Source: an uncultured Mailhella sp. (GTDB taxonomy: Bacteria; Desulfobacterota; Desulfovibrionia; Desulfovibrionales; Desulfovibrionaceae). Taken from it: a stretch of DNA of 64,000 nt. Under the pieces are notes generated by a model. It made no database searches and was not told the origin of the DNA. It worked only from the letters and a program-made list of their open reading frames with translations. Of this stretch, positions 1-64,000 are shown piece after piece (position 1 is the first letter of the stretch; each line of letters starts with the position of its first letter). A program made the position numbers and the translations under genes. The DNA lies in contig NZ_CALUWY010000004.1 in the NCBI RefSeq assembly GCF_944324615.1, positions 47,046-111,045 on the forward strand, read 5' to 3'.

Positions 1-2112
1 CGCCTCGCGCACGGCCGCCATATAGGCGTCGTCCGCATCCTCGCGGGAACGGGGCGTGAAGCCGTCCTCCCTTTCCACGAGAGGCCAGTCGTCGTTCCGG
101 CGCCGGCGCATCGTCTGCGCGTCCTCGTCATCGCCGGTATGCCGGCGCCGCTTCAGGGAAGCGCCGAAATCCGCGACGGAAGGCGCGCTCTGCATCTTCC
201 GCTTCGCCAGCACGCCGCCGTAGTTCTCGTAGATTTCCTCCATCAGGTCCGGGGGCAGTTCGCGTATGAAGGGGCTGGGGGAGGCGGGTTCCCTGTCCCC
301 GGAGGAGCGGCTGTAGATGCTGAGGGGCGAGAAGAGATCCAGCGTGTCCTTGGCGCGGGTGCAGGCCACATACATGAGGCGGCGTTCCTCTTCAAAGTCT
401 TCCGGCCGCACCAGGGCGTGACGGGAGGGGAAGCGGTCTTCCACAAGGTCGATGATGAGCACGGCCGACCATTCCAGTCCCTTGGAGGAATGCACGGTGG
501 AGAGGGTGATGCGCTCGTCCTCCTCTTCCTCCACGGGAGCCTCTTCCGGGGTATCCAGCGAAAGATCGGCGATGAAGAGCTGAAGATCGTCGTAGGTGGC
601 GGCGATGGTGGACATTTCCTCAAGGCCCTGAAGGCGGCGGGGCCAGTCGTCGGGGAAAAGTTCCTCCATCTTCGGGCGGTAATGTTCCAGAATGCGGCCT
701 ATGACCGTTTCTGGCGCGGGGTGCTCCATGCGCAGGGAGGCGATGAGCGCCATGTTGTCCTGAAAGTCCGGCCAGCGCGAGGAGGCTTTTTTCAGGGCGG
801 CCTCGTCGCTGCCCGAGGCCAGGGCGAACAGCTTGCGCGAGGTCTTGGGGCCTATGCCCCGGGACAGCGCGGCGATGCGGTCGAAGGAGGGCAGATCCAG
901 CGGATTGCTCACCAGTCGGGCGAAGGCCATGACATCCTTCACATGGGCGGCCTCGGCGTAGCGCAGGCCGCCGTATTTGCGGAAGCCTATGCCGCGTTTG
1001 TTGAGCTCCAGTTCCAGATGATAGGACTGGTAGCCGGAACGGAAGAGCACGGCGATTTCCCGCGCGGGCACGGTGGCGAGCAGTTCTTCGATGCGGCGTG
1101 CGGCAAGCTGGGCCTGACTCAGATCGCTCAGAGGGCGGTACAGGGTGACGGCGGCTTCGGAGGGCTTTTCCCTGCGGGAGAAAAGATGCTTGCGGTAGCC
1201 TTCGGAGCTGTGGGAAAGCAGGCTGTTGGCCACGTCGAGCACAGGCTGCACGGAACGGTAGTTCTCCTCCAGCCGGATGATGCGCGTATTGCGGAACAGC
1301 CTGGGAAAATCAAGGATGTTGTGCACCGTGGCGCCCCGGAAGGCGTAGATGGACTGTGCGTCGTCGCCCACGGCCATGATGTTGCCCTCTTCGCCGGCCA
1401 GCATGCGGACAAGGCGTGCCTGCACCTTGTTGGTGTCCTGGTATTCGTCCACCATGATCTGCCCGAAACGCATCTTCTGGGCCTCAAGAATGTCGGGCTT
1501 GTCGATGAAGAGCTGCTCCAGCTCGAAGAGCAGATCGTCGTAGTCCAGAAGGGCGTGTTCGCGCTTGTAGGCCTTGTAGGCTTCCCCGAGCTTCATGAGG
1601 TCGGAGGCGTGGGGCAGAAGATGCTGCGCCTCGCGGGAGAGCACTTCCTCAAGGCTCATTTCCTTGTTCCGCGCCTTGCTGAGCAGGCCGAGCACGGCCT
1701 GCGTGCGGGGAAAGCTCCTGTCGCCCTTGCCGACGGCCAGACTTTCCTTGCAGGCCTGTATGGCGGCGGTGCTGTCGGCGGTGTCCATGACGGAAAGACT
1801 GCCGCCCGTCCAGTCCGGGGCCCAGCGGCGCAGGATGGAGAAGGCGAAGCTGTGAAAGGTGCCCCCCTGCACGCCGAAGAGCTGTTGATCGAGAAGATTC
1901 GCGGCCCTGTGCAGCATTTCCTGCGAGGCCTTGCGCGTGAAGGTGAGAAGCAGCATGGAGCGCGGGTCCACGCCCTGTTCGGCAAGCCAGGCCAGGCGGT
2001 ACACGATGGTGCGGGTCTTGCCGGAACCTGCGCCTGCGATGACCAGCATGGGGCCTTCCGGCGCGGTGACGGCGGCTTTCTGCGCTTCGTTGAGGAGGGA
2101 TATGTCGAGCAT
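1..2112 (-). CDS. UvrD/PcrA-type ATP-dependent DNA helicase, 3' end outside the window
   Basis: Superfamily 1A DNA helicase that unwinds DNA 3'-5' in repair and replication restart. Translating the minus strand from the ATG at 2112 gives 704 uninterrupted codons that run off the left edge. Visible motifs in order are Walker A GAGSGKT near residues 27-33, a DEYQDTN Walker B/motif II near 220, a Q..SIY..RGA motif III, an ENYRS motif IV, TVHSSKGLEW (motif V) near 540 and VACTRAKD (motif VI) near 580. After about residue 620 comes a low-complexity, charged tail. The start lies 6 bp after the engB stop, so the two genes are probably co-transcribed. UvrD, PcrA and Rep cannot be told apart without the missing C-terminus. 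Confidence 0.9.
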   Translation of the reverse strand, partial: MLDISLLNEAQKAAVTAPEGPMLVIAGAGSGKTRTIVYRLAWLAEQGVDPRSMLLLTFTRKASQEMLHRAANLLDQQLFGVQGGTFHSFAFSILRRWAPDWTGGSLSVMDTADSTAAIQACKESLAVGKGDRSFPRTQAVLGLLSKARNKEMSLEEVLSREAQHLLPHASDLMKLGEAYKAYKREHALLDYDDLLFELEQLFIDKPDILEAQKMRFGQIMVDEYQDTNKVQARLVRMLAGEEGNIMAVGDDAQSIYAFRGATVHNILDFPRLFRNTRIIRLEENYRSVQPVLDVANSLLSHSSEGYRKHLFSRREKPSEAAVTLYRPLSDLSQAQLAARRIEELLATVPAREIAVLFRSGYQSYHLELELNKRGIGFRKYGGLRYAEAAHVKDVMAFARLVSNPLDLPSFDRIAALSRGIGPKTSRKLFALASGSDEAALKKASSRWPDFQDNMALIASLRMEHPAPETVIGRILEHYRPKMEELFPDDWPRRLQGLEEMSTIAATYDDLQLFIADLSLDTPEEAPVEEEEDERITLSTVHSSKGLEWSAVLIIDLVEDRFPSRHALVRPEDFEEERRLMYVACTRAKDTLDLFSPLSIYSRSSGDREPASPSPFIRELPPDLMEEIYENYGGVLAKRKMQSAPSVADFGASLKRRRHTGDDEDAQTMRRRRNDDWPLVEREDGFTPRSREDADDAYMAAVREA

Positions 2113-2118
2113 GGCGGA

Positions 2119-2784
2119 TCAGTCGAGGGAAGGAGCGTCGTTTTCAGGTTCTGCGGGAAGTTCCGGCTCCGGCGCGCCCGCTTCGCGCAGTTTCTCCCAG
2201 AGTTCGTCGAGGCCGAGGCGCGTCACGGCGGAAACCACGAGGGGCTTCTGCCCGCCGAGGATTTTTTCCCAGGCCTTCTGCTGGGCGGAGCGCTCCTTCA
2301 GGGTGCACTTGTCCGCCTTGGTGAGCACGGCGATGACGGGCAGGTTCCTAGCCCTTGCAAAGTCGGCCATGACGCGGTCCGATTCCTGCGTGGGGATGCG
2401 GCAGTCGATGAGCAGCACGAGCGCGCGCAGCGAGCGCGTTTTTTCAAGATAGGTCTGGATGAGGGCCGCCCAGTTGCGCCGCTCCTCATGGCCGCGCCGG
2501 GCGTAGCCGTAGCCGGGCAGGTCGGTGAGGCAGAAGCCGTCGGGCAGTACCTTGAAAAGATTCACGGAACGGGTCTTGCCCGGTTCGGAACTGACCTTGG
2601 CCAGCTTTTTCCGGCGGGCCAGGGCGTTGATGAGGGAGGATTTGCCCACGTTGGAGCGCCCGGCAAGGGCGAGCTGCGGCATGTCGTGCGAGGCCTCTTC
2701 CAGCTGTTCCAGCGTGTACAGGGTGGCCAGAAGTTCCAGAGAGGGTTCCGGTCTTTTCTTTTTTTCAGCGGACGGGTCGGTCAT
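2119..2784 (-). CDS. engB: Ribosome biogenesis GTP-binding protein EngB/YsxC/YihA
   Basis: Essential TrmE-Era-EngA family GTPase involved in late assembly of the large ribosomal subunit. The protein has a G1/P-loop GRSNVGKSS at residues 42-50, G3 DLPGYG, G4 TKAD and a C-terminal SAVTRLGLDEL segment at the G5 position. The total of 221 residues is normal for the family. I chose the ATG at 2784 because CGAGG lies just upstream; the frame stays open to another ATG at 2826, but that adds an atypical N-terminus. It sits directly upstream of the helicase gene and diverges from efp. Confidence 0.93.
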   Translation of the reverse strand: MTDPSAEKKKRPEPSLELLATLYTLEQLEEASHDMPQLALAGRSNVGKSSLINALARRKKLAKVSSEPGKTRSVNLFKVLPDGFCLTDLPGYGYARRGHEERRNWAALIQTYLEKTRSLRALVLLIDCRIPTQESDRVMADFARARNLPVIAVLTKADKCTLKERSAQQKAWEKILGGQKPLVVSAVTRLGLDELWEKLREAGAPEPELPAEPENDAPSLD

Positions 2785-3004
2785 GGCGTGCCTCGTGAGT
2801 TGACAAAGTGAGCCTCTATCGGACAATATATCTTGCTTTGCGGAAAGAGCTGAGATTAGCCTGCTCCGGCTGAAAAGGCAAATATTCCGCGGAGGCTCCC
2901 CGCAGGGCGGGGGGCGGGTTTTCCCACTGGGGAACTTGACGGGCCGCAGAAGGCCCGTTTCGGATGTTTATAAAAAAAATACCGTATTTCTGCCTGGAGG
3001 CATC

Positions 3005-3562
3005 ATGTATTCCACGACTGACTTTCGCCGCGGCCTGAAGATCGAGATCGACGGCACCCCTTATGAAATCGTTGAATTCCAGCACTTCAAGCCCGGCAAG
3101 GGCGGCGCCATGGTGCGCACCAAGCTGCGCAACATCCTGAACGGCCGCGTGGTGGACAACACCTTCCGTTCCGGCGAAAAGGTGGGCAAGCCCGACATGG
3201 AACAGCGCGACATGCAGTACCTGTACCGCGAAGGCACCGACCTCATCTTCATGGACATGACCACCTACGAGCAGATCTCCCTGCCCGAAGCCGACACCGA
3301 CGGCAAGGCCGACTGGCTGCTGGAATCCCAGCAGTGCCGCGTGCTGCTCTACAACGGCCAGCCCATCGACATTGAAATTCCCGTGAGCCTCGTCATGACC
3401 GTGACCAAGACCGAACCCGGCGTGAAGGGCGACACCGTTTCCAACGTGACCAAGCCCGCCACCCTGGAAACCGGCGTGGTCATCCAGGTGCCGATTTTCG
3501 TGAACGAAGGGGATCGCGTCAAGGTCGATACCCGCACCCGCGAATATCTCGGCCGCGATTAA
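3005..3562 (+). CDS. efp: Elongation factor P
   Basis: Translation factor that relieves ribosome stalling at polyproline stretches. The 185-residue protein has the three-domain EF-P plan: a KOW-like N domain with the modification loop KPGKGGA around residues 29-35, then two OB-like domains, ending in the conserved C-terminal region [20 protein letters not shown]. The start at 3005 is fixed by GGAGG at 2996-3000; the same frame is open upstream but without a ribosome binding site. The lysine in the loop is the usual post-translational modification site. No modification enzyme gene is in this window. A terminator follows directly. Confidence 0.97.
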
Positions 3563-3581
3563 TCCGGTTTTTTTCCTTTTG

Positions 3582-3623
3582 CGCTGCCGGCAGGACGTTT
3601 CGCGCCCTCCCGGCAGCGTTTTT
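3582..3623 (+). terminator. Intrinsic terminator after efp
   Basis: Inverted repeat CGCTGCCGG (3582-3590) / CCGGCAGCG (3610-3618), followed by TTTTT and another T-rich stretch. Confidence 0.8.
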
Positions 3624-3694
3624 CATTTTTTTGCGGAGAGAGAGCCCCGGAAAGCTTTTTCCACACGGCGCGCACCGCATGAAGGGGATCATGA

Positions 3695-6511
3695 ATGTAC
3701 GGACACAGGCTGATACGCGAACTGCTCGGACTGCTTTTTCTTTTCTGCGGTCTGCTCATGCTGCTCAGTCTCTGGAGCTATCATGCCGGTGACCCGACCT
3801 TCAATCAGGCCGTGAGCATACAGGCTTCGTCCATACACAATGCGGCCGGTCTGTTCGGTGCGTATCTGGCCGGTTTTCTGGTGGACAGCTTCGGCATCGG
3901 CTCTTTTCTGTGGGTGATCTTTTTCCTCGCCGTGGGCGCGGGCCTGGTCTCCCGCTGGCTGGTGCTCAAGTGGTACCGCTGGCTGGGCTACCTTCTGCTT
4001 TTCGCCTGCGTGCTCGTCACCTCCTCCGCCTTCGACATCGTGCTGCACGGCATACACGGCGGGGGCATCACGGGGCAGTGGCTTTCCGCGCTTTCGCTGG
4101 TCTTCTTCAGTCCTTCAGGCTCGCTTCTTCTGTGGCTTTTCGTGTTTCTCATCGCCATGGAACTGTCCTTCAGCATTTCCTGGCTGACGCTCATTTCCCG
4201 CCTCATCTCCTGGACCATGCGGAAAATCCCCTCCTTCGGCACCACCTATGATCTGCCCGTGCCGCATGTTCCCTCCTCGCTGAAGCACCTTGCCGCAAAA
4301 TTCGGCGGGGCAAAGGTCAGGGCTCCCCGCCCGCGTGCCGTGCTGGACATCATCGCAGGCAGAAAGAAGAAGGAGGAGCCCGCGCAGGAGCGTCCTGCGC
4401 TGGAGCTGAACCTGCATGAGGAGGCCCCGGAGAAGAGCGCGCAGCAGAGCCTGGGGGAAGAGGACGTGCGCGACCTTCTGCATCTTGTGGAAGGCCCGGC
4501 AGCGGAAAAGCATGTGCCCGAAGCGCAGAAGGAGGCTCCCCTCAGCGTTACGGTGGAGGAGGAAGAACCTGTTTCCCCGCCCGTCGCCGCGCCTGCGAAG
4601 GAGGAGGACTTCATTCTGGAACTGGAAGAGCCGGTGAGTGCTCCCGCGGCGGAGAGCGCCGCGGAGAAGGAGCCTGCCGCAAGCCTTCCTCCCGCAGAGG
4701 AACCTGCTCCCGAACCTGTTCCGGAAGCGGCGGCTCAGCCGGAAGCTTCCGTGGAGGAGCCGGAAGAGGAACTCGGTTCTTCCGTTCTGGCGGCGGCCCT
4801 TTCCGCTCAGTCCTCTCTGGGTGGCGAGGATTTTCCCGCCGTGGTCGTTTCCTCCTGTACGGCGGAAAACACCGCGCAGAAGGAACCCGTTGCGGCATCT
4901 TCTCCGGCGGAGCCGGAGGAAAAGGATGAGGAATACGCCTCTGTGGACAGCGCCGTGGCCGGTGCCATGGCCGCACAGAAGGAGCCTGTGCCCGCAGCGC
5001 CCGCGCCGGTACTGCCGAAGCGCAGGGAACTTTCCCTGCCGCCCCTTGATCTGCTCTCTCCCCTGCCGGAAGACGACCTTGCCAACCGTCCCGACAGCGT
5101 CACCCTGGCGCGGCAGGGCAGTGCGCTCATCACCTGCCTCAAGAATTTCAACGTTCACGCCACGCTGGCCCGCATCACCCCCGGCCCCGTGGTCACCATG
5201 TTCGAGGTGCGTCCCGCCCCCGGCGTGAAGGCCACGCGCATCACCAACCTTGCCAATGACCTCGCCATGTCGCTCAAGGCCGTGTCCGTGCGCATGCAGG
5301 CTCCCGTGCCGGGCACGGACACCGTGGGCGTGGAAGTGCCCAATGAAAAGCGCGCCACCGTGCATTTTCGCGAAATCGTGGAAAATGAGAATTTCCGTCA
5401 GGCCAAGTCGCTCCTTACCGTGGCCCTCGGCAAGGATACCGGCGGCAGACCCGTTTCCGCCGATCTTGCCAAGATGCCCCACCTTCTGGTGGCAGGCGCC
5501 ACCGGCGCGGGCAAGAGCGTGTGCCTGAACGCCATCATTCTCAGCCTGCTCTACCGCGCCAGACCCGACGAAGTGCAGATGATACTGGTGGACCCCAAGC
5601 GCGTGGAACTTTCCATGTACGCCGACCTGCCGCACCTTGTGCACCCCGTGGTCACGGATATGGATCTGACCAAGAACGCGCTGCTCTGGGCCATCGACGA
5701 GATGAACCGCCGCCTTTCTCTGTTCTCCAAGGTGAAGGTGCGCAACATCACCGGCTACAACGAGCGTCAGGCACGCCTGCGCGCCGAGGTGGAGGCCGGA
5801 GGCTCCATGCCGCTGGATCCGGAAACCGGGGAACCGGAAGACCTTTCCAACATGCCTTTCCTGGTCATCATCGTGGATGAACTCTCCGACCTCATGATGG
5901 TGAAGCGCAAGGAAGTGGAAGGCAGCATCGTGCGCCTAGCCCAGCTTGCCCGTGCGGCGGGCATACATCTCATCATCGCCACCCAGCGCCCCAGCGTGGA
6001 CGTGGTCACGGGCATCATCAAGGCGAACTTCCCCTGCCGCATCGCCTTCAAGGTGACGAGCGGACAGGATTCGCGCACCATTCTCGACGGTGCGGGCGCG
6101 GAAAAGCTTCTCGGCATGGGCGACATGCTCTTCAAGCCCAACGGCGGCATGATACAGCGCCTGCACGGGGCCTTTGTCAGCGACGACGAGGTCTCGGCCG
6201 TGGTGGAATACTGGAAGAGGCAGCAGCAGCCCAACTATAAGGTGGATTTTGCGGAATTCGGCAACGACGCCTCCGAAGACGCTGAAGATTTCGGTCAGCC
6301 CGCCTCCCGGGGCAACGACATTGTGGATGATCCCATCTATGCCGAAGCCATACAGTTCGTGCTGGACAACGGCAAGGTGTCCATTTCCCTGCTTCAGCGC
6401 CGCTTCCGCATCGGCTTCAACCGCGCGGCGCGCTTTGTGGAACAGATGGAGAAGGACGGCCTGCTGAGTCAGGCCGACGGCACGCGCCCGCGCAGCGTCG
6501 TTCACCGCTAA
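3695..6511 (+). CDS. ftsK: DNA translocase FtsK/SpoIIIE
   Basis: Septal DNA pump that coordinates chromosome segregation with division. The 938-residue protein has four or five N-terminal membrane segments (roughly residues 10-170), then a long low-complexity linker rich in Glu, Pro and Ala (about 220-445). The RecA-like motor follows, with Walker A AGATGAGKS near 600 and Walker B VIIVDELSDLMM near 730. A C-terminal winged-helix gamma domain (YAEAIQFVLDNGKVSISLLQRRFRIGFNRAARF) is the part that reads KOPS sites. AAGGGG upstream supports the start. It precedes folD by 35 bp with no terminator seen between them. Confidence 0.96.
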   Translation: MYGHRLIRELLGLLFLFCGLLMLLSLWSYHAGDPTFNQAVSIQASSIHNAAGLFGAYLAGFLVDSFGIGSFLWVIFFLAVGAGLVSRWLVLKWYRWLGYLLLFACVLVTSSAFDIVLHGIHGGGITGQWLSALSLVFFSPSGSLLLWLFVFLIAMELSFSISWLTLISRLISWTMRKIPSFGTTYDLPVPHVPSSLKHLAAKFGGAKVRAPRPRAVLDIIAGRKKKEEPAQERPALELNLHEEAPEKSAQQSLGEEDVRDLLHLVEGPAAEKHVPEAQKEAPLSVTVEEEEPVSPPVAAPAKEEDFILELEEPVSAPAAESAAEKEPAASLPPAEEPAPEPVPEAAAQPEASVEEPEEELGSSVLAAALSAQSSLGGEDFPAVVVSSCTAENTAQKEPVAASSPAEPEEKDEEYASVDSAVAGAMAAQKEPVPAAPAPVLPKRRELSLPPLDLLSPLPEDDLANRPDSVTLARQGSALITCLKNFNVHATLARITPGPVVTMFEVRPAPGVKATRITNLANDLAMSLKAVSVRMQAPVPGTDTVGVEVPNEKRATVHFREIVENENFRQAKSLLTVALGKDTGGRPVSADLAKMPHLLVAGATGAGKSVCLNAIILSLLYRARPDEVQMILVDPKRVELSMYADLPHLVHPVVTDMDLTKNALLWAIDEMNRRLSLFSKVKVRNITGYNERQARLRAEVEAGGSMPLDPETGEPEDLSNMPFLVIIVDELSDLMMVKRKEVEGSIVRLAQLARAAGIHLIIATQRPSVDVVTGIIKANFPCRIAFKVTSGQDSRTILDGAGAEKLLGMGDMLFKPNGGMIQRLHGAFVSDDEVSAVVEYWKRQQQPNYKVDFAEFGNDASEDAEDFGQPASRGNDIVDDPIYAEAIQFVLDNGKVSISLLQRRFRIGFNRAARFVEQMEKDGLLSQADGTRPRSVVHR

Positions 6512-6546
6512 CCCATGCATCCGGCAAGGCCGGAAAAGGAGCAGCC

Positions 6547-7404
6547 ATGATACTTGACGGCAAGGCCACCGCGGCCGCCATACGCGCCGCCCTGCGTGAG
6601 AACATAGCAAAGGACAGGGAAAAGGCGGGGCGCGCGCCCTGTCTCGCCGTGGTGCTGGTGGGGGAAGACCCCGCCTCCCAGGTGTATGTGCGCAATAAGG
6701 AAAAGGCCTGTGCCGATGCCGGCATAGACACGGCCTCCTACCGCAAGCCCGCCTCCATTCCGCAGAAGGAACTTGAGGCGTTCATCGCCTCCCTCAATGC
6801 CGACCCGGCCGTCGACGGCATACTGCTTCAGCTTCCCCTGCCCGAAGGGCTGGATGCGCGCCCCTGCATCGACGCCATCAGCCCGGAAAAGGACGTGGAC
6901 GGCCTCACTGCCGTGAATCAGGGCCGCGTGGCCATGAACGTGCCCGGGCTTCGTCCCTGCACGCCTGCGGGCATACTGGCCATTCTCGACCGGTACGGCA
7001 TTTCCGTGAGCGGCAAAAGGGCCGTGGTCATCGGCAGGAGCAATCTGGTGGGCCGCCCCATAGCCCTCATGCTGGGCAGCCGCGACTACAACGCCACCGT
7101 GACCATGTGCCATTCCCGCACGCCGGATCTTGCCGCCATATGCCGTGAGGCCGACATCATCGTCGCAGCTCTCGGCAGGCCCCGCTTCGTCACGGCCGAC
7201 ATGGTCAGGCCCGGAGCCGTCATCATCGACGTGGGCATCAACCGCGGGGCGGACGGCAGACTCTGCGGCGATGTGGACTACGACAACGTGGCGCCCATAG
7301 CCTCGGCCATCACGCCCGTGCCCGGCGGCATAGGGCCCATGACCATTTCCCAGCTTCTGGTCAATACCGAAAAGGCATGGAGAAAGAAGCTGCTGGAAAA
7401 GTAA
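6547..7404 (+). CDS. folD: Bifunctional methylenetetrahydrofolate dehydrogenase/methenyltetrahydrofolate cyclohydrolase
   Basis: Interconverts 5,10-methylene-, 5,10-methenyl- and 10-formyl-tetrahydrofolate in one-carbon metabolism. The 285 residues match the family length. Visible motifs are YVRNKEKA (catalytic Tyr and Lys of the YxxxK pattern) near 40-47, LQLPLPEGLD, the Rossmann dinucleotide loop VVIGRSNLVGRP, and the C-terminal signature PVPGGIGPMTISQLLVNT. The start has AAAAGGAG in front. A strong terminator follows, so this is the last gene of the efp/ftsK-side plus-strand block. Confidence 0.96.
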   Translation: MILDGKATAAAIRAALRENIAKDREKAGRAPCLAVVLVGEDPASQVYVRNKEKACADAGIDTASYRKPASIPQKELEAFIASLNADPAVDGILLQLPLPEGLDARPCIDAISPEKDVDGLTAVNQGRVAMNVPGLRPCTPAGILAILDRYGISVSGKRAVVIGRSNLVGRPIALMLGSRDYNATVTMCHSRTPDLAAICREADIIVAALGRPRFVTADMVRPGAVIIDVGINRGADGRLCGDVDYDNVAPIASAITPVPGGIGPMTISQLLVNTEKAWRKKLLEK

Positions 7405-7421
7405 GCCGTGCATGCTGTTTT

Positions 7422-7456
7422 CGCCCGGGGTCTTTGCCCCGGGCGATGTTTTTTAA
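7422..7456 (+). terminator. Intrinsic terminator after folD
   Basis: CGCCCGGGG (7422-7430) pairs with CCCCGGGCG (7437-7445); a run of six T lies at 7449-7454. Confidence 0.85.
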
Positions 7457-7484
7457 ACGGATTTTCTGCGCGAGGCGCCTTTTC

Positions 7485-9092
7485 TCAGGAGATTTCCGGT
7501 TCCTTTCTGGCCTGACCGTAGGGAATATGGAGCTTGTCGAGCCTTGCGCGCATGGTGTTGGGCTTGATTCCGGCAAGCATGGCCGCGCCGTGGGGGCCGG
7601 AAATGCAGCCGTTGCACAGCTGCAGAAGCCTTGAGAAGTATTTGCGCTGAAGGTCGTCGAAGGAAGGCACGGTTTTTCTGTCCTGCCAGTCCTGAGGCCC
7701 GCTTTCCTTGCCGGTACGGAAAATGACCGCGCCTGTCTGCAGGCCGCGCACGAAGCCTTCCGTCACCACGTTGATGAGCTCCCGCACGTTGCCCGGCCAG
7801 GCGTAGTTCAGAAGCTTATGCATTTCTCCCGCCGCAAGCACGGGTACGGGCACCCCGTACCGGGCCGCCTCCTTGTGCAGGATGCGCTGCACGAGCAGGG
7901 GAATGTCGCCCGGGCGGTTTCTGAGGGGCGGAATGTGCACCGTCACCCCGGCGAGGCGGAAGTAGAGATCCTCGCGGAAGGTGCCCTGCTGCACCATCTG
8001 CTGAAGGTCCTTGTTGGTGGCGCAGACGATGCGGAAATCCACGGGAATGGGCGCACTGCCGCCCAGCCGTTCCACGGTGTGATTCTGAATGACGCGCAGC
8101 AGCCTTGTCTGCGCGTCGAGGGGCAGTTCCCCTATTTCATCAAGAAAGAGCGTGCCGCCCTGTGCGCGTTCGAAACGGCCCTTGTAATCCTTGAAGGCCC
8201 CGGTGAACGCGCCCTTGGTGTAGCCGAAGAGTTCGCTGTCCAGAAGCGTGGGCGCAATGCCGCCGCAGTTTACCGCTACAAAGGGCTTGTCTCCGCGGGG
8301 GGAGAGCCTGTGCAGCTCCGTGGCGAAAAGGTCCTTGCCCGTGCCGGTCTCCCCGGTGAGCAGCACCGGAATGTCGAAGGGCGCGAGCATGCGTATTTCC
8401 CGGGCCACGTCCTTGAGGCCGGAGTTTGCGCCCACAATGTCGGCAAAGCCGCTGATCTGCTTGCGCAGAACGCGGTTGTTCTCCTGTGTCAGTTCGAGAA
8501 CTTTTTCCATGCGCTGCTGCTGATAGTGGAAGCGGATGATGAAGTAGAGCGGCTTCCACAGCTTTTTCAGAAAGCGTATTTCCTCTGCGGAGAACTCGTT
8601 TTCACTGGAGCAGCCGAAATAGATGCTGCCCTGTACCTGCCCTCCGTACAGAAAATAGAAATACAGACAGGGCGATTCGATTTTCACCTGACTGGTGATG
8701 ATGTTGAAGAAGGCATCCATATCTTTGCTTGACTTGATATAGAATACCTTGTCAGAACTGAACTTCGCTCTGTGTTCGAAGATGCGGTTGATCTGTGCGC
8801 GCGTCGGGGTCTTGATGTTCTTGAAAAGGCGTACGCCCTCGCGGGAAATGTGGATGTGATTGCTCTCCTGGCTTTCGTAGGGCGGCGTGTAGAAGAGATA
8901 GGTCAGAGGCAGGATGTCGGCCAGATAGAGAAAGATCGCATTCAGACTTTCCTCCAGCGAATCCCCCTGAATGAGCCTTTCCACGACGCCGAGATAGGTT
9001 TCGCAATGTTCCATTATATCGGAGTCGTTTTCAGCTAATTCCGAAATATGGGAAGAGAGATCCGATATTTCGGAACCTGATTTCTTACTCAT
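7485..9092 (-). CDS. Sigma-54-dependent transcriptional activator (bacterial enhancer-binding protein)
   Basis: AAA+ activator of sigma-54 RNA polymerase. The N-terminal ~200 residues look like a GAF-type sensory domain without a phospho-acceptor receiver signature. They are followed by Walker A GETGTGKD, the sigma-54 contact loop GAFTGA, Walker B LFLDEIGEL, an R-finger region, and a C-terminal Fis-like helix-turn-helix (GAAMLAGIKPNTMRARLDKL). I start it at 9092 (MSKKSGSE) because AAGAGG lies 10 bp upstream; the frame is open to 9143. It diverges from the flavin reductase/TRAP operon, whose upstream region carries a -24/-12 element, so that operon is its likely target. The effector is unknown. 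Confidence 0.9.
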   Translation of the reverse strand: MSKKSGSEISDLSSHISELAENDSDIMEHCETYLGVVERLIQGDSLEESLNAIFLYLADILPLTYLFYTPPYESQESNHIHISREGVRLFKNIKTPTRAQINRIFEHRAKFSSDKVFYIKSSKDMDAFFNIITSQVKIESPCLYFYFLYGGQVQGSIYFGCSSENEFSAEEIRFLKKLWKPLYFIIRFHYQQQRMEKVLELTQENNRVLRKQISGFADIVGANSGLKDVAREIRMLAPFDIPVLLTGETGTGKDLFATELHRLSPRGDKPFVAVNCGGIAPTLLDSELFGYTKGAFTGAFKDYKGRFERAQGGTLFLDEIGELPLDAQTRLLRVIQNHTVERLGGSAPIPVDFRIVCATNKDLQQMVQQGTFREDLYFRLAGVTVHIPPLRNRPGDIPLLVQRILHKEAARYGVPVPVLAAGEMHKLLNYAWPGNVRELINVVTEGFVRGLQTGAVIFRTGKESGPQDWQDRKTVPSFDDLQRKYFSRLLQLCNGCISGPHGAAMLAGIKPNTMRARLDKLHIPYGQARKEPEIS

Positions 9093-9126
9093 TTTATAAC
9101 CTCTTGATAATAAAGGAGAACTAGTA

Positions 9127-9142
9127 TGGTATGAAATTAGCA
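9127..9142 (+). promoter_or_regulatory. Candidate sigma-54 (-24/-12) promoter for the flavin reductase-TRAP operon
   Basis: TGGTATGAAATTAGCA has the invariant GG and GC with the correct 10-bp gap and matches TGGCACG-N4-TTGCA at most other positions. It points at the gene starting at 9271 and lies beside a sigma-54 activator gene. Confidence 0.6.
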
Positions 9143-9209
9143 TAGAGAAAGGTGAAAAGGCAAGCCTTTTCGCCCTTACTCTAATACTTATGGAATCCGG
9201 TCATGCGGG

Positions 9210-9228
9210 TTCCCATGGCGCATGGGAA
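9210..9228 (+). promoter_or_regulatory. Perfect inverted repeat in the 5' leader of the flavin reductase gene
   Basis: TTCCCATG-GCG-CATGGGAA, 8-bp arms. It lies between the -24/-12 element and the start codon, so it is transcribed. It could be an mRNA hairpin or a binding site for an additional regulator. Confidence 0.4.
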
Positions 9229-9270
9229 ACGCCGGTTCCGGCCGGAGGGCCAAACATCGGGAGGAATTCG

Positions 9271-11262
9271 ATGAAACCACTGTACAAGGAAAAGTATCCC
9301 CATGTCTTTACTCCGCTCACCGTCGGCAAGAAGGGACAGGTGACCTTTAAACACCGCATCATGGTTCCTCCCATCGGTTCTCAGGGCGACATCGTGGACT
9401 CTCATCATCGTCTGAACCGCGACGGTGTGGAATTCTACATGCACTGGGCCCGCGGCGGCGCGGCCTGCATCACCGTTCCCATGGAAATCCCCGCCAACGG
9501 CGGCCATCGCGGCGACCTGGTGCTGGATGACGAAGTGGACGGCTTCATTTACATGCACAATCTGCAGCGCCCCGCGCACATGTACGGCACCAAGACGCTG
9601 TGCGAAATCTACCATGCCGGCTGCTGCATGCTTCCCTGGCCGGGATATGAGCTCATCAGCTCCAGCGCCTTCATGTACAACGGCCGCATGACGAAGGCCA
9701 TGGACAAGAAGGACATGGACGATGTCAAGAAAATGTATGTGGATGCCGCCGTGCTCGCCATGCGTTCCGGCTTCGACGGTATTCTGCTGCATTACGGCCA
9801 CGGCTGGCTGATGAACAACTTCCTGTCGCCTCTGTGCAACAAGCGTACCGATGAATACGGCGGCTCCGTGGAAAACCGCTGCCGCTATCCTCTGGAAGTC
9901 ATCAAGGCCATCCGCGACGCCATCGGCTACGACATGATCATCGAAGTGCGCCTCAACGGCGACGACAAGAAGGAAGGCGGCATCACCCCCGACGACTGCG
10001 CGCAGCAGGCCCTGATCTTCCAGGACTATGTGGACATGATCCATGTCTCCTGCGGCACCCGTCTCGACGCCCATGCCCGTCCGAAGATGCATCCCACCTG
10101 CTTCGTGCCCGAAGCTCACAACGCCGAAGCCGCCTATACCCTGAAGAAGGCCGGCGTGAAGGTGCCCGTGGGCGTGGTGGGCGCCATCGGCAGTGCCGCC
10201 ACGGCGGAAAAGCTCATTGCCGAAGGCAAGTGCGACTATGTGCTCATCGGCCGTCAGTCCGTTGCCGACCCGTACTGGTTCAATAAGGTGCGCGAAGGCC
10301 GCGAAGAAGACATCCGTCCCTGCATCCGTTGCGACTACTGCCTGGACGGCGGCCGCCGCGGCTCCCTGACCACGGAAGTGAACATTTCCGACACCGCCAC
10401 CTTCGACGGTCACTGCTCCGTGAACCCCCTGTATCGTCAGGGCCAGTACAAGGAATACATGCTGCGCGAAACCACGCCCAAGAAGGTGGCCGTGGTGGGC
10501 GGCGGCGTGGCCGGCATGCAGGCGGCCCTCAAGGCTTCCGAACGCGGCCACAGCGTGACGCTCTTCGAGAAGGGCGACAGACTGGGCGGCCAGCTGGCCA
10601 TGTATCCCGACCATCTGTGGTTCAAGAACCATGTGCGCGACCTGCGCGAATACTTCATCACCCAGCTTGCCAAGAGCAACGTCACGGTGCTTCTGAACAC
10701 CGAAGCCACCCCGAAGCTCATTGAAGAAGCCGATTTCGACGCCTGCATCGTGGCCGTCGGTGCCACGCAGAACGTACCGCCCATCCCCGGCATCGAACAT
10801 GCCATGCTCGCGTGGGACGTGTTCGGCAATGAAGACAAGATCGGCAGGAAGGTCGTCATCGTGGGCGGCGGTTCCGTGGGCTGCGAACTTTCCATTCAGC
10901 TCGGCGGCAAGGGCCACGAAGTCACCGTGGTGGAAATGACGAAGTGGCTGGCTGCCAATTCGCAGATTTCCGAACGCATGAGCCTTGAGGAACACATGGG
11001 CCTCAACCATGTGACGGCTCTCACCGAAACGCGCTGCGTGGGCATTTCCGACAAGGGCGTGACCGTGTGCGACAAGGACGGCAAGGAAACCCTGATTGAA
11101 GCCGACACCGTCATCGTGAGCGCCGGTTCCCGTTCTCTCGCGGCGGAAAGGGACTCCTTTGCCGATACCGCCTTCGACGTTATCAATGTGGGCGACTGCG
11201 ACAGTGTGGGCACCATCAGAACCGCCATCGAATCCGGCTGGGATGCCGCTGCCCGCCTGTAG
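9271..11262 (+). CDS. FMN/FAD/4Fe-4S NADH:flavin oxidoreductase of the 2,4-dienoyl-CoA reductase/2-enoate reductase type
   Basis: Ene-reductase-type flavoenzyme of 663 residues. An N-terminal TIM barrel (about 1-350) contains the HGWLMNNFLSPLCNKRTDEYGG stretch typical of the family. A cysteine cluster follows (CIRCDYC near 350, with a fourth Cys about 25 residues later) for one [4Fe-4S] cluster. Next come an FAD-binding fold (VAVVGGGVAGMQAAL near 410) and an NAD(P)-binding fold (VVIVGGGSVGCE near 530). GGGAGGA at 9258-9264 fixes the start. The genes downstream encode a TRAP transporter, suggesting import and reduction of an unsaturated carboxylate or a similar anion. The substrate cannot be read from sequence; bile-acid, cinnamate and enoate reductases share this layout. 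Confidence 0.88.
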   Translation: MKPLYKEKYPHVFTPLTVGKKGQVTFKHRIMVPPIGSQGDIVDSHHRLNRDGVEFYMHWARGGAACITVPMEIPANGGHRGDLVLDDEVDGFIYMHNLQRPAHMYGTKTLCEIYHAGCCMLPWPGYELISSSAFMYNGRMTKAMDKKDMDDVKKMYVDAAVLAMRSGFDGILLHYGHGWLMNNFLSPLCNKRTDEYGGSVENRCRYPLEVIKAIRDAIGYDMIIEVRLNGDDKKEGGITPDDCAQQALIFQDYVDMIHVSCGTRLDAHARPKMHPTCFVPEAHNAEAAYTLKKAGVKVPVGVVGAIGSAATAEKLIAEGKCDYVLIGRQSVADPYWFNKVREGREEDIRPCIRCDYCLDGGRRGSLTTEVNISDTATFDGHCSVNPLYRQGQYKEYMLRETTPKKVAVVGGGVAGMQAALKASERGHSVTLFEKGDRLGGQLAMYPDHLWFKNHVRDLREYFITQLAKSNVTVLLNTEATPKLIEEADFDACIVAVGATQNVPPIPGIEHAMLAWDVFGNEDKIGRKVVIVGGGSVGCELSIQLGGKGHEVTVVEMTKWLAANSQISERMSLEEHMGLNHVTALTETRCVGISDKGVTVCDKDGKETLIEADTVIVSAGSRSLAAERDSFADTAFDVINVGDCDSVGTIRTAIESGWDAAARL

Positions 11263-11276
11263 GAACAACCTTTACC

Positions 11277-11300
11277 GGGAAGACGCGTATGCGTCTTCCC
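11277..11300 (+). other. Intercistronic hairpin after the flavin reductase gene
   Basis: GGGAAGACGC / GCGTCTTCCC around a GTAT loop, a perfect 10-bp stem just after the stop codon. It has no T run, so it is more likely an mRNA stabiliser or processing site than a terminator. Confidence 0.6.
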
Positions 11301-11319
11301 GCCATGGAAGCGAAGGAAG

Positions 11320-11366
11320 GGCGCTCCGGCGCGGCAGGCAGTCTCCGCACTGCCGGAGCGCCTTTT
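11320..11366 (+). terminator. Hairpin/partial terminator before dctP
   Basis: GGCGCTCCGG (11320-11329) pairs with CCGGAGCGCC (11353-11362), followed by only four T. It probably attenuates read-through or protects the downstream dctP message. Confidence 0.55.
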
Positions 11367-11410
11367 CCGGGTTTTACCACCGAATGTCCATTTTGCGAGA
11401 AGGAGTCCTC

Positions 11411-12418
11411 ATGAATCTGCGTTCCGTTCTTTGTGTGGTTCTTGCCGTTACCGGTATGATGCTGTCGCCTCTGTCTTCGGATGCCAAGACCGTCTTCCGT
11501 CTGGCCAACACCGGCGGCCCCAATGACGACTATACTTACGGCTGTGAACAGTTCGCCAAGAATTTGAATGAAATCTCCAAGGGAGAATTTGAAGTGCGCG
11601 TGATGAACAACGGCGTTCTCGGCAACGACCGTGTCGCCACGGAAATGGCGCAGCAGGGTTCTCTGGACTTCAGCCTCATCGGCCAGAGCCAGCTCAACCT
11701 GTTCATCAAGCCCCTTCTGGCCATGGATCTTCCCTATATGGTGGCATTTGAAAAGAACCGCCAGTTCCTCGAAGCATTCGACCCATACACTGGCCCTCTC
11801 TACAAGTATGTGGACGGCGAAGCGCAGAAGGCCGGTCTGAAGCTTGTCATGACCCTTGACACCCCTTTCAGAAGCTATGCCTTCACTCCCCGTTCCGGCG
11901 TGGAGAATCTGTCCAGCGTGCGCGGCGTCAAGGTGCGCGTGACCATGTCCCCTATTGAAAAGGCCTTTGTGAATGCCCTTGCCATGAACCCCTGCGCCGT
12001 GGGCTGGACCGAAGTGTACACCGCCCTTCAGCAGGGTACCGTGGACGGCGAAATCATCAACTTCGGCACCTTCGCTTCCTTCAATAGAGCCGAAATCGAA
12101 GACCGTTTCCTTGTTACTCGCCACAATATGGCCAAGATCTTCGTGGTCATGAACAAGGCGAAGTACGACGCCCTTACTCCCGAACAGCAGAAGATGATCC
12201 TCGACGCCGGCCGCAAGTCCCAGATGGAAGAATGGGACATGAGCCAGGAATTCGAACGCAAGGGGGAAGAATACTGCAAGCAGCACAACATCAAGCTCAT
12301 CGAACTCACCGATGCGGAAAAGGCTGAGATCGTGAAGAACCTCCAGCCCCTGTATGACGAATATACCAAGAACATCGATCCTGCGTTCATCAAGCTCATC
12401 CAAGACGTACAGAAGTAA
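11411..12418 (+). CDS. dctP: TRAP transporter substrate-binding protein, DctP family
   Basis: Periplasmic solute-binding component of a TRAP transporter for organic anions. The 335-residue protein begins with a signal peptide (MNLRSVLCVVLAVTGMMLSP, cleavage near SSDA-KTVF). It then has the DctP fold, including GVLGNDRVATEMAQQGSLDF, the substrate-carboxylate arginine region VRGVKVRV near 175, and the ALQQGTVDGE helix. AGGAG lies 10 bp before the ATG at 11411. It is flanked by hairpins on both sides, consistent with a higher message level for the binding protein than for the permease. The substrate is probably the one handled by the upstream flavin reductase. Confidence 0.93.
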   Translation: MNLRSVLCVVLAVTGMMLSPLSSDAKTVFRLANTGGPNDDYTYGCEQFAKNLNEISKGEFEVRVMNNGVLGNDRVATEMAQQGSLDFSLIGQSQLNLFIKPLLAMDLPYMVAFEKNRQFLEAFDPYTGPLYKYVDGEAQKAGLKLVMTLDTPFRSYAFTPRSGVENLSSVRGVKVRVTMSPIEKAFVNALAMNPCAVGWTEVYTALQQGTVDGEIINFGTFASFNRAEIEDRFLVTRHNMAKIFVVMNKAKYDALTPEQQKMILDAGRKSQMEEWDMSQEFERKGEEYCKQHNIKLIELTDAEKAEIVKNLQPLYDEYTKNIDPAFIKLIQDVQK

Positions 12419-12442
12419 TGCTCCATTACTGAAAATCTTTTC

Positions 12443-12465
12443 CGACCGGAGGGGTCCTCCGGTCG
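12443..12465 (+). other. Intercistronic hairpin between dctP and dctQM
   Basis: CGACCGGAGG-GGT-CCTCCGGTCG, a perfect 10-bp stem with a three-base loop, in the 78-bp gap. A T-rich stretch (TATTTTTTCTTC) starts 10 bp later. Confidence 0.6.
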
Positions 12466-12496
12466 CATACCCGTATTTTTTCTTCAGGAGCCCGCT

Positions 12497-14347
12497 ATGG
12501 TAACGTTTCAGAAAGTCCTGCGCTGGCTGGATGAAAGCGGCGAAAAGCCCATCATCGTCATAGCCTGCGTAGCATCATGCCTGCTTATTCCGTATCAGGT
12601 TTTCGCCCGCTATATTCTCGGCACATGGCTCAAGGTGAACGTCGATACCTCTCCCGTGGAGGAACTCGCCCTGTTTTGCCTGATATGGTGCACCTACTTT
12701 GCCGTTCCGCTCGTTATCAAACGGCGTGAAAATATTCGCATGACGGCGTTGATAGACTGGCTGGTTCCTCAGAAGTATCATAATTTTATTCTGATGTTCA
12801 ACAACATCGCCACACTGGCGCTTACCGTCACCATCATGTGCTTGGCCGTGCGCCTGATCCGCCTGCAGTTCCAGTTCCCGCAGGAAACGCCTACGCTCCG
12901 CATACCGTACTGGATTCCTTACTCCGTGCTTCTCTTCGGTTTCTTTGCCCAGAGCGTTCGCGTCATTCAGGATACGCTGAAGCTTATCCGCGAAGAAGGC
13001 TGGATGAAGTTCCTCCTGTCGCTATTTTTTCTCGTCTCGGTAGCCGCGCCGGTGGTATGCTTTGAGCACAGCATCATCTTCGTGCTCATGGTTTCACTGT
13101 TTGGCGGCATGATTCTGGGCATTCCCATTGCCGTAGTACTGGGCCTTTCCGGAGCTCTCGCCGTACATGCTTCTGGCTTTCTGCAGTTGAACATCATCGC
13201 ACAGACAGCCTACAACTCTTTGGATTCCTTCCCTATGCTGGCCGTTTTCTTCTTTGTGCTGGCCGGTATCTTTATGGGTAAGGGCGGGCTTTCCGGTCAG
13301 CTTATCGGCCTTGCCGACATGATGATAGGGCGCCGTACCGGCGGCTTGGCCATGGCCACGGTCATTGCATGTACCTTCTTCGGAGCCATTTCCGGTTCCG
13401 GCATCGCCACCTGCGCGGCCATCGGCATGATCACCATTCCCGCCATGGTGGAACGCGGCTATTCCAAGGCCTTCGCCGGGGCCATCGTAGCGTGCGCCAG
13501 CGCCATCGGCGTCATGATTCCCCCGAGCAATCCCTTCGTGCTTTACGGCGTCATCACCAATGTGTCCATCGGCAAGCTTTTTGTGAGCGGCATCATGCCC
13601 GGTATCATTACCTGCGTGATGCTTTGCATGACAGCATGGTATATTTCCAAAAAGAACGGTTGGAAAGGCGAGGACAAGGTCTATACTTGGGGTGAAATCG
13701 GCCGTGCCGTATGGGAAGCCCGCTGGGCGCTCATGGTGCCTGTCATTATTCTTGGCGGTATTTACGGCGGTATTATGACGCCTACGGAAGCGGCGGGCGT
13801 GGCCGCGTTGTACGGTTTCCTAGTGGGTATGTTCGTACTCAAAGGGATCACCCGCGAGAATTTCATCGAAATTCTGGTAGACAGCTCCGTCACCGCCGCC
13901 ACGGTGCTTTTCCTTGTGGCCATGGCCAGCGTGTTCGGTTATGTGATGGCTATCGAGCAGGTTCCCGACGCCATCTCCGAATGGATGATGTCCATTACGT
14001 CGAACAAATTCGCCATGCTGCTCATCGTGAACATTCTTCTGCTCATTGTGGGCGCGCTCATGGAATCGGCTTCGGCCACCCTGATTCTCGCGCCCATCCT
14101 CATGCCCATGATGATAAAGCTCGGCGTGGACCCGGTGCACTTCGGCGTCATCATGGTGTGCAACCTGTCCATAGGCTTCATTACCCCGCCTGTGGGACAG
14201 AGTCTGTTCGTGGCGGCAGCCATTTCCGACGAACGAACGGAACGTATCGCAGTGGCGGCAGCTCCGCTGCTTGCGTCCATGCTTGTCATGCTGCTTATCG
14301 TTACCTATATTCCTGAAGTATCGCTTTTCCTGACGCGCTTCATGTAG
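12497..14347 (+). CDS. TRAP transporter fused permease, DctQ-DctM
   Basis: Membrane part of the TRAP transporter, 616 residues. Residues 1-170 form a four-helix DctQ-like small subunit. From about 180 the DctM large subunit follows with a dozen membrane segments and the family motifs GGKGGLSGQL-type, GAISGSGIATCAAIG, MIPPSNPFVLYG and GFITPPVGQSLFVA. The fusion of Q and M into one chain is common. AGGAG precedes the ATG. Driven by a sodium gradient in characterised relatives. It ends the operon at a strong hairpin. Confidence 0.93.
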   Translation: MVTFQKVLRWLDESGEKPIIVIACVASCLLIPYQVFARYILGTWLKVNVDTSPVEELALFCLIWCTYFAVPLVIKRRENIRMTALIDWLVPQKYHNFILMFNNIATLALTVTIMCLAVRLIRLQFQFPQETPTLRIPYWIPYSVLLFGFFAQSVRVIQDTLKLIREEGWMKFLLSLFFLVSVAAPVVCFEHSIIFVLMVSLFGGMILGIPIAVVLGLSGALAVHASGFLQLNIIAQTAYNSLDSFPMLAVFFFVLAGIFMGKGGLSGQLIGLADMMIGRRTGGLAMATVIACTFFGAISGSGIATCAAIGMITIPAMVERGYSKAFAGAIVACASAIGVMIPPSNPFVLYGVITNVSIGKLFVSGIMPGIITCVMLCMTAWYISKKNGWKGEDKVYTWGEIGRAVWEARWALMVPVIILGGIYGGIMTPTEAAGVAALYGFLVGMFVLKGITRENFIEILVDSSVTAATVLFLVAMASVFGYVMAIEQVPDAISEWMMSITSNKFAMLLIVNILLLIVGALMESASATLILAPILMPMMIKLGVDPVHFGVIMVCNLSIGFITPPVGQSLFVAAAISDERTERIAVAAAPLLASMLVMLLIVTYIPEVSLFLTRFM

Positions 14348-14400
14348 TCCTTTCTTCTTGCCGCACATGAGGGCGAGGTAAGCCTTGCAGGAGGAAAACG

Positions 14401-14440
14401 GCCCCGGGCTTTGCGTTGAAGCAAGGCCCGGGGCTTTCCT
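14401..14440 (+). terminator. Terminator after the TRAP operon
   Basis: GCCCCGGGCTTTGC (14401-14414) pairs, with one G-U pair, with GCAAGGCCCGGGGC, followed by TTTCCT. Confidence 0.7.
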
Positions 14441-14571
14441 GGGTTCCCATAAGAACGCCCTTGCCGGATGGCGCGCCTTTGCATTCTCATAAGGAGTTTG
14501 TTTTCAGAAAAGCGGCACATGCCGGGAAGACACTCCGAAAGAAAGAAGGAATGACGTGAAAAGGTGATGAA

Positions 14572-15465
14572 ATGAAACAGATGGTGCTGCTTCTTCCCGT
14601 CGCGGCGGGAATCATGTTCGGTTCCGTGGGCGTATTTGTACGGATCTTGACGACGCACGGCATGGATAATGCCACCATAGTGTTTTTAAGGGCGGTTTTC
14701 GCGGCGCTGGCGATGTGTTGCGTCGTTCTTGTCTGCGATGCCTCCCTGCTGAAGATACGGATAAAGGATGTCGTTCAGTTTCTGGGGACAGGCATTCTCG
14801 GCATGATGGGGCTTAACCTGTGCTATAATGTGGCCATCAACGAGCTTACGTTGTCCCTTGCCGCCGTTCTTCTAAGTACCGCGCCGTTCTTCGTTATTTT
14901 TCTTGCCGCGTTGCTGTTTCATGAGAAGATCACGCCGAAAAAAATATTCTGTCTGTGCCTTGCGGTTGCCGGTTGTGTTCTGACAAGCGGGCTGCTTGAA
15001 CGGCGGACGGGGCTGAGGATTTCCTCATCGGGAGTTTTCTTCGGGCTTTTGTCTGCGTTGTTCTATGCGCTGTACGGTATCTGTTCAAGGATGGCCACGG
15101 ACAGACATTATCATACCTATACGATCATCTTTTACAGCGTCGCTTTTACAGCCCTGGTGCTGCTGCCGTGGGCGGATACGGCGAAGATTGGTGAATTCGT
15201 TTCCGGCAATGCGGTGCCACACCTCTTTTTTCTTCTTCTTCATGCTCTGGTTACGTCCGTATTGCCGTATATGTTCATAACCTGGGCGCTGCTGTATGCC
15301 GAAGCGGGGAAGGTATCCATACTGGCTTCCGGCGGGGAACCGACGGGAGCGTTATGCTTCGGCGTCATGCTTTTTTCGGAAATTCCCACGGCGTCGATGC
15401 TGCTGGGGCTTGTCATCACGATTGGTGCTCTGACTTTTGTATGCTGGAATACACAAAAGAATTGA
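14572..15465 (+). CDS. DMT-superfamily transporter with two EamA domains
   Basis: Inner-membrane drug/metabolite exporter family protein of 297 residues with about ten hydrophobic segments in two EamA repeats (about 5-140 and 155-290). It has the typical ends of each repeat, such as LAAVLLSTAPFFVIFLAALLFHEKIT and SILASGGEPTGALCFGVMLFSE. AAAGGTGATG sits in front of the start. Base composition is visibly less GC-rich than the flanking genes (for example, many TTT/ATA/TTG codons), which may indicate transfer. The substrate is unknown; relatives export amino acids or purines. Confidence 0.85.
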   Translation: MKQMVLLLPVAAGIMFGSVGVFVRILTTHGMDNATIVFLRAVFAALAMCCVVLVCDASLLKIRIKDVVQFLGTGILGMMGLNLCYNVAINELTLSLAAVLLSTAPFFVIFLAALLFHEKITPKKIFCLCLAVAGCVLTSGLLERRTGLRISSSGVFFGLLSALFYALYGICSRMATDRHYHTYTIIFYSVAFTALVLLPWADTAKIGEFVSGNAVPHLFFLLLHALVTSVLPYMFITWALLYAEAGKVSILASGGEPTGALCFGVMLFSEIPTASMLLGLVITIGALTFVCWNTQKN

Positions 15466-15543
15466 TGCCGCTTCCCCTGGGGGGCATGTCAAAGGCATCT
15501 TAAACACATCCGCTTCGCAAGCAGGAATATCCGGGGATCAGGT

Positions 15544-16314
15544 ATGAGCAACGTCATCTGCATTACCGGGGCCACCTCCGGCCTGGGGCGCGCGGCAGCG
15601 CGGCTTTTCATCGACAACGGCTGGCGTGTCGTCGGTACGGGAAGGCGCAGGGAGCGCCTCGAAAAGATGCGCGGGGAACTGGGGGTGCATTTTTTCGGTC
15701 TCTGCTTCGACATACAGAGCCGTGAAGAGACGAAGGCGGCCTTTGACGGCCTGCCGGAGGATTTTTCCGCCGTGGACGTGCTGTTCAACAACGCCGGGCT
15801 CTTTGCGGGCGATGGACGCGTGCAGGACGGGGATACGGAAGCCTGGGAAACCATGGTGAACACCAATATTCTCGGCCTTCTTTACTGCACGCGGCTGCTT
15901 TTGCCCGGTATGCTCGCCCGCGGCCGCGGGCATGTGGTCAACGTGGGCTCCGTGGCCGGAAGCCGGGCCTTTCCCACGGGCAACGTCTACGGCGCGAGCA
16001 AGGCCTTTGTGCGCCATCTTTCCGACAACATGCGCGCCGATCTTCTGGGCACGCCCGTGCGGGTGACGTGCATTGCTCCCGGGCGCACGCGCACGGAATT
16101 TTCCCTGGTGCACAACGCGGGCAACGCGGAAAAGGCCGAAAAGGAATACGCCACGGGCCGTCCGCTGGATCCTGAGGACATTGCCCGCGCCCTTTTGTGG
16201 GTGGTGGAGTGCCCCGTGCACATGGACGTGAGCTATATGGAGCTTATGCCCACCGGTCAGGCCGACGGAGGTCCCCGTTTTTCCGATGTGACCTTTCCTT
16301 CGGATGAAGCATGA
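15544..16314 (+). CDS. Short-chain dehydrogenase/reductase, YdfG-like
   Basis: NAD(P)-dependent oxidoreductase of 256 residues. Cofactor loop TGATSGLG at residues 8-15, VGTGRRRERLE (arginines suggesting NADP), NNAGLF near 81-86, catalytic Ser in NVGSVAGSRAF, and YGASK (catalytic Tyr and Lys) near 150. The layout resembles the 3-hydroxy acid (serine/malonic semialdehyde) dehydrogenases of the YdfG type, but the substrate is not determined. It stands alone, convergent with pnp. Confidence 0.85.
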   Translation: MSNVICITGATSGLGRAAARLFIDNGWRVVGTGRRRERLEKMRGELGVHFFGLCFDIQSREETKAAFDGLPEDFSAVDVLFNNAGLFAGDGRVQDGDTEAWETMVNTNILGLLYCTRLLLPGMLARGRGHVVNVGSVAGSRAFPTGNVYGASKAFVRHLSDNMRADLLGTPVRVTCIAPGRTRTEFSLVHNAGNAEKAEKEYATGRPLDPEDIARALLWVVECPVHMDVSYMELMPTGQADGGPRFSDVTFPSDEA

Positions 16315-16466
16315 GTGAGGGCCGGAGGCGTGTCGTCGGGAAAGATATATGATGGTGTGGATAACGGACCACAGGGGAAAAACAGCCAGCTGTAAGAGCC
16401 TTGAACGATAACAGAGCGGACGACACGCTTTTGCCCCCGTGTCCGCCGAAGGCGGGCACGGGATGA

Positions 16467-16506
16467 AAAAGCCGCCCCGGAACAGTACAGTTCCGGGGCG
16501 GCTTTT
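16467..16506 (-). terminator. Bidirectional terminator between the SDR gene and pnp
   Basis: AAAAGCCGCCCCGGAA (16467-16482) and TTCCGGGGCGGCTTTT (16491-16506) form a 16-bp stem with A tract and T tract at the two ends. It serves both converging genes. Confidence 0.9.
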
Positions 16507-16531
16507 CTATGCTGTTTCAGCCCGCGAAGGA

Positions 16532-18781
16532 TCAGTCGTCCTTGCGTTCATGGCGGCGTTCGCCTCTGTCGCGGCGTTCACCGCGGCGTTCACGACGTTC
16601 GCCGTCACCGCGTTCACCACGGTCGGAGCGTTCGCGGCGGGCGGGACGGGCCGTATCTTCGGGGTTCCATTCAATGCCCTGCTCTTCGAGGAGCACGGCC
16701 TTGCGGCTGGCACGGATGCGGTCGCCGTTGATTTCAATGACCTTGACCACCATGTCTTCGCCGAGGTGGGCCACATCTTCGGTCTTTTCCACGCGGTTGG
16801 TGTCCAGCTGGGAGATGTGCACCAGAGCTTCCAGGTTGGGCAGGATTTCCACGATGGCGCCGATGTCCATGATGCGCTTCACCTTGGCAGTGTAGTTCTT
16901 GCCGAGTTCCGCGTGCTGGTCGTAATAGAGCACCATTTCCTTGGCGGCCTGCATGGACTGCTGCGTGGGAGCGAAGATGGTGATGCGGCCGGAATCCTCG
17001 ATATCGATGGCCGCGCCGGTGGCGGTGGTGATGGCCTTGATGTTCTTGCCTCCGGGGCCGATGATCATGCGGATGATCTCGGGATTCACGAACACTTCCT
17101 CATGCTGGGGAGCGTAGGGAGAGAGTTCGCGCACGGCGGGCATGGCCTTGGCCATGACGTCGAGAATGTGCAGACGGGCCACGCGGGCCTGTTCCATGGC
17201 GCGGGCCATGACTTCGGTGGGCAGGCCGTTGATCTTGATGTCCATCTGAATGGCGCTGATGCCTTCGGCGGTACCGGCGATCTTGAAGTCCATGTCGCCC
17301 AGGGCGTCTTCATCACCGAGGATGTCGGTGAGCACGGTGTAGGTGTCGCCGTCCTTGATGAGGCCCATGGCCACGCCGGCCACGGGAGCGCTGATGGGCA
17401 CGCCCGCATCCATGAGGGAGAGGCAGCCGCCGCACACGGCGGCCATGGAGGAGGAACCGTTGGATTCCACGGTGTCGGACACCACGCGGATGGTGTAGGG
17501 GAAGCTTTCGGCAGAGGGCAGAACGGCCTTGAGCGCGCGTTCGGCAAGGTGGCCGTGGCCGATTTCGCGGCGGGACACGCGCACGGACTTCACTTCACCC
17601 ACGGTGAAGGGCGGGAAGTTGTAGTGCAGCATGAAGCGCTTGCTTTCATCACCGTTCAGCGTATCCACCTTCTGTTCGTCGGCGGAGCTGCCCAGGGTGG
17701 TGACGGCGATGGTCTTGGTTTCGCCGCGGGCGAAGATCACGGAGCCGTGGGCGCGGGGAAGCACGGAGGTCTCGATTTCGATGGGGCGCACGGTCTTGGT
17801 ATCGCGGTTGTCGATGCGGGTGCCCTCGTTGATGACTCTCTGGCGCACGAGCTTCTTTTCCAGGTGTTCCAGCACTTCGCCGATGGCGGCCTGAGCGACG
17901 GGATCGTCGGCATAGCGCTCATCTTCGGCCATGAGGGCCTTTACCTTGTCCTTCACGGCCTTGCGGGCGTCCTTTCTCTGCAGCTTGTCGACGGTGCGCA
18001 GGGCGTCTTCCATGCCGGACTTGATGGCGAGTTCCTCCACATAGGCGAAGAGCTCGGGATCGTCTTCCTTGGGCGTGAATTCGCTCTTGGGCTTGCCCGC
18101 CAGCTTCACCAGTTCTTCCTGAGCGTCGATGAGGGGCAAAATGGCCTTGTGGGCCCAGTTCAGGCCGTCGATGAGGTCCTGTTCCTTGACGAGCCTGGCT
18201 TCGCCTTCCACCATGACCACGGCGTCGCGGGAAGCGGCAAGCACGATGTCCATGTCGGAGCGCTTCAGCTCTTCATTGGTGGGGTTCAGAATGAACTGTC
18301 CGTCCACGCGGCCGAGGCGCGCACCGGCCACGGGACCGGCGAAGGGAATGTTGGAAATGCAGGTGGCTGCGGAAGCAGCGGTGATGCAGAGCACGTCGGG
18401 GTCGTTTTCGCCGTCGGCGGAAATGACGGTGGCGAGCACCTGCACTTCATTGCCGTAGCCCTTGGGGAAGAGCGGACGGATGGGCCGGTCGATGAGGCGG
18501 GCCACCAGGGTTTCATGATCGCTGGGGCGGCCGATTTCGCGGCGGAAGAAGTTGCCGGGGATGCGGCCGGCGGCGTACATGCGTTCGGCGTATTCCACGG
18601 TGAGGGGGAAGAAGTCCTTGGGGGTGTCGAGCTGGGCTTCACAGACGGTGACGAGGGCCACGGTACCGCCGCACTGAATCCAGATGGCGCCGTTGGCCTG
18701 ACGGGCCACGCGGCCCGTTTCCAGAATGATTTCCTTGCCGCCTACGGTGGCGGAAACACGAGTGCTGTTGAGCAGACCCAT
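16532..18781 (-). CDS. pnp: Polyribonucleotide nucleotidyltransferase (PNPase)
   Basis: Phosphorolytic 3'-5' exoribonuclease of mRNA decay and, in other bacteria, a degradosome subunit. The 749 residues show two RNase PH domains (about 10-230 and 325-550), the first with FFPLTVEYAERMYAAGRIPGNF, the second with RRGREIGHG-like RREIGHGHLAERAL. A KH domain (IIGPGGKNIKAI near 565) and an S1 domain (about 620-690) follow. The last 45 residues are an Arg/Glu/Gly-rich tail, probably for RNA or protein binding. GGAG precedes the start. Lies downstream of rpsO, the usual arrangement. Confidence 0.97.
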   Translation of the reverse strand: MGLLNSTRVSATVGGKEIILETGRVARQANGAIWIQCGGTVALVTVCEAQLDTPKDFFPLTVEYAERMYAAGRIPGNFFRREIGRPSDHETLVARLIDRPIRPLFPKGYGNEVQVLATVISADGENDPDVLCITAASAATCISNIPFAGPVAGARLGRVDGQFILNPTNEELKRSDMDIVLAASRDAVVMVEGEARLVKEQDLIDGLNWAHKAILPLIDAQEELVKLAGKPKSEFTPKEDDPELFAYVEELAIKSGMEDALRTVDKLQRKDARKAVKDKVKALMAEDERYADDPVAQAAIGEVLEHLEKKLVRQRVINEGTRIDNRDTKTVRPIEIETSVLPRAHGSVIFARGETKTIAVTTLGSSADEQKVDTLNGDESKRFMLHYNFPPFTVGEVKSVRVSRREIGHGHLAERALKAVLPSAESFPYTIRVVSDTVESNGSSSMAAVCGGCLSLMDAGVPISAPVAGVAMGLIKDGDTYTVLTDILGDEDALGDMDFKIAGTAEGISAIQMDIKINGLPTEVMARAMEQARVARLHILDVMAKAMPAVRELSPYAPQHEEVFVNPEIIRMIIGPGGKNIKAITTATGAAIDIEDSGRITIFAPTQQSMQAAKEMVLYYDQHAELGKNYTAKVKRIMDIGAIVEILPNLEALVHISQLDTNRVEKTEDVAHLGEDMVVKVIEINGDRIRASRKAVLLEEQGIEWNPEDTARPARRERSDRGERGDGERRERRGERRDRGERRHERKDD

Positions 18782-18894
18782 AATGGTTACTCCTGGAAGG
18801 AGACTCCGTGAAGAAAGACGAAAATTTCGCCTCTGTTCGCGGATGCTCCTTCCTCGCGTTGAGGTTGGGGGCTGCTGCCCCGTTCATGCAGGAT

Positions 18895-18922
18895 GGGGGA
18901 GCGGAATGACTCCCGCTCCCCC
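18895..18922 (-). other. Stem-loop between rpsO and pnp
   Basis: GGGGGAGCGG (18895-18904) pairs perfectly with CCGCTCCCCC (18913-18922) around an eight-base loop. No T run follows on the minus strand. In E. coli the same gap holds an RNase III site through which PNPase autoregulates; that role here is inference. Confidence 0.55.
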
Positions 18923-18945
18923 TTGCTTTCAGATCCTTGTCGCGA

Positions 18946-19215
18946 CTACTTGCGCAGGCCGAGCTTTTCGATCAGGGCACGGTAGCTCTGAATGTCGGTC
19001 TTCTTCAGGTAGTTCAGCATCTTGCGACGCTGGCCGACCAGCTTGAGCAGGCCGGTGCGGGAATGAAAGTCCTTCTTGTTGGCCTTGAAGTGGCCGGCGA
19101 GGCCGTTGATGCGGGCGGTAAGAAGGGCGATCTGAACTTCAGCGGAGCCGGTGTCGCCTTCGTGCTTGGCGAACTGGGCGATAACGGCCTGCTTCTGAGC
19201 GGAATCCATAGCCAC
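18946..19215 (-). CDS. rpsO: 30S ribosomal protein S15
   Basis: Primary 16S rRNA-binding protein of the small-subunit platform, 89 residues as expected. Contains the conserved helices [24 protein letters not shown] and [24 protein letters not shown] at 19215 is 7 nt after GAGGAGGA and is the better-placed start; an in-frame ATG two codons later (19209) is the alternative. It is 33 bp downstream of truB and followed by the hairpin before pnp. Confidence 0.96.
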
Positions 19216-19248
19216 AGCGGTATCCTCCTCTCTGGCTTCTGCCAGAGG

Positions 19249-20175
19249 TTAGTGGGTAAAAAGCCCCCGAAGCACTGCCCAGACAGGGCGATCCCTGTCC
19301 ATGCGGGCTTCCGCCAGGGCCAGAGGCGAGCCGTCCTGCGCCGTGATGAGGGCGCGTTCGCCGGGATGGAAGGTTCCGAATTCCGGCGTGTGGGGAACGG
19401 CGATGCCGTTTCTCAGGTTCGCTTCCTGCACGGGGCCGATGGAAAGATTCTTCCATCCCGGCAGGGCGGCGCTGATGGGCATGAGCCATTCGGGCAGCTT
19501 CTCCGGCTCGGCGAGGACCTCATCCAGCGTGTGGGCGACGTCCAGTCCGAACGGGTGACTGTATTCCCGGGTCAGTTCCGTGAGCATGGCTCCGCACCCA
19601 AGTCGAATCCCCAAGCTGTGGGCCAGGGACCGTATGTAGGAACCGGAACTGCACGTTACCCGGAATCGTACGTCCGGCATGTTCACCCATTGAACATCGG
19701 CGTACGAAACATGTATGCGTTTCACCTTGGCGGGCACTTCCTTGCCCGCACGGGCAAGCTTGTACAAAGGCTGACCCTGGTGCTTTGCGGCGGAATAAGG
19801 CGGAACAGGCTGTTCCGTCACCTCAAGCCAGGCCGCGACTTCGTTTCTCGCAGCCTGCTCCAGCGCGGAACCTTCGGCAAGGTCGTCCTCTCCGAGGGCC
19901 GTTTCGCTGACGATGGAACCTTCCGCATCCCAGGTGTCGGTGGTCACGCCGAGGCGCAGCGTGCCGCCGTAGGTCTTGACGCCGCCTTCCAGAAGATACC
20001 CGGAAAGCTTGGTGGCGTGGCCGAGGAGTACGAGCAGCACTCCTGTGGCCATGGGGTCGAGCGTGCCGGCGTGGCCGATTTTCTTCTGCCCGAGGCGTTT
20101 GATCCGCGCAATGCACTGTGCGGAGCTGAGCCCCTTGGGTTTGTTGAGTACCAGTATGCCGTGCTGTTGTTCCAT
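19249..20175 (-). CDS. truB: tRNA pseudouridine(55) synthase
   Basis: Isomerises U55 to pseudouridine in the T loop of tRNAs. Contains the catalytic aspartate motif GHAGTLDPMATGVLL near 38-52, the substrate segment KTYGGTLRLG, and the CSSGSYIRSLAHSLG motif. A PUA-like C-terminal region (NLRNGIAVPHTP, ALITAQDGSPLALAEARM) completes about 308 residues. The start at 20175 (MEQQHGILVLNKPKG) gives a normal N-terminus, although the nearest purine-rich stretch (AAAGGT) is about 15 nt away; the open frame extends to 20235. It leads the truB-rpsO-pnp group. Confidence 0.94.
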   Translation of the reverse strand: MEQQHGILVLNKPKGLSSAQCIARIKRLGQKKIGHAGTLDPMATGVLLVLLGHATKLSGYLLEGGVKTYGGTLRLGVTTDTWDAEGSIVSETALGEDDLAEGSALEQAARNEVAAWLEVTEQPVPPYSAAKHQGQPLYKLARAGKEVPAKVKRIHVSYADVQWVNMPDVRFRVTCSSGSYIRSLAHSLGIRLGCGAMLTELTREYSHPFGLDVAHTLDEVLAEPEKLPEWLMPISAALPGWKNLSIGPVQEANLRNGIAVPHTPEFGTFHPGERALITAQDGSPLALAEARMDRDRPVWAVLRGLFTH

Positions 20176-20324
20176 GCGAAGAATGTGTGTACCTTTAATT
20201 GTCGGGATAGTCCAGCCCCCGCAGGGGGGCCGCACGCGGGAAAAGCGCGTCCGGAAAAGGGGCGTTCAGGCGCCGCCATGTTCCGGGCGCGGAGAAGACA
20301 GGGGCCTTTCTCAGATGCCGCAGG

Positions 20325-21017
20325 CTAGTTCAGAAGGGGCCTTTCCACGGGATGGGCCGCTTCCACATGGTCTTCCACTTCCGTGCCCCTGGGAGGCGTG
20401 AAGCGGAAGTCCTTGTCGGACACGGAGGCATCGGGCTTCAGGTTCTTCAGCTCGATGGTGTTGGTGTTTCCGTAGAAGTCCATGACCATGGCGCGGCGGA
20501 TGAGGGACGTCTTCGGGTCGAGCCACAGCTGCGCTTCGGTCAGCTCCGTGGTGGGGTCCTTGGGATAGAGCAGCAGATGAATGAGATCGCCGTCTTCCGG
20601 GGACTGGGCGGATTCCACGTCGAAATCGCGGGAAAGGGCGCTCTGGCCGGTGATGACCTGAATGAGGGAACGGGAATCCTCGGCAAGCTCGCGGGAATAG
20701 CGGTAGGCCAGTTCCTCGTCGGGCAGGTAGTTCCAGATTTCCTTGTCCGTCACCATCAGAAGTTCGGCATGGGGCGCGGCCGTTTCCCAGCGCACGCGAA
20801 GCGGCTTCTGGAAAAGAAGAACGCCTTCGCGCTTTTCCACCACGCCGCTTTCCCTTTGCAGAAGCTGCTGCGAAAAATCGGCGCGGAAGCTCTGCATGGC
20901 GGCATAGGCGGCCTGCATTTTTGCCACCGTGGCGGACATGTCCGCGGCAAAGGCGCCCCCGGCGGAAAGGCAGAGGGCGAAGAGGGAACAGAACAGGATA
21001 CGCAGAGCCTTGCTCAT
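20325..21017 (-). CDS. lolA: Outer-membrane lipoprotein carrier protein LolA
   Basis: Periplasmic chaperone that ferries lipoproteins from LolCDE to the outer membrane. Signal peptide MSKALRILFCSLFALCLSAG ending near AFAA-DMS, then a 205-residue LolA fold with AYAAMQSFRADFSQQL, the RVRWETAAPHAELLMVTD strand pair and FDVESAQ...PKDPTTELTEAQLWLD segments. Total of 230 residues, close to the family norm. The start at 21017 is preceded by GGAGG/GAGG. It lies between eno and truB; in relatives lolA is often next to ftsK. Confidence 0.9.
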   Translation of the reverse strand: MSKALRILFCSLFALCLSAGGAFAADMSATVAKMQAAYAAMQSFRADFSQQLLQRESGVVEKREGVLLFQKPLRVRWETAAPHAELLMVTDKEIWNYLPDEELAYRYSRELAEDSRSLIQVITGQSALSRDFDVESAQSPEDGDLIHLLLYPKDPTTELTEAQLWLDPKTSLIRRAMVMDFYGNTNTIELKNLKPDASVSDKDFRFTPPRGTEVEDHVEAAHPVERPLLN

Positions 21018-21065
21018 GGTAAACCTCAATCCTCCGGCATGAGGCCGGAAGGAACGGTAGAAGGA

Positions 21066-21119
21066 GAGCGGCCCGGAAGAGACCGGGCCGCTCCTTGACA
21101 AGGGCGGGCATGCCCGCCC
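21066..21119 (-). terminator. Two stem-loops after eno
   Basis: GAGCGGCCCGG (21066-21076) / CCGGGCCGCTC (21083-21093), and a second palindrome GGGCGGGCATGCCCGCCC at 21102-21119. The minus-strand side ends in CCTTCT, so termination may be weak and eno may read into lolA. Confidence 0.5.
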
Positions 21120-21126
21120 GGCATGC

Positions 21127-22497
<1,371 letters not shown>

Positions 22498-23295
22498 CTA
22501 TCGTGAGGCGCGCGCCCCGCCTCCGGCCCAGAGCAGCCGGAGCCCTTCCAGAATGAGGTCGGGCCTGATGACATCGAAGGCCCGGCATATTTTTGCAAGG
22601 TCGTGCGCCGCGCCGCCCGTGCCCACGACGAGGGTGGGGCCGGGCAGCTGTTCCTTCAGCCGTTCGCACAGTCCTTCGGTCATGGCGGCGAAGCCGAAGA
22701 GAAAACCGTGGTTCATGCTGGTGATGGTGCTTTTCCCTATGCTCACATGCGAATCCGTCATTTCCAGGGAAATGCGCGGAAGCTTGGCCGTGTTGGCGGC
22801 AAGGGCGTTGCGGGAGGAGAAAAGTCCGGGACAGATGAGCCCGCCGAGATAGGTGTTGCCGGAAACGCAGTCGAAGGTGGTGGCGGTGCCGAAATCCACG
22901 GAAATGAGGGAGGGCGTGTCCGGGAAGAGCCTGCGCGCCGCAAAGGCCGCAAGCAGGCGGTCGGCGCCCACTTCCTGCGGCTGATCGTAGCCGTTGACCA
23001 TGTCGATGGCAAAGTCGCCGGGGAAGGAAAGGGGGTCCTTGTGCAGGTATCTGCGGCACGCTTCCTGGAACAGGGTGTTCACGTCGGGCACGACGGAACA
23101 GACCACGCAGGCGGTGATGTCCTTTGCCGCAAGGCCCTGCAGGGAAAGAAGCTGGATGAGGGAGAGGCCCAGACTGTCGGCCGTGTGTTCTGCCCTGGTG
23201 GGCAGGGAATAGGCGGCTTCCAGTGCGTCGGGGCGGGCAAAGACGAGCTTGATGCAGGTATTGCCGATGTCGGCAAGGAGAAGTTGTTCAGACAT
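22498..23295 (-). CDS. coaX: Type III pantothenate kinase
   Basis: ATP-dependent phosphorylation of pantothenate, the first step of coenzyme A synthesis, by the ASKHA-fold type III enzyme. The 265 residues carry the phosphate-1 motif DIGNT at residues 9-13, the pantothenate segment GADRLLAAFAAR, the phosphate-2 motif SVDFGTATTFDCV, and the glycine-rich VVGTGGAAHDLA near the C-terminus. It is the same length as other CoaX proteins. Upstream of eno and probably co-transcribed. Confidence 0.95.
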   Translation of the reverse strand: MSEQLLLADIGNTCIKLVFARPDALEAAYSLPTRAEHTADSLGLSLIQLLSLQGLAAKDITACVVCSVVPDVNTLFQEACRRYLHKDPLSFPGDFAIDMVNGYDQPQEVGADRLLAAFAARRLFPDTPSLISVDFGTATTFDCVSGNTYLGGLICPGLFSSRNALAANTAKLPRISLEMTDSHVSIGKSTITSMNHGFLFGFAAMTEGLCERLKEQLPGPTLVVGTGGAAHDLAKICRAFDVIRPDLILEGLRLLWAGGGARASR

Positions 23296-23400
23296 GCGCG
23301 CACCACCCGGGAAAGGAAAAAGGAGAAAAGAGTTTACCCCTTCTTCGCTGCGTGTGCAATGGGTAAATGCCGCTCCTCCGTGGCCGGAAAAGGGCGGCCC

Positions 23401-24387
23401 TCACGCCTTTTTCTCGTCGTCCTTTCCGTCGTGCCGGGCCAGGGGGTGGGCGGCGTCGTAGACGCGGGAGAGGGCGGCAAGGTCGAGGTGGGTGTAGCGC
23501 TGCGTGGTGGAGATGCGGCTGTGGCCCAGAAGTTCCTGAACGGCGCGAAGATCCGCGCCCCCTTCCAGAAGATGCGTGGCGAAGGAATGGCGCAGGTCAT
23601 GGGGGGAAACGTGCTGGACTATGCCCGCGGCCGTGGCCCGCTCTTCCAGAATGCGCGCGGCCTGGCGCCGGTCCAGCCTTTTTCCGCGTCTGCCCAGAAA
23701 GAGGGCGCGTTCCCCCCTTGCGGGCGGCACCTCGCTCCGCACGGCGATCCAGCGCGAGAGTGCGGCGATGCAGGTGTCGCTGAGGGGGACCTGCCTCTGC
23801 TTGCTGCCCTTGCCCATGACGACGACATGCCCTGTCTGTGGCCGTATGTCGTTCACATCCAGGCCGAGAGCCTCGGAGATACGCAGGCCGGAACCGTAGA
23901 GCAGCTCCAGAAGGGCCTTGTCCCGCAGAGGAAAGATGTCTTCGGGGGAGGCGTTCCCGGCAGGGGCGCGGGGGGCGGAAGGCTCCTTGTCGAGCAGGGC
24001 GAAGGTCTGATCCACATTGAGCATGGCCGGATGCCGCTGATCCTGCCTGGGATTGCGCACGCCGGAGCAGGGATCGGAGGCTATCTTGTGCAGCCTGTGC
24101 AGGTGCCGGAACAGGGAGCGCAGGGCGGAAAGCTTGCGCGCCATGGAGGAGCGGGCCATGTTCTTCCGGAATAAGGAGGCGGAAAAGCCCTGCACCATCT
24201 GCCGCGTGATTTCGGAAGGCCGCTCCAGCGTGGCGCCCAGCTCGTGCAGGTAGGTTTCAAACTCCAGAATATCCAGCGCATAGGCCTGCACCGTGGCTTC
24301 GGAGGCCCCTTTCTGAAATTCCAGCCAGGCCAGAAAGGCGGCCGGACCGGCAGGCAGGGAAGCGGTGATTTCCGTGATGCGGCTCAT
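23401..24387 (-). CDS. xerC: Tyrosine recombinase XerC/XerD family
   Basis: Site-specific recombinase for chromosome dimer resolution. A 328-residue chain with an N-terminal SAM-like core-binding domain (EFQKGASEATVQAYALDILEFETYL) and a catalytic domain. The catalytic residues visible are Arg in LYGSGLRISEAL, Lys in GKGSKQRQVPL, HDLRH, GH in LLGHSRI, and the nucleophile Tyr in TTQRYTHLD. The start overlaps the dprA stop (ATGA type), so it is translationally coupled. An about 25-residue insertion near 145-170 (KEPSAPRAPAGNASPED) is longer than in E. coli XerC. XerC rather than XerD is assigned from operon context only. Confidence 0.88.
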   Translation of the reverse strand: MSRITEITASLPAGPAAFLAWLEFQKGASEATVQAYALDILEFETYLHELGATLERPSEITRQMVQGFSASLFRKNMARSSMARKLSALRSLFRHLHRLHKIASDPCSGVRNPRQDQRHPAMLNVDQTFALLDKEPSAPRAPAGNASPEDIFPLRDKALLELLYGSGLRISEALGLDVNDIRPQTGHVVVMGKGSKQRQVPLSDTCIAALSRWIAVRSEVPPARGERALFLGRRGKRLDRRQAARILEERATAAGIVQHVSPHDLRHSFATHLLEGGADLRAVQELLGHSRISTTQRYTHLDLAALSRVYDAAHPLARHDGKDDEKKA

Positions 24388-25661
24388 GACACTGCCTCAT
24401 AGCGGCCGTCGGAAAGACGGCGCACCAGTTTTTTCACTTCCAGAATCATGAGCGTGGCGCTGACGCCTGCGCTTGTCCATTCCCGGCCGCCGTCCTGTGC
24501 GGCGTAGAGAAGGTCATCCTGAAGAAGCGGTTGTTCACGCAGAAAGGAAAGAAGATACGCCTCCTCTTCCGTCATGGCCGGTGCGGGGTCGTCCGCCGGG
24601 CGTGGGGAGGGTTTTTCCGGAGCACGGGCCTGTTCCGGGGCGGGCGCGGAGGCTCCGGCCGGGCACAGGTCTGGGAGATGTTCGGAGCAGTCCGCCTCAG
24701 GGAGGGCTTTTTCCGGAAGGGAGGCCTGCTTTTCCTGCAGGGAATGCTTCAGGTGCGGGAAGAGATCGGCAAGAATGTCCGCCGCCCGGAATACGGGGCG
24801 CGCCCCTTCAAGCAGCAGCTTTCTTGTGCCCTCGCGGTACGGGCCGCGGAAGGCGTCCGGCGAGGGCACATAGACGTTTCGTCCCTGTTCGGCGGCAAGG
24901 CGCGCCGTGATGAGGCTGCCGCTTGCGACGTGTGCGGCCTCCACCATGAGCACGCCCAGGGAAAGCCCGCTGATGATGCGGTTGCGCACGGGGAAGGCCC
25001 CGGGGCCGGGCGTGCTCCCGGGCGGCATTTCGCTGACGATGAGGCCGCGCTCCGCCATGCGCAGGTACAGTTCCCTGTGCCTTGCGGGAAAGATCATGTC
25101 CACGCCGCCCGGCATGACGGCTATGGTGCGGCCCGGCCCGGAGAGTGCGGCGCGGTGGGCGTATCCGTCCACACCGAAGGCCAGCCCCGAAACCACGGTG
25201 ACGCCGGCCCGGGAAAGTTCTCCGGCCATGAGCGCGGCAAGATCGAGCGCCGCGCCGGAACAGTTCCGCGAGCCGACGACGGCGACACAGGGCCCTTCGA
25301 GCAGGGAAAGGTCGCCTTTGGCGTAGAAAAGGGCCGGTGCGTCGGGAAGTTCCTTCAGAAGGGCGGGGTAGCGCGGATCCGTCCACAGGATGATGGAGGC
25401 GTCGAGGCTCCGCGCAGCCTCCCATTCCGGCCGTGCCGCGGCGCGCCAGTCGTTGCGCACCAGAGCTTCCGCCTTGTGGGAGGGCACGCCCGCCCCGGGC
25501 CAGAGGGTGGGATGCGTCACGGCTTCGTAGGCGGAGCCGAAATGCCGGAGCAGCAGGCAGGCGCTCCGGCTGCCCAGCCCCGGGGTGCGGCGCAGGGCCA
25601 GTGCGGCCCAGTATTCCCGCCGCTCGTCTTCATCGAGGCCGGCAAGGCCGGGACCCGTCAT
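24384..25661 (-). CDS. dprA: DNA-processing protein DprA/Smf
   Basis: Loads RecA on incoming single-stranded DNA in natural transformation; present in many non-competent species too. About 425 residues: N-terminal helix-hairpin-helix/SAM-like region (LRRTPGLGSRSACLLLRHFG), a Rossmann core with VAVVGSRNCS, SGLAFGVDGYAHRAAL, MPGGVDMIFPARH, SEMPPGSTPGPGAFPVRNRIISGLS and EAAHVASGSLITARLA. After a Pro/Ala-rich linker (about 335-375) comes a winged-helix C-terminus. I start it at 25661, where ATG overlaps the antiporter stop (ATGA) and AGGGAG lies upstream; the frame is open to 25697. Confidence 0.93.
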   Translation of the reverse strand: MTGPGLAGLDEDERREYWAALALRRTPGLGSRSACLLLRHFGSAYEAVTHPTLWPGAGVPSHKAEALVRNDWRAAARPEWEAARSLDASIILWTDPRYPALLKELPDAPALFYAKGDLSLLEGPCVAVVGSRNCSGAALDLAALMAGELSRAGVTVVSGLAFGVDGYAHRAALSGPGRTIAVMPGGVDMIFPARHRELYLRMAERGLIVSEMPPGSTPGPGAFPVRNRIISGLSLGVLMVEAAHVASGSLITARLAAEQGRNVYVPSPDAFRGPYREGTRKLLLEGARPVFRAADILADLFPHLKHSLQEKQASLPEKALPEADCSEHLPDLCPAGASAPAPEQARAPEKPSPRPADDPAPAMTEEEAYLLSFLREQPLLQDDLLYAAQDGGREWTSAGVSATLMILEVKKLVRRLSDGRYEAVS

Positions 25662-27670
25662 GCCCGCGCTCTCCCTGTTTCGGCATGGAAGAGCCATGCC
25701 GCCTTGGTCATGGCTTCCTGCGTGGCCAGAAGGTAGACCACGTCTCCGGCCTGCAGACGTGTCTGCGCATCGGGATTGTTGTTGATGCTCTCGCCCCGGC
25801 GCACACCCGCCGCGGTGACGCCGTGCTCCTTGCGCAGGGCGGCTTCCGCAAGGGTTCTGCCTGCCACCGGACTGCCTTCCTCCACTTCGTAGGCCTGAAG
25901 CTGAAGGTCGGGCAGGCTTTCCATGATGGAACCGCCCATGCCGAGCCTGCGCTGCATGCCGTAGTTTTCGCGGCGTATGGCGGAGACGTATTCGTCGATG
26001 GTCTGGCGCGGCACGAGATAGTGGTTCAGCACACGGGCGAACACTTCCAGCGAGGTTTCAAATTCCTCGGGAATGACCTCGTTGGCCCCCACCGCCCTGT
26101 AGGAGTTCAGATTGCCCAGGAAGCGTGTGCGCACGATGATGTGCAGGGAAGGATTCATGGCCCGGGCGTTGGCGATGATGGCGCGGCTTCCCGCAGGATC
26201 GGAGGTGAGTATGGCGAGCGTTCTTGCCGTGGCCGCGCCGAGATGCGCGAGCACCAGGGGGAAGGAGGCGTCACCGTGGCGTATGGGCTCCGTGTCGCGG
26301 TAGCGCGCCACGGTGTCGGGATTCATTTCGGAAATGATGTAGGGGATGCCGCAGCGCTTTGCGCCGTGGGCCATGATCTGTCCGCCTATGCCGAAGCCTA
26401 TGATGATGAGGTGATCCTTGAGCAGACGCCCGTCGCGGATGATGCGGGAGCCTTCCGCATCCGTGACTTCCGTCTCTTCTCCGGCCGCGGCTTCCGCCGT
26501 CTGCACGTCGGGCCGCTTCAGAATGACTCCCGCCACCTTCGGGGCAACGCCGATGAGCAGGGGCGTGAGCACCATGGTCAGGATGCTGGCGGCCAGGAAA
26601 ATCTGATAGGCGTCGTTGCTGATGAGTTCGAGACCGAGGGCGGACTTGGCAAGCACGAAGGAGAATTCTCCCACCTGCGCCAGACTGAAGGCGGCAAGCA
26701 GCGCCGTGCGCATGGAATACTGCAGTATGCGCACGGCAGGGACGGCCATGAGTATCTTGGCCGCAATGATGCCCGCCGCACACAGGGCGATGACGGGCAG
26801 ATGGGAAAGGAAGAAGCCCACGTTGAGCAGCATGCCCACGGAAATGAAGAAGATGCTGGAGAAGACCTCCTTGAAGGGCAGGATGCTCTCCAGCGTGTTG
26901 AGGCTGTATTCCGACTCCGCCATCATGAGACCGGCCAGAAAGGCCCCCAGCGCCAGAGAAAGGCCGAGCCAGGAGGTGATGAGCGCCACGGCGAGGCAGA
27001 GGCCCAGCGTGGTCATGATCATGAGTTCGCGGCTGCGGGTACGCACCACGCTGAACATGAGGCGGTGCAGGATGAACTTGCCGAAGAGCAGGATGCCGCT
27101 GATGACGAGAAGGCCCTTGCCTGCGGCAAGGATCATGGAATTCATGTCGAGTTCCAGCCCGCCGGTGAGCAGGGGGAAGATGAGCACCATGGGCACGATG
27201 GCGAGGTCCTGGAAAATGAGCACGGCAAGGCATACCTGCCCCTGCGGGGATTCGGTGAGCGCCTTCTGCTGCAGAATGCTCAGCACTATGGCCGTGGAGG
27301 AAAGCGTGACCATGCAGCCGTACACGATGCCGAGCCGCGGGCCGCACCACCAGAAGGTGAGGGCGAACACGAAGGCCGTGGTCAGAAGCACCTGGGAGGA
27401 ACCGCCGAGAAAGAGGGGCTTTTTCAGGCGTACCAGTTCCTTGCCGGAAAGCTCCATGCCTATGGAGAACATGAGGAAGGCCACGCCCACGTCGGCCATG
27501 GTGTCCACGGCTTCCGGGCTGGGAATGAGTCCGAGGGCGGAAGGCCCGCACAGCACGCCGGTAAGCAGAAAGCCCACAATGGAGGGCAGGCGGAAGCGGA
27601 GGCAGACCAGAACGACGATGATGGAAAGAATAAACAGTACGACGATTTCGTGGAGTATCAGCTCTTCCAT
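25658..27670 (-). CDS. Kef/CPA2-type monovalent cation:proton antiporter with RCK domains
   Basis: Membrane K+ or Na+/H+ antiporter of 670 residues. Residues 1-385 hold 12-13 membrane segments with family motifs GFLLTGVLCGPSALG, FLMFSIGMELSG and SLALGAFLAGLMMAESEY. Residues 415-540 form a TrkA-N/RCK nucleotide-binding domain (LIIIGFGIGGQIMAHGAKR). About 580-665 form a TrkA-C domain (LQAYEVEEGSPVAGRTLAEAAL...LQAGDVVYLLAT). Resembles KefB/YbaL proteins; ion specificity cannot be read. The stop codon overlaps the dprA start. Confidence 0.9.
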   Translation of the reverse strand: MEELILHEIVVLFILSIIVVLVCLRFRLPSIVGFLLTGVLCGPSALGLIPSPEAVDTMADVGVAFLMFSIGMELSGKELVRLKKPLFLGGSSQVLLTTAFVFALTFWWCGPRLGIVYGCMVTLSSTAIVLSILQQKALTESPQGQVCLAVLIFQDLAIVPMVLIFPLLTGGLELDMNSMILAAGKGLLVISGILLFGKFILHRLMFSVVRTRSRELMIMTTLGLCLAVALITSWLGLSLALGAFLAGLMMAESEYSLNTLESILPFKEVFSSIFFISVGMLLNVGFFLSHLPVIALCAAGIIAAKILMAVPAVRILQYSMRTALLAAFSLAQVGEFSFVLAKSALGLELISNDAYQIFLAASILTMVLTPLLIGVAPKVAGVILKRPDVQTAEAAAGEETEVTDAEGSRIIRDGRLLKDHLIIIGFGIGGQIMAHGAKRCGIPYIISEMNPDTVARYRDTEPIRHGDASFPLVLAHLGAATARTLAILTSDPAGSRAIIANARAMNPSLHIIVRTRFLGNLNSYRAVGANEVIPEEFETSLEVFARVLNHYLVPRQTIDEYVSAIRRENYGMQRRLGMGGSIMESLPDLQLQAYEVEEGSPVAGRTLAEAALRKEHGVTAAGVRRGESINNNPDAQTRLQAGDVVYLLATQEAMTKAAWLFHAETGRARA

Positions 27671-27920
27671 GGCGAGTCCATCCTGCGGAGTCCTCCGGGA
27701 GAGGAGGAAGACGGCGGAATCTGGTTCCGCCGGAATCGGTATTCTATAGAGCTTTTTTTCAGAAATCGCAACGGAGCGGGAAAGGGATGCGCCCGGAATG
27801 CCTTGGGAAGCCCGGTTTCTGACGAAGAAGGAGAGGGCGTTTTTTCAGGCGGAGGCCCTGCGCCCGCCACGGGCAGGCGGCCCGTGCCCTGCGCCGCGGC
27901 GGAGTTTTTTTTTCAGAGAC

Positions 27921-27954
27921 AAAAAAAACGGAGGCGGGGAATGCCCACCTCCGT
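27921..27954 (-). terminator. Terminator after the nrdD unit
   Basis: On the minus strand ACGGAGGTGGG-type stem (27954-27944 with 27938-27928, one C-A mismatch) followed by eight T. Confidence 0.8.
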
Positions 27955-27977
27955 CGTTTGAAGGTGTTGCGGAAGAA

Positions 27978-28163
27978 CTACTTCCAGTTATCCATGCTGC
28001 AATGCTTCACGCGGTCGCGTTCTTCGGCGGCCTTGCCGTCGTTGAAGCGGTCGAGCGTACCCACGAGGTACCCGGTGATGCGGCGGATACGCTCGAACTT
28101 GACATTGGAACCGACGAGAATCTGGTCGGTGGCGGCAGCCACATCGGATTTGCAATGAACCAT
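27978..28163 (-). CDS. Stand-alone C-terminal glycyl-radical domain of anaerobic ribonucleotide reductase (NrdD-like small protein)
   Basis: Protein of 61 residues. Residues 22-54 (VKFERIRRITGYL, then LDRFNDGKAAEERDRVKH) match the conserved C-terminus of NrdD, with Gly31 in the ITGYL motif at the position of the radical glycine. It has its own ribosome binding site (AAGGAG, 8 nt before the ATG) formed over the nrdD stop. It is in a different frame from nrdD, 11 nt downstream, so it is a separate translation unit rather than a simple read-through. By analogy with the spare-part radical protein of pyruvate formate-lyase, it could supply or repair the radical; that is inference. Cys4 and Cys55 are the only cysteines. 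Confidence 0.8.
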   Translation of the reverse strand: MVHCKSDVAAATDQILVGSNVKFERIRRITGYLVGTLDRFNDGKAAEERDRVKHCSMDNWK

Positions 28164-28174
28164 GAGAACGCTCC

Positions 28175-30463
28175 TTAGAGTTTGATATTCGCAATTTTGT
28201 CGTGGGCTTCGCTGCGTTCGTCGCTGTTGCGGCTGTCGTGGATGTAGCCCTTGATCTGTTTCAGAACGGAAAGGGGGATGCCTTCGCCGTCATGGCGCCC
28301 GCAACGGGGGCAGACATCGCCGATGATGCCAGTATAACCGCAGACCGGGTCGCGGTCCACAGGGTGGTTGATGGAACCGTAGCCTATGCCCATTTCCTTC
28401 ATGGCCTTGACGATGTCTTCGAAGGCCTGGAGGTTGTTGAGCGGGTCACCGTCCACTTCCACATAGCTGATGTGGCCGCCGTTGGTGAGCGCGTGATAGG
28501 GCGCTTCAAGGCGCAGCTTGTTGAAGGCGTTGATGGGGAAATACACCGGGATGTGGAAGGAGTTGGTGTAGTAGTCCCTGTCGGTGATGCCCGGAATGCT
28601 GCCGAAGAGCTTGCGGTCGTACTTGACGAAGCGGCCGGCGAGGCCTTCGGCCGGGGTGGCGATGACGGTGAAGTTCAGGCCGGTTTCCTCACCCTTGGCG
28701 TCGGACCGTTCGCGCAGGGTGCGCACGATGCGCAGCCCGAGTTCCTGCGCTTCTTCGGATTCGCCGTGATGCACGCCGATGAGCGCCTTCAGGCATTCGG
28801 CAAGGCCGATGAAGCCCGTGGTCAGCGTACCGTGCTTGAGCACTTCGCCCACTTCGTCGTTGGGGGCGAGATCATCGGAATCCAGCCAGATGCCCTGTCC
28901 CATGAGGAAGGGATAGTTGCGGCAGCGCTTGTGGCTCTGGATTTCCAGCCTTTCGAGAAGCTGGTCGAACACCAGGGTGATCTTTTCGTTGAATTCCTCG
29001 AAAAAGCCTTCCACGTCCCCGCGATGCTTGAGTCCCAGACGGGGCAGGTTGATGGACGTGAAGGAGAGGTTGCCTCTGCCGAAGGTGGTTTCGCGGTCCT
29101 TGTCGTAGCGGTTGGCCATGACGCGGGTGCGGCAGCCCATATAGGCCACTTCATGGTTGGGGTCGTCGCCCTTGAGATAGGGGGCGTTGAACGGCGCATC
29201 CATGAAGGAGAAGTTGGGGAACAGACGCTTGGCGGACACGCGGCAGGCCAGCTTGAACAGATCGTAGTTGGGATCGGTGGGGTTGAAGCTGTAGCCTTCG
29301 CGTACCTTGAAGATGTGGATGGGGAAAATGGGCGTTTCGCCGTTGCCGAGTCCCGCATCTTCGGCCAGAAGGGTGTTCTTGATGACCATGCGGCCTTCGG
29401 GCGAGGTGTCCGTGCCGTAGTTGATGGAGCTGAAGGGCACCTGCGCGCCGGCGCGGCTGTGCATGGTGTTCAGGTTGTGCAGCAGCCCTTCCATGGCCTG
29501 GTAGGTGTCTCTGTCCGTCTTGGCGATGGCCTTTTCGATGACATGGTCGGCTTCGGCCGCAGGCAGGCGCCGGGTGAGCGTTTCGCGCACGAAGGCGAGC
29601 CCTTCCTCATTGAGGATGGAACGGAAGGAGGCGTATTCCCCGGTGGGGAAGGAATAGGCGCGCAGGGCGCTCTTCACTTCGCCGCGGAAATCCTCGGGGG
29701 CGTCGCGCATGTCGAGGGCAAGGTCGATGTTCTTGATGAAGCTGCGGGCCACGCCGGGAGCGAGGCCGTATTCAAAGTTGGGAATGCTCTGTCCGCCGTG
29801 CTGATCGTTCTGGTTGGACTGAATGGCGATGCAGGCCAGGGCGCTTGCGCACTGAATGCTGTTGGGCTCGCGCAGGAAGCCGTGACCGGTGTTGAAGCCG
29901 CCGTTGAACAGCTTCTTGATGTCGATCTGGCAGCAGGTCGTGGTCAGCGACAGGAAATCGAGGTCGTGAATATGGATGTCGCCTTCCTCGTGGGCGCGGC
30001 TGAACTCGGGCGAGAGCAGATAATTCTTGTAGAAGGCCTTGGCTGCCTCGCTGCCGTAGCGGAGCATGGTGCCCATGGGCGTGTCGCCGTCGATATTGGC
30101 GTTCTCACGCTTGAGGTCCAGTTCCTTGGCATCGGTGAAGGAAAGATCCTTCAGCGTGTTCATGAGGCGGGTCTTCATTTCGCGCACGCGGGTGCGTTCG
30201 TTGCGATACAGGATGTAGGCCTTGGCGGTACGGGCATGACCGGCTTCGATGAGGACCTTTTCCACCAGATCCTGCACATGCTCCACGTCGGGGGTGTCGT
30301 TGCCTTCGGCTTCGAGCATGTCGAGCACCTGGTCGGCAAGGTTGCGGGACATGGCGCGGTCGGTGCCGCCCTGAGCTTTTGCCGCACGAAAGATCGCCTC
30401 ATCTATCTTGGCTATGTCGAAAGGAACTACGCGCGAATCTCGTTTCTTGATGAAGCGGATCAT
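28175..30463 (-). CDS. nrdD: Anaerobic (class III) ribonucleoside-triphosphate reductase, large chain
   Basis: Reduces ribonucleotides to deoxyribonucleotides under anaerobiosis by glycyl-radical chemistry. 762 residues: N-terminal ATP-cone (about 3-95, IRFIKKRDSRVVPFDIAKID), then the ten-stranded barrel with CASALACIAIQSNQNDQHGGQSIPNFEYG, GNLSFTSINLPRLG and NSFHIPVYF. A zinc-site region CGYTG...CPRCGRHDGEG follows. The last 30 residues contain only one GY (KQIKGYIHD) and lack the usual R..GK..E..DRVKH radical-domain pattern, which is found instead in the next gene. No nrdG activase gene is in the window. Confidence 0.93.
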   Translation of the reverse strand: MIRFIKKRDSRVVPFDIAKIDEAIFRAAKAQGGTDRAMSRNLADQVLDMLEAEGNDTPDVEHVQDLVEKVLIEAGHARTAKAYILYRNERTRVREMKTRLMNTLKDLSFTDAKELDLKRENANIDGDTPMGTMLRYGSEAAKAFYKNYLLSPEFSRAHEEGDIHIHDLDFLSLTTTCCQIDIKKLFNGGFNTGHGFLREPNSIQCASALACIAIQSNQNDQHGGQSIPNFEYGLAPGVARSFIKNIDLALDMRDAPEDFRGEVKSALRAYSFPTGEYASFRSILNEEGLAFVRETLTRRLPAAEADHVIEKAIAKTDRDTYQAMEGLLHNLNTMHSRAGAQVPFSSINYGTDTSPEGRMVIKNTLLAEDAGLGNGETPIFPIHIFKVREGYSFNPTDPNYDLFKLACRVSAKRLFPNFSFMDAPFNAPYLKGDDPNHEVAYMGCRTRVMANRYDKDRETTFGRGNLSFTSINLPRLGLKHRGDVEGFFEEFNEKITLVFDQLLERLEIQSHKRCRNYPFLMGQGIWLDSDDLAPNDEVGEVLKHGTLTTGFIGLAECLKALIGVHHGESEEAQELGLRIVRTLRERSDAKGEETGLNFTVIATPAEGLAGRFVKYDRKLFGSIPGITDRDYYTNSFHIPVYFPINAFNKLRLEAPYHALTNGGHISYVEVDGDPLNNLQAFEDIVKAMKEMGIGYGSINHPVDRDPVCGYTGIIGDVCPRCGRHDGEGIPLSVLKQIKGYIHDSRNSDERSEAHDKIANIKL

Positions 30464-30806
30464 AACCTTTTCTGAAACCTCTGAACCTTTTATCCTGGCC
30501 GGGGCCAGGGTATGCGCCGGATATTCGGCGTTACAATAACTGTTTGGCTATACTGACAAAAACAGCCGGAATTCCAAATTCTGCGAACAAGGTTTTCAGG
30601 CGTCTTCCAAGGAACGGGAACCCATCTTTCCCGAACCTGAGAAGAAGAGCCTAGCCTGCCGGAAGGAGCGGGTCAAGCGTCGTTCCGAAAAGAACGGAAG
30701 CTTAGCGGAAGTTCCGTTCATGAGATTCGACTGAGGGCGCGGCTTCGGCGCATTCTAAAAAAATTTTTTGTGCGGGAAGCGGGCCCGGACGGGGCGCGTC
30801 GCACTC
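30464..30806. other. Gene-free region upstream of nrdD
   Basis: No open frame with family resemblance, tRNA or rRNA is recognisable. It must hold the nrdD promoter. A weak inverted repeat CTGTTT...AAACAG is at 30540-30565, and an A7T6 block lies at 30758-30770. I see no convincing NrdR or FNR box. Confidence 0.4.
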
Positions 30807-30835
30807 TTGACAAGGGACGAAGTCACGGGTAAAAG
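30807..30835 (+). promoter_or_regulatory. Sigma-70-type promoter of the rimP-nusA-infB operon
   Basis: Perfect -35 TTGACA (30807-30812), 17-bp spacer, -10 TAAAAG (30830-30835). Transcription would begin near 30842. Confidence 0.65.
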
Positions 30836-30841
30836 GGTTCC

Positions 30842-30946
30842 ACGCAGTGGAAGGTGAGGTCCATTCCGGATCTTGCCTTTCTTACATCCTGATGCACCGC
30901 GCAAGGCGGTCTGGTAGGGTGGCCTGACGACGGCCTCCCTTTTTTT
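30842..30946 (+). promoter_or_regulatory. Structured leader with an intrinsic terminator ahead of rimP-nusA
   Basis: The predicted transcript folds into TTCCAC-GCA-GTGGAA, ACCGC/GCGGT, and a third stem AGGGTGGCC (30916-30924) / GGCCTCCCT (30932-30940) followed by seven T. This is a terminator inside the leader, 20 bp before the rimP start. It fits transcription attenuation of the nusA operon (NusA autoregulates in E. coli) or a short independent RNA. Confidence 0.55.
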
Positions 30947-30965
30947 ATTATATAAGGTATGATGC

Positions 30966-31598
30966 ATGGGAAAAGGTCTTTCTGCTGAACAGATCATCCG
31001 CCGTGTCCGTGAAGCGGCGGAACCTGTGATAGCTTCTTTCGGCCTGATGCTCTGGGGCATTGAAGTGGTGGCCGGAGGGCGCACGGTGGTGCGCGTGTAT
31101 GTGGACGCTCCGGCGGGCCGTGCCGGTGCCGCAGAGGCCGGAAACGGCGAAGACGGCGTGCTGGAGGGCGTTTCCGTCGATCAGTGCGCGGAAATTTCCC
31201 GCATGGTCGGACTGGCCCTGGAAGTCGACGAGGTATTTTCCGACGCCTGGGTGCTGGAAGTGTCTTCCCCCGGTCTGGACCGTATGTTTTTCGAGCCCGC
31301 CCAGCTTGCTTCCTATGCGGGGAGCGACATCGACGTGACGCTTGCGGACCCGCATCCCGATATTCCCGGGCGGCGCAGGTTCAAGGGGCCGCTCAAGTCC
31401 GTTTCCGACGGGCAGTTCATCATGGAGGTGCTTCTTGCGCCTGCCTCGGGCGAAAAGCCCGAGCCTGCGGATGTGGTCATCCGCTGGAATCAGGTCAAAA
31501 AGGCGCGCCTCATTCCCGTTTTTCCTGACACCAGCAAGCCCGGAGCCGGAAAGAACGCAAAGAAAGCGTCCGGCAAAGGCGGAGGTAAAAAAGCATGA
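30966..31598 (+). CDS. rimP: Ribosome maturation factor RimP
   Basis: Assists 30S maturation. 210 residues, with the N-terminal alpha/beta domain (AEPVIASFGLMLWGIEVVAGGRTVVRVYVD), SVDQCAEISRMVGLALEVDE and DAWVLEVSSPGLDRMF, then an Sm-like C-terminal domain. It ends in a Lys/Gly-rich tail (GKNAKKASGKGGGKKA) longer than in E. coli. AAGGT precedes the start. Overlaps nusA by four bases (ATGA). Confidence 0.93.
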   Translation: MGKGLSAEQIIRRVREAAEPVIASFGLMLWGIEVVAGGRTVVRVYVDAPAGRAGAAEAGNGEDGVLEGVSVDQCAEISRMVGLALEVDEVFSDAWVLEVSSPGLDRMFFEPAQLASYAGSDIDVTLADPHPDIPGRRRFKGPLKSVSDGQFIMEVLLAPASGEKPEPADVVIRWNQVKKARLIPVFPDTSKPGAGKNAKKASGKGGGKKA

Positions 31599-32875
31599 GC
31601 CTGGAACTGAAGAAAGCCATTGAACAGATCAGCAAGGACAGGGGGCTTGACCGCGACATGCTCGTCAGCACCCTCGAAGAAGCCGTGCGCACCTCCGTAA
31701 CGCGCAAGTACGGCGACGATCTGGACGTGGAAGTACATTACAGCGACGATACCGGGGACATCGAGGTCTTCCAGTTCAAGTTCGTGGTGGATGAGGTGGA
31801 AGACCCGCTCACCCAGATTTCTCTGGAAGAGGCGCGTCAGCACGATCCCTCCATCCAGATCGACGACGAAATGGGCTTCCGCCTCAAGGTGGAGGATCTC
31901 GGCCGCATTGCCGCCCAGTCCGCCAAGCAGGTCATCATTCAGCGTATGCGCGACGCCGAGCAGGAACTCATCTATGAGGAATTCAAGGACCGCGTGGGTG
32001 AAATCGTCAGCGGCATGGTGCAGCGCCGCGACAAGGGCGGCTGGGTCATCAATCTCGGCCGCACCGAAGCGCTGCTTCCCCGCGAGGAGCAGATTCCCCG
32101 CGAACATTACAAGCGCAACGACCGCATCCAGGCCCTCATCATCGACGTGCGCCGCGAAGGCCGCGGCCCGCAGGTCATCATTTCCCGCGCGCACCGCGAC
32201 TACATGGCGGCCCTGTTCCGCCGCGAAGTACCGGAAGTGGATGACGGCAGCGTGCAGATCATGGGCGTGGCCCGCGATCCCGGTTCCCGCGCGAAGGTGG
32301 CCGTGCTCTCCCGTGAGCGCGACATCGACGCCGTGGGCGCCTGCGTGGGCGTGCGCGGTTCCCGCATTCAGAACATCGTGCAGGAGCTGCACGGCGAGCG
32401 CATCGACATCGTGGTGTGGAACCCCGATATCGCCACCTATGCCCGCAATGCTCTGGCTCCGGCCGTGGTTTCCCGCATCAATGTGGACGAGGCCGCCAAT
32501 CTTCTGGAAGTCACCGTGCCGGACGATCAGCTCACCAACGCCATCGGCCGCAAGGGTCAGAACGTCAAGCTCGCGGCCAAGCTGCTGGGCTGGAAGATCG
32601 ATATCTTCACCGAATCCCGCTACCATGAGGCCAATGCCGCCGGACGCGGTCTGGAACAGGTGGCCAGCGTGGCCGAGATTCCGGTGGACAAGCTGATGGA
32701 AGCCGGGTTCCGTTCCCTCGACGCCCTGCGCGGCGCCACCGACGCGGAACTTGCGGAAAAGCTGGATCTTACCGATGCGCGCATTGCCGATCTGCGCGCC
32801 GCCGTGAACTTCCTCAGCCCCGTGGTGGAAGGCGATTCCGTGGAAGAGGAAAAAACGGAAGCGGGAGAGGAATAG
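31595..32875 (+). CDS. nusA: Transcription termination/antitermination factor NusA
   Basis: RNA-polymerase-binding factor for pausing, termination and antitermination. 426 residues: N-terminal polymerase-binding domain (1-125), S1 domain (about 130-200, GEIVSGMVQRRDKGGWVINLG), and KH1 and KH2 (VGACVGVRGSRIQNIVQEL near 247; AIGRKGQNVKLAAKLLGW near 315). A helix-hairpin-helix acidic repeat (AGFRSLDALRGATDAELAEKLDL) and an acidic tail complete it. Only one C-terminal repeat is present, unlike the two of E. coli. Confidence 0.96.
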   Translation: MSLELKKAIEQISKDRGLDRDMLVSTLEEAVRTSVTRKYGDDLDVEVHYSDDTGDIEVFQFKFVVDEVEDPLTQISLEEARQHDPSIQIDDEMGFRLKVEDLGRIAAQSAKQVIIQRMRDAEQELIYEEFKDRVGEIVSGMVQRRDKGGWVINLGRTEALLPREEQIPREHYKRNDRIQALIIDVRREGRGPQVIISRAHRDYMAALFRREVPEVDDGSVQIMGVARDPGSRAKVAVLSRERDIDAVGACVGVRGSRIQNIVQELHGERIDIVVWNPDIATYARNALAPAVVSRINVDEAANLLEVTVPDDQLTNAIGRKGQNVKLAAKLLGWKIDIFTESRYHEANAAGRGLEQVASVAEIPVDKLMEAGFRSLDALRGATDAELAEKLDLTDARIADLRAAVNFLSPVVEGDSVEEEKTEAGEE

Positions 32876-32879
32876 CAGC

Positions 32880-33114
32880 ATGGCGGAAAGGCAGGGGCCC
32901 GTCCGCATGTGTGTCGTGTGCAGACGGCGCTTTGCCAAGTCGCAGCTTATGCGTCATGTGCCTGCCCCAGAAGGCGTCGCCGCCGGGAACGGGCTTGAAG
33001 CAGACAAAGCTCAGACAAGGCCCGGCAGAGGCTGGTATGTGTGCGACGACCCGCAGTGCCGGGAGCGTTTCGCAGGCATGAAGTTCAGGCGCAAATCTCA
33101 CAAGGGGAGCAAGA

Positions 33115-33122
<8 letters not shown>
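32880..33122 (+). CDS. ylxR: YlxR family RNA-binding/nucleoid protein (DUF448)
   Basis: Small basic protein of 80 residues found between nusA and infB in many bacteria. Shows the CVVCRRRF motif at residues 11-18, GRGWYVC and CRERF, and a basic C-terminus. The last eight bases overlap the infB start. The expected LIxRF and GRGAYxC pattern is recognisable. Its role is not firmly established; some relatives act as nucleoid-associated regulators. Confidence 0.85.
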
Positions 33123-36306
<3,184 letters not shown>

Positions 36307-36346
36307 CGGAAGGATGCGCCGCAAGGCGGAACCTTACGCATGAAAC

Positions 36347-36383
36347 GCGGGCGGAAAGCACATGCTTTCCGCCCGCTTCGTTT
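36347..36383 (+). terminator. Terminator after infB
   Basis: GCGGGCGGAAAGCA (36347-36360) / TGCTTTCCGCCCGC (36363-36376), followed by TTCGTTT. Confidence 0.75.
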
Positions 36384-36402
36384 AACAGCGCTTCCTTGAA
36401 AG

Positions 36403-36447
36403 AAGCCTGCACAAAGGTTCCCGCGTGTTCTTCAGGCAGGCTTTTTT
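36403..36447 (+). terminator. Second terminator-like hairpin downstream of infB
   Basis: AAGCCTGC (36403-36410) pairs with GCAGGCTT (36436-36443) across a 25-base loop, followed by a T run of six. Could back up the first terminator or end a small RNA. Confidence 0.5.
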
Positions 36448-36690
36448 ATCCCTTTCCTGCGCCGTTCAGCGCTCTTTTCCGGTGGGGAGGAGGGGAAATA
36501 CCGCAGGGCGGGGAAAAAGGCTCCAGATGCCTCTGAAGCGTGCCGGAAACAGCGCGCGGGAGCCTTCCTTGTACGGCAGAAGAAGGCGGCATTGTCGTAC
36601 CGTGCGGGGATGTGCTTTCCGGGGCCCTTCATGCAGGGAAGGGAAGAGGACGGCTGCGGAGCATGCGGCCGTGGCGGGAGAAGGCATGAA

Positions 36691-36725
36691 AAAAGGCCCG
36701 GAGAAGCATGTTCTCCGGGCCTTTT
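36691..36725 (-). terminator. Terminator after opgH
   Basis: AAAAGGCCCGGAGAA / TTCTCCGGGCCTTTT with a five-base loop; 15-bp stem with T tract on the minus strand. Confidence 0.85.
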
Positions 36726-36743
36726 CATACCTTGGAAAGAGCG

Positions 36744-39206
36744 TCAGTTCTGGGCCACGCCCCAGTCATGCCCCTTGTCGGGAGGAAGCTGCCACACCTT
36801 CTTGTGCAGTTCGTGCAGCAGGCGCGGATCCATGAGCAGGGCGGATTTTTCCTGTTTGGAAAGGCCGAAGGGGCCTTTTTCCAGGGCTCTGGCAAGCAGA
36901 CTGCGGCGCATTTTTTCCCGGCTTTCCCCTATGGGACGTTCCCAGGTGCGGCGCCGGATGAGCGCAATGTGCAGGGCGTGCACGCGGGGAATGACCACGG
37001 CGCGCGTAAAGCCCCGGGAAGGCGCGATGGTAAAGGGGGAGTAGCGGTCGGGCCGGGCGAGTTCCTTGTGCATGTCGGCCTGTTCCGGGTCTTCCCTGAG
37101 TTCCGAGGAGGTGATGAACAGGCCCATGCGGCGGGCGGCCAGGCCCCAGCTCACGCGGCTTGTGAACACGGAAAGGGGGATGGAAAGGGCCAGGCCTATG
37201 GCGATGGGCGAGAACCACCAGAAAAAGCCCGGATTGATGAGCCACATGAGTCCGCCCCAGATGATGCCGATGAGCGTTCCCCACCAGTGGAAGCGTATGG
37301 CGTCGCCCCAGCTCGTGCCCATGTCGCTGCGGTTCTGGGTGTTCCACGACACCTTCCAGCCGAGCAGGGTGGTGACCACGAAGAAGCTGTGGAAGATCAT
37401 GCGCACGGGCGCAAGCAGGGTGGAAATGAGCACTTCCGCAAGCACGCTCATGCACATGCGCGTCGTGCCGCCGAAGTTTTTGGCTCCGCCTTTCTTCAGC
37501 GTGAGGATGATGGAGAAGATCTTGGGCATGAACAGCATGATGCAGGTGCTTCCCAGAAGCAGCAGCGCCCATTTCGGGTACCATGTGGGCCAGATGGGGA
37601 AGAGCGTGGGCTTGCTCGGGAAGTAGGTGGGCGGAATGAAGGCTTCCGTCACGGCCTGGATGGAGCTGAACACCAGGAAGAAGAACCACAGCAGCGCCGA
37701 GGCGTAGGACATGATGCCGTTGATGAACAGCGCCCTGTGCGTGGGGAAGATGCCGCCGGAGAAGATGAGCCGGCTGTGCTGAAGGTTGCCCTGGCACCAG
37801 CGGCGGTCGCGGATGAGTTCGTCGATGAGGGAGGGCGGCGTTTCTTCCCAGGAGCCGTCGAGGTCATAGGCCAGCCATACGCCGTAGCCTGCGCGGCGCA
37901 TGAGCGCCGATTCCACGAAGTCGTGGCTCAGTATGTCGCCCGCGAGGGGACCGCGGCCGGGCAGGGTGGGCAGCTGACAGTGACGGATGAAGGGGTCCAC
38001 GCGGATGATGGCGTTGTGTCCCCAGTACTGGGCGTCGCCGAGCAGCCAGAAATGCAGCCCTGTGGCGAACACGGGGCCGTAGAGGTGGTTGGCGAACTGC
38101 TGCACGCGGGCCACGAGGCTGTTCATGTTCACGGCAAGGGGCGGCGTCTGTATCATGCCCATTTCCGGGTGCAGCTCCATGGATTTCACCATGCGCACCA
38201 TGGTGCGGCCGCTCATGACGCTGTCGGCGTCGAACACGATCATATACTTGTACTGCGCGCCCCAGCGGCGGCAGAAGTCGGCCACGTTGCCGCTCTTGCG
38301 CTTGGTGTTGTTGCGCCTGCGGCGGTAGAAGATATGGCCGAAGCAGTCTTCCTTGCTGCAGAATTCGTACCAGGCCTCTTCCTCGGACACCCAGGCGTCG
38401 GGGCTTGTGGAGTCGCTCAGGATGAAGATGTCGAATTTGTCGCTTTCGCCGGTGCGCACCAGGGAATGCCAGGTGGCGGCGATGCCGGCCATGTATCTGT
38501 GGGGATCTTCGTTATAGACGGGGAAGAGTATGGCGGTGCGGCAGTCGTCGGGAATGACGGCCTCGTCGCAGCCTCTGGTGGGGGTGAAGCGGTCCACCTT
38601 GCGGGAAAGCACCCAGCAGCCCGCCACGCACATCCAGAAGCCTATGGAAATCCAGCCGAAGAGGATGGCGAAGAGCACGGCCGTCACGATTTTGACGGCC
38701 TCTATGCCCTGCTGGGGCAGGATGCTGTACATGAGGTAGGCGCCGATGACGGCGGGCACGAGGATGAGCGTCATGAGCAGGCTGCGGCGGCGGCCGGCCA
38801 CGCGCTCCCATTCAAGCTGACGGCGCTGACGGTCGGCGCTGTCCTTCCAGGTGGCGCGTTCCTTCATGCCGGAAGGGAAGATGCGGAAAAGGCGGCTCAG
38901 GGTTTTCTTGAAGATGCTTATCCAGGGCGTGCGGTCCAGTTCTTCCGCAAGCATGGAACTGCGGGTCATGCCCGGGGCGGACATGAGGTGGGGCGCGTCG
39001 TCGCCGGGAATGAGCTCACGCCCCTTTTCGGCCAGAATGGCGTGAAGGCAGGCGAGTGCCTCTTCGTAGTCGGGGTGGTCGGAGGAGCAGCGTTTCAGAC
39101 TTTCCAGGGCAAGTTCCACGCTTTCCCTGGGCGACAGGTTCAGTCCGCGCGCATAAAGCAGTATGCGGTCGCGGACGCGGAAATCCATATCCTGATAGGA
39201 ATTCAT
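36744..39206 (-). CDS. opgH: Glucans biosynthesis glucosyltransferase H (OpgH/MdoH)
   Basis: Inner-membrane GT2 transferase that polymerises UDP-glucose into the beta-1,2 backbone of osmoregulated periplasmic glucans. 820 residues with two membrane segments near 145-210. The cytosolic catalytic loop (about 235-520) contains FPVYNEDP, FDADSVMSG (DxD) and RDRRWCQGNLQH (the Q/RxxRW motif). Several more helices run to about 690, and the C-terminal tail is soluble. AAAGGT precedes the ATG. Follows opgG by 124 bp in the same direction. Confidence 0.95.
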   Translation of the reverse strand: MNSYQDMDFRVRDRILLYARGLNLSPRESVELALESLKRCSSDHPDYEEALACLHAILAEKGRELIPGDDAPHLMSAPGMTRSSMLAEELDRTPWISIFKKTLSRLFRIFPSGMKERATWKDSADRQRRQLEWERVAGRRRSLLMTLILVPAVIGAYLMYSILPQQGIEAVKIVTAVLFAILFGWISIGFWMCVAGCWVLSRKVDRFTPTRGCDEAVIPDDCRTAILFPVYNEDPHRYMAGIAATWHSLVRTGESDKFDIFILSDSTSPDAWVSEEEAWYEFCSKEDCFGHIFYRRRRNNTKRKSGNVADFCRRWGAQYKYMIVFDADSVMSGRTMVRMVKSMELHPEMGMIQTPPLAVNMNSLVARVQQFANHLYGPVFATGLHFWLLGDAQYWGHNAIIRVDPFIRHCQLPTLPGRGPLAGDILSHDFVESALMRRAGYGVWLAYDLDGSWEETPPSLIDELIRDRRWCQGNLQHSRLIFSGGIFPTHRALFINGIMSYASALLWFFFLVFSSIQAVTEAFIPPTYFPSKPTLFPIWPTWYPKWALLLLGSTCIMLFMPKIFSIILTLKKGGAKNFGGTTRMCMSVLAEVLISTLLAPVRMIFHSFFVVTTLLGWKVSWNTQNRSDMGTSWGDAIRFHWWGTLIGIIWGGLMWLINPGFFWWFSPIAIGLALSIPLSVFTSRVSWGLAARRMGLFITSSELREDPEQADMHKELARPDRYSPFTIAPSRGFTRAVVIPRVHALHIALIRRRTWERPIGESREKMRRSLLARALEKGPFGLSKQEKSALLMDPRLLHELHKKVWQLPPDKGHDWGVAQN

Positions 39207-39289
39207 GCGAAGACCTTTTGAGGCTGGAGGTTTTTTGCCGCCGGGAAGAAGGGGCGCGCAGGGCGGCCCTTATGAGTGTCCCGGAAGGC

Positions 39290-39318
39290 GGGGCCTTCCG
39301 CGGGATGCGGAAGGCCCC
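39290..39318 (-). other. Stem-loop between opgG and opgH
   Basis: GGGGCCTTCCGC / GCGGAAGGCCCC, perfect 12-bp stem, five-base loop. No T run on the minus strand, so probably a processing or stability element. Confidence 0.6.
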
Positions 39319-39330
39319 TCGATGATCAGA

Positions 39331-40941
39331 TTACTGAGGCTGGAGCTGCCAGTCGTAGATCCAGGTTTCGGTAATGGGATCGGGGAGGTTTTCACCCTTC
39401 TTGAGCTGGGCGCGGAAACGCAGATTGACGGGGCCCTTGCGTGCGGCCATGAGGCTCTGGATCACGCCTTCCTCCTTGGGCAGGCGGACGGTGAAGGCCA
39501 GTCTCCAGCCGCCGGTGGCATCGTTGCGCAGCAGTCTCTTTTCCAGAAGCGGAATGGGCTCGGGCGTTTCCACGATGCTGGCAAGGCCCGTGTCCTCCGG
39601 CAGGGTGGCGAGTTCTCCGCCGGCGAAGTCCACATGGAAGGTCATGGTGTCGCCGTTGCGGGAAATGCGGGTGGAGGTCACCTGTCCGAGTTCATGGCGC
39701 GAGGTCTGCGGGGGCATCCAGTACAGCTTCCAGGCGTACATCTGCGTGTCGGGATAGCGCAGTTCGGCCTCGGGCTGGTCGGGATTGTTCTTGTCGCGCG
39801 GCTTGTCGGGGGTCCAGAAGGCCACGATGTTGTCGTGCATCTCATCGTCGGTGGGGATTTCCACCAGGTTCAGGGTGCCGGGACCCCAGTCGCCTTCGGG
39901 CTCCACCCACAGGGAAGGACGCTTTTCATACTTTGCGGTGATGTCCTGATAGCTCTTGAAGTCGCTGTCGCGCTGCATGAGCCCGAAGCCCCGGGGATTG
40001 AGGAGCGGGAAGGTGTTCACGCTGAGGCGCTTGGGATTGGCGAGGGGGCTCCAGAACCAGTGCTTGTCGCCGTTCACATAGAGCAGGCCGTCGGAGTTGT
40101 GCACTTCGGGGCGGTAGTCGCCCGGGCGGCCGTTCTTCTCTTCACCGTAGAAGAACATGCTGGTAAGCGGGGCAAGGCCTATCTTCTGGAAGTTCTTGGC
40201 GCCCTTCCGGGTGAAGAGCGCGCACTTCACTTCCATGACGGTGGGAGAGCCGGGGGTGATGATGAAGCGGTAGGCGCCGGCCAGGCTCGCGCTGTCCATG
40301 AGGGCGTAGATGGTGATGTCTTTGGCGTCCGCCGCAGGCTTCACGATCCAGAATTCCTTGAAATAGGGAAATTCCTCACCCTGCGCCGTGGCGGTGTCGA
40401 TGGCAAGGCCGCGGGAGTAGATGCCGTAATGGGTATCTGCGGCCAGAGCGCGGAAATAGGAGGCGCCGAGGAAGATGGCCAGTTCATCCTTGTAATCGGC
40501 GCGGTTCAGCGGATAATGCAGGCGCAGCCCCGCAAAATCCATGCCCTTGGTCTGCGCCACCTGTTTGGAGAGCTCTTCGCTTCCGTACTGGAACAGCGAA
40601 GGATCGAAGGCGATGTCCTCCACGCCGTCGCTGTTGACGACATGCACGCGCACGGGCAGATCATAGTACAGGCCGGGGTGGAAGAACTGCACGGTGAAGG
40701 GCAGCCCCTCCTCGGCCCAGAGCGCCTTTTCCGGCAGGTAGCGGATGGAGCTCCATTCGTCGTAGTTCAGATTGGTGAGAAATTCGGGCACGGGCGTGGT
40801 GGGCACATAGGCCGTCGACGCCAGATCCTGTGCCCGGGCCTGCACGTCGGCAAAGGTGAAGGGTTCCGCGGCCCGGGCGGAAAAAGGTTCCGCAAGAAGG
40901 GCGGCCAGCAGGCAGAAGGAAAGGATCATGCGATGAAACAT
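39331..40941 (-). CDS. opgG: Glucans biosynthesis protein G (OpgG/MdoG)
   Basis: Periplasmic protein needed for osmoregulated glucan backbone synthesis or branching. 536 residues with a signal peptide MFHRMILSFCLLAALLAEPF, cleaved near ARAA-EPF, then the OpgG/OpgD fold: FTFADVQARAQDLA, EFLTNLNYDEWSSIRY, FFHPGLYYDLPVRVH, SYFRALAADTHYGIYSRGLAID and GFGLMQRDSDF. AGGGAG lies before the ATG at 40941; the frame stays open to 41229 but an N-terminal extension would bury the signal peptide. Pairs with opgH. Confidence 0.94.
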   Translation of the reverse strand: MFHRMILSFCLLAALLAEPFSARAAEPFTFADVQARAQDLASTAYVPTTPVPEFLTNLNYDEWSSIRYLPEKALWAEEGLPFTVQFFHPGLYYDLPVRVHVVNSDGVEDIAFDPSLFQYGSEELSKQVAQTKGMDFAGLRLHYPLNRADYKDELAIFLGASYFRALAADTHYGIYSRGLAIDTATAQGEEFPYFKEFWIVKPAADAKDITIYALMDSASLAGAYRFIITPGSPTVMEVKCALFTRKGAKNFQKIGLAPLTSMFFYGEEKNGRPGDYRPEVHNSDGLLYVNGDKHWFWSPLANPKRLSVNTFPLLNPRGFGLMQRDSDFKSYQDITAKYEKRPSLWVEPEGDWGPGTLNLVEIPTDDEMHDNIVAFWTPDKPRDKNNPDQPEAELRYPDTQMYAWKLYWMPPQTSRHELGQVTSTRISRNGDTMTFHVDFAGGELATLPEDTGLASIVETPEPIPLLEKRLLRNDATGGWRLAFTVRLPKEEGVIQSLMAARKGPVNLRFRAQLKKGENLPDPITETWIYDWQLQPQ

Positions 40942-41231
40942 AGGAAGTAACTCCCTGAAGATTGGGGATTCTCTATCCAGCAGAAGGGGTCTCAGTCCGG
41001 CAGTAGAAAAAAGCGCCGGGCATACACGCCGGGACTGTTTACGGACACTGGTGAAGGCCGTTTCGGCCGGGCGGGGCATACGGGACGCATGTGAGCTTCT
41101 TCTTTCCTCCCTACTTAAAGCGGGAACGGCTCTATGTCCAGAGATTTTATCCGCTTGCGGCACGGGGGAGCCTAAGGTAGGATATCCGGCCGGAACGGAA
41201 GTTTTTTCACGATACTGAAACAGGAACATCT

Positions 41232-43360
<2,129 letters not shown>

Positions 43361-43542
43361 CCTGTGCTTCGGCGCATTCTGCGGAACTTCCGGAAGGGGG
43401 TTCCGCTTTTTTTATGCCCTTTTCCGGCCATGCGGCGGAGAGACGCATGCCGGAAGGGCGGGAAGCAAAGCGCCGCTCTCTTCCCCCTGCTTTTCCGGGA
43501 AGGCGGGTCCGGGCTTCAGAGATGCCTGGCCCGGAGGGCATG

Positions 43543-43575
43543 AAAAAGGCCCCGCTTTCCGGAAAAAGCGGGGCC
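43543..43575 (-). terminator. Terminator after secF
   Basis: GGCCCCGCTT (43548-43557) pairs with AAGCGGGGCC (43566-43575); five T follow on the minus strand. Confidence 0.75.
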
Positions 43576-43597
43576 CTGCGGATGAAGGAAGCGTCTG

Positions 43598-44713
43598 TTA
43601 CACGATGCCGTGTTCGCCGGGGCGTTCGTAATCGTTCTTCTGATTGGTCTTGGCGTGGTAGAGATCCACGTCGCCGAAGGCGATGAGGATGGGGGAAGCC
43701 ACGAAGATGGAGGAGAAAGTACCGAAGATGATGCCCAGGGTGATGGTGAGCGCGAAGTTGTGGATGACGTTGCCGCCGAGCAGGTACAGCGAGAAGCTGG
43801 CCACCAGTGTGGTGGCGGAAGTCATGATGGTACGCGAAAGCGTCTGGTTCACCGACTTGTTGATGATCTCGCCCATGGTGGGCTTGGGATTGGCGTCGGC
43901 AGGCACGGCGCGCAGGTTTTCACGGATGCGGTCGTACACGACGATGGTGTCGTTGATGGAGTAGCCCACCAGGGTGAGCAGGGCGGCGATGACGTTGAGG
44001 TCGATTTCCACGCCCATCAGGGTGAGCAGGCCCAGGGTGACGATGACGTCGTGGATGAGCGCGAGGATGGCGCCCAGGGAGAAGTTGAGCTTCAGCTTCC
44101 AGCAGCAGATGATGGTGATGATCATGCCGATGGCCACGCCCCAGAGTCTGTTGAAGCCGAGATACGACGCGCCGTACACGGCGCCCCAGAGCACGAGGGC
44201 CATGGCGCCGGCCATGAACCAGCTGTATTCAAAACGGCCGGAAATGTAGACGGTAATGAGCAGCACGGCGTAGAACAGGGCCTCGATGGCCATGTTGCGC
44301 AGGTCGTTGCCCACCTTGGGACCGACGGATTCCAGGCGCTGTATGGTGGAGGCGTTGTCGGGAATGCTGGAGCTGAGCGCGGTGGACACCTGTTCGCGCA
44401 GGTCCTGATTCTCCCCGGAAGGCATGGAGAAGCGCAGCAGGTAGTCGCGGTTTTCGGTATCCACCTGCTGTACGGTGAGTCCGGGCAGGTCCACATCCTG
44501 CAGCGCCGTTTTCACCTGCTCATCGGGGATGGGCTGGGCGAATTCGATCTGCACCATCACGCCGCCCGCGAAGTCCACGCCGTAGCGCAGGCCGCCGTTC
44601 CAGATGATGGCGAACAGGCCGAGGATGATGAAGAAGCCGGAGATGCTGAAGGCTATGCGGCGGAAACCCACAAAGTCGATGTTGGTCTGACGGGAAAGAA
44701 TTGCGAATGCCAT
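43598..44713 (-). CDS. secF: Protein translocase subunit SecF
   Basis: Integral membrane partner of SecD that uses the proton gradient to help export. 371 residues with six membrane segments. The first precedes a periplasmic P4 domain (about 45-165, GGLRYGVDFAGGVMVQIEF). Later conserved parts are LTLVGYSINDTIVVYDRIREN and LSRTIMTSATTLVASFSLYLLGG. AGAGGG precedes the start. Third gene of yajC-secD-secF. Confidence 0.95.
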   Translation of the reverse strand: MAFAILSRQTNIDFVGFRRIAFSISGFFIILGLFAIIWNGGLRYGVDFAGGVMVQIEFAQPIPDEQVKTALQDVDLPGLTVQQVDTENRDYLLRFSMPSGENQDLREQVSTALSSSIPDNASTIQRLESVGPKVGNDLRNMAIEALFYAVLLITVYISGRFEYSWFMAGAMALVLWGAVYGASYLGFNRLWGVAIGMIITIICCWKLKLNFSLGAILALIHDVIVTLGLLTLMGVEIDLNVIAALLTLVGYSINDTIVVYDRIRENLRAVPADANPKPTMGEIINKSVNQTLSRTIMTSATTLVASFSLYLLGGNVIHNFALTITLGIIFGTFSSIFVASPILIAFGDVDLYHAKTNQKNDYERPGEHGIV

Positions 44714-44784
44714 GAAGAGGCCCTCTTGGTTCAGGAGCGTTTGTCTGCTGAAGGGCGCGGTATGCGCCCTTCAGCAAAAAGGCG

Positions 44785-46365
44785 CTAGATGCTGATTTTC
44801 TGACTGCCGGAGCGGGAGATCCATGTTTCAAACACGGCGCGCGAGACGAAGACCGCCGTGAACATGGAGGCCAGAATACCCAGCGACAGCGTGACGGCGA
44901 AACCGCGTACCGGGCCTGTGCCGAACTGGTACAGGATGGCGGCCGTGATGAGTGTCGTCAGGTTTGAGTCGATGATGGAGATACTGGCCCGGCTGAAGCC
45001 TGCCGTGACGGCTTCCATGGCGGACATGCCGCTTTTGAGTTCTTCCCTGATGCGTTCAAAGATGAGCACGTTGGCGTCCACCGACATGCCTATGGTGAGC
45101 ACGATGCCGGCGATGCCGGGCAGGGTGAGGGTGGCGCCGAAGAACGTCATGCCGGCAAGCAGAATGGTGATGGTGAAGCAGAGCATGAGGTCGGCGATGA
45201 TCCCGGAAAGCCCGTAGTAGAGGGGCATGACGAGAACCACGGCCGCCGCGCCCACCAGAGAGGCCTTGATGCCGCTGTTGATGGATTCCTTGCCCAGGGA
45301 AGGACCGACCGTGCGTTCTTCCAGCACGGAAACGGGGGTGGGCAGGGAGCCTGCACGCAGCACGATGGCGAGGTCCTGCGCTTCTTCGGTGGTGAAGTTG
45401 CCGGTGATGGAGGCCTTGCCGCCTGCGATGCGGTCCTGAATGACGGGGGCGGAATACACCTTGCCGTCCAGCACGATGGCCATGCGCTTTTTGATGTTTT
45501 CGCCGGTGATGCGCTCGAAGTTGTTCGCGCCGCGGTTGTTGAATTCCAGCGCCACATAGGCCTGGCCGAATTCATTGAAGGCGGGGCGGGCGTTGGTGAT
45601 GTCCTCACCGCCCATGAGGGCCTGCGTGTCCAGCAGAATGGTGCTTTCGCTCTGCGTGCCGTACTGGCCCTTGACGATGAGAGGATAGCGCGCCGTGCCC
45701 GGAGGCAGCATGATGGCGGAGGGGTCCACGTCGTCGCGCACGATGTGGAATTCCAGATGCGCGGTCTGACCGATGATCTGAATGGCGCGTTCGGCGTCGG
45801 TCATGCCGGGAAGCTGCACCTGTACCTGATTGTCCGACTGCTTGCGGATATCGGGTTCGGCCACGCCGAACTGGTCGATACGGTTGCGGATGGTGCGCAC
45901 CACCTGTTCCATGGTCATGTCTTCCGTCTGACGACGGGCTTCGGGGGAAAGCTCGAAGGTGTAGACATGGCCCGAGGCGGTATTGTCGGCCGCGGCCTGA
46001 TGGAGGCTGGGGAACCATTTCGTGATCATGGCGTCGAAGGCTTCGGCCTGGTCGGTGCGCGGAAGCGTCACTTCAAGCAGACCGGCGCTGTTCAGGCGCG
46101 GCTTCATGACGGTGATTTTTTCCTGTTTGGCGCGGTCGCTTATGTCTTGTCCGGTGACGGTCAGCGTATTCTGGAGGGCTTTTTCCACATCCACGCCCAG
46201 GGTGAGGTTCATGCCGCCCTTGAGGTCCAGACCGAGACTGATGCGGTCCTGCATGAACGTGCCCAGAGCGGAATTGCCGATGAAGGGGATGTTGGGCAGG
46301 GCGTACGCGAGCACCACAATCAGCACGATGAAGGAGACGGCCAGGCGCAAACGCAGAGCTTTCAT
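44785..46365 (-). CDS. secD: Protein translocase subunit SecD
   Basis: 526 residues, six membrane segments with a large periplasmic domain (about 30-340) containing SLGLDLKGGMNLTLGVD, RNRIDQFGVAEPDIRKQ and the RAGSLPTP-like VLRAGSLPTPVSVLEERTVGPSLG. The C-terminal SecD/F domain has GMSVDANVLIFERIREEL and DSNLTTLITAAILYQFGTGPVRGFAVTL. Start at 46365 (MKALRLRLAVSF) with AAGGA in front; the frame is open to 46419 without better signal. Works with SecF and YajC. Confidence 0.95.
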   Translation of the reverse strand: MKALRLRLAVSFIVLIVVLAYALPNIPFIGNSALGTFMQDRISLGLDLKGGMNLTLGVDVEKALQNTLTVTGQDISDRAKQEKITVMKPRLNSAGLLEVTLPRTDQAEAFDAMITKWFPSLHQAAADNTASGHVYTFELSPEARRQTEDMTMEQVVRTIRNRIDQFGVAEPDIRKQSDNQVQVQLPGMTDAERAIQIIGQTAHLEFHIVRDDVDPSAIMLPPGTARYPLIVKGQYGTQSESTILLDTQALMGGEDITNARPAFNEFGQAYVALEFNNRGANNFERITGENIKKRMAIVLDGKVYSAPVIQDRIAGGKASITGNFTTEEAQDLAIVLRAGSLPTPVSVLEERTVGPSLGKESINSGIKASLVGAAAVVLVMPLYYGLSGIIADLMLCFTITILLAGMTFFGATLTLPGIAGIVLTIGMSVDANVLIFERIREELKSGMSAMEAVTAGFSRASISIIDSNLTTLITAAILYQFGTGPVRGFAVTLSLGILASMFTAVFVSRAVFETWISRSGSQKISI

Positions 46366-46479
46366 GGTGGTATCCTTGAAATATAATGGAGTCAGACCTT
46401 GTGCCTGAACATAATACAAAGCCCCACGCCTCCCTGCATGAAGGAGGCGTGGAAGCGGAAAGTACGGTGTTCCGAAAAA

Positions 46480-46845
46480 CTACTTGTTTTCGGCAGGAGC
46501 GGCCTCGGCAGTCTTGCTGACGGCCTTGGGATCATAGGTGCCGCTCACGAAGCCGCGCGGCATACGGACCTTGGTTTCACCGAGGTCGATCACGAGGATG
46601 TCGCCTTCCAGGTCCACGATACGGCCGAGCAGACCACCGGAGGTGATGACGTAGGAACCCTTGCCCAGGGATTCGATCATGGCCTTGTGTTCCTTGTTGC
46701 GCTTCTGCTGGGGACGGATCAGCAGGAAGTAGAACACGGCGAACATGAGCAGAAGAGGAACCAGGGAGGCGAAGGCGCCCATGGGGCCGCTCTGAGCGGC
46801 GGCGCCGCCCGCGTTGCCGGCGGCGTAGGCAATGGAAGTGAACAT
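46480..46845 (-). CDS. yajC: Preprotein translocase subunit YajC
   Basis: Single-pass accessory component of the SecDF complex. 121 residues: one membrane segment at about 25-45 (LVPLLLMFAVFYFLLIRPQQKRNKEHKAM, with the typical RPQxK junction) and a soluble SH3-like domain (LGKGSYVITSGGLLGRIVDLEGD). GGAG in front of the ATG. The C-terminus is slightly longer than in E. coli. Confidence 0.94.
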   Translation of the reverse strand: MFTSIAYAAGNAGGAAAQSGPMGAFASLVPLLLMFAVFYFLLIRPQQKRNKEHKAMIESLGKGSYVITSGGLLGRIVDLEGDILVIDLGETKVRMPRGFVSGTYDPKAVSKTAEAAPAENK

Positions 46846-47069
46846 AGATTCTCCAGAGTTGATTTTGCGGAAAGTGTCCGCGTCATTGACCCCACCTTCT
46901 TAACCTGTTGCGCCTTTTTACGCAATGGTTTAAGCGCCCGCAGGCGGGGCGGCGGCCATTCTTTTTGCCGCACGGCTTTCCGGGAAAGGGGCTGGACATT
47001 CGCATGGATTGCGGGAACTATGGCCGCAGTCAACCATGAAGGCCGGGCCCGCCCGGCAAAGGAGCATAT

Positions 47070-47972
47070 ATGGCCATGTCAGCCGACCCTGTGGAACAGG
47101 CCCGCCTGCAGTCGCGGGTGCTCATCGAGAGCCTTCCGTACCTTCGAGAATATCATGGCGAAACGGTGGTCGTGAAATACGGCGGCCATGCCATGACTGA
47201 GGAAAGCCTCAAGCTTTCCTTTGCCCGCAACATCAGCCTGCTCAAGCTCGTGGGCATCCATCCCGTGGTAGTGCACGGCGGCGGCCCGCAGATCAACGAG
47301 ATGCTGAGCAAGCTGGAAATCAAGTCCGAGTTCCGTCAGGGCCACCGCGTGACGGACAAGGCCACCATGGACGTGGTGGAAATGGTGCTCGTGGGCTCGG
47401 TGAACAAGAGCGTGGTGAACCTCATCAACAAGACCGGCGCGCGTGCCGTGGGCCTTTCCGGCAAGGACGGCATGCTTCTTGAAGCCCGCAAGCTCGCCAT
47501 GACCATCAGCCACGGCGAACAGCAGCCGCCGGAAATCATCGACCTCGGCAACGTGGGCGAAGTCACGAAGGTGAACGTGCAGCTTCTCACCTCGCTCATT
47601 CACGACGATTTCGTGCCCGTCATCGCCCCTGTGGGCGTGGATGAGGAAGGCAACACCTACAACATCAACGCCGATTCCGTGGCCGGGGCCGTGGCCGGAG
47701 CGCTCAAGGCCCGCCGCCTGCTCATGCTCACCGACGTGGCCGGCATTCTGGACAAGGAAGGAAAGCTCATCGAGCACATTGATTCCGCCGATGCCAGGCG
47801 TCTTCTGGCCGACGGCACCCTGACCGGCGGCATGATCCCCAAGATCAACTGCTGCATGAACGCCATAAGCCAGGGCGTGGACAAGGTGACCATCGTGGAC
47901 GGCCGCGTGGAAAACTGCCTGCTGCTGGAACTGCTCACCGATCAGGGCGTGGGCACGGCCATTGTGAAGTAG
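47070..47972 (+). CDS. argB: Acetylglutamate kinase
   Basis: Second step of arginine synthesis: phosphorylates N-acetylglutamate. 300 residues of the amino acid kinase fold with VVKYGGHAM (phosphate-binding Lys and Gly), [44 protein letters not shown], and [21 protein letters not shown] lies before the ATG. It has an N-terminal helix of about 25 residues as in arginine-inhibited ArgB enzymes. Stands alone between yajC and a convergent gene, with a strong terminator after it. Confidence 0.97.
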
Positions 47973-48010
47973 ACGCGCAGAGTTTTTTCCCGGGAGACGG
48001 GAAGGACAGC

Positions 48011-48042
48011 AAAAAAGGGGCGGCTCCGGCCGCCCCTTTTTT
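48011..48042 (+). terminator. Bidirectional terminator after argB
   Basis: AAAAAAGGGGCGGC-TCCG-GCCGCCCCTTTTTT, perfect 14-bp stem serving argB and the opposing gene ending at 48089. Confidence 0.92.
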
Positions 48043-48088
48043 GTGGGCTCAGGCGGAACAGCCTGAGGGAAAGACGCGGAAACGGGCC

Positions 48089-48724
48089 TTACTGCCCGTT
48101 TTTTTCTCCGGTCACGCGCTTTATCTTCTTGATGAAGTTTCTTCCGTTCCAGAGGTAGTAGACGGCGTTGTCCGTGGCAAGATCGCAGGGAATGCCGTCG
48201 GAGGTGAAGGAGGGCAGGGCCTCCAGCCCCATGGCGAACACGCAGAAGGTGCAGCTTGCGGAAAGCCGTCCCGGCAGTTCGCGGTCCGGGCGGAAGAAGT
48301 CGGCGCTCGGAGGTTCCGGCGGCAGGGGAAGGGGCGCGGCATGCCCGCCGGAGCTGATGAACCACAGCTCGGAAATACATTCCCCGGCGTCGTCTTCGGT
48401 GCGGAAGGCCGCCACGGCGCCCCTGTCCGAGCGGAAGAGGCGGAGATTCACCCGGGAAAGGCCGTCCGCCGATTCGAGGCGCAGAACATCCTTCCGGCTC
48501 TTCGTCATGATCCACTGTGCGCTGATGCCCTGTTCCGCGAGCTGATCCTTTTCCTCCTCGCTCAGGGGAGAATGGGTATTTTCAAAGATTTCCGTGGGGA
48601 TGAGAGCGAAGGCCTGGCGTGCGCTCAGCTCTCTGCCGCCTTTCGCCGCTCCGGCGAAGGCATTCGCGCCGAAAAGGGGCATCATCAGCATGCATATCAG
48701 TATGACGGCCGTTTTCTTGCACAT
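48089..48724 (-). CDS. Secreted protein of unknown function
   Basis: 211 residues with a Sec signal peptide (MCKKTAVILICMLMMPLFGA, cleavage near NAFA-GAA). No domain I recognise. The mature part has about 180 residues with four cysteines (two in CTFC) and a repeated mixed alpha/beta look: ARQAFALIPTEIFENT, RKDVLRLESADGLSRVNLRLFRSDRG and DNAVYYLWNGRNFIKKIKRVTGE. The start at 48724 is preceded by AAGGAT; the frame is open to 48754. Downstream of thiC in the same direction but with a 90-bp gap. Confidence 0.65.
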   Translation of the reverse strand: MCKKTAVILICMLMMPLFGANAFAGAAKGGRELSARQAFALIPTEIFENTHSPLSEEEKDQLAEQGISAQWIMTKSRKDVLRLESADGLSRVNLRLFRSDRGAVAAFRTEDDAGECISELWFISSGGHAAPLPLPPEPPSADFFRPDRELPGRLSASCTFCVFAMGLEALPSFTSDGIPCDLATDNAVYYLWNGRNFIKKIKRVTGEKNGQ

Positions 48725-48814
48725 GTTCTGATCCTTCCGGCAGAAAGGCCGCATCGGTGCGATGCGGCCTTTCCGGGAAAAAGCGCGGCCCTTCCGGGCT
48801 TTGCCTGCGTATCG

Positions 48815-50134
48815 TTATTTATGGTGATGCTGGCAGTGGGAAGGCACGACGGCCGCGGGGTTGCCCTCGCGCATCATGCGCACGGCACAGAAGTTGCCGC
48901 ACATGGCGCAGGCTTCCTCATTCTTGTGGGGTTCGCGGCGCTTTTCCAGAAGCTCGGGGTCGATGGCGATGTCGCGCATGGCATCCCAGTCGAGTTCCAT
49001 GCGGGCCCTGGACATGCGGGCTTCCCTGGCTCTGGCGCGGGGCGTGCCCAGCGCGTTTTCACCGGCCTGTGCGGCCACGCGCGAGGCCATGACGCCCTGC
49101 TTCACGTCTTCCTCGTCGGGCAGGGTGATGTGCTCGGCCGGGGTGAGGTAGCAGAGAAAATCCACGCCCGCACGCACGGCAAGGGCGCCGCCGATGGCTC
49201 CGGCAATGTGGTCATAGCCGGGCGTGACATCCGTGACCAGCGGTCCGAGCACATAGAGGGGCGCGCCGTTGGTCAGCTTCTTGATGCTCACGATCTGGGC
49301 TTCCACTTCGTTCAGGCTCACATGGCCCGGGCCTTCGATCATGCACTGCACGCCCTTTTCCAGGCCGCGCCGGGCCAGCTGGCCGAGCATGATCACTTCC
49401 ATCCACTGGGCCGCGTCGCCCGCGTCGCTGTTTGCGCCGGGGCGCAGACCGTCGCCGAGGGACAGGGTGACGTTATAGCGCAGCGCGATGTCGAGCAGAC
49501 GGTCGAATTCGGTGAGCAGGGGGTTTTCCTTGTCGTTGCGGAGCATCCAGCGGGAAAGAATGCTGCCGCCGCGGGACACGATGCCCATGGTGCGGCCGCC
49601 CTTGGCGCCCCATTCCGCGCCCTGGCGGGTAAGCCCGCAGTGCAGCGTCATGAAGTCCACGCCCTGTTCGGCCTGCTTTTCCACGTCCGCGAAGATGACT
49701 TCAGGATCGATGGTGGCCGGGTCTTCCCCACGGTCGATGTAGATCTGCGCCACGCCGTACATGGGCACGGTGCCGAGGGGCGCGGGGCAGGCTTCCAGCA
49801 TCTGCCTGCGGATGTCGTCCAGGTCGCCCGCAATGGACAGATCCATGACGGTGTCGGCCCCGGCCTTCAGCGCGATGTTCAGCTTGCGCATTTCGCCCTT
49901 CACGCTGCAGTGGAAGGGCGAGGTGCCGATGTTGGCGTTGATCTTCACGCGGGCGGGCTGACCCACCAGAATGGGCTTCACGTTCTGGTGGCGGGGGTTG
50001 CCGAGAAGCACCATGGTGCCCGCTTCGATGGCGGAGCGTATTTCTTCCTCGGTGAGCCCTTCTTCCTCGCACAGGCGGGCCTTGTGCTGTTCAAACAGCT
50101 CTGCCAGAGCCTGATTCTTTTCAAAAATGGACAT
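48815..50134 (-). CDS. thiC: Phosphomethylpyrimidine synthase ThiC
   Basis: Radical SAM-like conversion of aminoimidazole ribotide to the HMP phosphate moiety of thiamine. 439 residues with VKINANIGTS, MDLSIAGDLDDIRRQ, HCGLTRQGAEWG-type and GDGLRPGANSDAGDAAQ motifs, and the C-terminal cluster site CAMCGNFC. The spacing there is CX2CX3C. AAGGAGG precedes the ATG. The gap to glnS is only 62 bp, too short for a TPP riboswitch. ThiC paralogues that make hydroxybenzimidazole for cobamides (BzaF) share this fold, so that alternative is not excluded. Confidence 0.85.
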   Translation of the reverse strand: MSIFEKNQALAELFEQHKARLCEEEGLTEEEIRSAIEAGTMVLLGNPRHQNVKPILVGQPARVKINANIGTSPFHCSVKGEMRKLNIALKAGADTVMDLSIAGDLDDIRRQMLEACPAPLGTVPMYGVAQIYIDRGEDPATIDPEVIFADVEKQAEQGVDFMTLHCGLTRQGAEWGAKGGRTMGIVSRGGSILSRWMLRNDKENPLLTEFDRLLDIALRYNVTLSLGDGLRPGANSDAGDAAQWMEVIMLGQLARRGLEKGVQCMIEGPGHVSLNEVEAQIVSIKKLTNGAPLYVLGPLVTDVTPGYDHIAGAIGGALAVRAGVDFLCYLTPAEHITLPDEEDVKQGVMASRVAAQAGENALGTPRARAREARMSRARMELDWDAMRDIAIDPELLEKRREPHKNEEACAMCGNFCAVRMMREGNPAAVVPSHCQHHHK

Positions 50135-50163
50135 GATGCCTCCTTCGGGCAGTCCTTTTTTCG

Positions 50164-50189
50164 GAAGGGAGCGCCGCAGGGCGCTCCCT
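50164..50189 (-). other. Stem-loop between glnS and thiC
   Basis: AAGGGAGCGCC-GCAG-GGCGCTCCCTT, perfect 11-bp stem. The minus-strand flank is A-rich rather than T-rich, so it is not a standard terminator for glnS. Confidence 0.55.
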
Positions 50190-50196
50190 TGTCCGC

Positions 50197-51900
50197 TTAT
50201 TGCTTCTTTTCTATTTTCGCCCAGGAGTCCTTGAGCGTCACGGTGCGGTTGAACACGGGCTTTTCCGGCGTGCCGTCCGGGTCGGCGCAGAAATAGCCCA
50301 CGCGCTCGAACTGCACATGGCTCCCTGCGGGGAGCGTGGCCAGGTAGGGTTCCGCCATGGCCGTGACCACCTTCTCGGAGTCGGGGTTGAAGTAGTCGAG
50401 GAAGGTTTTGCCTTCTTCAATGTCGCTGTCGGTCTCCGTGGTGAACATCTGTTCGTAGAGGCGCACTTCCGTGGGCACGGCATGGCGGGCGCTCACCCAG
50501 TGCAGCGTCCCCTTGACCTTGCGGCCGTCGGGGCTGGAGCCTCCGCGGGAGGAGGGATCGTGCGTGCAGTGAAGCTCCACGATGTTGCCTTCCGCGTCTT
50601 TGATGACTTCGGTGCAGGTGATGTAATAGGCGTAGCGGAGCCGCACCTCCACGCCGGGGGCGAGGCGGAAGTACTTCTTGGGCGGATCTTCGCGGAAATC
50701 GTCCCGTTCGATGTAGATTTCACGGCAGAAAGGCACCTTGCGGCTGCCGAAGGAAGCATCTTCGGGATGCAGAGGCTGTTCGAATTCCTCCACCTTGTCC
50801 TCGGGATAGTCGGTGATGACCACCTTGACGGGGTCGAGCACGGCCATGCAGCGGGGCGTGACGGCGTTGAGATGTTCGCGGCAGCAGAATTCCAGCAGGC
50901 TGTAGTGCACGATGGAGTCGGCGGCACGGGCTATGCCTATGCGCGAGCAGAAGTCGCGGATGGCTTCGGGCGTGTAGCCGCGGCGGCGCAGGCCGGAAAT
51001 GGTGGGCATGCGCGGGTCGTCCCAGCCGCGCACATAGCCTTCCTTCACGAGCTGTATGAGCTTGCGCTTGGAAAGCACGGTATAGGTGAGCTGCAGGCGC
51101 GCAAATTCTATCTGCTGCGAATGGTAGACGCCCAGCGTGTCCAGTACCCAGTCGTACAGTTCGCGGTTGTTGTCGAATTCCAGCGTACAGATGGAATGGG
51201 TGATGCCCTCTATGGAGTCGGAAAGGCAGTGCGTGAAGTCGTACATCGGGTAGATGCACCACTTGTCGCCCGTGCGGTGATGGGAGGCGTGCCGGATACG
51301 GTAGATGGTGGGGTCGCGCATGATGACGTTGGGCGAAGCCATGTCTATCCTGGCGCGGAGCACATACTTGCCGTCTTCGAATTCGCCGGCCTTCATGCGG
51401 CGGAAGAGATCGAGGCTCTCTTCTGCCGGGCGGTCGCGCCACGGGCTGGGGATGCCGGGTCTGGTGAGCGTGCCGCGGTATTCGCGTATTTCGTCGGCGG
51501 AAAGCTCGTCCACATAGGCCTTGCCCATCATGATGAGCTTTTCGGCGTATTCATAAAGCTGATCGAAGTAGTCGGAGGCGTAGTGCACTTCGCCCGCCCA
51601 CTCGAAGCCCAGCCAGCGCACGTCCTGCTGGATGGAATCGACGTATTCGGTGTCTTCCTTCACGGGGTTGGTGTCGTCGAAGCGCAGGTTGCACAGACCG
51701 CCGTATTCCTTCGCCAGTCCGAAATTGATGCAGATGGACTTGGCGTGGCCTATATGCAGGTATCCGTTGGGTTCGGGAGGAAAGCGCGTATGCACGCGTC
51801 CGTCGAAGCGGCCGGTGAGATTGTCCTGATTGATGCGGGCGCGGAGAAAATCGGTGCCCTGGGGGCGTTCCGCTTCAGGGGCGGGGATGTTCTGGCTCAT
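50197..51900 (-). CDS. glnS: Glutaminyl-tRNA synthetase
   Basis: Class Ic aminoacyl-tRNA synthetase, 567 residues. HIGH motif in [17 protein letters not shown] near 41-57, KMSKS-like VLSKRKL near 275. The anticodon-binding beta barrels follow ([46 protein letters not shown]). GAGG precedes the ATG. Presence of GlnRS implies direct glutaminylation rather than sole reliance on GatCAB for Gln. Confidence 0.97.
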
Positions 51901-52203
51901 GGGGGCCTCATGCGTTTTGCCGCTGCGCGTTCAGGGCGCGCCGGGCGGCGTTGGAGCGGCGTTTTCGCCGCGTATCCTGAATGACTGACGGCTGAAAAGA
52001 ATACCTTTGTCGGGAAGGAAGGTCAATTCATCAGGGGAGGCCGGGGCCGGACGGGACAGGGGGGAGAGGCTTTTCGGCCTGCAGGGAACATTCCCTGTTG
52101 CCTCAGGCGGAAGACAAGGCCGCGCCTTTCGCTCAGCACGAAAGGCGCGGCTTTGTCGCGGCCCGGGTCATCGGAGGAAGACCGGCCGGTTTCCGGCAGG
52201 TCT
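51901..52203. other. Gene-free interval between glnS and the flavin reductase gene
   Basis: It holds the glnS upstream region and one strong stem-loop (52119-52151). No other gene is recognisable. Confidence 0.5.
52119..52151 (-). terminator. Probable terminator after the flavin reductase gene
   Basis: GCCGCGCCTTTCG (52119-52131) / CGAAAGGCGCGGC (52139-52151); the minus-strand side continues CTTGTCTT. Moderately T-rich. Confidence 0.5.
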
Positions 52204-52770
52204 TCAGCTCAGGGACGCGCCGAGTTCCCGGGCCTGCCTGAGGGCCGGATGTCCGCCGTTTTTGAGAATGTCGCCTGCCTGGAACACCCCTCCGGCCAGA
52301 ACCGTGCCGAGGTCGCGCCAGCCGAGCTGGGCAAGAAGAGTATGGTAATAGTCAAGCACGGGCTTCCAGTTGTCCGGAGAATCGCCTTCCGCAGCCATGA
52401 GAAGCACGCAGTCCTTATGCGGGTTGCGGTACTGGGGATCGAGCTCCGCCACGGCGAAAAGCCGATCGAAGGCGGCCTTGAGCTGGGAGGTGAAGCCCCA
52501 GTAATACATGGGCGAGGCCAGAACCACGATGTCGGCTTCCCGGTAGGCGGGGTAGATGAGAGCCATATCGTCCTTCTGTACGCAGGGGCTCGCCTCATCT
52601 TTGCCGCCCTTCATGCAGCCGAGGCAGCCGTGTATGTTCATCCCCTGAAGGTTGAACCGGGTGACGCTGTGGCCCGCTCCCTCCGCCCCTTCCGTGAAGG
52701 TGTCGCAAAGGGCGGAGGTGTTGCCGTTTCTGCGCGGGCTGCCGTTGAGAATGATGATGTTCCGTTTCAT
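52204..52770 (-). CDS. NAD(P)H-dependent FMN reductase/flavodoxin-fold oxidoreductase
   Basis: 188-residue flavodoxin-like protein: FMN-phosphate loop NGSPRRNGNTSAL at residues 9-21, a GCLGCMKGGKD segment near 48, DDMALIYPAYREADIVVLASPMYYWGFTSQLKAAFDR. Resembles the iron-sulfur-flavoprotein/NADPH-dependent FMN reductase group; the two cysteines in GCLGC are fewer than the four of true iron-sulfur flavoproteins. GGGAGGA precedes the start. It lies directly downstream of a TetR gene with a nested palindromic operator between them, so it is probably induced by the TetR ligand, perhaps a quinone or nitro compound (inference). Confidence 0.85.
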   Translation of the reverse strand: MKRNIIILNGSPRRNGNTSALCDTFTEGAEGAGHSVTRFNLQGMNIHGCLGCMKGGKDEASPCVQKDDMALIYPAYREADIVVLASPMYYWGFTSQLKAAFDRLFAVAELDPQYRNPHKDCVLLMAAEGDSPDNWKPVLDYYHTLLAQLGWRDLGTVLAGGVFQAGDILKNGGHPALRQARELGASLS

Positions 52771-52799
52771 ATGCGTTCCTCCCTGATGGGTATGGAAAA

Positions 52800-52852
52800 T
52801 TTGTATCGATTGCTATAAAAATAGTCAACATATTTTTATTAACCGATACAAA
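52800..52852 (-). promoter_or_regulatory. Nested palindromic operator and promoter of the flavin reductase gene
   Basis: Outer arms TTTGTATCG (52800-52808) and CGATACAAA (52844-52852), inner arms ATAAAAATA (52815-52823) and TATTTTTAT (52831-52839), all perfect and nearly concentric. On the minus strand TTGACT (52828-52823) and TACAAA (52805-52800), 17 bp apart, form the promoter, with the -10 inside the outer arm. Confidence 0.7.
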
Positions 52853-52892
52853 AATATTTCCCCAAGGGAAAAAATCGGATGATGAAGGGGGG

Positions 52893-53552
52893 TTACTCGG
52901 AGGAATCAGGGAGCTGTTTCAGGTGGTTGCGCCATTTCGGCAGCATCCGTACGGCATAGGAGGCCATGGCTTCCATTTCCTTGACGCTCATGCCGCTCTG
53001 GGCCTGAAGGGACATCCCTTCCAGAAAGGTGTTGAAGGCGCAGGCCAGGCTTTCAGGGGAGGTATCCGCCGGGAGCTGCCCCTCATCCACGGCCTGCCGT
53101 ATTTTCCGGGCGAACATGTCCCTGGTTTCCAGGCGTCTTTTGCGCAGGTCCTGAATGATGTCCGTTTCTTCTTCAGAGATGTTCACGGCCGCGAGCACCA
53201 CCATGCAGCCGCAGGGAGTGTCGGGGGAAAGCAAGATACGGGCCGCTTCGGTGAAGAAATCGTGCACGGCAAGGTAGAAGTTCTTTTCTTCCAGGAACCT
53301 GCGGGAAGGTTCCAGCCAGTATTTCTCTTCGTAGAAGGCCACGGCTTCGAGAAAAAGCCCGGCCTTGTTGCCGAAGGCGGCATAGAGACTCGGCGCGTTG
53401 ATGCCCATGGCCGAGCACAGTTCGGAAATGGAGGCGGGCTCGTAGCCGCGCCGCCAGAAGATGTCCAGCGCCTTGAGAAGGGCCGCGTCCTTGTCGAAAC
53501 TGCGGGGGCGGCCCTTGCCGCGCGGGGTCGTGTTGCCGGATGCTGCCGCCAT
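52893..53552 (-). CDS. TetR/AcrR family transcriptional regulator
   Basis: One-component repressor of 219 residues. N-terminal DNA-binding domain with RPRSFDKDAALLKALDIFWRRGYEPASISELCSAMGINAPSLYAAFGNKAGLF (helix-turn-helix about 40-60), followed by an all-helical ligand domain. Start at 53552 (MAAASGNTTPRGKGRPRSF) with AAAGG upstream; the frame continues to 53759 but without support. It precedes the flavin reductase gene in the same orientation, and the operator at 52800-52852 is in the gap. Divergent from menA. Confidence 0.9.
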   Translation of the reverse strand: MAAASGNTTPRGKGRPRSFDKDAALLKALDIFWRRGYEPASISELCSAMGINAPSLYAAFGNKAGLFLEAVAFYEEKYWLEPSRRFLEEKNFYLAVHDFFTEAARILLSPDTPCGCMVVLAAVNISEEETDIIQDLRKRRLETRDMFARKIRQAVDEGQLPADTSPESLACAFNTFLEGMSLQAQSGMSVKEMEAMASYAVRMLPKWRNHLKQLPDSSE

Positions 53553-53707
53553 GAGAAGCCTTTGTAAAGGTTGTCCGCCTTCGCGGAGGGGAATGCGGAG
53601 ACGGAGGAAGTTTTCTTTTCTTTGCCTGTGAGATGCGCTATTCTGCCCTCGCCCCCGAGGGGGCGTCAAGATGACATTATGCGGAGTGTCCGCGGGAGAG
53701 TGGCGAT

Positions 53708-54616
53708 ATGGAACATGAAGTTCGCAGGGATTCGTTGTATGCGTGGGTGCTGGCGACAAGGCCGAAAACTCTCGCGGCGGCGCTTTCGCCCGTGCTCGTG
53801 GGCTGTTCCCTCGCCGTATGGGCCGGCGTGTTCCGTCCCGTTCCCGCGCTCTTGTGCATGCTTTTTGCCGTGCTTATGCAGATTGCATCCAATTTCATCA
53901 ACGATGTGAGCGACTTTGAACAGGGCAACGACAGAGAGGACCGCCTCGGCCCCCGCCGCGCCTGCGCGCAGGGCTGGATATCGCCGAAAAAGATGAAGAC
54001 CGGCATACTCATCGACCTCGGGCTTGCGCTCTGCGCGGGGCTTCCTCTTGCCTTTTACGGCGGCTGGAGCATGCTGGGGGTGGCGCTGATATGCCTTGTG
54101 AGCGCCTACCTCTATTCCGCAGGGCCCTATCCTCTGGCCGCGCACGGCTGGGGCGACGTGATGGTGGTGGTGTTCTTCGGACTGGTGGCCGTGGGCTTCA
54201 CCTACTATGTGCAGGCCGGGGCATGGTCGCCGCAGGCCACGTTTGCGGGGCTTGCGGTGGGGGTATGCATCAATCTGCTGCTCACCATCAACAATTTCCG
54301 CGACCGTGACCAGGACCGGATTTCGGGCAAGAAAACGCTCATCGCCCGTTTCGGCGCGGAATTCGGCCTGCGCTACTATCTGGCGCAGGGCGGGTTCGCC
54401 TGTGCCTTCGCGCTCTGCCTCATGCCTCACGGCCTGTTCTGGGCCGGACTGCTGCCTCTTCTTTTCCTGCCGCTGCATTACCGGGTATGGAGCATGATGT
54501 CGTCGATATACGAAGGCCGTGCCCTCAACCGCTGCCTCGGACTCACTTCCCGCAACATTCTTGTGTTCAGCGTTCTTTTTGCGGCGGGCATGCTGCTGGA
54601 TGCGGCATTGAAATAG
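53708..54616 (+). CDS. menA: 1,4-dihydroxy-2-naphthoate polyprenyltransferase, MenA family
   Basis: Membrane UbiA-superfamily prenyltransferase that attaches the side chain in menaquinone synthesis. 302 residues, eight or nine membrane segments. First Asp-rich motif NDVSDFEQGNDREDRLGPRR near 65-84, second NNFRDRDQDRISGKKT near 198-213. GAGAGTGG is in front of the ATG. No other menaquinone gene is nearby, so whether the naphthoate (Men) or futalosine route feeds it cannot be told from this window. Confidence 0.87.
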   Translation: MEHEVRRDSLYAWVLATRPKTLAAALSPVLVGCSLAVWAGVFRPVPALLCMLFAVLMQIASNFINDVSDFEQGNDREDRLGPRRACAQGWISPKKMKTGILIDLGLALCAGLPLAFYGGWSMLGVALICLVSAYLYSAGPYPLAAHGWGDVMVVVFFGLVAVGFTYYVQAGAWSPQATFAGLAVGVCINLLLTINNFRDRDQDRISGKKTLIARFGAEFGLRYYLAQGGFACAFALCLMPHGLFWAGLLPLLFLPLHYRVWSMMSSIYEGRALNRCLGLTSRNILVFSVLFAAGMLLDAALK

Positions 54617-54639
54617 GGCTGTTCCTGTGTTTGGAAAAA

Positions 54640-54667
54640 GGCCTGGAGCATGTTCTCCGGGCCTTTT
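54640..54667 (+). terminator. Terminator after menA
   Basis: GGCCTGGAG / CTCCGGGCC (one G-U pair), six-base loop, then TTTT. It closely resembles the hairpin after opgH. Confidence 0.7.
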
Positions 54668-54811
54668 GGGTTAAAAGAAAAAAGCAGCCAGGTTGGGGGT
54701 ACAAAAAAACTTATAGTTGTGCGTAAGTGATAAACCCTCTTTTTGATTTGCCGGGAAAGAGGTGCGGTCCGGCAATTGCGCCCTCAAGCAAATCCAAAGG
54801 AGGCCACGACG

Positions 54812-55266
54812 GGTGACGCCAGGAATTTGGCGCATACGAAACGGAACTGCCAATATCATATAGTCTTTGCACCAGAATATCGCCGACAGGTTTTCCATGG
54901 TGAGAAGAAAAGGGTCATAGGAGAAATATGACGAAAGTTATGTGAGCGGAAGGGCGTGAACATAGTGGAAGCGGAATGTTGTCCCGACCACATCCATAGG
55001 TTGCTTGAGATCCCGCCCAAGATGAGTATGTCGGCGTTTGTGGGATAGGTGAAAGGAAAGAGCGCCTGATGATATGGGAACAGTTCGGCGAACTGAAGTG
55101 CACATACCGTCATCGGGAGTTCTGGTGCCGTGGCTACCATGTCGACACGGCAGGCAGGAATAAGGCAAAGACAGCCGAGTACATCATGTATCAACCGGCC
55201 GGGGATAAACTCGGAGAACAGCTGAACATCCCGTACGCCGGAGGCTCGTTTACGGTCGCCGGTAGC
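54812..55266 (+). pseudogene. Decayed IS200/IS605-family Y1 transposase (TnpA)
   Basis: Translating in shifting frames gives ARNLAHTKRNCQYHIVFAPEYRR, then LCERKGVNIVEAECCPDHIH (the HUH metal motif), EIPPKMSVSAFVG, and KGKSALMIWEQFGELKCTYRHREFWCRGYH with the catalytic-Tyr region. These are the conserved blocks of IS200-type transposases in the right order. Stops and frameshifts at 54932, after SAFVG near 55045 and elsewhere break the frame. AAAGGAGG (54796-54803) is the remnant ribosome binding site. The C-terminal third has diverged. I could not define the element ends. Confidence 0.85.
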
Positions 55267-55344
55267 AGAAATGCAGATGTCAGATCGTCCATGCGCCTGC
55301 CGGGGCGCGGCTGGTAAGAAAGTTTTACAGGCGCACAAGGCGGT

Positions 55345-56076
55345 TCAGGAAAAGGCCTGCCACAGGCAGACCAGCCCGGCGGCGGCGATGACGAGCATGA
55401 GCGCCCTGCGGAAGAGATCCACGCGGATGCGTCTGACCACGGGGAAGGCGCACAGCGCACCGGCGACGCAGGCGGGGATGCCGTACATGGCGTACCTTAT
55501 GACCTCGGGCGTGTAGAATCCGGCCTTTGCCTGAAGAAGGCAGGTGAAGAGGCTGCGGATGAGGAAGAATATGCCGAGCGTGCCCAGCACTTCGCGCGGT
55601 TCCCAGCCCCGGTACAGGGCATAGGCTCCGGCGGGCGGTCCGTCGAAGGATATGGCCGTGCCGAGCAGGCCTGCGCCGAATCCCGCTGCGCCTCCGGCTA
55701 TCCAGGAATCCTTTTTTCTGGCCCCGGGTCTGGCCGCGCGCTGCCAGAGAACATAGACGATGAGAAGAATGCCTACCGCGCCCTGAAGCACTGCGCCGGG
55801 AAGCATGCGGAGCATGGCAAGGCCCGCAAAGGAACCGGGCAGAGCGCCGAGCAGAAGCGGCCACAGGGCGGGCACGCGGCAGTGGCGGAAGTACAGGAAT
55901 GCAAGGCTTCCGTCCATGGCGGCATTCAGAATGCAGCTTAAGGGAATGACCTCGTGCATGGGCAGGAACATGGCGGCTACGGGAACGGCGACCATGGCCC
56001 CCCCGATGCCGGTGACGCCGGAGACGAAGCCCCCTGCGAACCAGCAGAAAAAAACGATGAGGGAAGTGAATTCCAT
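55345..56076 (-). CDS. TauE/SafE (TSUP) family membrane permease
   Basis: 243 residues with about eight membrane segments and the family hallmarks GFVSGVTGIGGAMVAVPVAAMF (first repeat) and GFGAGLLGTAISFDGPPAGAYALY (second repeat). Relatives export sulfite, sulfoacetate or other C2 sulfonates, or move small anions. TGGAGA precedes the ATG. It lies downstream of the amino-acid permease on the same strand, but a good terminator separates them, so shared regulation is not certain. Confidence 0.85.
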   Translation of the reverse strand: MEFTSLIVFFCWFAGGFVSGVTGIGGAMVAVPVAAMFLPMHEVIPLSCILNAAMDGSLAFLYFRHCRVPALWPLLLGALPGSFAGLAMLRMLPGAVLQGAVGILLIVYVLWQRAARPGARKKDSWIAGGAAGFGAGLLGTAISFDGPPAGAYALYRGWEPREVLGTLGIFFLIRSLFTCLLQAKAGFYTPEVIRYAMYGIPACVAGALCAFPVVRRIRVDLFRRALMLVIAAAGLVCLWQAFS

Positions 56077-56170
56077 GCTTTTCTCCAGAGGGCGCTGTCG
56101 CCCGCGTTGGGAGGCGGCGGAAAGGGGCGGCGTCCCGGAGAGCGGGAGCGGTCCGGCCCGGAGCTTCTCA

Positions 56171-56213
56171 GAAAAAAGCCGGCCTTTCCCGGGCGCGCAG
56201 GGGAAAGGCCGGC
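56171..56213 (-). terminator. Terminator after the APC permease gene
   Basis: GCCGGCCTTTCCC (56178-56190) / GGGAAAGGCCGGC (56201-56213); six T on the minus strand. Confidence 0.85.
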
Positions 56214-56248
56214 GGGAGGAAACCCCGGCCCGCAGGCCGGGGTGTTGC

Positions 56249-57751
56249 TCAGGCCTGAAGTTCTTTTTCAGGCTGATTCTGAAGGGAATTTTTCTTGAAC
56301 AGCACCGGGATGTCGGCGCCGCCGAGAATGTTGTGGGAGAGTTCTTCCGTGGAAAGATCGCTCCACACCTTCTTGTTGGAGTAGTAGAACACGAAGCCGA
56401 GAATCACCCAGAGAGCCAGCACGCAGCGGGGCGCGAAGGAGATGTAGGCGGGGGAACCGGGCGTGAGCAGCAGCACCAGGGTGAGGATGGAGCAGATGGT
56501 GCCCATGATGCAGCAGAACAGTCCGAGGTTCTTTCCGGCGGCATTGCTGCTGCTCAGGATGGCGCGGCGGGCGACGAGGCAGGTGAAGAGGTAGCCGATG
56601 CCGGTGCCCACGGAACTCATGTCCACGGTCCAGCCCACGGCGGAACGGCCGGCGAAGGGGGTGAACAGGGCGAGAATGGCGGTGAAGAGAATGGCGTTGT
56701 AGGGGGTGTGGTAGGTGGGGTGGATGCGGCCGAACCATTCGGGCAGGATGCGGCCTCTGGCCATGGCGAGAAGCAGACGGGAGGCGGCCACGAAGAAGCC
56801 GTTGATGCCGGTGCACACCGCGCCGAACACGGCGCAGGCCAGAATGATGGAGCCGAACTTGCCGAAGGCCAGCGTGGCCACATAGCCGGTGGCCCAGGCA
56901 TGGCCGCCCGCATTGCGCATTTCTTCCATCTTGGCCAGCAGTTCAGGGTAGGGGATGGCGATGGCCACGCCCAGCATGACCATGGCGTAGAGCATCATGC
57001 CCACGAAGATGGAAATGACCATGATGTTGCGGCAGCGGCCGGGATCGAAGGCGAATTCTTCCGAAGCCTGCGGCACGGTGTCGAAGCCCACGAAGAGGAA
57101 GGGAGAAAGGGCAAAGATGCTGATGACGCAGGCGGCCTGGGACTTGTTTTCCGCAAACAGGGGAACGAGATTGCTGATACCGGCGGAATCAAGGGAGTTG
57201 GCGCCGAAGAAGAAGGCGATGATGCCGAAGGTGAGCATGAAGGCGAGGATGAGCTGCAGCTTGCCCGCCATGCCCACGCTGCGGTAGTTCAGCAGGCCGA
57301 AGACAAAGGTACCGGCCGTCATGAGCAGCACTTCGCCCATGTACACCTTCCATCCCGCGATGGTGTACAGCTCTCCGAATTCAAAGACTCCGGGGAACAG
57401 GAAGCGGAAAATGAGCGAGAGCGCCGCAATGTCTATCATGACGATGGCCACATAGCCTATGACCAGCGCCCAGCCGCAGATGAAGGACGCGGTAGGCCCG
57501 AAGCCGATATAGGCATAGGTGAAGGCGCCGCCCGCCACGGGGGCGTATTTGACCATGTAACTGTAGCATACCCCGACGAAGGAAATGAGTATGGCACCGG
57601 CAAGGAAGCCGAGCAGCGTGCCGAGAGGGCCGTCGGAGGGAAGAAAGAGGTCGCCCGGAAGAACGAAGCAGCCCCAGCCGACGATGGAACCCAGCGCGAG
57701 AGCGCAGACCTGCATGGGAGAAAGGGATTTTTTAAGTTTTGCTTCAGACAT
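56249..57751 (-). CDS. APC-superfamily amino acid permease
   Basis: Proton- or exchange-driven amino acid/amine transporter, 500 residues with about 12-13 membrane segments. The first helix carries ALALGSIVGWGCFVLPGDLF (the GxG substrate-backbone loop). Later segments include PVAGGAFTYAYIGFGP and LSPFLFVGFDTVPQASEEF (TM6 region). Start at 57751 (MSEAKLKKSLSP) with AAGGG upstream; the frame is open to 57901 but that would run into the promoter leader. A -24/-12 promoter lies 155 bp upstream, so it belongs to the sigma-54 regulon with the glycyl radical enzyme. The substrate is unknown, probably an amino acid or amine. Confidence 0.88.
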   Translation of the reverse strand: MSEAKLKKSLSPMQVCALALGSIVGWGCFVLPGDLFLPSDGPLGTLLGFLAGAILISFVGVCYSYMVKYAPVAGGAFTYAYIGFGPTASFICGWALVIGYVAIVMIDIAALSLIFRFLFPGVFEFGELYTIAGWKVYMGEVLLMTAGTFVFGLLNYRSVGMAGKLQLILAFMLTFGIIAFFFGANSLDSAGISNLVPLFAENKSQAACVISIFALSPFLFVGFDTVPQASEEFAFDPGRCRNIMVISIFVGMMLYAMVMLGVAIAIPYPELLAKMEEMRNAGGHAWATGYVATLAFGKFGSIILACAVFGAVCTGINGFFVAASRLLLAMARGRILPEWFGRIHPTYHTPYNAILFTAILALFTPFAGRSAVGWTVDMSSVGTGIGYLFTCLVARRAILSSSNAAGKNLGLFCCIMGTICSILTLVLLLTPGSPAYISFAPRCVLALWVILGFVFYYSNKKVWSDLSTEELSHNILGGADIPVLFKKNSLQNQPEKELQA

Positions 57752-57905
57752 GACGTTGCCCTTGAGTGATGTAGGGGAAACAGAAGCTTCAAAAGAGGAA
57801 GTTCTGTGCGGGTACTCTCCTGAGGGAGCGATGCAGCGGACAGACACAAGCAAGCGGTTTTCTATGCGATGAGCCCATAGAAAATGTGAGTTGCGGAACA
57901 TGAAA

Positions 57906-57920
57906 GCAAAAAGCGTGCCA
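57906..57920 (-). promoter_or_regulatory. Sigma-54 promoter of the APC permease
   Basis: Minus strand TGGCACGCTTTTTGC, an exact match to the TGGCACG-N4-TTGC consensus. Predicted start near 57894. Confidence 0.85.
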
Positions 57921-58036
57921 ACATTCCGTTTCTGGAGAACTCCCCGCTAATCCTTGAAAAACAAAGGATTAAAAATGTGTGCACGAGACTGCCTGAAAGC
58001 GGAGAAAAAGAAAAGTACAAAAAATGAAAAAAATTT

Positions 58037-58050
58037 TTTCTTTTTAGAAA
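58037..58050 (-). promoter_or_regulatory. Candidate enhancer site (UAS) for the permease promoter
   Basis: Minus strand TTTCTAAAAAGAAA, identical to the site at 59905-59918. It is centred about 150 bp upstream of the predicted start, a usual distance for enhancer-binding proteins. Confidence 0.6.
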
Positions 58051-58157
58051 GAAAAATGTGAAAATAAGAGCGAACGGGAAGAGGGAAAGAAGGGAAAAAC
58101 CGGAACGGCAGGGTGAAACAGCCTCTGATTTGTTATTTTTTTCTTTAATTCGCCGGT

Positions 58158-58197
58158 AAAAAACGCTCAGCGCGGCCCGGCAAAGCCGCGCTGAGCG
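58158..58197 (-). terminator. Terminator after the sigma-54 activator gene
   Basis: CGCTCAGCGCGGC (58164-58176) / GCCGCGCTGAGCG (58185-58197), then six T on the minus strand. Confidence 0.8.
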
Positions 58198-58374
58198 GGG
58201 AAAGCGTATGCCGGCGCCTTTTTCGTGCGCCGCGCATGGTTTTCCGGCGCGGGAAGCTGCGCGCCGGAGACTGCGGAAGAGATTTTTCAGGGGCACGGCC
58301 GCACGGCACGGAAAAGCGCGGTTTTTCTGCGCAATATTCCTGTAACGGCGCGTTTTTCCCGGCGTTTTCCGGGA

Positions 58375-59847
58375 TCAATAGTCGTCTTCGCTTATGCCGA
58401 GCTGCTTCATCTTGTAGCGCAGGCCGGGGCCGGTGAGCTCCATGATGCGCGCAGCCTTGGAAATGTTGCCGCCGGTGACGCGCAGTACGTTGCGGATGCA
58501 GCGCGATTCAAAGGCGTTGAGCCTTTCCTTGAGGGGAATGACGCTGTTGCGCTTCACGTCGCGGTAGTCGTCCGGCACGGAGATGGGTTCCTTGCCCATG
58601 GGGGCGAGGCCTGTGGAGACCTTGCGGTTTCCGAAGCAGGCGTCGCGGAACTGGCGGGGCAGGCAGTCTTCATCAATGACGGTGCGGTCGCCGAGAAGGG
58701 CCAGGGAACCTTCCATGACGTGCAGAAGCTCGCGGATGTTGCCGGGCCAGGAATATTCCCAGAAAAGCTTCATGACCGCGTCGGAAACGCGGACATCCTC
58801 CGCCGCGTTTTCCGGACGCAGCAGGAAGGAGGAGACCAGAAGGGGAATGTCTTCGCGCCTCTCCCGCAGGGGCGGAACGCAGATGCCCACCACGGCGAGG
58901 CGGTAGTAGAGGTCGTTGCGCAGTATGCCTTTTTCCACGGCGGTGAGCGGAGGTTCGTTCAGGATGCTGACGACGCGTACATCCACATCCTTTTCCGTAT
59001 GGGCCCCGAGTCTGCGTATCTTCTTTTCCTGAAGCACGCGCAGAAGCTTGGCCTGAAGGCCGAGAGGCATGGAGTTGAGCTCGTCGAGAAGCAGGGTTCC
59101 GCCGTCGGCCTTTTCAAAAAGGCCGGGCTTGTCCCCGGCGTCGGTATACGCGCCCTTCGAGGTGCCGAACAGGATGCCTTCCAGGAGATTTTCCGGGATG
59201 GCCGCACAGTTCACGGCAATGAAGGGGCGCTGCCGCCGGGGGCTTGCCGCATGCAGGGCCTGGGCGAAAAGTTCCTTGCCCGTGCCGTTTTCACCCCAGA
59301 TCATCACGGGGACGGCGCTTTTGGCCGCCACTCTGGCGTCGCTTATGGCTCCGCGCAGGGCAGGGTCGCGCCCGATGATGCTTTCAAAGGTGTACCTTGT
59401 GTCTTCGCTGGAAGGCGCGGGCGGGCGTGTGCGCGCCCGCGTCTCCCCGGTGAGAAGCGCGCTGTCCACCCAGATGGTGAAGGCCAGAACGCCGTCCTTG
59501 CGGCCGTTCTCGAAGAGCGGGAAAAAGTCCGTCACCGAGGAGAACAGGGAATTGTTGATGGTCTTGTACCAGTAGGCCTTCCTTAAAAGCGGCACCCCCC
59601 GGCTCAGGCATTCCATGGTGGGGATGCAGTCCATTTCGTTGGGCACATAAAGCTCGGTGATGTGCTTGCCCACCACCGATCCGGTGAAGCCGTCCACCCT
59701 GCGCTGGATGTCGTTCATGTAGACACAGGTGCCGGTGGCGTCCACCACGGCCACTCCTATGCTCATGCGATCCCATACCGACCGCATGGCAGGGCTCATC
59801 ACGGTCGACCTGCTGACATTGGTGAAAGTATCCGTACCGATGAACAT
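58375..59847 (-). CDS. Sigma-54-dependent activator with N-terminal PAS domain
   Basis: 490-residue enhancer-binding protein, RocR-like. A PAS sensor spans about 20-130 (WDRMSIGVAVVDATGTCVYMNDIQRR). The AAA+ domain (about 150-385) has Walker A GENGTGKE, a loop reading GAYTDA where GAFTGA is usual, and Walker B LLLDELNSM. The Fis-type helix-turn-helix is at the C-terminus (GGNISKAARIMELTGPGLRYKMKQLGI). AGAGGA before the ATG. It sits between two sigma-54 promoters (permease and glycyl radical enzyme), with identical 14-bp sites near both, so it very likely controls them. The Gly-to-Asp change in the sigma-54 contact loop is notable. Confidence 0.9.
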   Translation of the reverse strand: MFIGTDTFTNVSRSTVMSPAMRSVWDRMSIGVAVVDATGTCVYMNDIQRRVDGFTGSVVGKHITELYVPNEMDCIPTMECLSRGVPLLRKAYWYKTINNSLFSSVTDFFPLFENGRKDGVLAFTIWVDSALLTGETRARTRPPAPSSEDTRYTFESIIGRDPALRGAISDARVAAKSAVPVMIWGENGTGKELFAQALHAASPRRQRPFIAVNCAAIPENLLEGILFGTSKGAYTDAGDKPGLFEKADGGTLLLDELNSMPLGLQAKLLRVLQEKKIRRLGAHTEKDVDVRVVSILNEPPLTAVEKGILRNDLYYRLAVVGICVPPLRERREDIPLLVSSFLLRPENAAEDVRVSDAVMKLFWEYSWPGNIRELLHVMEGSLALLGDRTVIDEDCLPRQFRDACFGNRKVSTGLAPMGKEPISVPDDYRDVKRNSVIPLKERLNAFESRCIRNVLRVTGGNISKAARIMELTGPGLRYKMKQLGISEDDY

Positions 59848-59904
59848 GGGAGAATCCTCTCTTTGGGGAAAGAGTGATAAAATTTTCCCATGTATAAAAA
59901 TTCT

Positions 59905-59918
59905 TTTCTAAAAAGAAA
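59905..59918 (+). promoter_or_regulatory. Candidate enhancer site (UAS) for the glycyl radical enzyme promoter
   Basis: TTTCTAAAAAGAAA, a 5-4-5 inverted repeat identical to that at 58037-58050. It is about 132 bp upstream of the predicted start at about 60044 and 58 bp upstream of the activator gene, so it may also mediate autoregulation. Confidence 0.6.
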
Positions 59919-60017
59919 GTTTTTTTATAGCCTCGAAAAAATTTCACCGGGAAAAACACGCGGGAAAATCATAATAAATAGTATTATTTCAATATGTTAT
60001 ATATAGCATGGGAATTT

Positions 60018-60033
60018 TGGCACGCTTTGTGCA
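60018..60033 (+). promoter_or_regulatory. Sigma-54 promoter of the glycyl radical enzyme operon
   Basis: TGGCACGCTTTGTGCA, matching the consensus at every position but one, with correct GG-GC spacing. The coding sequence starts 62 bp downstream. Confidence 0.85.
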
Positions 60034-60095
60034 TTGCCATGGGCACAAGCAAGCGATTTTTCCCCGGCCTCTAACATTTCCAACAGGAGACACCC

Positions 60096-62541
60096 ATGTC
60101 CGTCATAGAGTTCACTCCCTCTGCCCCCGTGGAAGGGCAGGGTTACGCCATCAACTGGGACACTGCCGAACAGCGCGTCTCGGAACTGAAGGACTTCCTC
60201 ATGACCGCCCCCCAGGTCATGGACCCGGAAAGGCTTCGCTGCCTTCTGGACGTGTACGAGGAATTTGCCGGAGAATCCACCCTGTACATCCGTGCAAAGC
60301 TCTTTGAGCGCGTGCTTCTGACCAAGAAGATCTTTCTCGACGGCAACCCCATTGTGGGCACGCTCACGGGCATTCGCTGCGGCGTGAATCCCCTATCCGG
60401 AATGGAACGTTTCCTGGATCAAGGACGAAATGCAGCTCGCCAAGATGACCTCCCTCGGGGAAATGAAGATTCCCCAGGAGACGGAAGAGCTTCTGGAAAA
60501 GGTGTACAAGAAGTGGAAGAACCGTACCTGCATCGCCCTGAACAACAAGATGTACAAGGACAAGTACGGGGTGAATCCCGCGCAGTATTCCAAGGCGGGC
60601 ATGTACTACGACAACGTGAGCGTGGCTTCCGGTTCCGGCATTGCCGATTACCCCAAGGCGCTCAACAAGGGCCTGCGCTGGGTGGTCGATGATCTGAAAC
60701 AGCGCCTGCGCGACTGCCCCACCACCCTGGACAACAAGGAACGTCACGACCTTTACCGTGCCATGATCGTGGCCGTGGAAGCCGTCATCGCCCATTCCCA
60801 CCGCTATGCCGAGCTTGCGGAAAAGACGGCCGAAGCTGAAACCGATCCGAAGAACAAGGCCGAACTTCTGGAAATCGCGGAAATCTGCCGCCGCGTGCCC
60901 GAATACCCCGCCCGCAACTTCCGCGAAGCCATCCAGTCCTTCTGGTTCGTGCATCTGGCCATTGAAGTGGAACAGATGGCCTGCGCCACCTCTCCCGGCC
61001 GTTATGGCCAGTACATGTACCCCTTCTACAAGAAGGACATCGAGGAAGGAAAGCTCACCCGGGAGCAGGTCATCACTCTGCTCAAGTTCCAGTGGATCAA
61101 GCACATGGAACTCGGCGAATACCAGGGCGGCTCCTATGCCAAGACCCTGTCCGGCCATACCGGCCAGACCATCACCATCGGCGGTGTGGATGCCGACGGC
61201 CGCGACGCCAGCACCGAGCTGGAAGAACTGCTGCTGGAAACGCAGATCCGCATGCGCGGCATTCAGCCCACGCTGACGCTGCTCTATCATCCCAAGCTCA
61301 AGCCCTCGTACCTGAACAAGGTGGTGGAGTGCATCCGCGGCGGTTCCGGCCAGCCCCAGATTCTCAACAACACCGTGGTCATCGAGCGCAACCTCGCCCG
61401 CTTCGCCCAGTATAAGGACGGCATCACCCTGGAAGACGCCCGCAACTGCGGCAACTACGGCTGCGTGTCCACCGGCATCTGCGGCAAGGGAAGCTTCATC
61501 ACGCAGGAAGACCAGCCCTGCCTGGCCAAGGTGGTGGAACTTCTGCTCAACAACGGCAAGGACCCCTCCACCAAGAAGGTGGTGGGTGTGGAAACCGGCG
61601 ATCCGCGCGAATTCAAGGACTTTGAAGAACTGTACGGAGCCTGCAAGGAACAGCTCAGGCACCTGTTCACCATTTCCCGCCACCATTCCGACCTCAGCCA
61701 GATGGCGCGTCTGCAGGTGGTGCCCAGCGTGTTCCGTTCCGTCATGTACGACGGCTGCATCGAGAAGGGCATGTGCGAGGAAGCCGGCGGCACCCGCTAT
61801 CCGCAGGTGAACCCCATCATGACCGCCGGTGTGGATGCCGCCAACTCTCTGCTGGCCATCAAGCATCTGGTGTTCGACACGAAGAAGATCACCATGGATC
61901 AGCTTCTGGAAGCGCTCAAGGCCAACTTTGAAGGCTACGAAGACATCCGCAAGATGTGCTTTGAAGCGCCCAAGCACGGCAACGACTATCCCGAAATCGA
62001 GGCCTTCGTGCAGCGCTTCTACCATGACGTGGACGAAATCCACAGCTCCATCGGCCCGGACTGCTTCGGTTACAGAACGCCCCTGGATGCCTATTCCCTC
62101 TCGTACCACAACTACTTCGGTTCGCTCATGGGCGCTCTGCCCACGGGCCGCAAGGCGGGCGTCGCCCTTACCGACGGCAGTGTGTCCGCCATGCCCGGCA
62201 CCGACCACGAAGGCATCACCGCGCTCATCAAGTCCGGCGCGGAAGCCATCGACACCGTGCGCTACGGGGCCAACCACTTCAACGTGAAGTTCCTGCCCTC
62301 CGCGCTGGAAGGCCCGCAGGGCGCGCGCAATCTCATTGCGCTCATCAAGACCTACTGCGATTACGGCGGCTCGCACATCCAGTTCAACTGCGTCAGCTCC
62401 GACACTCTGCAGCATGCGCAGGACAACCCGCAGGAATACAAGGATCTCGTGGTCCGCGTGGCCGGCTTCAGCGCCTACTTCACCCGCCTCGACCGCGGTG
62501 TGCAGAACGAGATCATCAAGCGCACGGAATATGCGGGCTGA
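60096..62541 (+). CDS. Glycyl radical enzyme (pyruvate formate-lyase-like), frame interrupted by one extra C
   Basis: Catalytic glycyl radical enzyme of unassigned substrate. As sequenced the frame breaks at the CCCC run 60390-60393. Removing one C restores VNPYPEWNVSWIKDEMQ and a continuous 814-residue protein. The thiyl loop is NYGCVSTGICGKG (Cys456 in restored numbering) and the radical motif RVAGFSAYF (Gly790) is near the C-terminus. The GCVE motif typical of diol, choline and hydroxyproline lyases is absent, so those activities are not supported. It is followed by its activase and a HesB-like selenoprotein. The extra C could be a sequencing error, phase variation in a homopolymer, or real inactivation. 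ATG at 60096 follows ACAGGAGA. Confidence 0.85.
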
Positions 62542-62568
62542 CCGCAGGAAAGCCTGAGGCACAGAAGC

Positions 62569-62637
62569 GGGCGGAGCAGCGGCTCCGCCCATGACAGACA
62601 ACCGGCCGGAGGATGGGTGGGAAAGACATCCTCCGGC
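62569..62637 (+). other. Two stem-loops between the glycyl radical enzyme and its activase
   Basis: GGGCGGAGC-AGCG-GCTCCGCCC (62569-62590) and GCCGGAGGATG / CATCCTCCGGC (62605-62615 with 62627-62637). Neither has a T run. They probably protect the upstream message or lower activase expression relative to the enzyme. Confidence 0.6.
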
Positions 62638-62670
62638 CCGCAAAACGGCCGCCTTCGGGGAGGAAGGATC

Positions 62671-63564
62671 ATGAGCCAGGGAACCGTGTACAATATTCAG
62701 CGCATGTCCACCAAGGACGGGCCCGGTATCAGAACCACCGTGTTTCTCAAGGGCTGCCCGCTGCACTGTCTCTGGTGCAGCAATCCCGAATCCCAGCTTT
62801 TCACTCCCCAGCTGCTTTTCTTCCGCAACCTCTGCACGGGTTGCGGCGCCTGCGTCAGAGCCTGCCGCTCCGGCGCTTCCTCCATGGAAGAGGGCGTTTC
62901 CCGCCTGGACAGGGAACAGTGCCGCGACTGCGGCGCCTGCGCCTTGGTATGCCCCACCAGGGCAAGGGAAATGAGCGGACGGCTCATGAGTGTGGAAGAG
63001 GTGATGGCCGTACTGCGCAAGGACGCGCTTTTTTATGAAAATTCCGGCGGCGGCGTCACGTTCGGCGGCGGGGAGCCCACTTCCGGCGGTCAGTTCTTTC
63101 TGGATCTTGTGGAAGCCTCGGTTCTGGAAGGCTGGCACGTCGCCGTGGACACCTGCGGTTTCTGCCCGGAGGAGCGTTTCCACAAGGTCCTGAAGATGGC
63201 GGATCTTTTCCTTTTCGACATCAAGCACATGGACCCCGAACAGCACAAGGCCCTCACGGGGCAGGACAACGCCCTTATTCTCCGCAACATGAGGGCGGCG
63301 CTTCTCTCCGGCAGGGAAGTGCATATCCGCATGCCGCTCATGCCCGGCCTTAATGACTCCGAGGAAAACATCACTGCCATGGCGGACTTTTTCGGAACCT
63401 TCGGTCGCCATGAAATAGAAATCATGCCGTGTCACGCCTTCGGCCGCAACAAGTATGCGGCGCTCTCCCTGCCCTTCCCGGCAGTGGAGCAGTACACGCC
63501 GGAGGCTCTGCAGAGGGTGCGCGAGCGTTTTGCAAGGCACGGCCTTTCCACCGTTATCGTATAA
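62671..63564 (+). CDS. Glycyl radical enzyme activating enzyme (radical SAM, with two extra 4Fe-4S clusters)
   Basis: Abstracts H from the radical glycine of the upstream enzyme. 297 residues: the radical SAM motif CPLHCLWC (CX3CX2C) near residues 31-38, a ferredoxin-like insert with CTGCGACVRAC and CRDCGACALVCP near 57-105, then VTFGGGEPTSGG (SAM-binding GGE), DTCGF and FLFDIKHMD. The clustered insert is typical of activases of non-PFL glycyl radical enzymes. Start at 62671 (MSQGTVYNIQRMSTKDGPGIRTT) with GAGGAAGG; the frame extends to 62617. The selenoprotein gene starts 15 bp after its stop. Confidence 0.93.
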   Translation: MSQGTVYNIQRMSTKDGPGIRTTVFLKGCPLHCLWCSNPESQLFTPQLLFFRNLCTGCGACVRACRSGASSMEEGVSRLDREQCRDCGACALVCPTRAREMSGRLMSVEEVMAVLRKDALFYENSGGGVTFGGGEPTSGGQFFLDLVEASVLEGWHVAVDTCGFCPEERFHKVLKMADLFLFDIKHMDPEQHKALTGQDNALILRNMRAALLSGREVHIRMPLMPGLNDSEENITAMADFFGTFGRHEIEIMPCHAFGRNKYAALSLPFPAVEQYTPEALQRVRERFARHGLSTVIV

Positions 63565-63579
63565 AAGAGGATGCTGACC

Positions 63580-63879
63580 ATGTTTACCGTGACCATCGGC
63601 GAAGAGATGCTGGAAAAGCTCCGCGCCATGCTGGAAGACGAGGATGAGGAAGCCTGCGTGCGCCTTCGTGAATACAAAGTCGGGGGCGGATGACACTGCA
63701 AGATCGTGCTCGGTCTGGGCATGGATGAAATGGATGAGGATGAGGACGAAAAGATTGTCGTGGAGGATGTCCCCTTCATTGCCGACAACGATTTTCTCAC
63801 GAAATACGGCAAGGCCTTTGAGCTGAGCTTCAACGAAGACAGGCAGGTGGTGCTTACCGCGCTGAACGCGCAGATCTAG
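63580..63879 (+). CDS. HesB/IscA-like selenoprotein with in-frame UGA (Sec38)
   Basis: 99-residue A-type iron-sulfur carrier-like protein that ordinary gene calling would cut in two. From ATG 63580 the frame reads MFTVTIGEEMLEKLRAML..., meets TGA at 63691-63693, and continues CKIVLGLGMDE...VPFIADNDF...FELSFNEDRQVVLTALNAQI to TAG. The UGA stands in VGGG-U-HC, where IscA/HesB proteins have the first cluster cysteine (VxGGGC). The two C-terminal cysteines of IscA are missing. AGAGG lies 10 nt upstream. A SECIS-like hairpin follows the UGA (listed separately). HesB-like selenoproteins are a known family in Sec-using bacteria. Operon position suggests a link to cluster delivery for the activase, which is inference. 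Confidence 0.85.
63691..63726 (+). promoter_or_regulatory. UGA selenocysteine codon with bacterial SECIS-like hairpin
   Basis: TGA at 63691-63693. Stem ATCGTGC (63703-63709) pairs with GCATG-AT (63719-63726, one bulged G at 63724, one G-U pair). The nine-base loop TCGGTCTGG carries GGU at 63712-63714, 18 nt after the UGA, the same spacing as in E. coli fdhF. Confidence 0.75.
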
Positions 63880-64000
63880 GCTCAGGACTCATTAATTGCC
63901 AAAAGGGTAAAAAGTTCTTATTATCGGCATAGGGAGGATGCCATGAAGGAACTTTTTTATCTTTCTCATGAACAGATTGCTCGTATCAAACGCTACTTTC
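63880..64000 (+). mobile_element. Left end of an IS5-family insertion sequence, cut by the window edge
   Basis: The unrelated sequence begins just after the selenoprotein stop codon, and a transposase-like start follows at 63943. CTAG at 63876-63879 could be the target duplication, and GACTCATTAATTGCC nearby may belong to the terminal repeat. The right end is outside the window. Confidence 0.5.
63943..64000 (+). CDS. IS5-type transposase, N-terminal fragment
   Basis: The first 19 codons read MKELFYLSHEQIARIKRYF, the characteristic opening of IS5/IS427-group DDE transposases (M..LF.L...Q...I..YFP). GGGAGG sits 5 nt upstream. The rest is beyond the right edge, so integrity is unknown. Confidence 0.6.
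   Translation, partial: MKELFYLSHEQIARIKRYF

Follow-up and report, generated by a model that had tools for sequence, protein, structure and literature searches.

We identify, at the end of a 64,000-nucleotide stretch of DNA from an uncultured Mailhella sp. (the window), a small gene whose product is close to certain, short of chemistry, to be a selenoprotein, and which is very likely coupled to one clade of glycyl radical enzymes (GREs). That the protein works with the GRE system we regard as highly probable. With slightly more confidence than doubt, we read it as a dedicated Fe-S accessory factor for the adjoining GRE and its activase, with the in-frame TGA read as selenocysteine (Sec) and a predicted fold of the IscA type. 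The features concerned are collected in Table 1.

Table 1. Features of the window discussed in the text, by position
Feature	Position	Strand	Remarks
TauE/SafE family transporter	55345..56076	-	relative in 24 of 43 loci, each of them with a group-1 GRE
Amino acid permease	56249..57901	-	relative in 10 of 43 loci
Sigma-54 dependent regulator, divergent from GRE	58375..59847	-	relative at at least 45% identity in 34 of 43 loci
GRE, N-terminal part, other frame	60096..60392	+	frame break near 60390 relative to relatives
GRE, larger open frame, 703 aa	60430..62541	+	PFL-like 488.3 bits, Gly_radical 102.8
Radical SAM GRE activase, two extra 4Fe-4S motifs	62671..63564	+	Radical_SAM 75 bits; Fer4 two stretches; TIGR02494 353.5 against a cut-off of 174.35
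ErpA-related (NF033940) selenoprotein gene, predicted	63580..63879	+	99 codons, one TGA; NF033940 142.9 bits
In-frame TGA, predicted Sec38	63691..63693	+	identical codon in 41 TGA-bearing copies; Cys in 24 paralogues
Predicted SECIS hairpin	63707..63721	+	5-bp stem 63707-63711/63717-63721, loop GGUCU 63712-63716
Insertion element end at contig end	63876..64000	+	19-bp end 63876-63894; ORF start at 63944

The in-frame TGA and the hairpin that follows it

The reading frame of the small gene extends from an ATG at 63580 to a TAG at 63877-63879 and encodes 99 residues, with the TGA at residue 38. Re-reading of the sequence bore out the first-pass annotation both on this frame with its single TGA and on its start 15 bp past the stop codon of the activase. 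Copies of the gene were extracted from 45 loci plus the window, minus two repeat loci, counting a TGA from codon 61 onward as the gene stop; this gave 68 copies, of which 41 have TGA, 24 have Cys in its place and three fall in neither class. The TGA falls at one shared codon in all 41 TGA-bearing copies, with no other TGA codon before the gene end, and aligns with Cys in the homologues. As the single-contig genome G018 also has the TGA, it is not an artefact of one assembly. Two metagenome proteins (P0002 and P0004) have Leu and Trp at the Sec position, which may be real residues or translation artefacts, and in three loci of GRE group 2 (L096, L098, and L129; groups defined below) a third ErpA-like copy without Cys/Sec at the conserved site follows the others.

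The first-pass annotation had proposed a search for the Sec machinery and for homologues with Cys in place of Sec, naming absence of the machinery, or homologues that never join the two halves and have no Cys/Sec at the TGA position, as evidence against a selenoprotein. SelA, SelB, SelD and a tRNA-Sec (anticodon TCA) were all found in the genome, whose SelD gene itself carries a TGA, and Cys homologues are common, so that the claim of a selenoprotein is supported on both counts. In a search of 348 genomes of the order, 52 had a copy of the small gene over the cut-off and 44 of these had at least one TGA copy. SelA was present in 42 of the 44 TGA-copy genomes, compared with two of the eight genomes with only TGA-less copies over the cut-off; Fisher tests on counts of this kind take related sequences to be independent and serve for description only. 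The two TGA-copy genomes without SelA are drafts of 84% and 96% completeness, and in one of the eight TGA-less genomes (G030, 83% complete, no SelA match) a TGA copy scored under the cut-off. When 395 genomes from the phylum were sampled, five had a copy over the cut-off, of which four were from the window's own family and the fifth (G361) has a GRE, a TGA copy and a Cys copy in a row. The more distant GREs of this sample (48% in G348 and G428, 43% in G553 and G574) had no small-gene match over the cut-off.

A SECIS-like hairpin is predicted just 3′ of the TGA. The first-pass annotation had placed the start of this stem-loop 9 nt after the TGA and its GGU 18 nt after it; the position of the GGU stands, but the strict stem starts 13 nt after the TGA. 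The distance from UGA to GGU would match that in E. coli fdhF. When the piece that had been put forward for SECIS prediction (63691-63735) was folded alone, another stem was preferred, and 45 of 200 shuffles did as well (z -0.70, not significant). Since folding of this 45-nt piece did not single out the hairpin, we relied on comparison across relatives, which is far stronger support for the hairpin than single-sequence folding. Only 4 of 200 shuffles folded as well as the 28-nt hairpin piece of the window (z -2.45), isolated hairpins of the window and three relatives range from z -2.45 to -3.17, and the equivalent piece of the genome's own Cys copy is no better than shuffles (z 1.22). A scan of 56001-64000 gave nine Rfam matches, none above the gathering score, and no Rfam family for the hairpin.

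Numbered from the T of the TGA, the stem is formed by nucleotides 17-21 and 27-31 and the loop by 22-26. All five base pairs are intact in 39 of the 41 Sec copies vs. 2 of the 24 Cys copies. When synonymous codons were redrawn 2000 times from the remaining parts of these genes, complete stems averaged 5.9 with a maximum of 15, and control positions to which the stem was slid had none. The predicted stem shows compensatory changes among the Sec copies: pair 17-31 is TA in 37, AT in two and AC in two; pair 18-30 is GC in 36, AT in four and GT in one; pair 19-29 is invariant; pair 20-28 is TG in 35 and TA in six; and pair 21-27 is CG in 38 and TA in three. The loop GGUCU occurs in 36/41 Sec copies and 8/24 Cys copies. 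Codon use in Sec and Cys copies differs at Leu+6, Gly+7, and Leu+8, differs weakly at Gly+9 (31/35 vs. 8/14) and does not differ at Val+5 (31/34 vs. 5/5).

The comparison bears directly on whether the TGA is a plain stop, in which case the gene would be decayed or consist of two short ORFs. A public Mailhella massiliensis record (P0020) that starts after the TGA would accord with this; however, the 41 TGA-bearing copies share its codon and have no further in-frame stop, the Sec genes are present, and the hairpin covaries and is under synonymous constraint within its length. On the excess of complete hairpins over the number expected by synonymous redraw, we reject a plain stop or pseudogene, to which we assign next to no probability; Sec is almost certainly inserted at the TGA. 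Among the public homologues, P0020 is itself a member of NF033940, and the predictions P0009 and P0019 are without the whole TGA stretch, as though a gene caller had spliced it out. Judged by its name, P0018 is a Cys copy from Pseudodesulfovibrio mercurii.

Family, fold and Sec/Cys copies

The small protein belongs to the NCBIfam family NF033940 (ErpA-related iron-sulfur cluster insertion protein), whose cut-off of 65 bits it clears with 142.9, and its score with the Pfam IscA/HesB model lies just under the cut-off (23.3 vs. 26.3 bits). The first-pass annotation had called it HesB-like, which does not hold in the sense of the described selenoprotein family: neither curated model of that family recognized it (TIGR01911, 15.1 against 66.35; NF038090, 24.9 against 85), and the motif at its Sec is U-H-C-K, not UxGP. 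Its AlphaFold model (pLDDT 91.2) has a predicted IscA fold, with E. coli IscA the top structure by Foldseek (E 2.3e-4) and DsrR, IscA, and SufA tied by a second structure aligner (10.6, 10.3, and 10.0, respectively). A sequence search of the PDB gave no relative at 1e-3 and two weak matches up to E 1, one of which, HI1723, has the same fold.

In an alignment of 32 sequences ten columns are invariant, and of these position 38 alone is a Cys/Sec site. Cys26 is found in 35/41 Sec copies, including just one of the five from group 2, and in 14/24 Cys copies. In A-type carriers (IscA/SufA/ErpA) a C-terminal CxC supplies cluster ligands; this CxC occurs in none of the 41 Sec copies and in one of the 24 Cys copies. 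The small protein is therefore not a classical three-Cys carrier, and we reject the canonical A-type carrier as a candidate. The putative cluster carrier of the earlier proposal agrees with the predicted fold, and on its model the small protein would have a carrier fold with one conserved ligand. A whole-genome search of G000, the genome of the window, with Pfam Fe-S_biosyn (PF01521) gave no match at 1e-3, but as it also missed the ErpA-related and HesB-like genes it is weak evidence for the absence of an ordinary A-type carrier.

Copies with and without TGA occur together in 24 of the 52 genomes. Within 2.7 kb downstream of group-1 GREs the pattern was a single TGA copy in 22 cases, a TGA copy followed by one without TGA in 11, the reverse order in two and a copy without TGA only in one. 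G000 was tallied as single; its Cys copy lies 143 bases into contig C83. Contig C4 ends where the window ends, and the bases upstream of the Cys copy on C83 include the reverse complement of the 19-bp end at window 63876-63894. This shared end leads us to infer that an insertion element probably split the Sec/Cys pair of G000 and lies between the Sec copy and its Cys paralogue, with the reservation that the same end is also found at the far side of C83. The element end, with CTAG at its border, is seen at the end of C4 and at both ends of C83 (locus L069).

Several features of the Cys copies make them look like former Sec genes. GGT is used at the loop codon in 9/16 Cys copies, compared with 18/163 of the other Gly codons of the same genes, and two Cys copies (L076 and L080) keep the entire hairpin. 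A tree of 65 copies, which has few columns and in which the bootstrap had not settled, requires 11 Sec/Cys changes, at least seven of them on starred branches. It is feasible that the two kinds of copy constitute a selenium switch, the Cys copy replacing the Sec copy when selenium is scarce, and that the twins are no sign of a heterodimer. Their frequent co-occurrence is consistent with such a switch, as is the exchange of Sec and Cys isoforms on selenium depletion described for Methanococcus maripaludis in the available portion of PMC11097638. However, neighbouring copies that are all Cys (G179, with no SelA match) or that both have TGA (G175) also exist, which indicates that multiple copies are retained irrespective of the residue. 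We consider a switch somewhat unlikely, and it would be compatible with the other readings.

G000 also has a classical HesB-like selenoprotein (NF038090) with Cys-rich tails, encoded as a tandem TGA/Cys pair (L147, G000:C5:50131-50807). The NF038090 family is over the cut-off in 47 of the 52 genomes, and the same twin layout, which resembles that of the small gene, is present in several of them (e.g., G008, G014, G016, G018, G099, G301, G304, G313, and G330). A GRE search in six NF038090 loci gave no match.

Gene order around the glycyl radical enzyme

A one-base difference from its relatives in a C run (60380-60395), either real or an assembly error, divides the GRE of the window between two frames. 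The start of the activase was picked by eye at the ATG at 62671, the longest ORF beginning at a GTG at 62617. The GRE scored below the cut-off of every NCBIfam equivalog shown (HypD, CutC, IAD, HPAD, HpsG, HpfG, and PFL), with best scores of 514.2 against 678.2 for a subfamily and 492.5 against 1100 for an equivalog, and its best solved relatives are several different GREs with similar scores. In 28 aligned GREs from all three groups, the residues after the catalytic Cys are V-G (14), V-S (9), V-A (4) or V-T (1), and the active-site Glu found at this point in IslA is absent throughout; V-E occurs instead in the four PDB GRE chains aligned (HypD, CutC and two others). The IslA Glu (E470, two residues past the catalytic C468) is needed for activity and E470Q is inactive, according to the part of PMC8473560 available. 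From the missing Glu, the GRE clade likely performs different chemistry. The permease and TauE genes nearby offer a hint of the candidate substrate, which may be amino-acid-like or a sulfonate; the neighbour counts in Table 1 are over 43 loci, some of which are too short to show the regulator, TauE or permease genes.

The GRE set comprises the 64 matches in the order that, among the matches listed, have at least 44% identity to a Mailhella GRE; the other GREs listed have at most 39%. At most two candidates per genome and matches to 1e-100 only were scored, which leaves short GRE fragments out of the counts, and "downstream" denotes the same strand within 2.7 kb, a limit of our choosing. Among the matches listed, 56 of the 64 clade GREs have the small gene downstream (50 by hits over the cut-off), namely 36/37 in group 1 (at least 71% identity), 15/19 in group 2 (54-63%; one from a below-cut-off hit) and 5/8 in group 3 (44-51%; all five from below-cut-off hits). 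Counted in reverse, 71 of the 80 over-cut-off copies sit downstream of a clade GRE, and six of the nine that do not (in G167, G106, and G194) are on contigs with a GRE fragment at their start or end.

The first-pass annotation had seen the small gene as dedicated to radical enzyme activation. Gene order across the order supports dedication to the radical system, but the tie of the gene to the GRE is closer than that to the activase. Six group-2 loci (L081, L093, L098, L099, L100, and L129) have a divergent activase and yet keep the small gene immediately 3′ of the GRE, from which the link to the GRE appears at least as strong as that to the activase. The activase lies between the GRE and the small gene in L137, L138, L141, and L142, as in the window, and the small gene lies between the GRE and the activase in L146. 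A PF09719 (C_GCAxxG_C_C redox protein) gene is found downstream of the activase in some loci, between the activase and the Sec copy in L079 and others; the corresponding ORF family occurs in 10 of 42 loci, based on approximate ORF calls and the scan of one member.

Possible roles and significance

The small protein is probably a dedicated single-selenol A-type factor that would deliver or hold an Fe-S cluster for the radical system. The frame at 63580-63879, read through its TGA as Sec, would yield a small protein of IscA-type fold. With each subunit having a single conserved chalcogen (Sec38 or Cys38) and lacking the CxC tail, the protein would act as a dimer, either Sec-Sec or Sec with the tandem Cys paralogue, and hold a labile Fe-S cluster between the two subunits, much as monothiol glutaredoxins hold a cluster with one Cys per subunit. 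The cluster would then be passed to the activase, which needs several clusters, or the dimer would dock on the GRE. Selenium may offer a softer ligand and better leaving group, or a ligand that can be restored after oxidation. This carrier mechanism is our best guess among three (carrier, GRE subunit and redox helper), and as an account of how the protein works we hold it tentatively, with not quite even confidence.

Were the protein instead an accessory subunit of the GRE, it would dock near the glycyl radical domain and control radical formation or protect the radical, as is thought for the small subunits of benzylsuccinate synthase (BSS) and 4-hydroxyphenylacetate decarboxylase (HPAD). Those subunits are Cys-rich Fe-S proteins that differ in fold, use several Cys ligands and contain no Sec, and a predicted IscA-type fold with one conserved Sec/Cys is unlike them. 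The likeness is that, in the part of PMC8473560 available, both are accessory subunits of GREs. Relatives of the small gene adjoin each of the three GRE groups, and its position directly 3′ of the GRE in the six loci with a divergent activase, and between the two genes in L146, would suit such a subunit; on the other hand, the gap from GRE to gene is at least 988 bp in 35 of 36 group-1 loci, which fits an activase in between, and we judge a GRE subunit unlikely. Alternatively, Sec38 might reduce or protect a thiol or persulfide of the GRE system with no cluster carried. A single universally conserved Sec/Cys, the lack of a CxC tail and the presence of DsrR among the top structures are consistent with a redox or repair protein of this kind, and many uncharacterised selenoproteins are thought to be redox-active (PMC13188914, in the text available). 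Yet there is no conserved second thiol, Cys26 being variable, and the fold matches Fe-S carriers, making this role quite improbable.

The carrier role can be set beside several known systems. HesB-like selenoproteins (TIGR01911, NF038090) are, like the small protein, small IscA/HesB relatives with Sec after a Gly pair, but they have a UxGP motif (PMC13188914, in part) where the small protein has U-H-C-K, and the NF038090 members examined have a Cys-rich tail that it lacks. The NF033940 family, which also includes a Cys homologue from Bilophila wadsworthia (P0082, 111.5 bits), is, going by its name, one of putative cluster inserters. The differences from IscA, SufA, and ErpA are the missing C-terminal CxC and a gene context tied to one enzyme clade. 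ATC-III (IscA-Nif), an A-type protein tied to nitrogenase, likewise travels with one enzyme system (PMC2682760, in part); the neighbour of the small gene, by contrast, is a GRE, its chalcogen is often Sec and it has no CxC tail.

HesB-like selenoproteins have appeared in selenoproteome lists since the 2000s (PMC1794560, in part), and most of the selenoproteins so listed are described as unclear in function (PMC13188914, in part). In the open-licence PMC literature, covered as titles and abstract starts, we found no report of a link between an ErpA/HesB-type selenoprotein and a GRE. The new part is the partner, the GRE clade that adjoins the small gene. It is possible, though we are more doubtful than convinced, that a two-subunit Sec plus Cys selenol factor is a standing part of a new GRE system without the usual Glu, where it would load or guard the radical machinery and represent the first link between selenocysteine and GREs.

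Gene order thus links a family related to the HesB-like selenoproteins with a single enzyme clade, chiefly within one bacterial order, and provides this family with a concrete client. The gene also draws attention to a GRE clade, so far uncharacterised and with an unusual active site, that occurs in sulfate reducers and gut bacteria, and the public annotation P0020 misses the N-terminal part of the protein. The neighbouring Sec and Cys copies, together with the Cys copies that still bear the hairpin, make Sec/Cys exchange directly testable within one operon.
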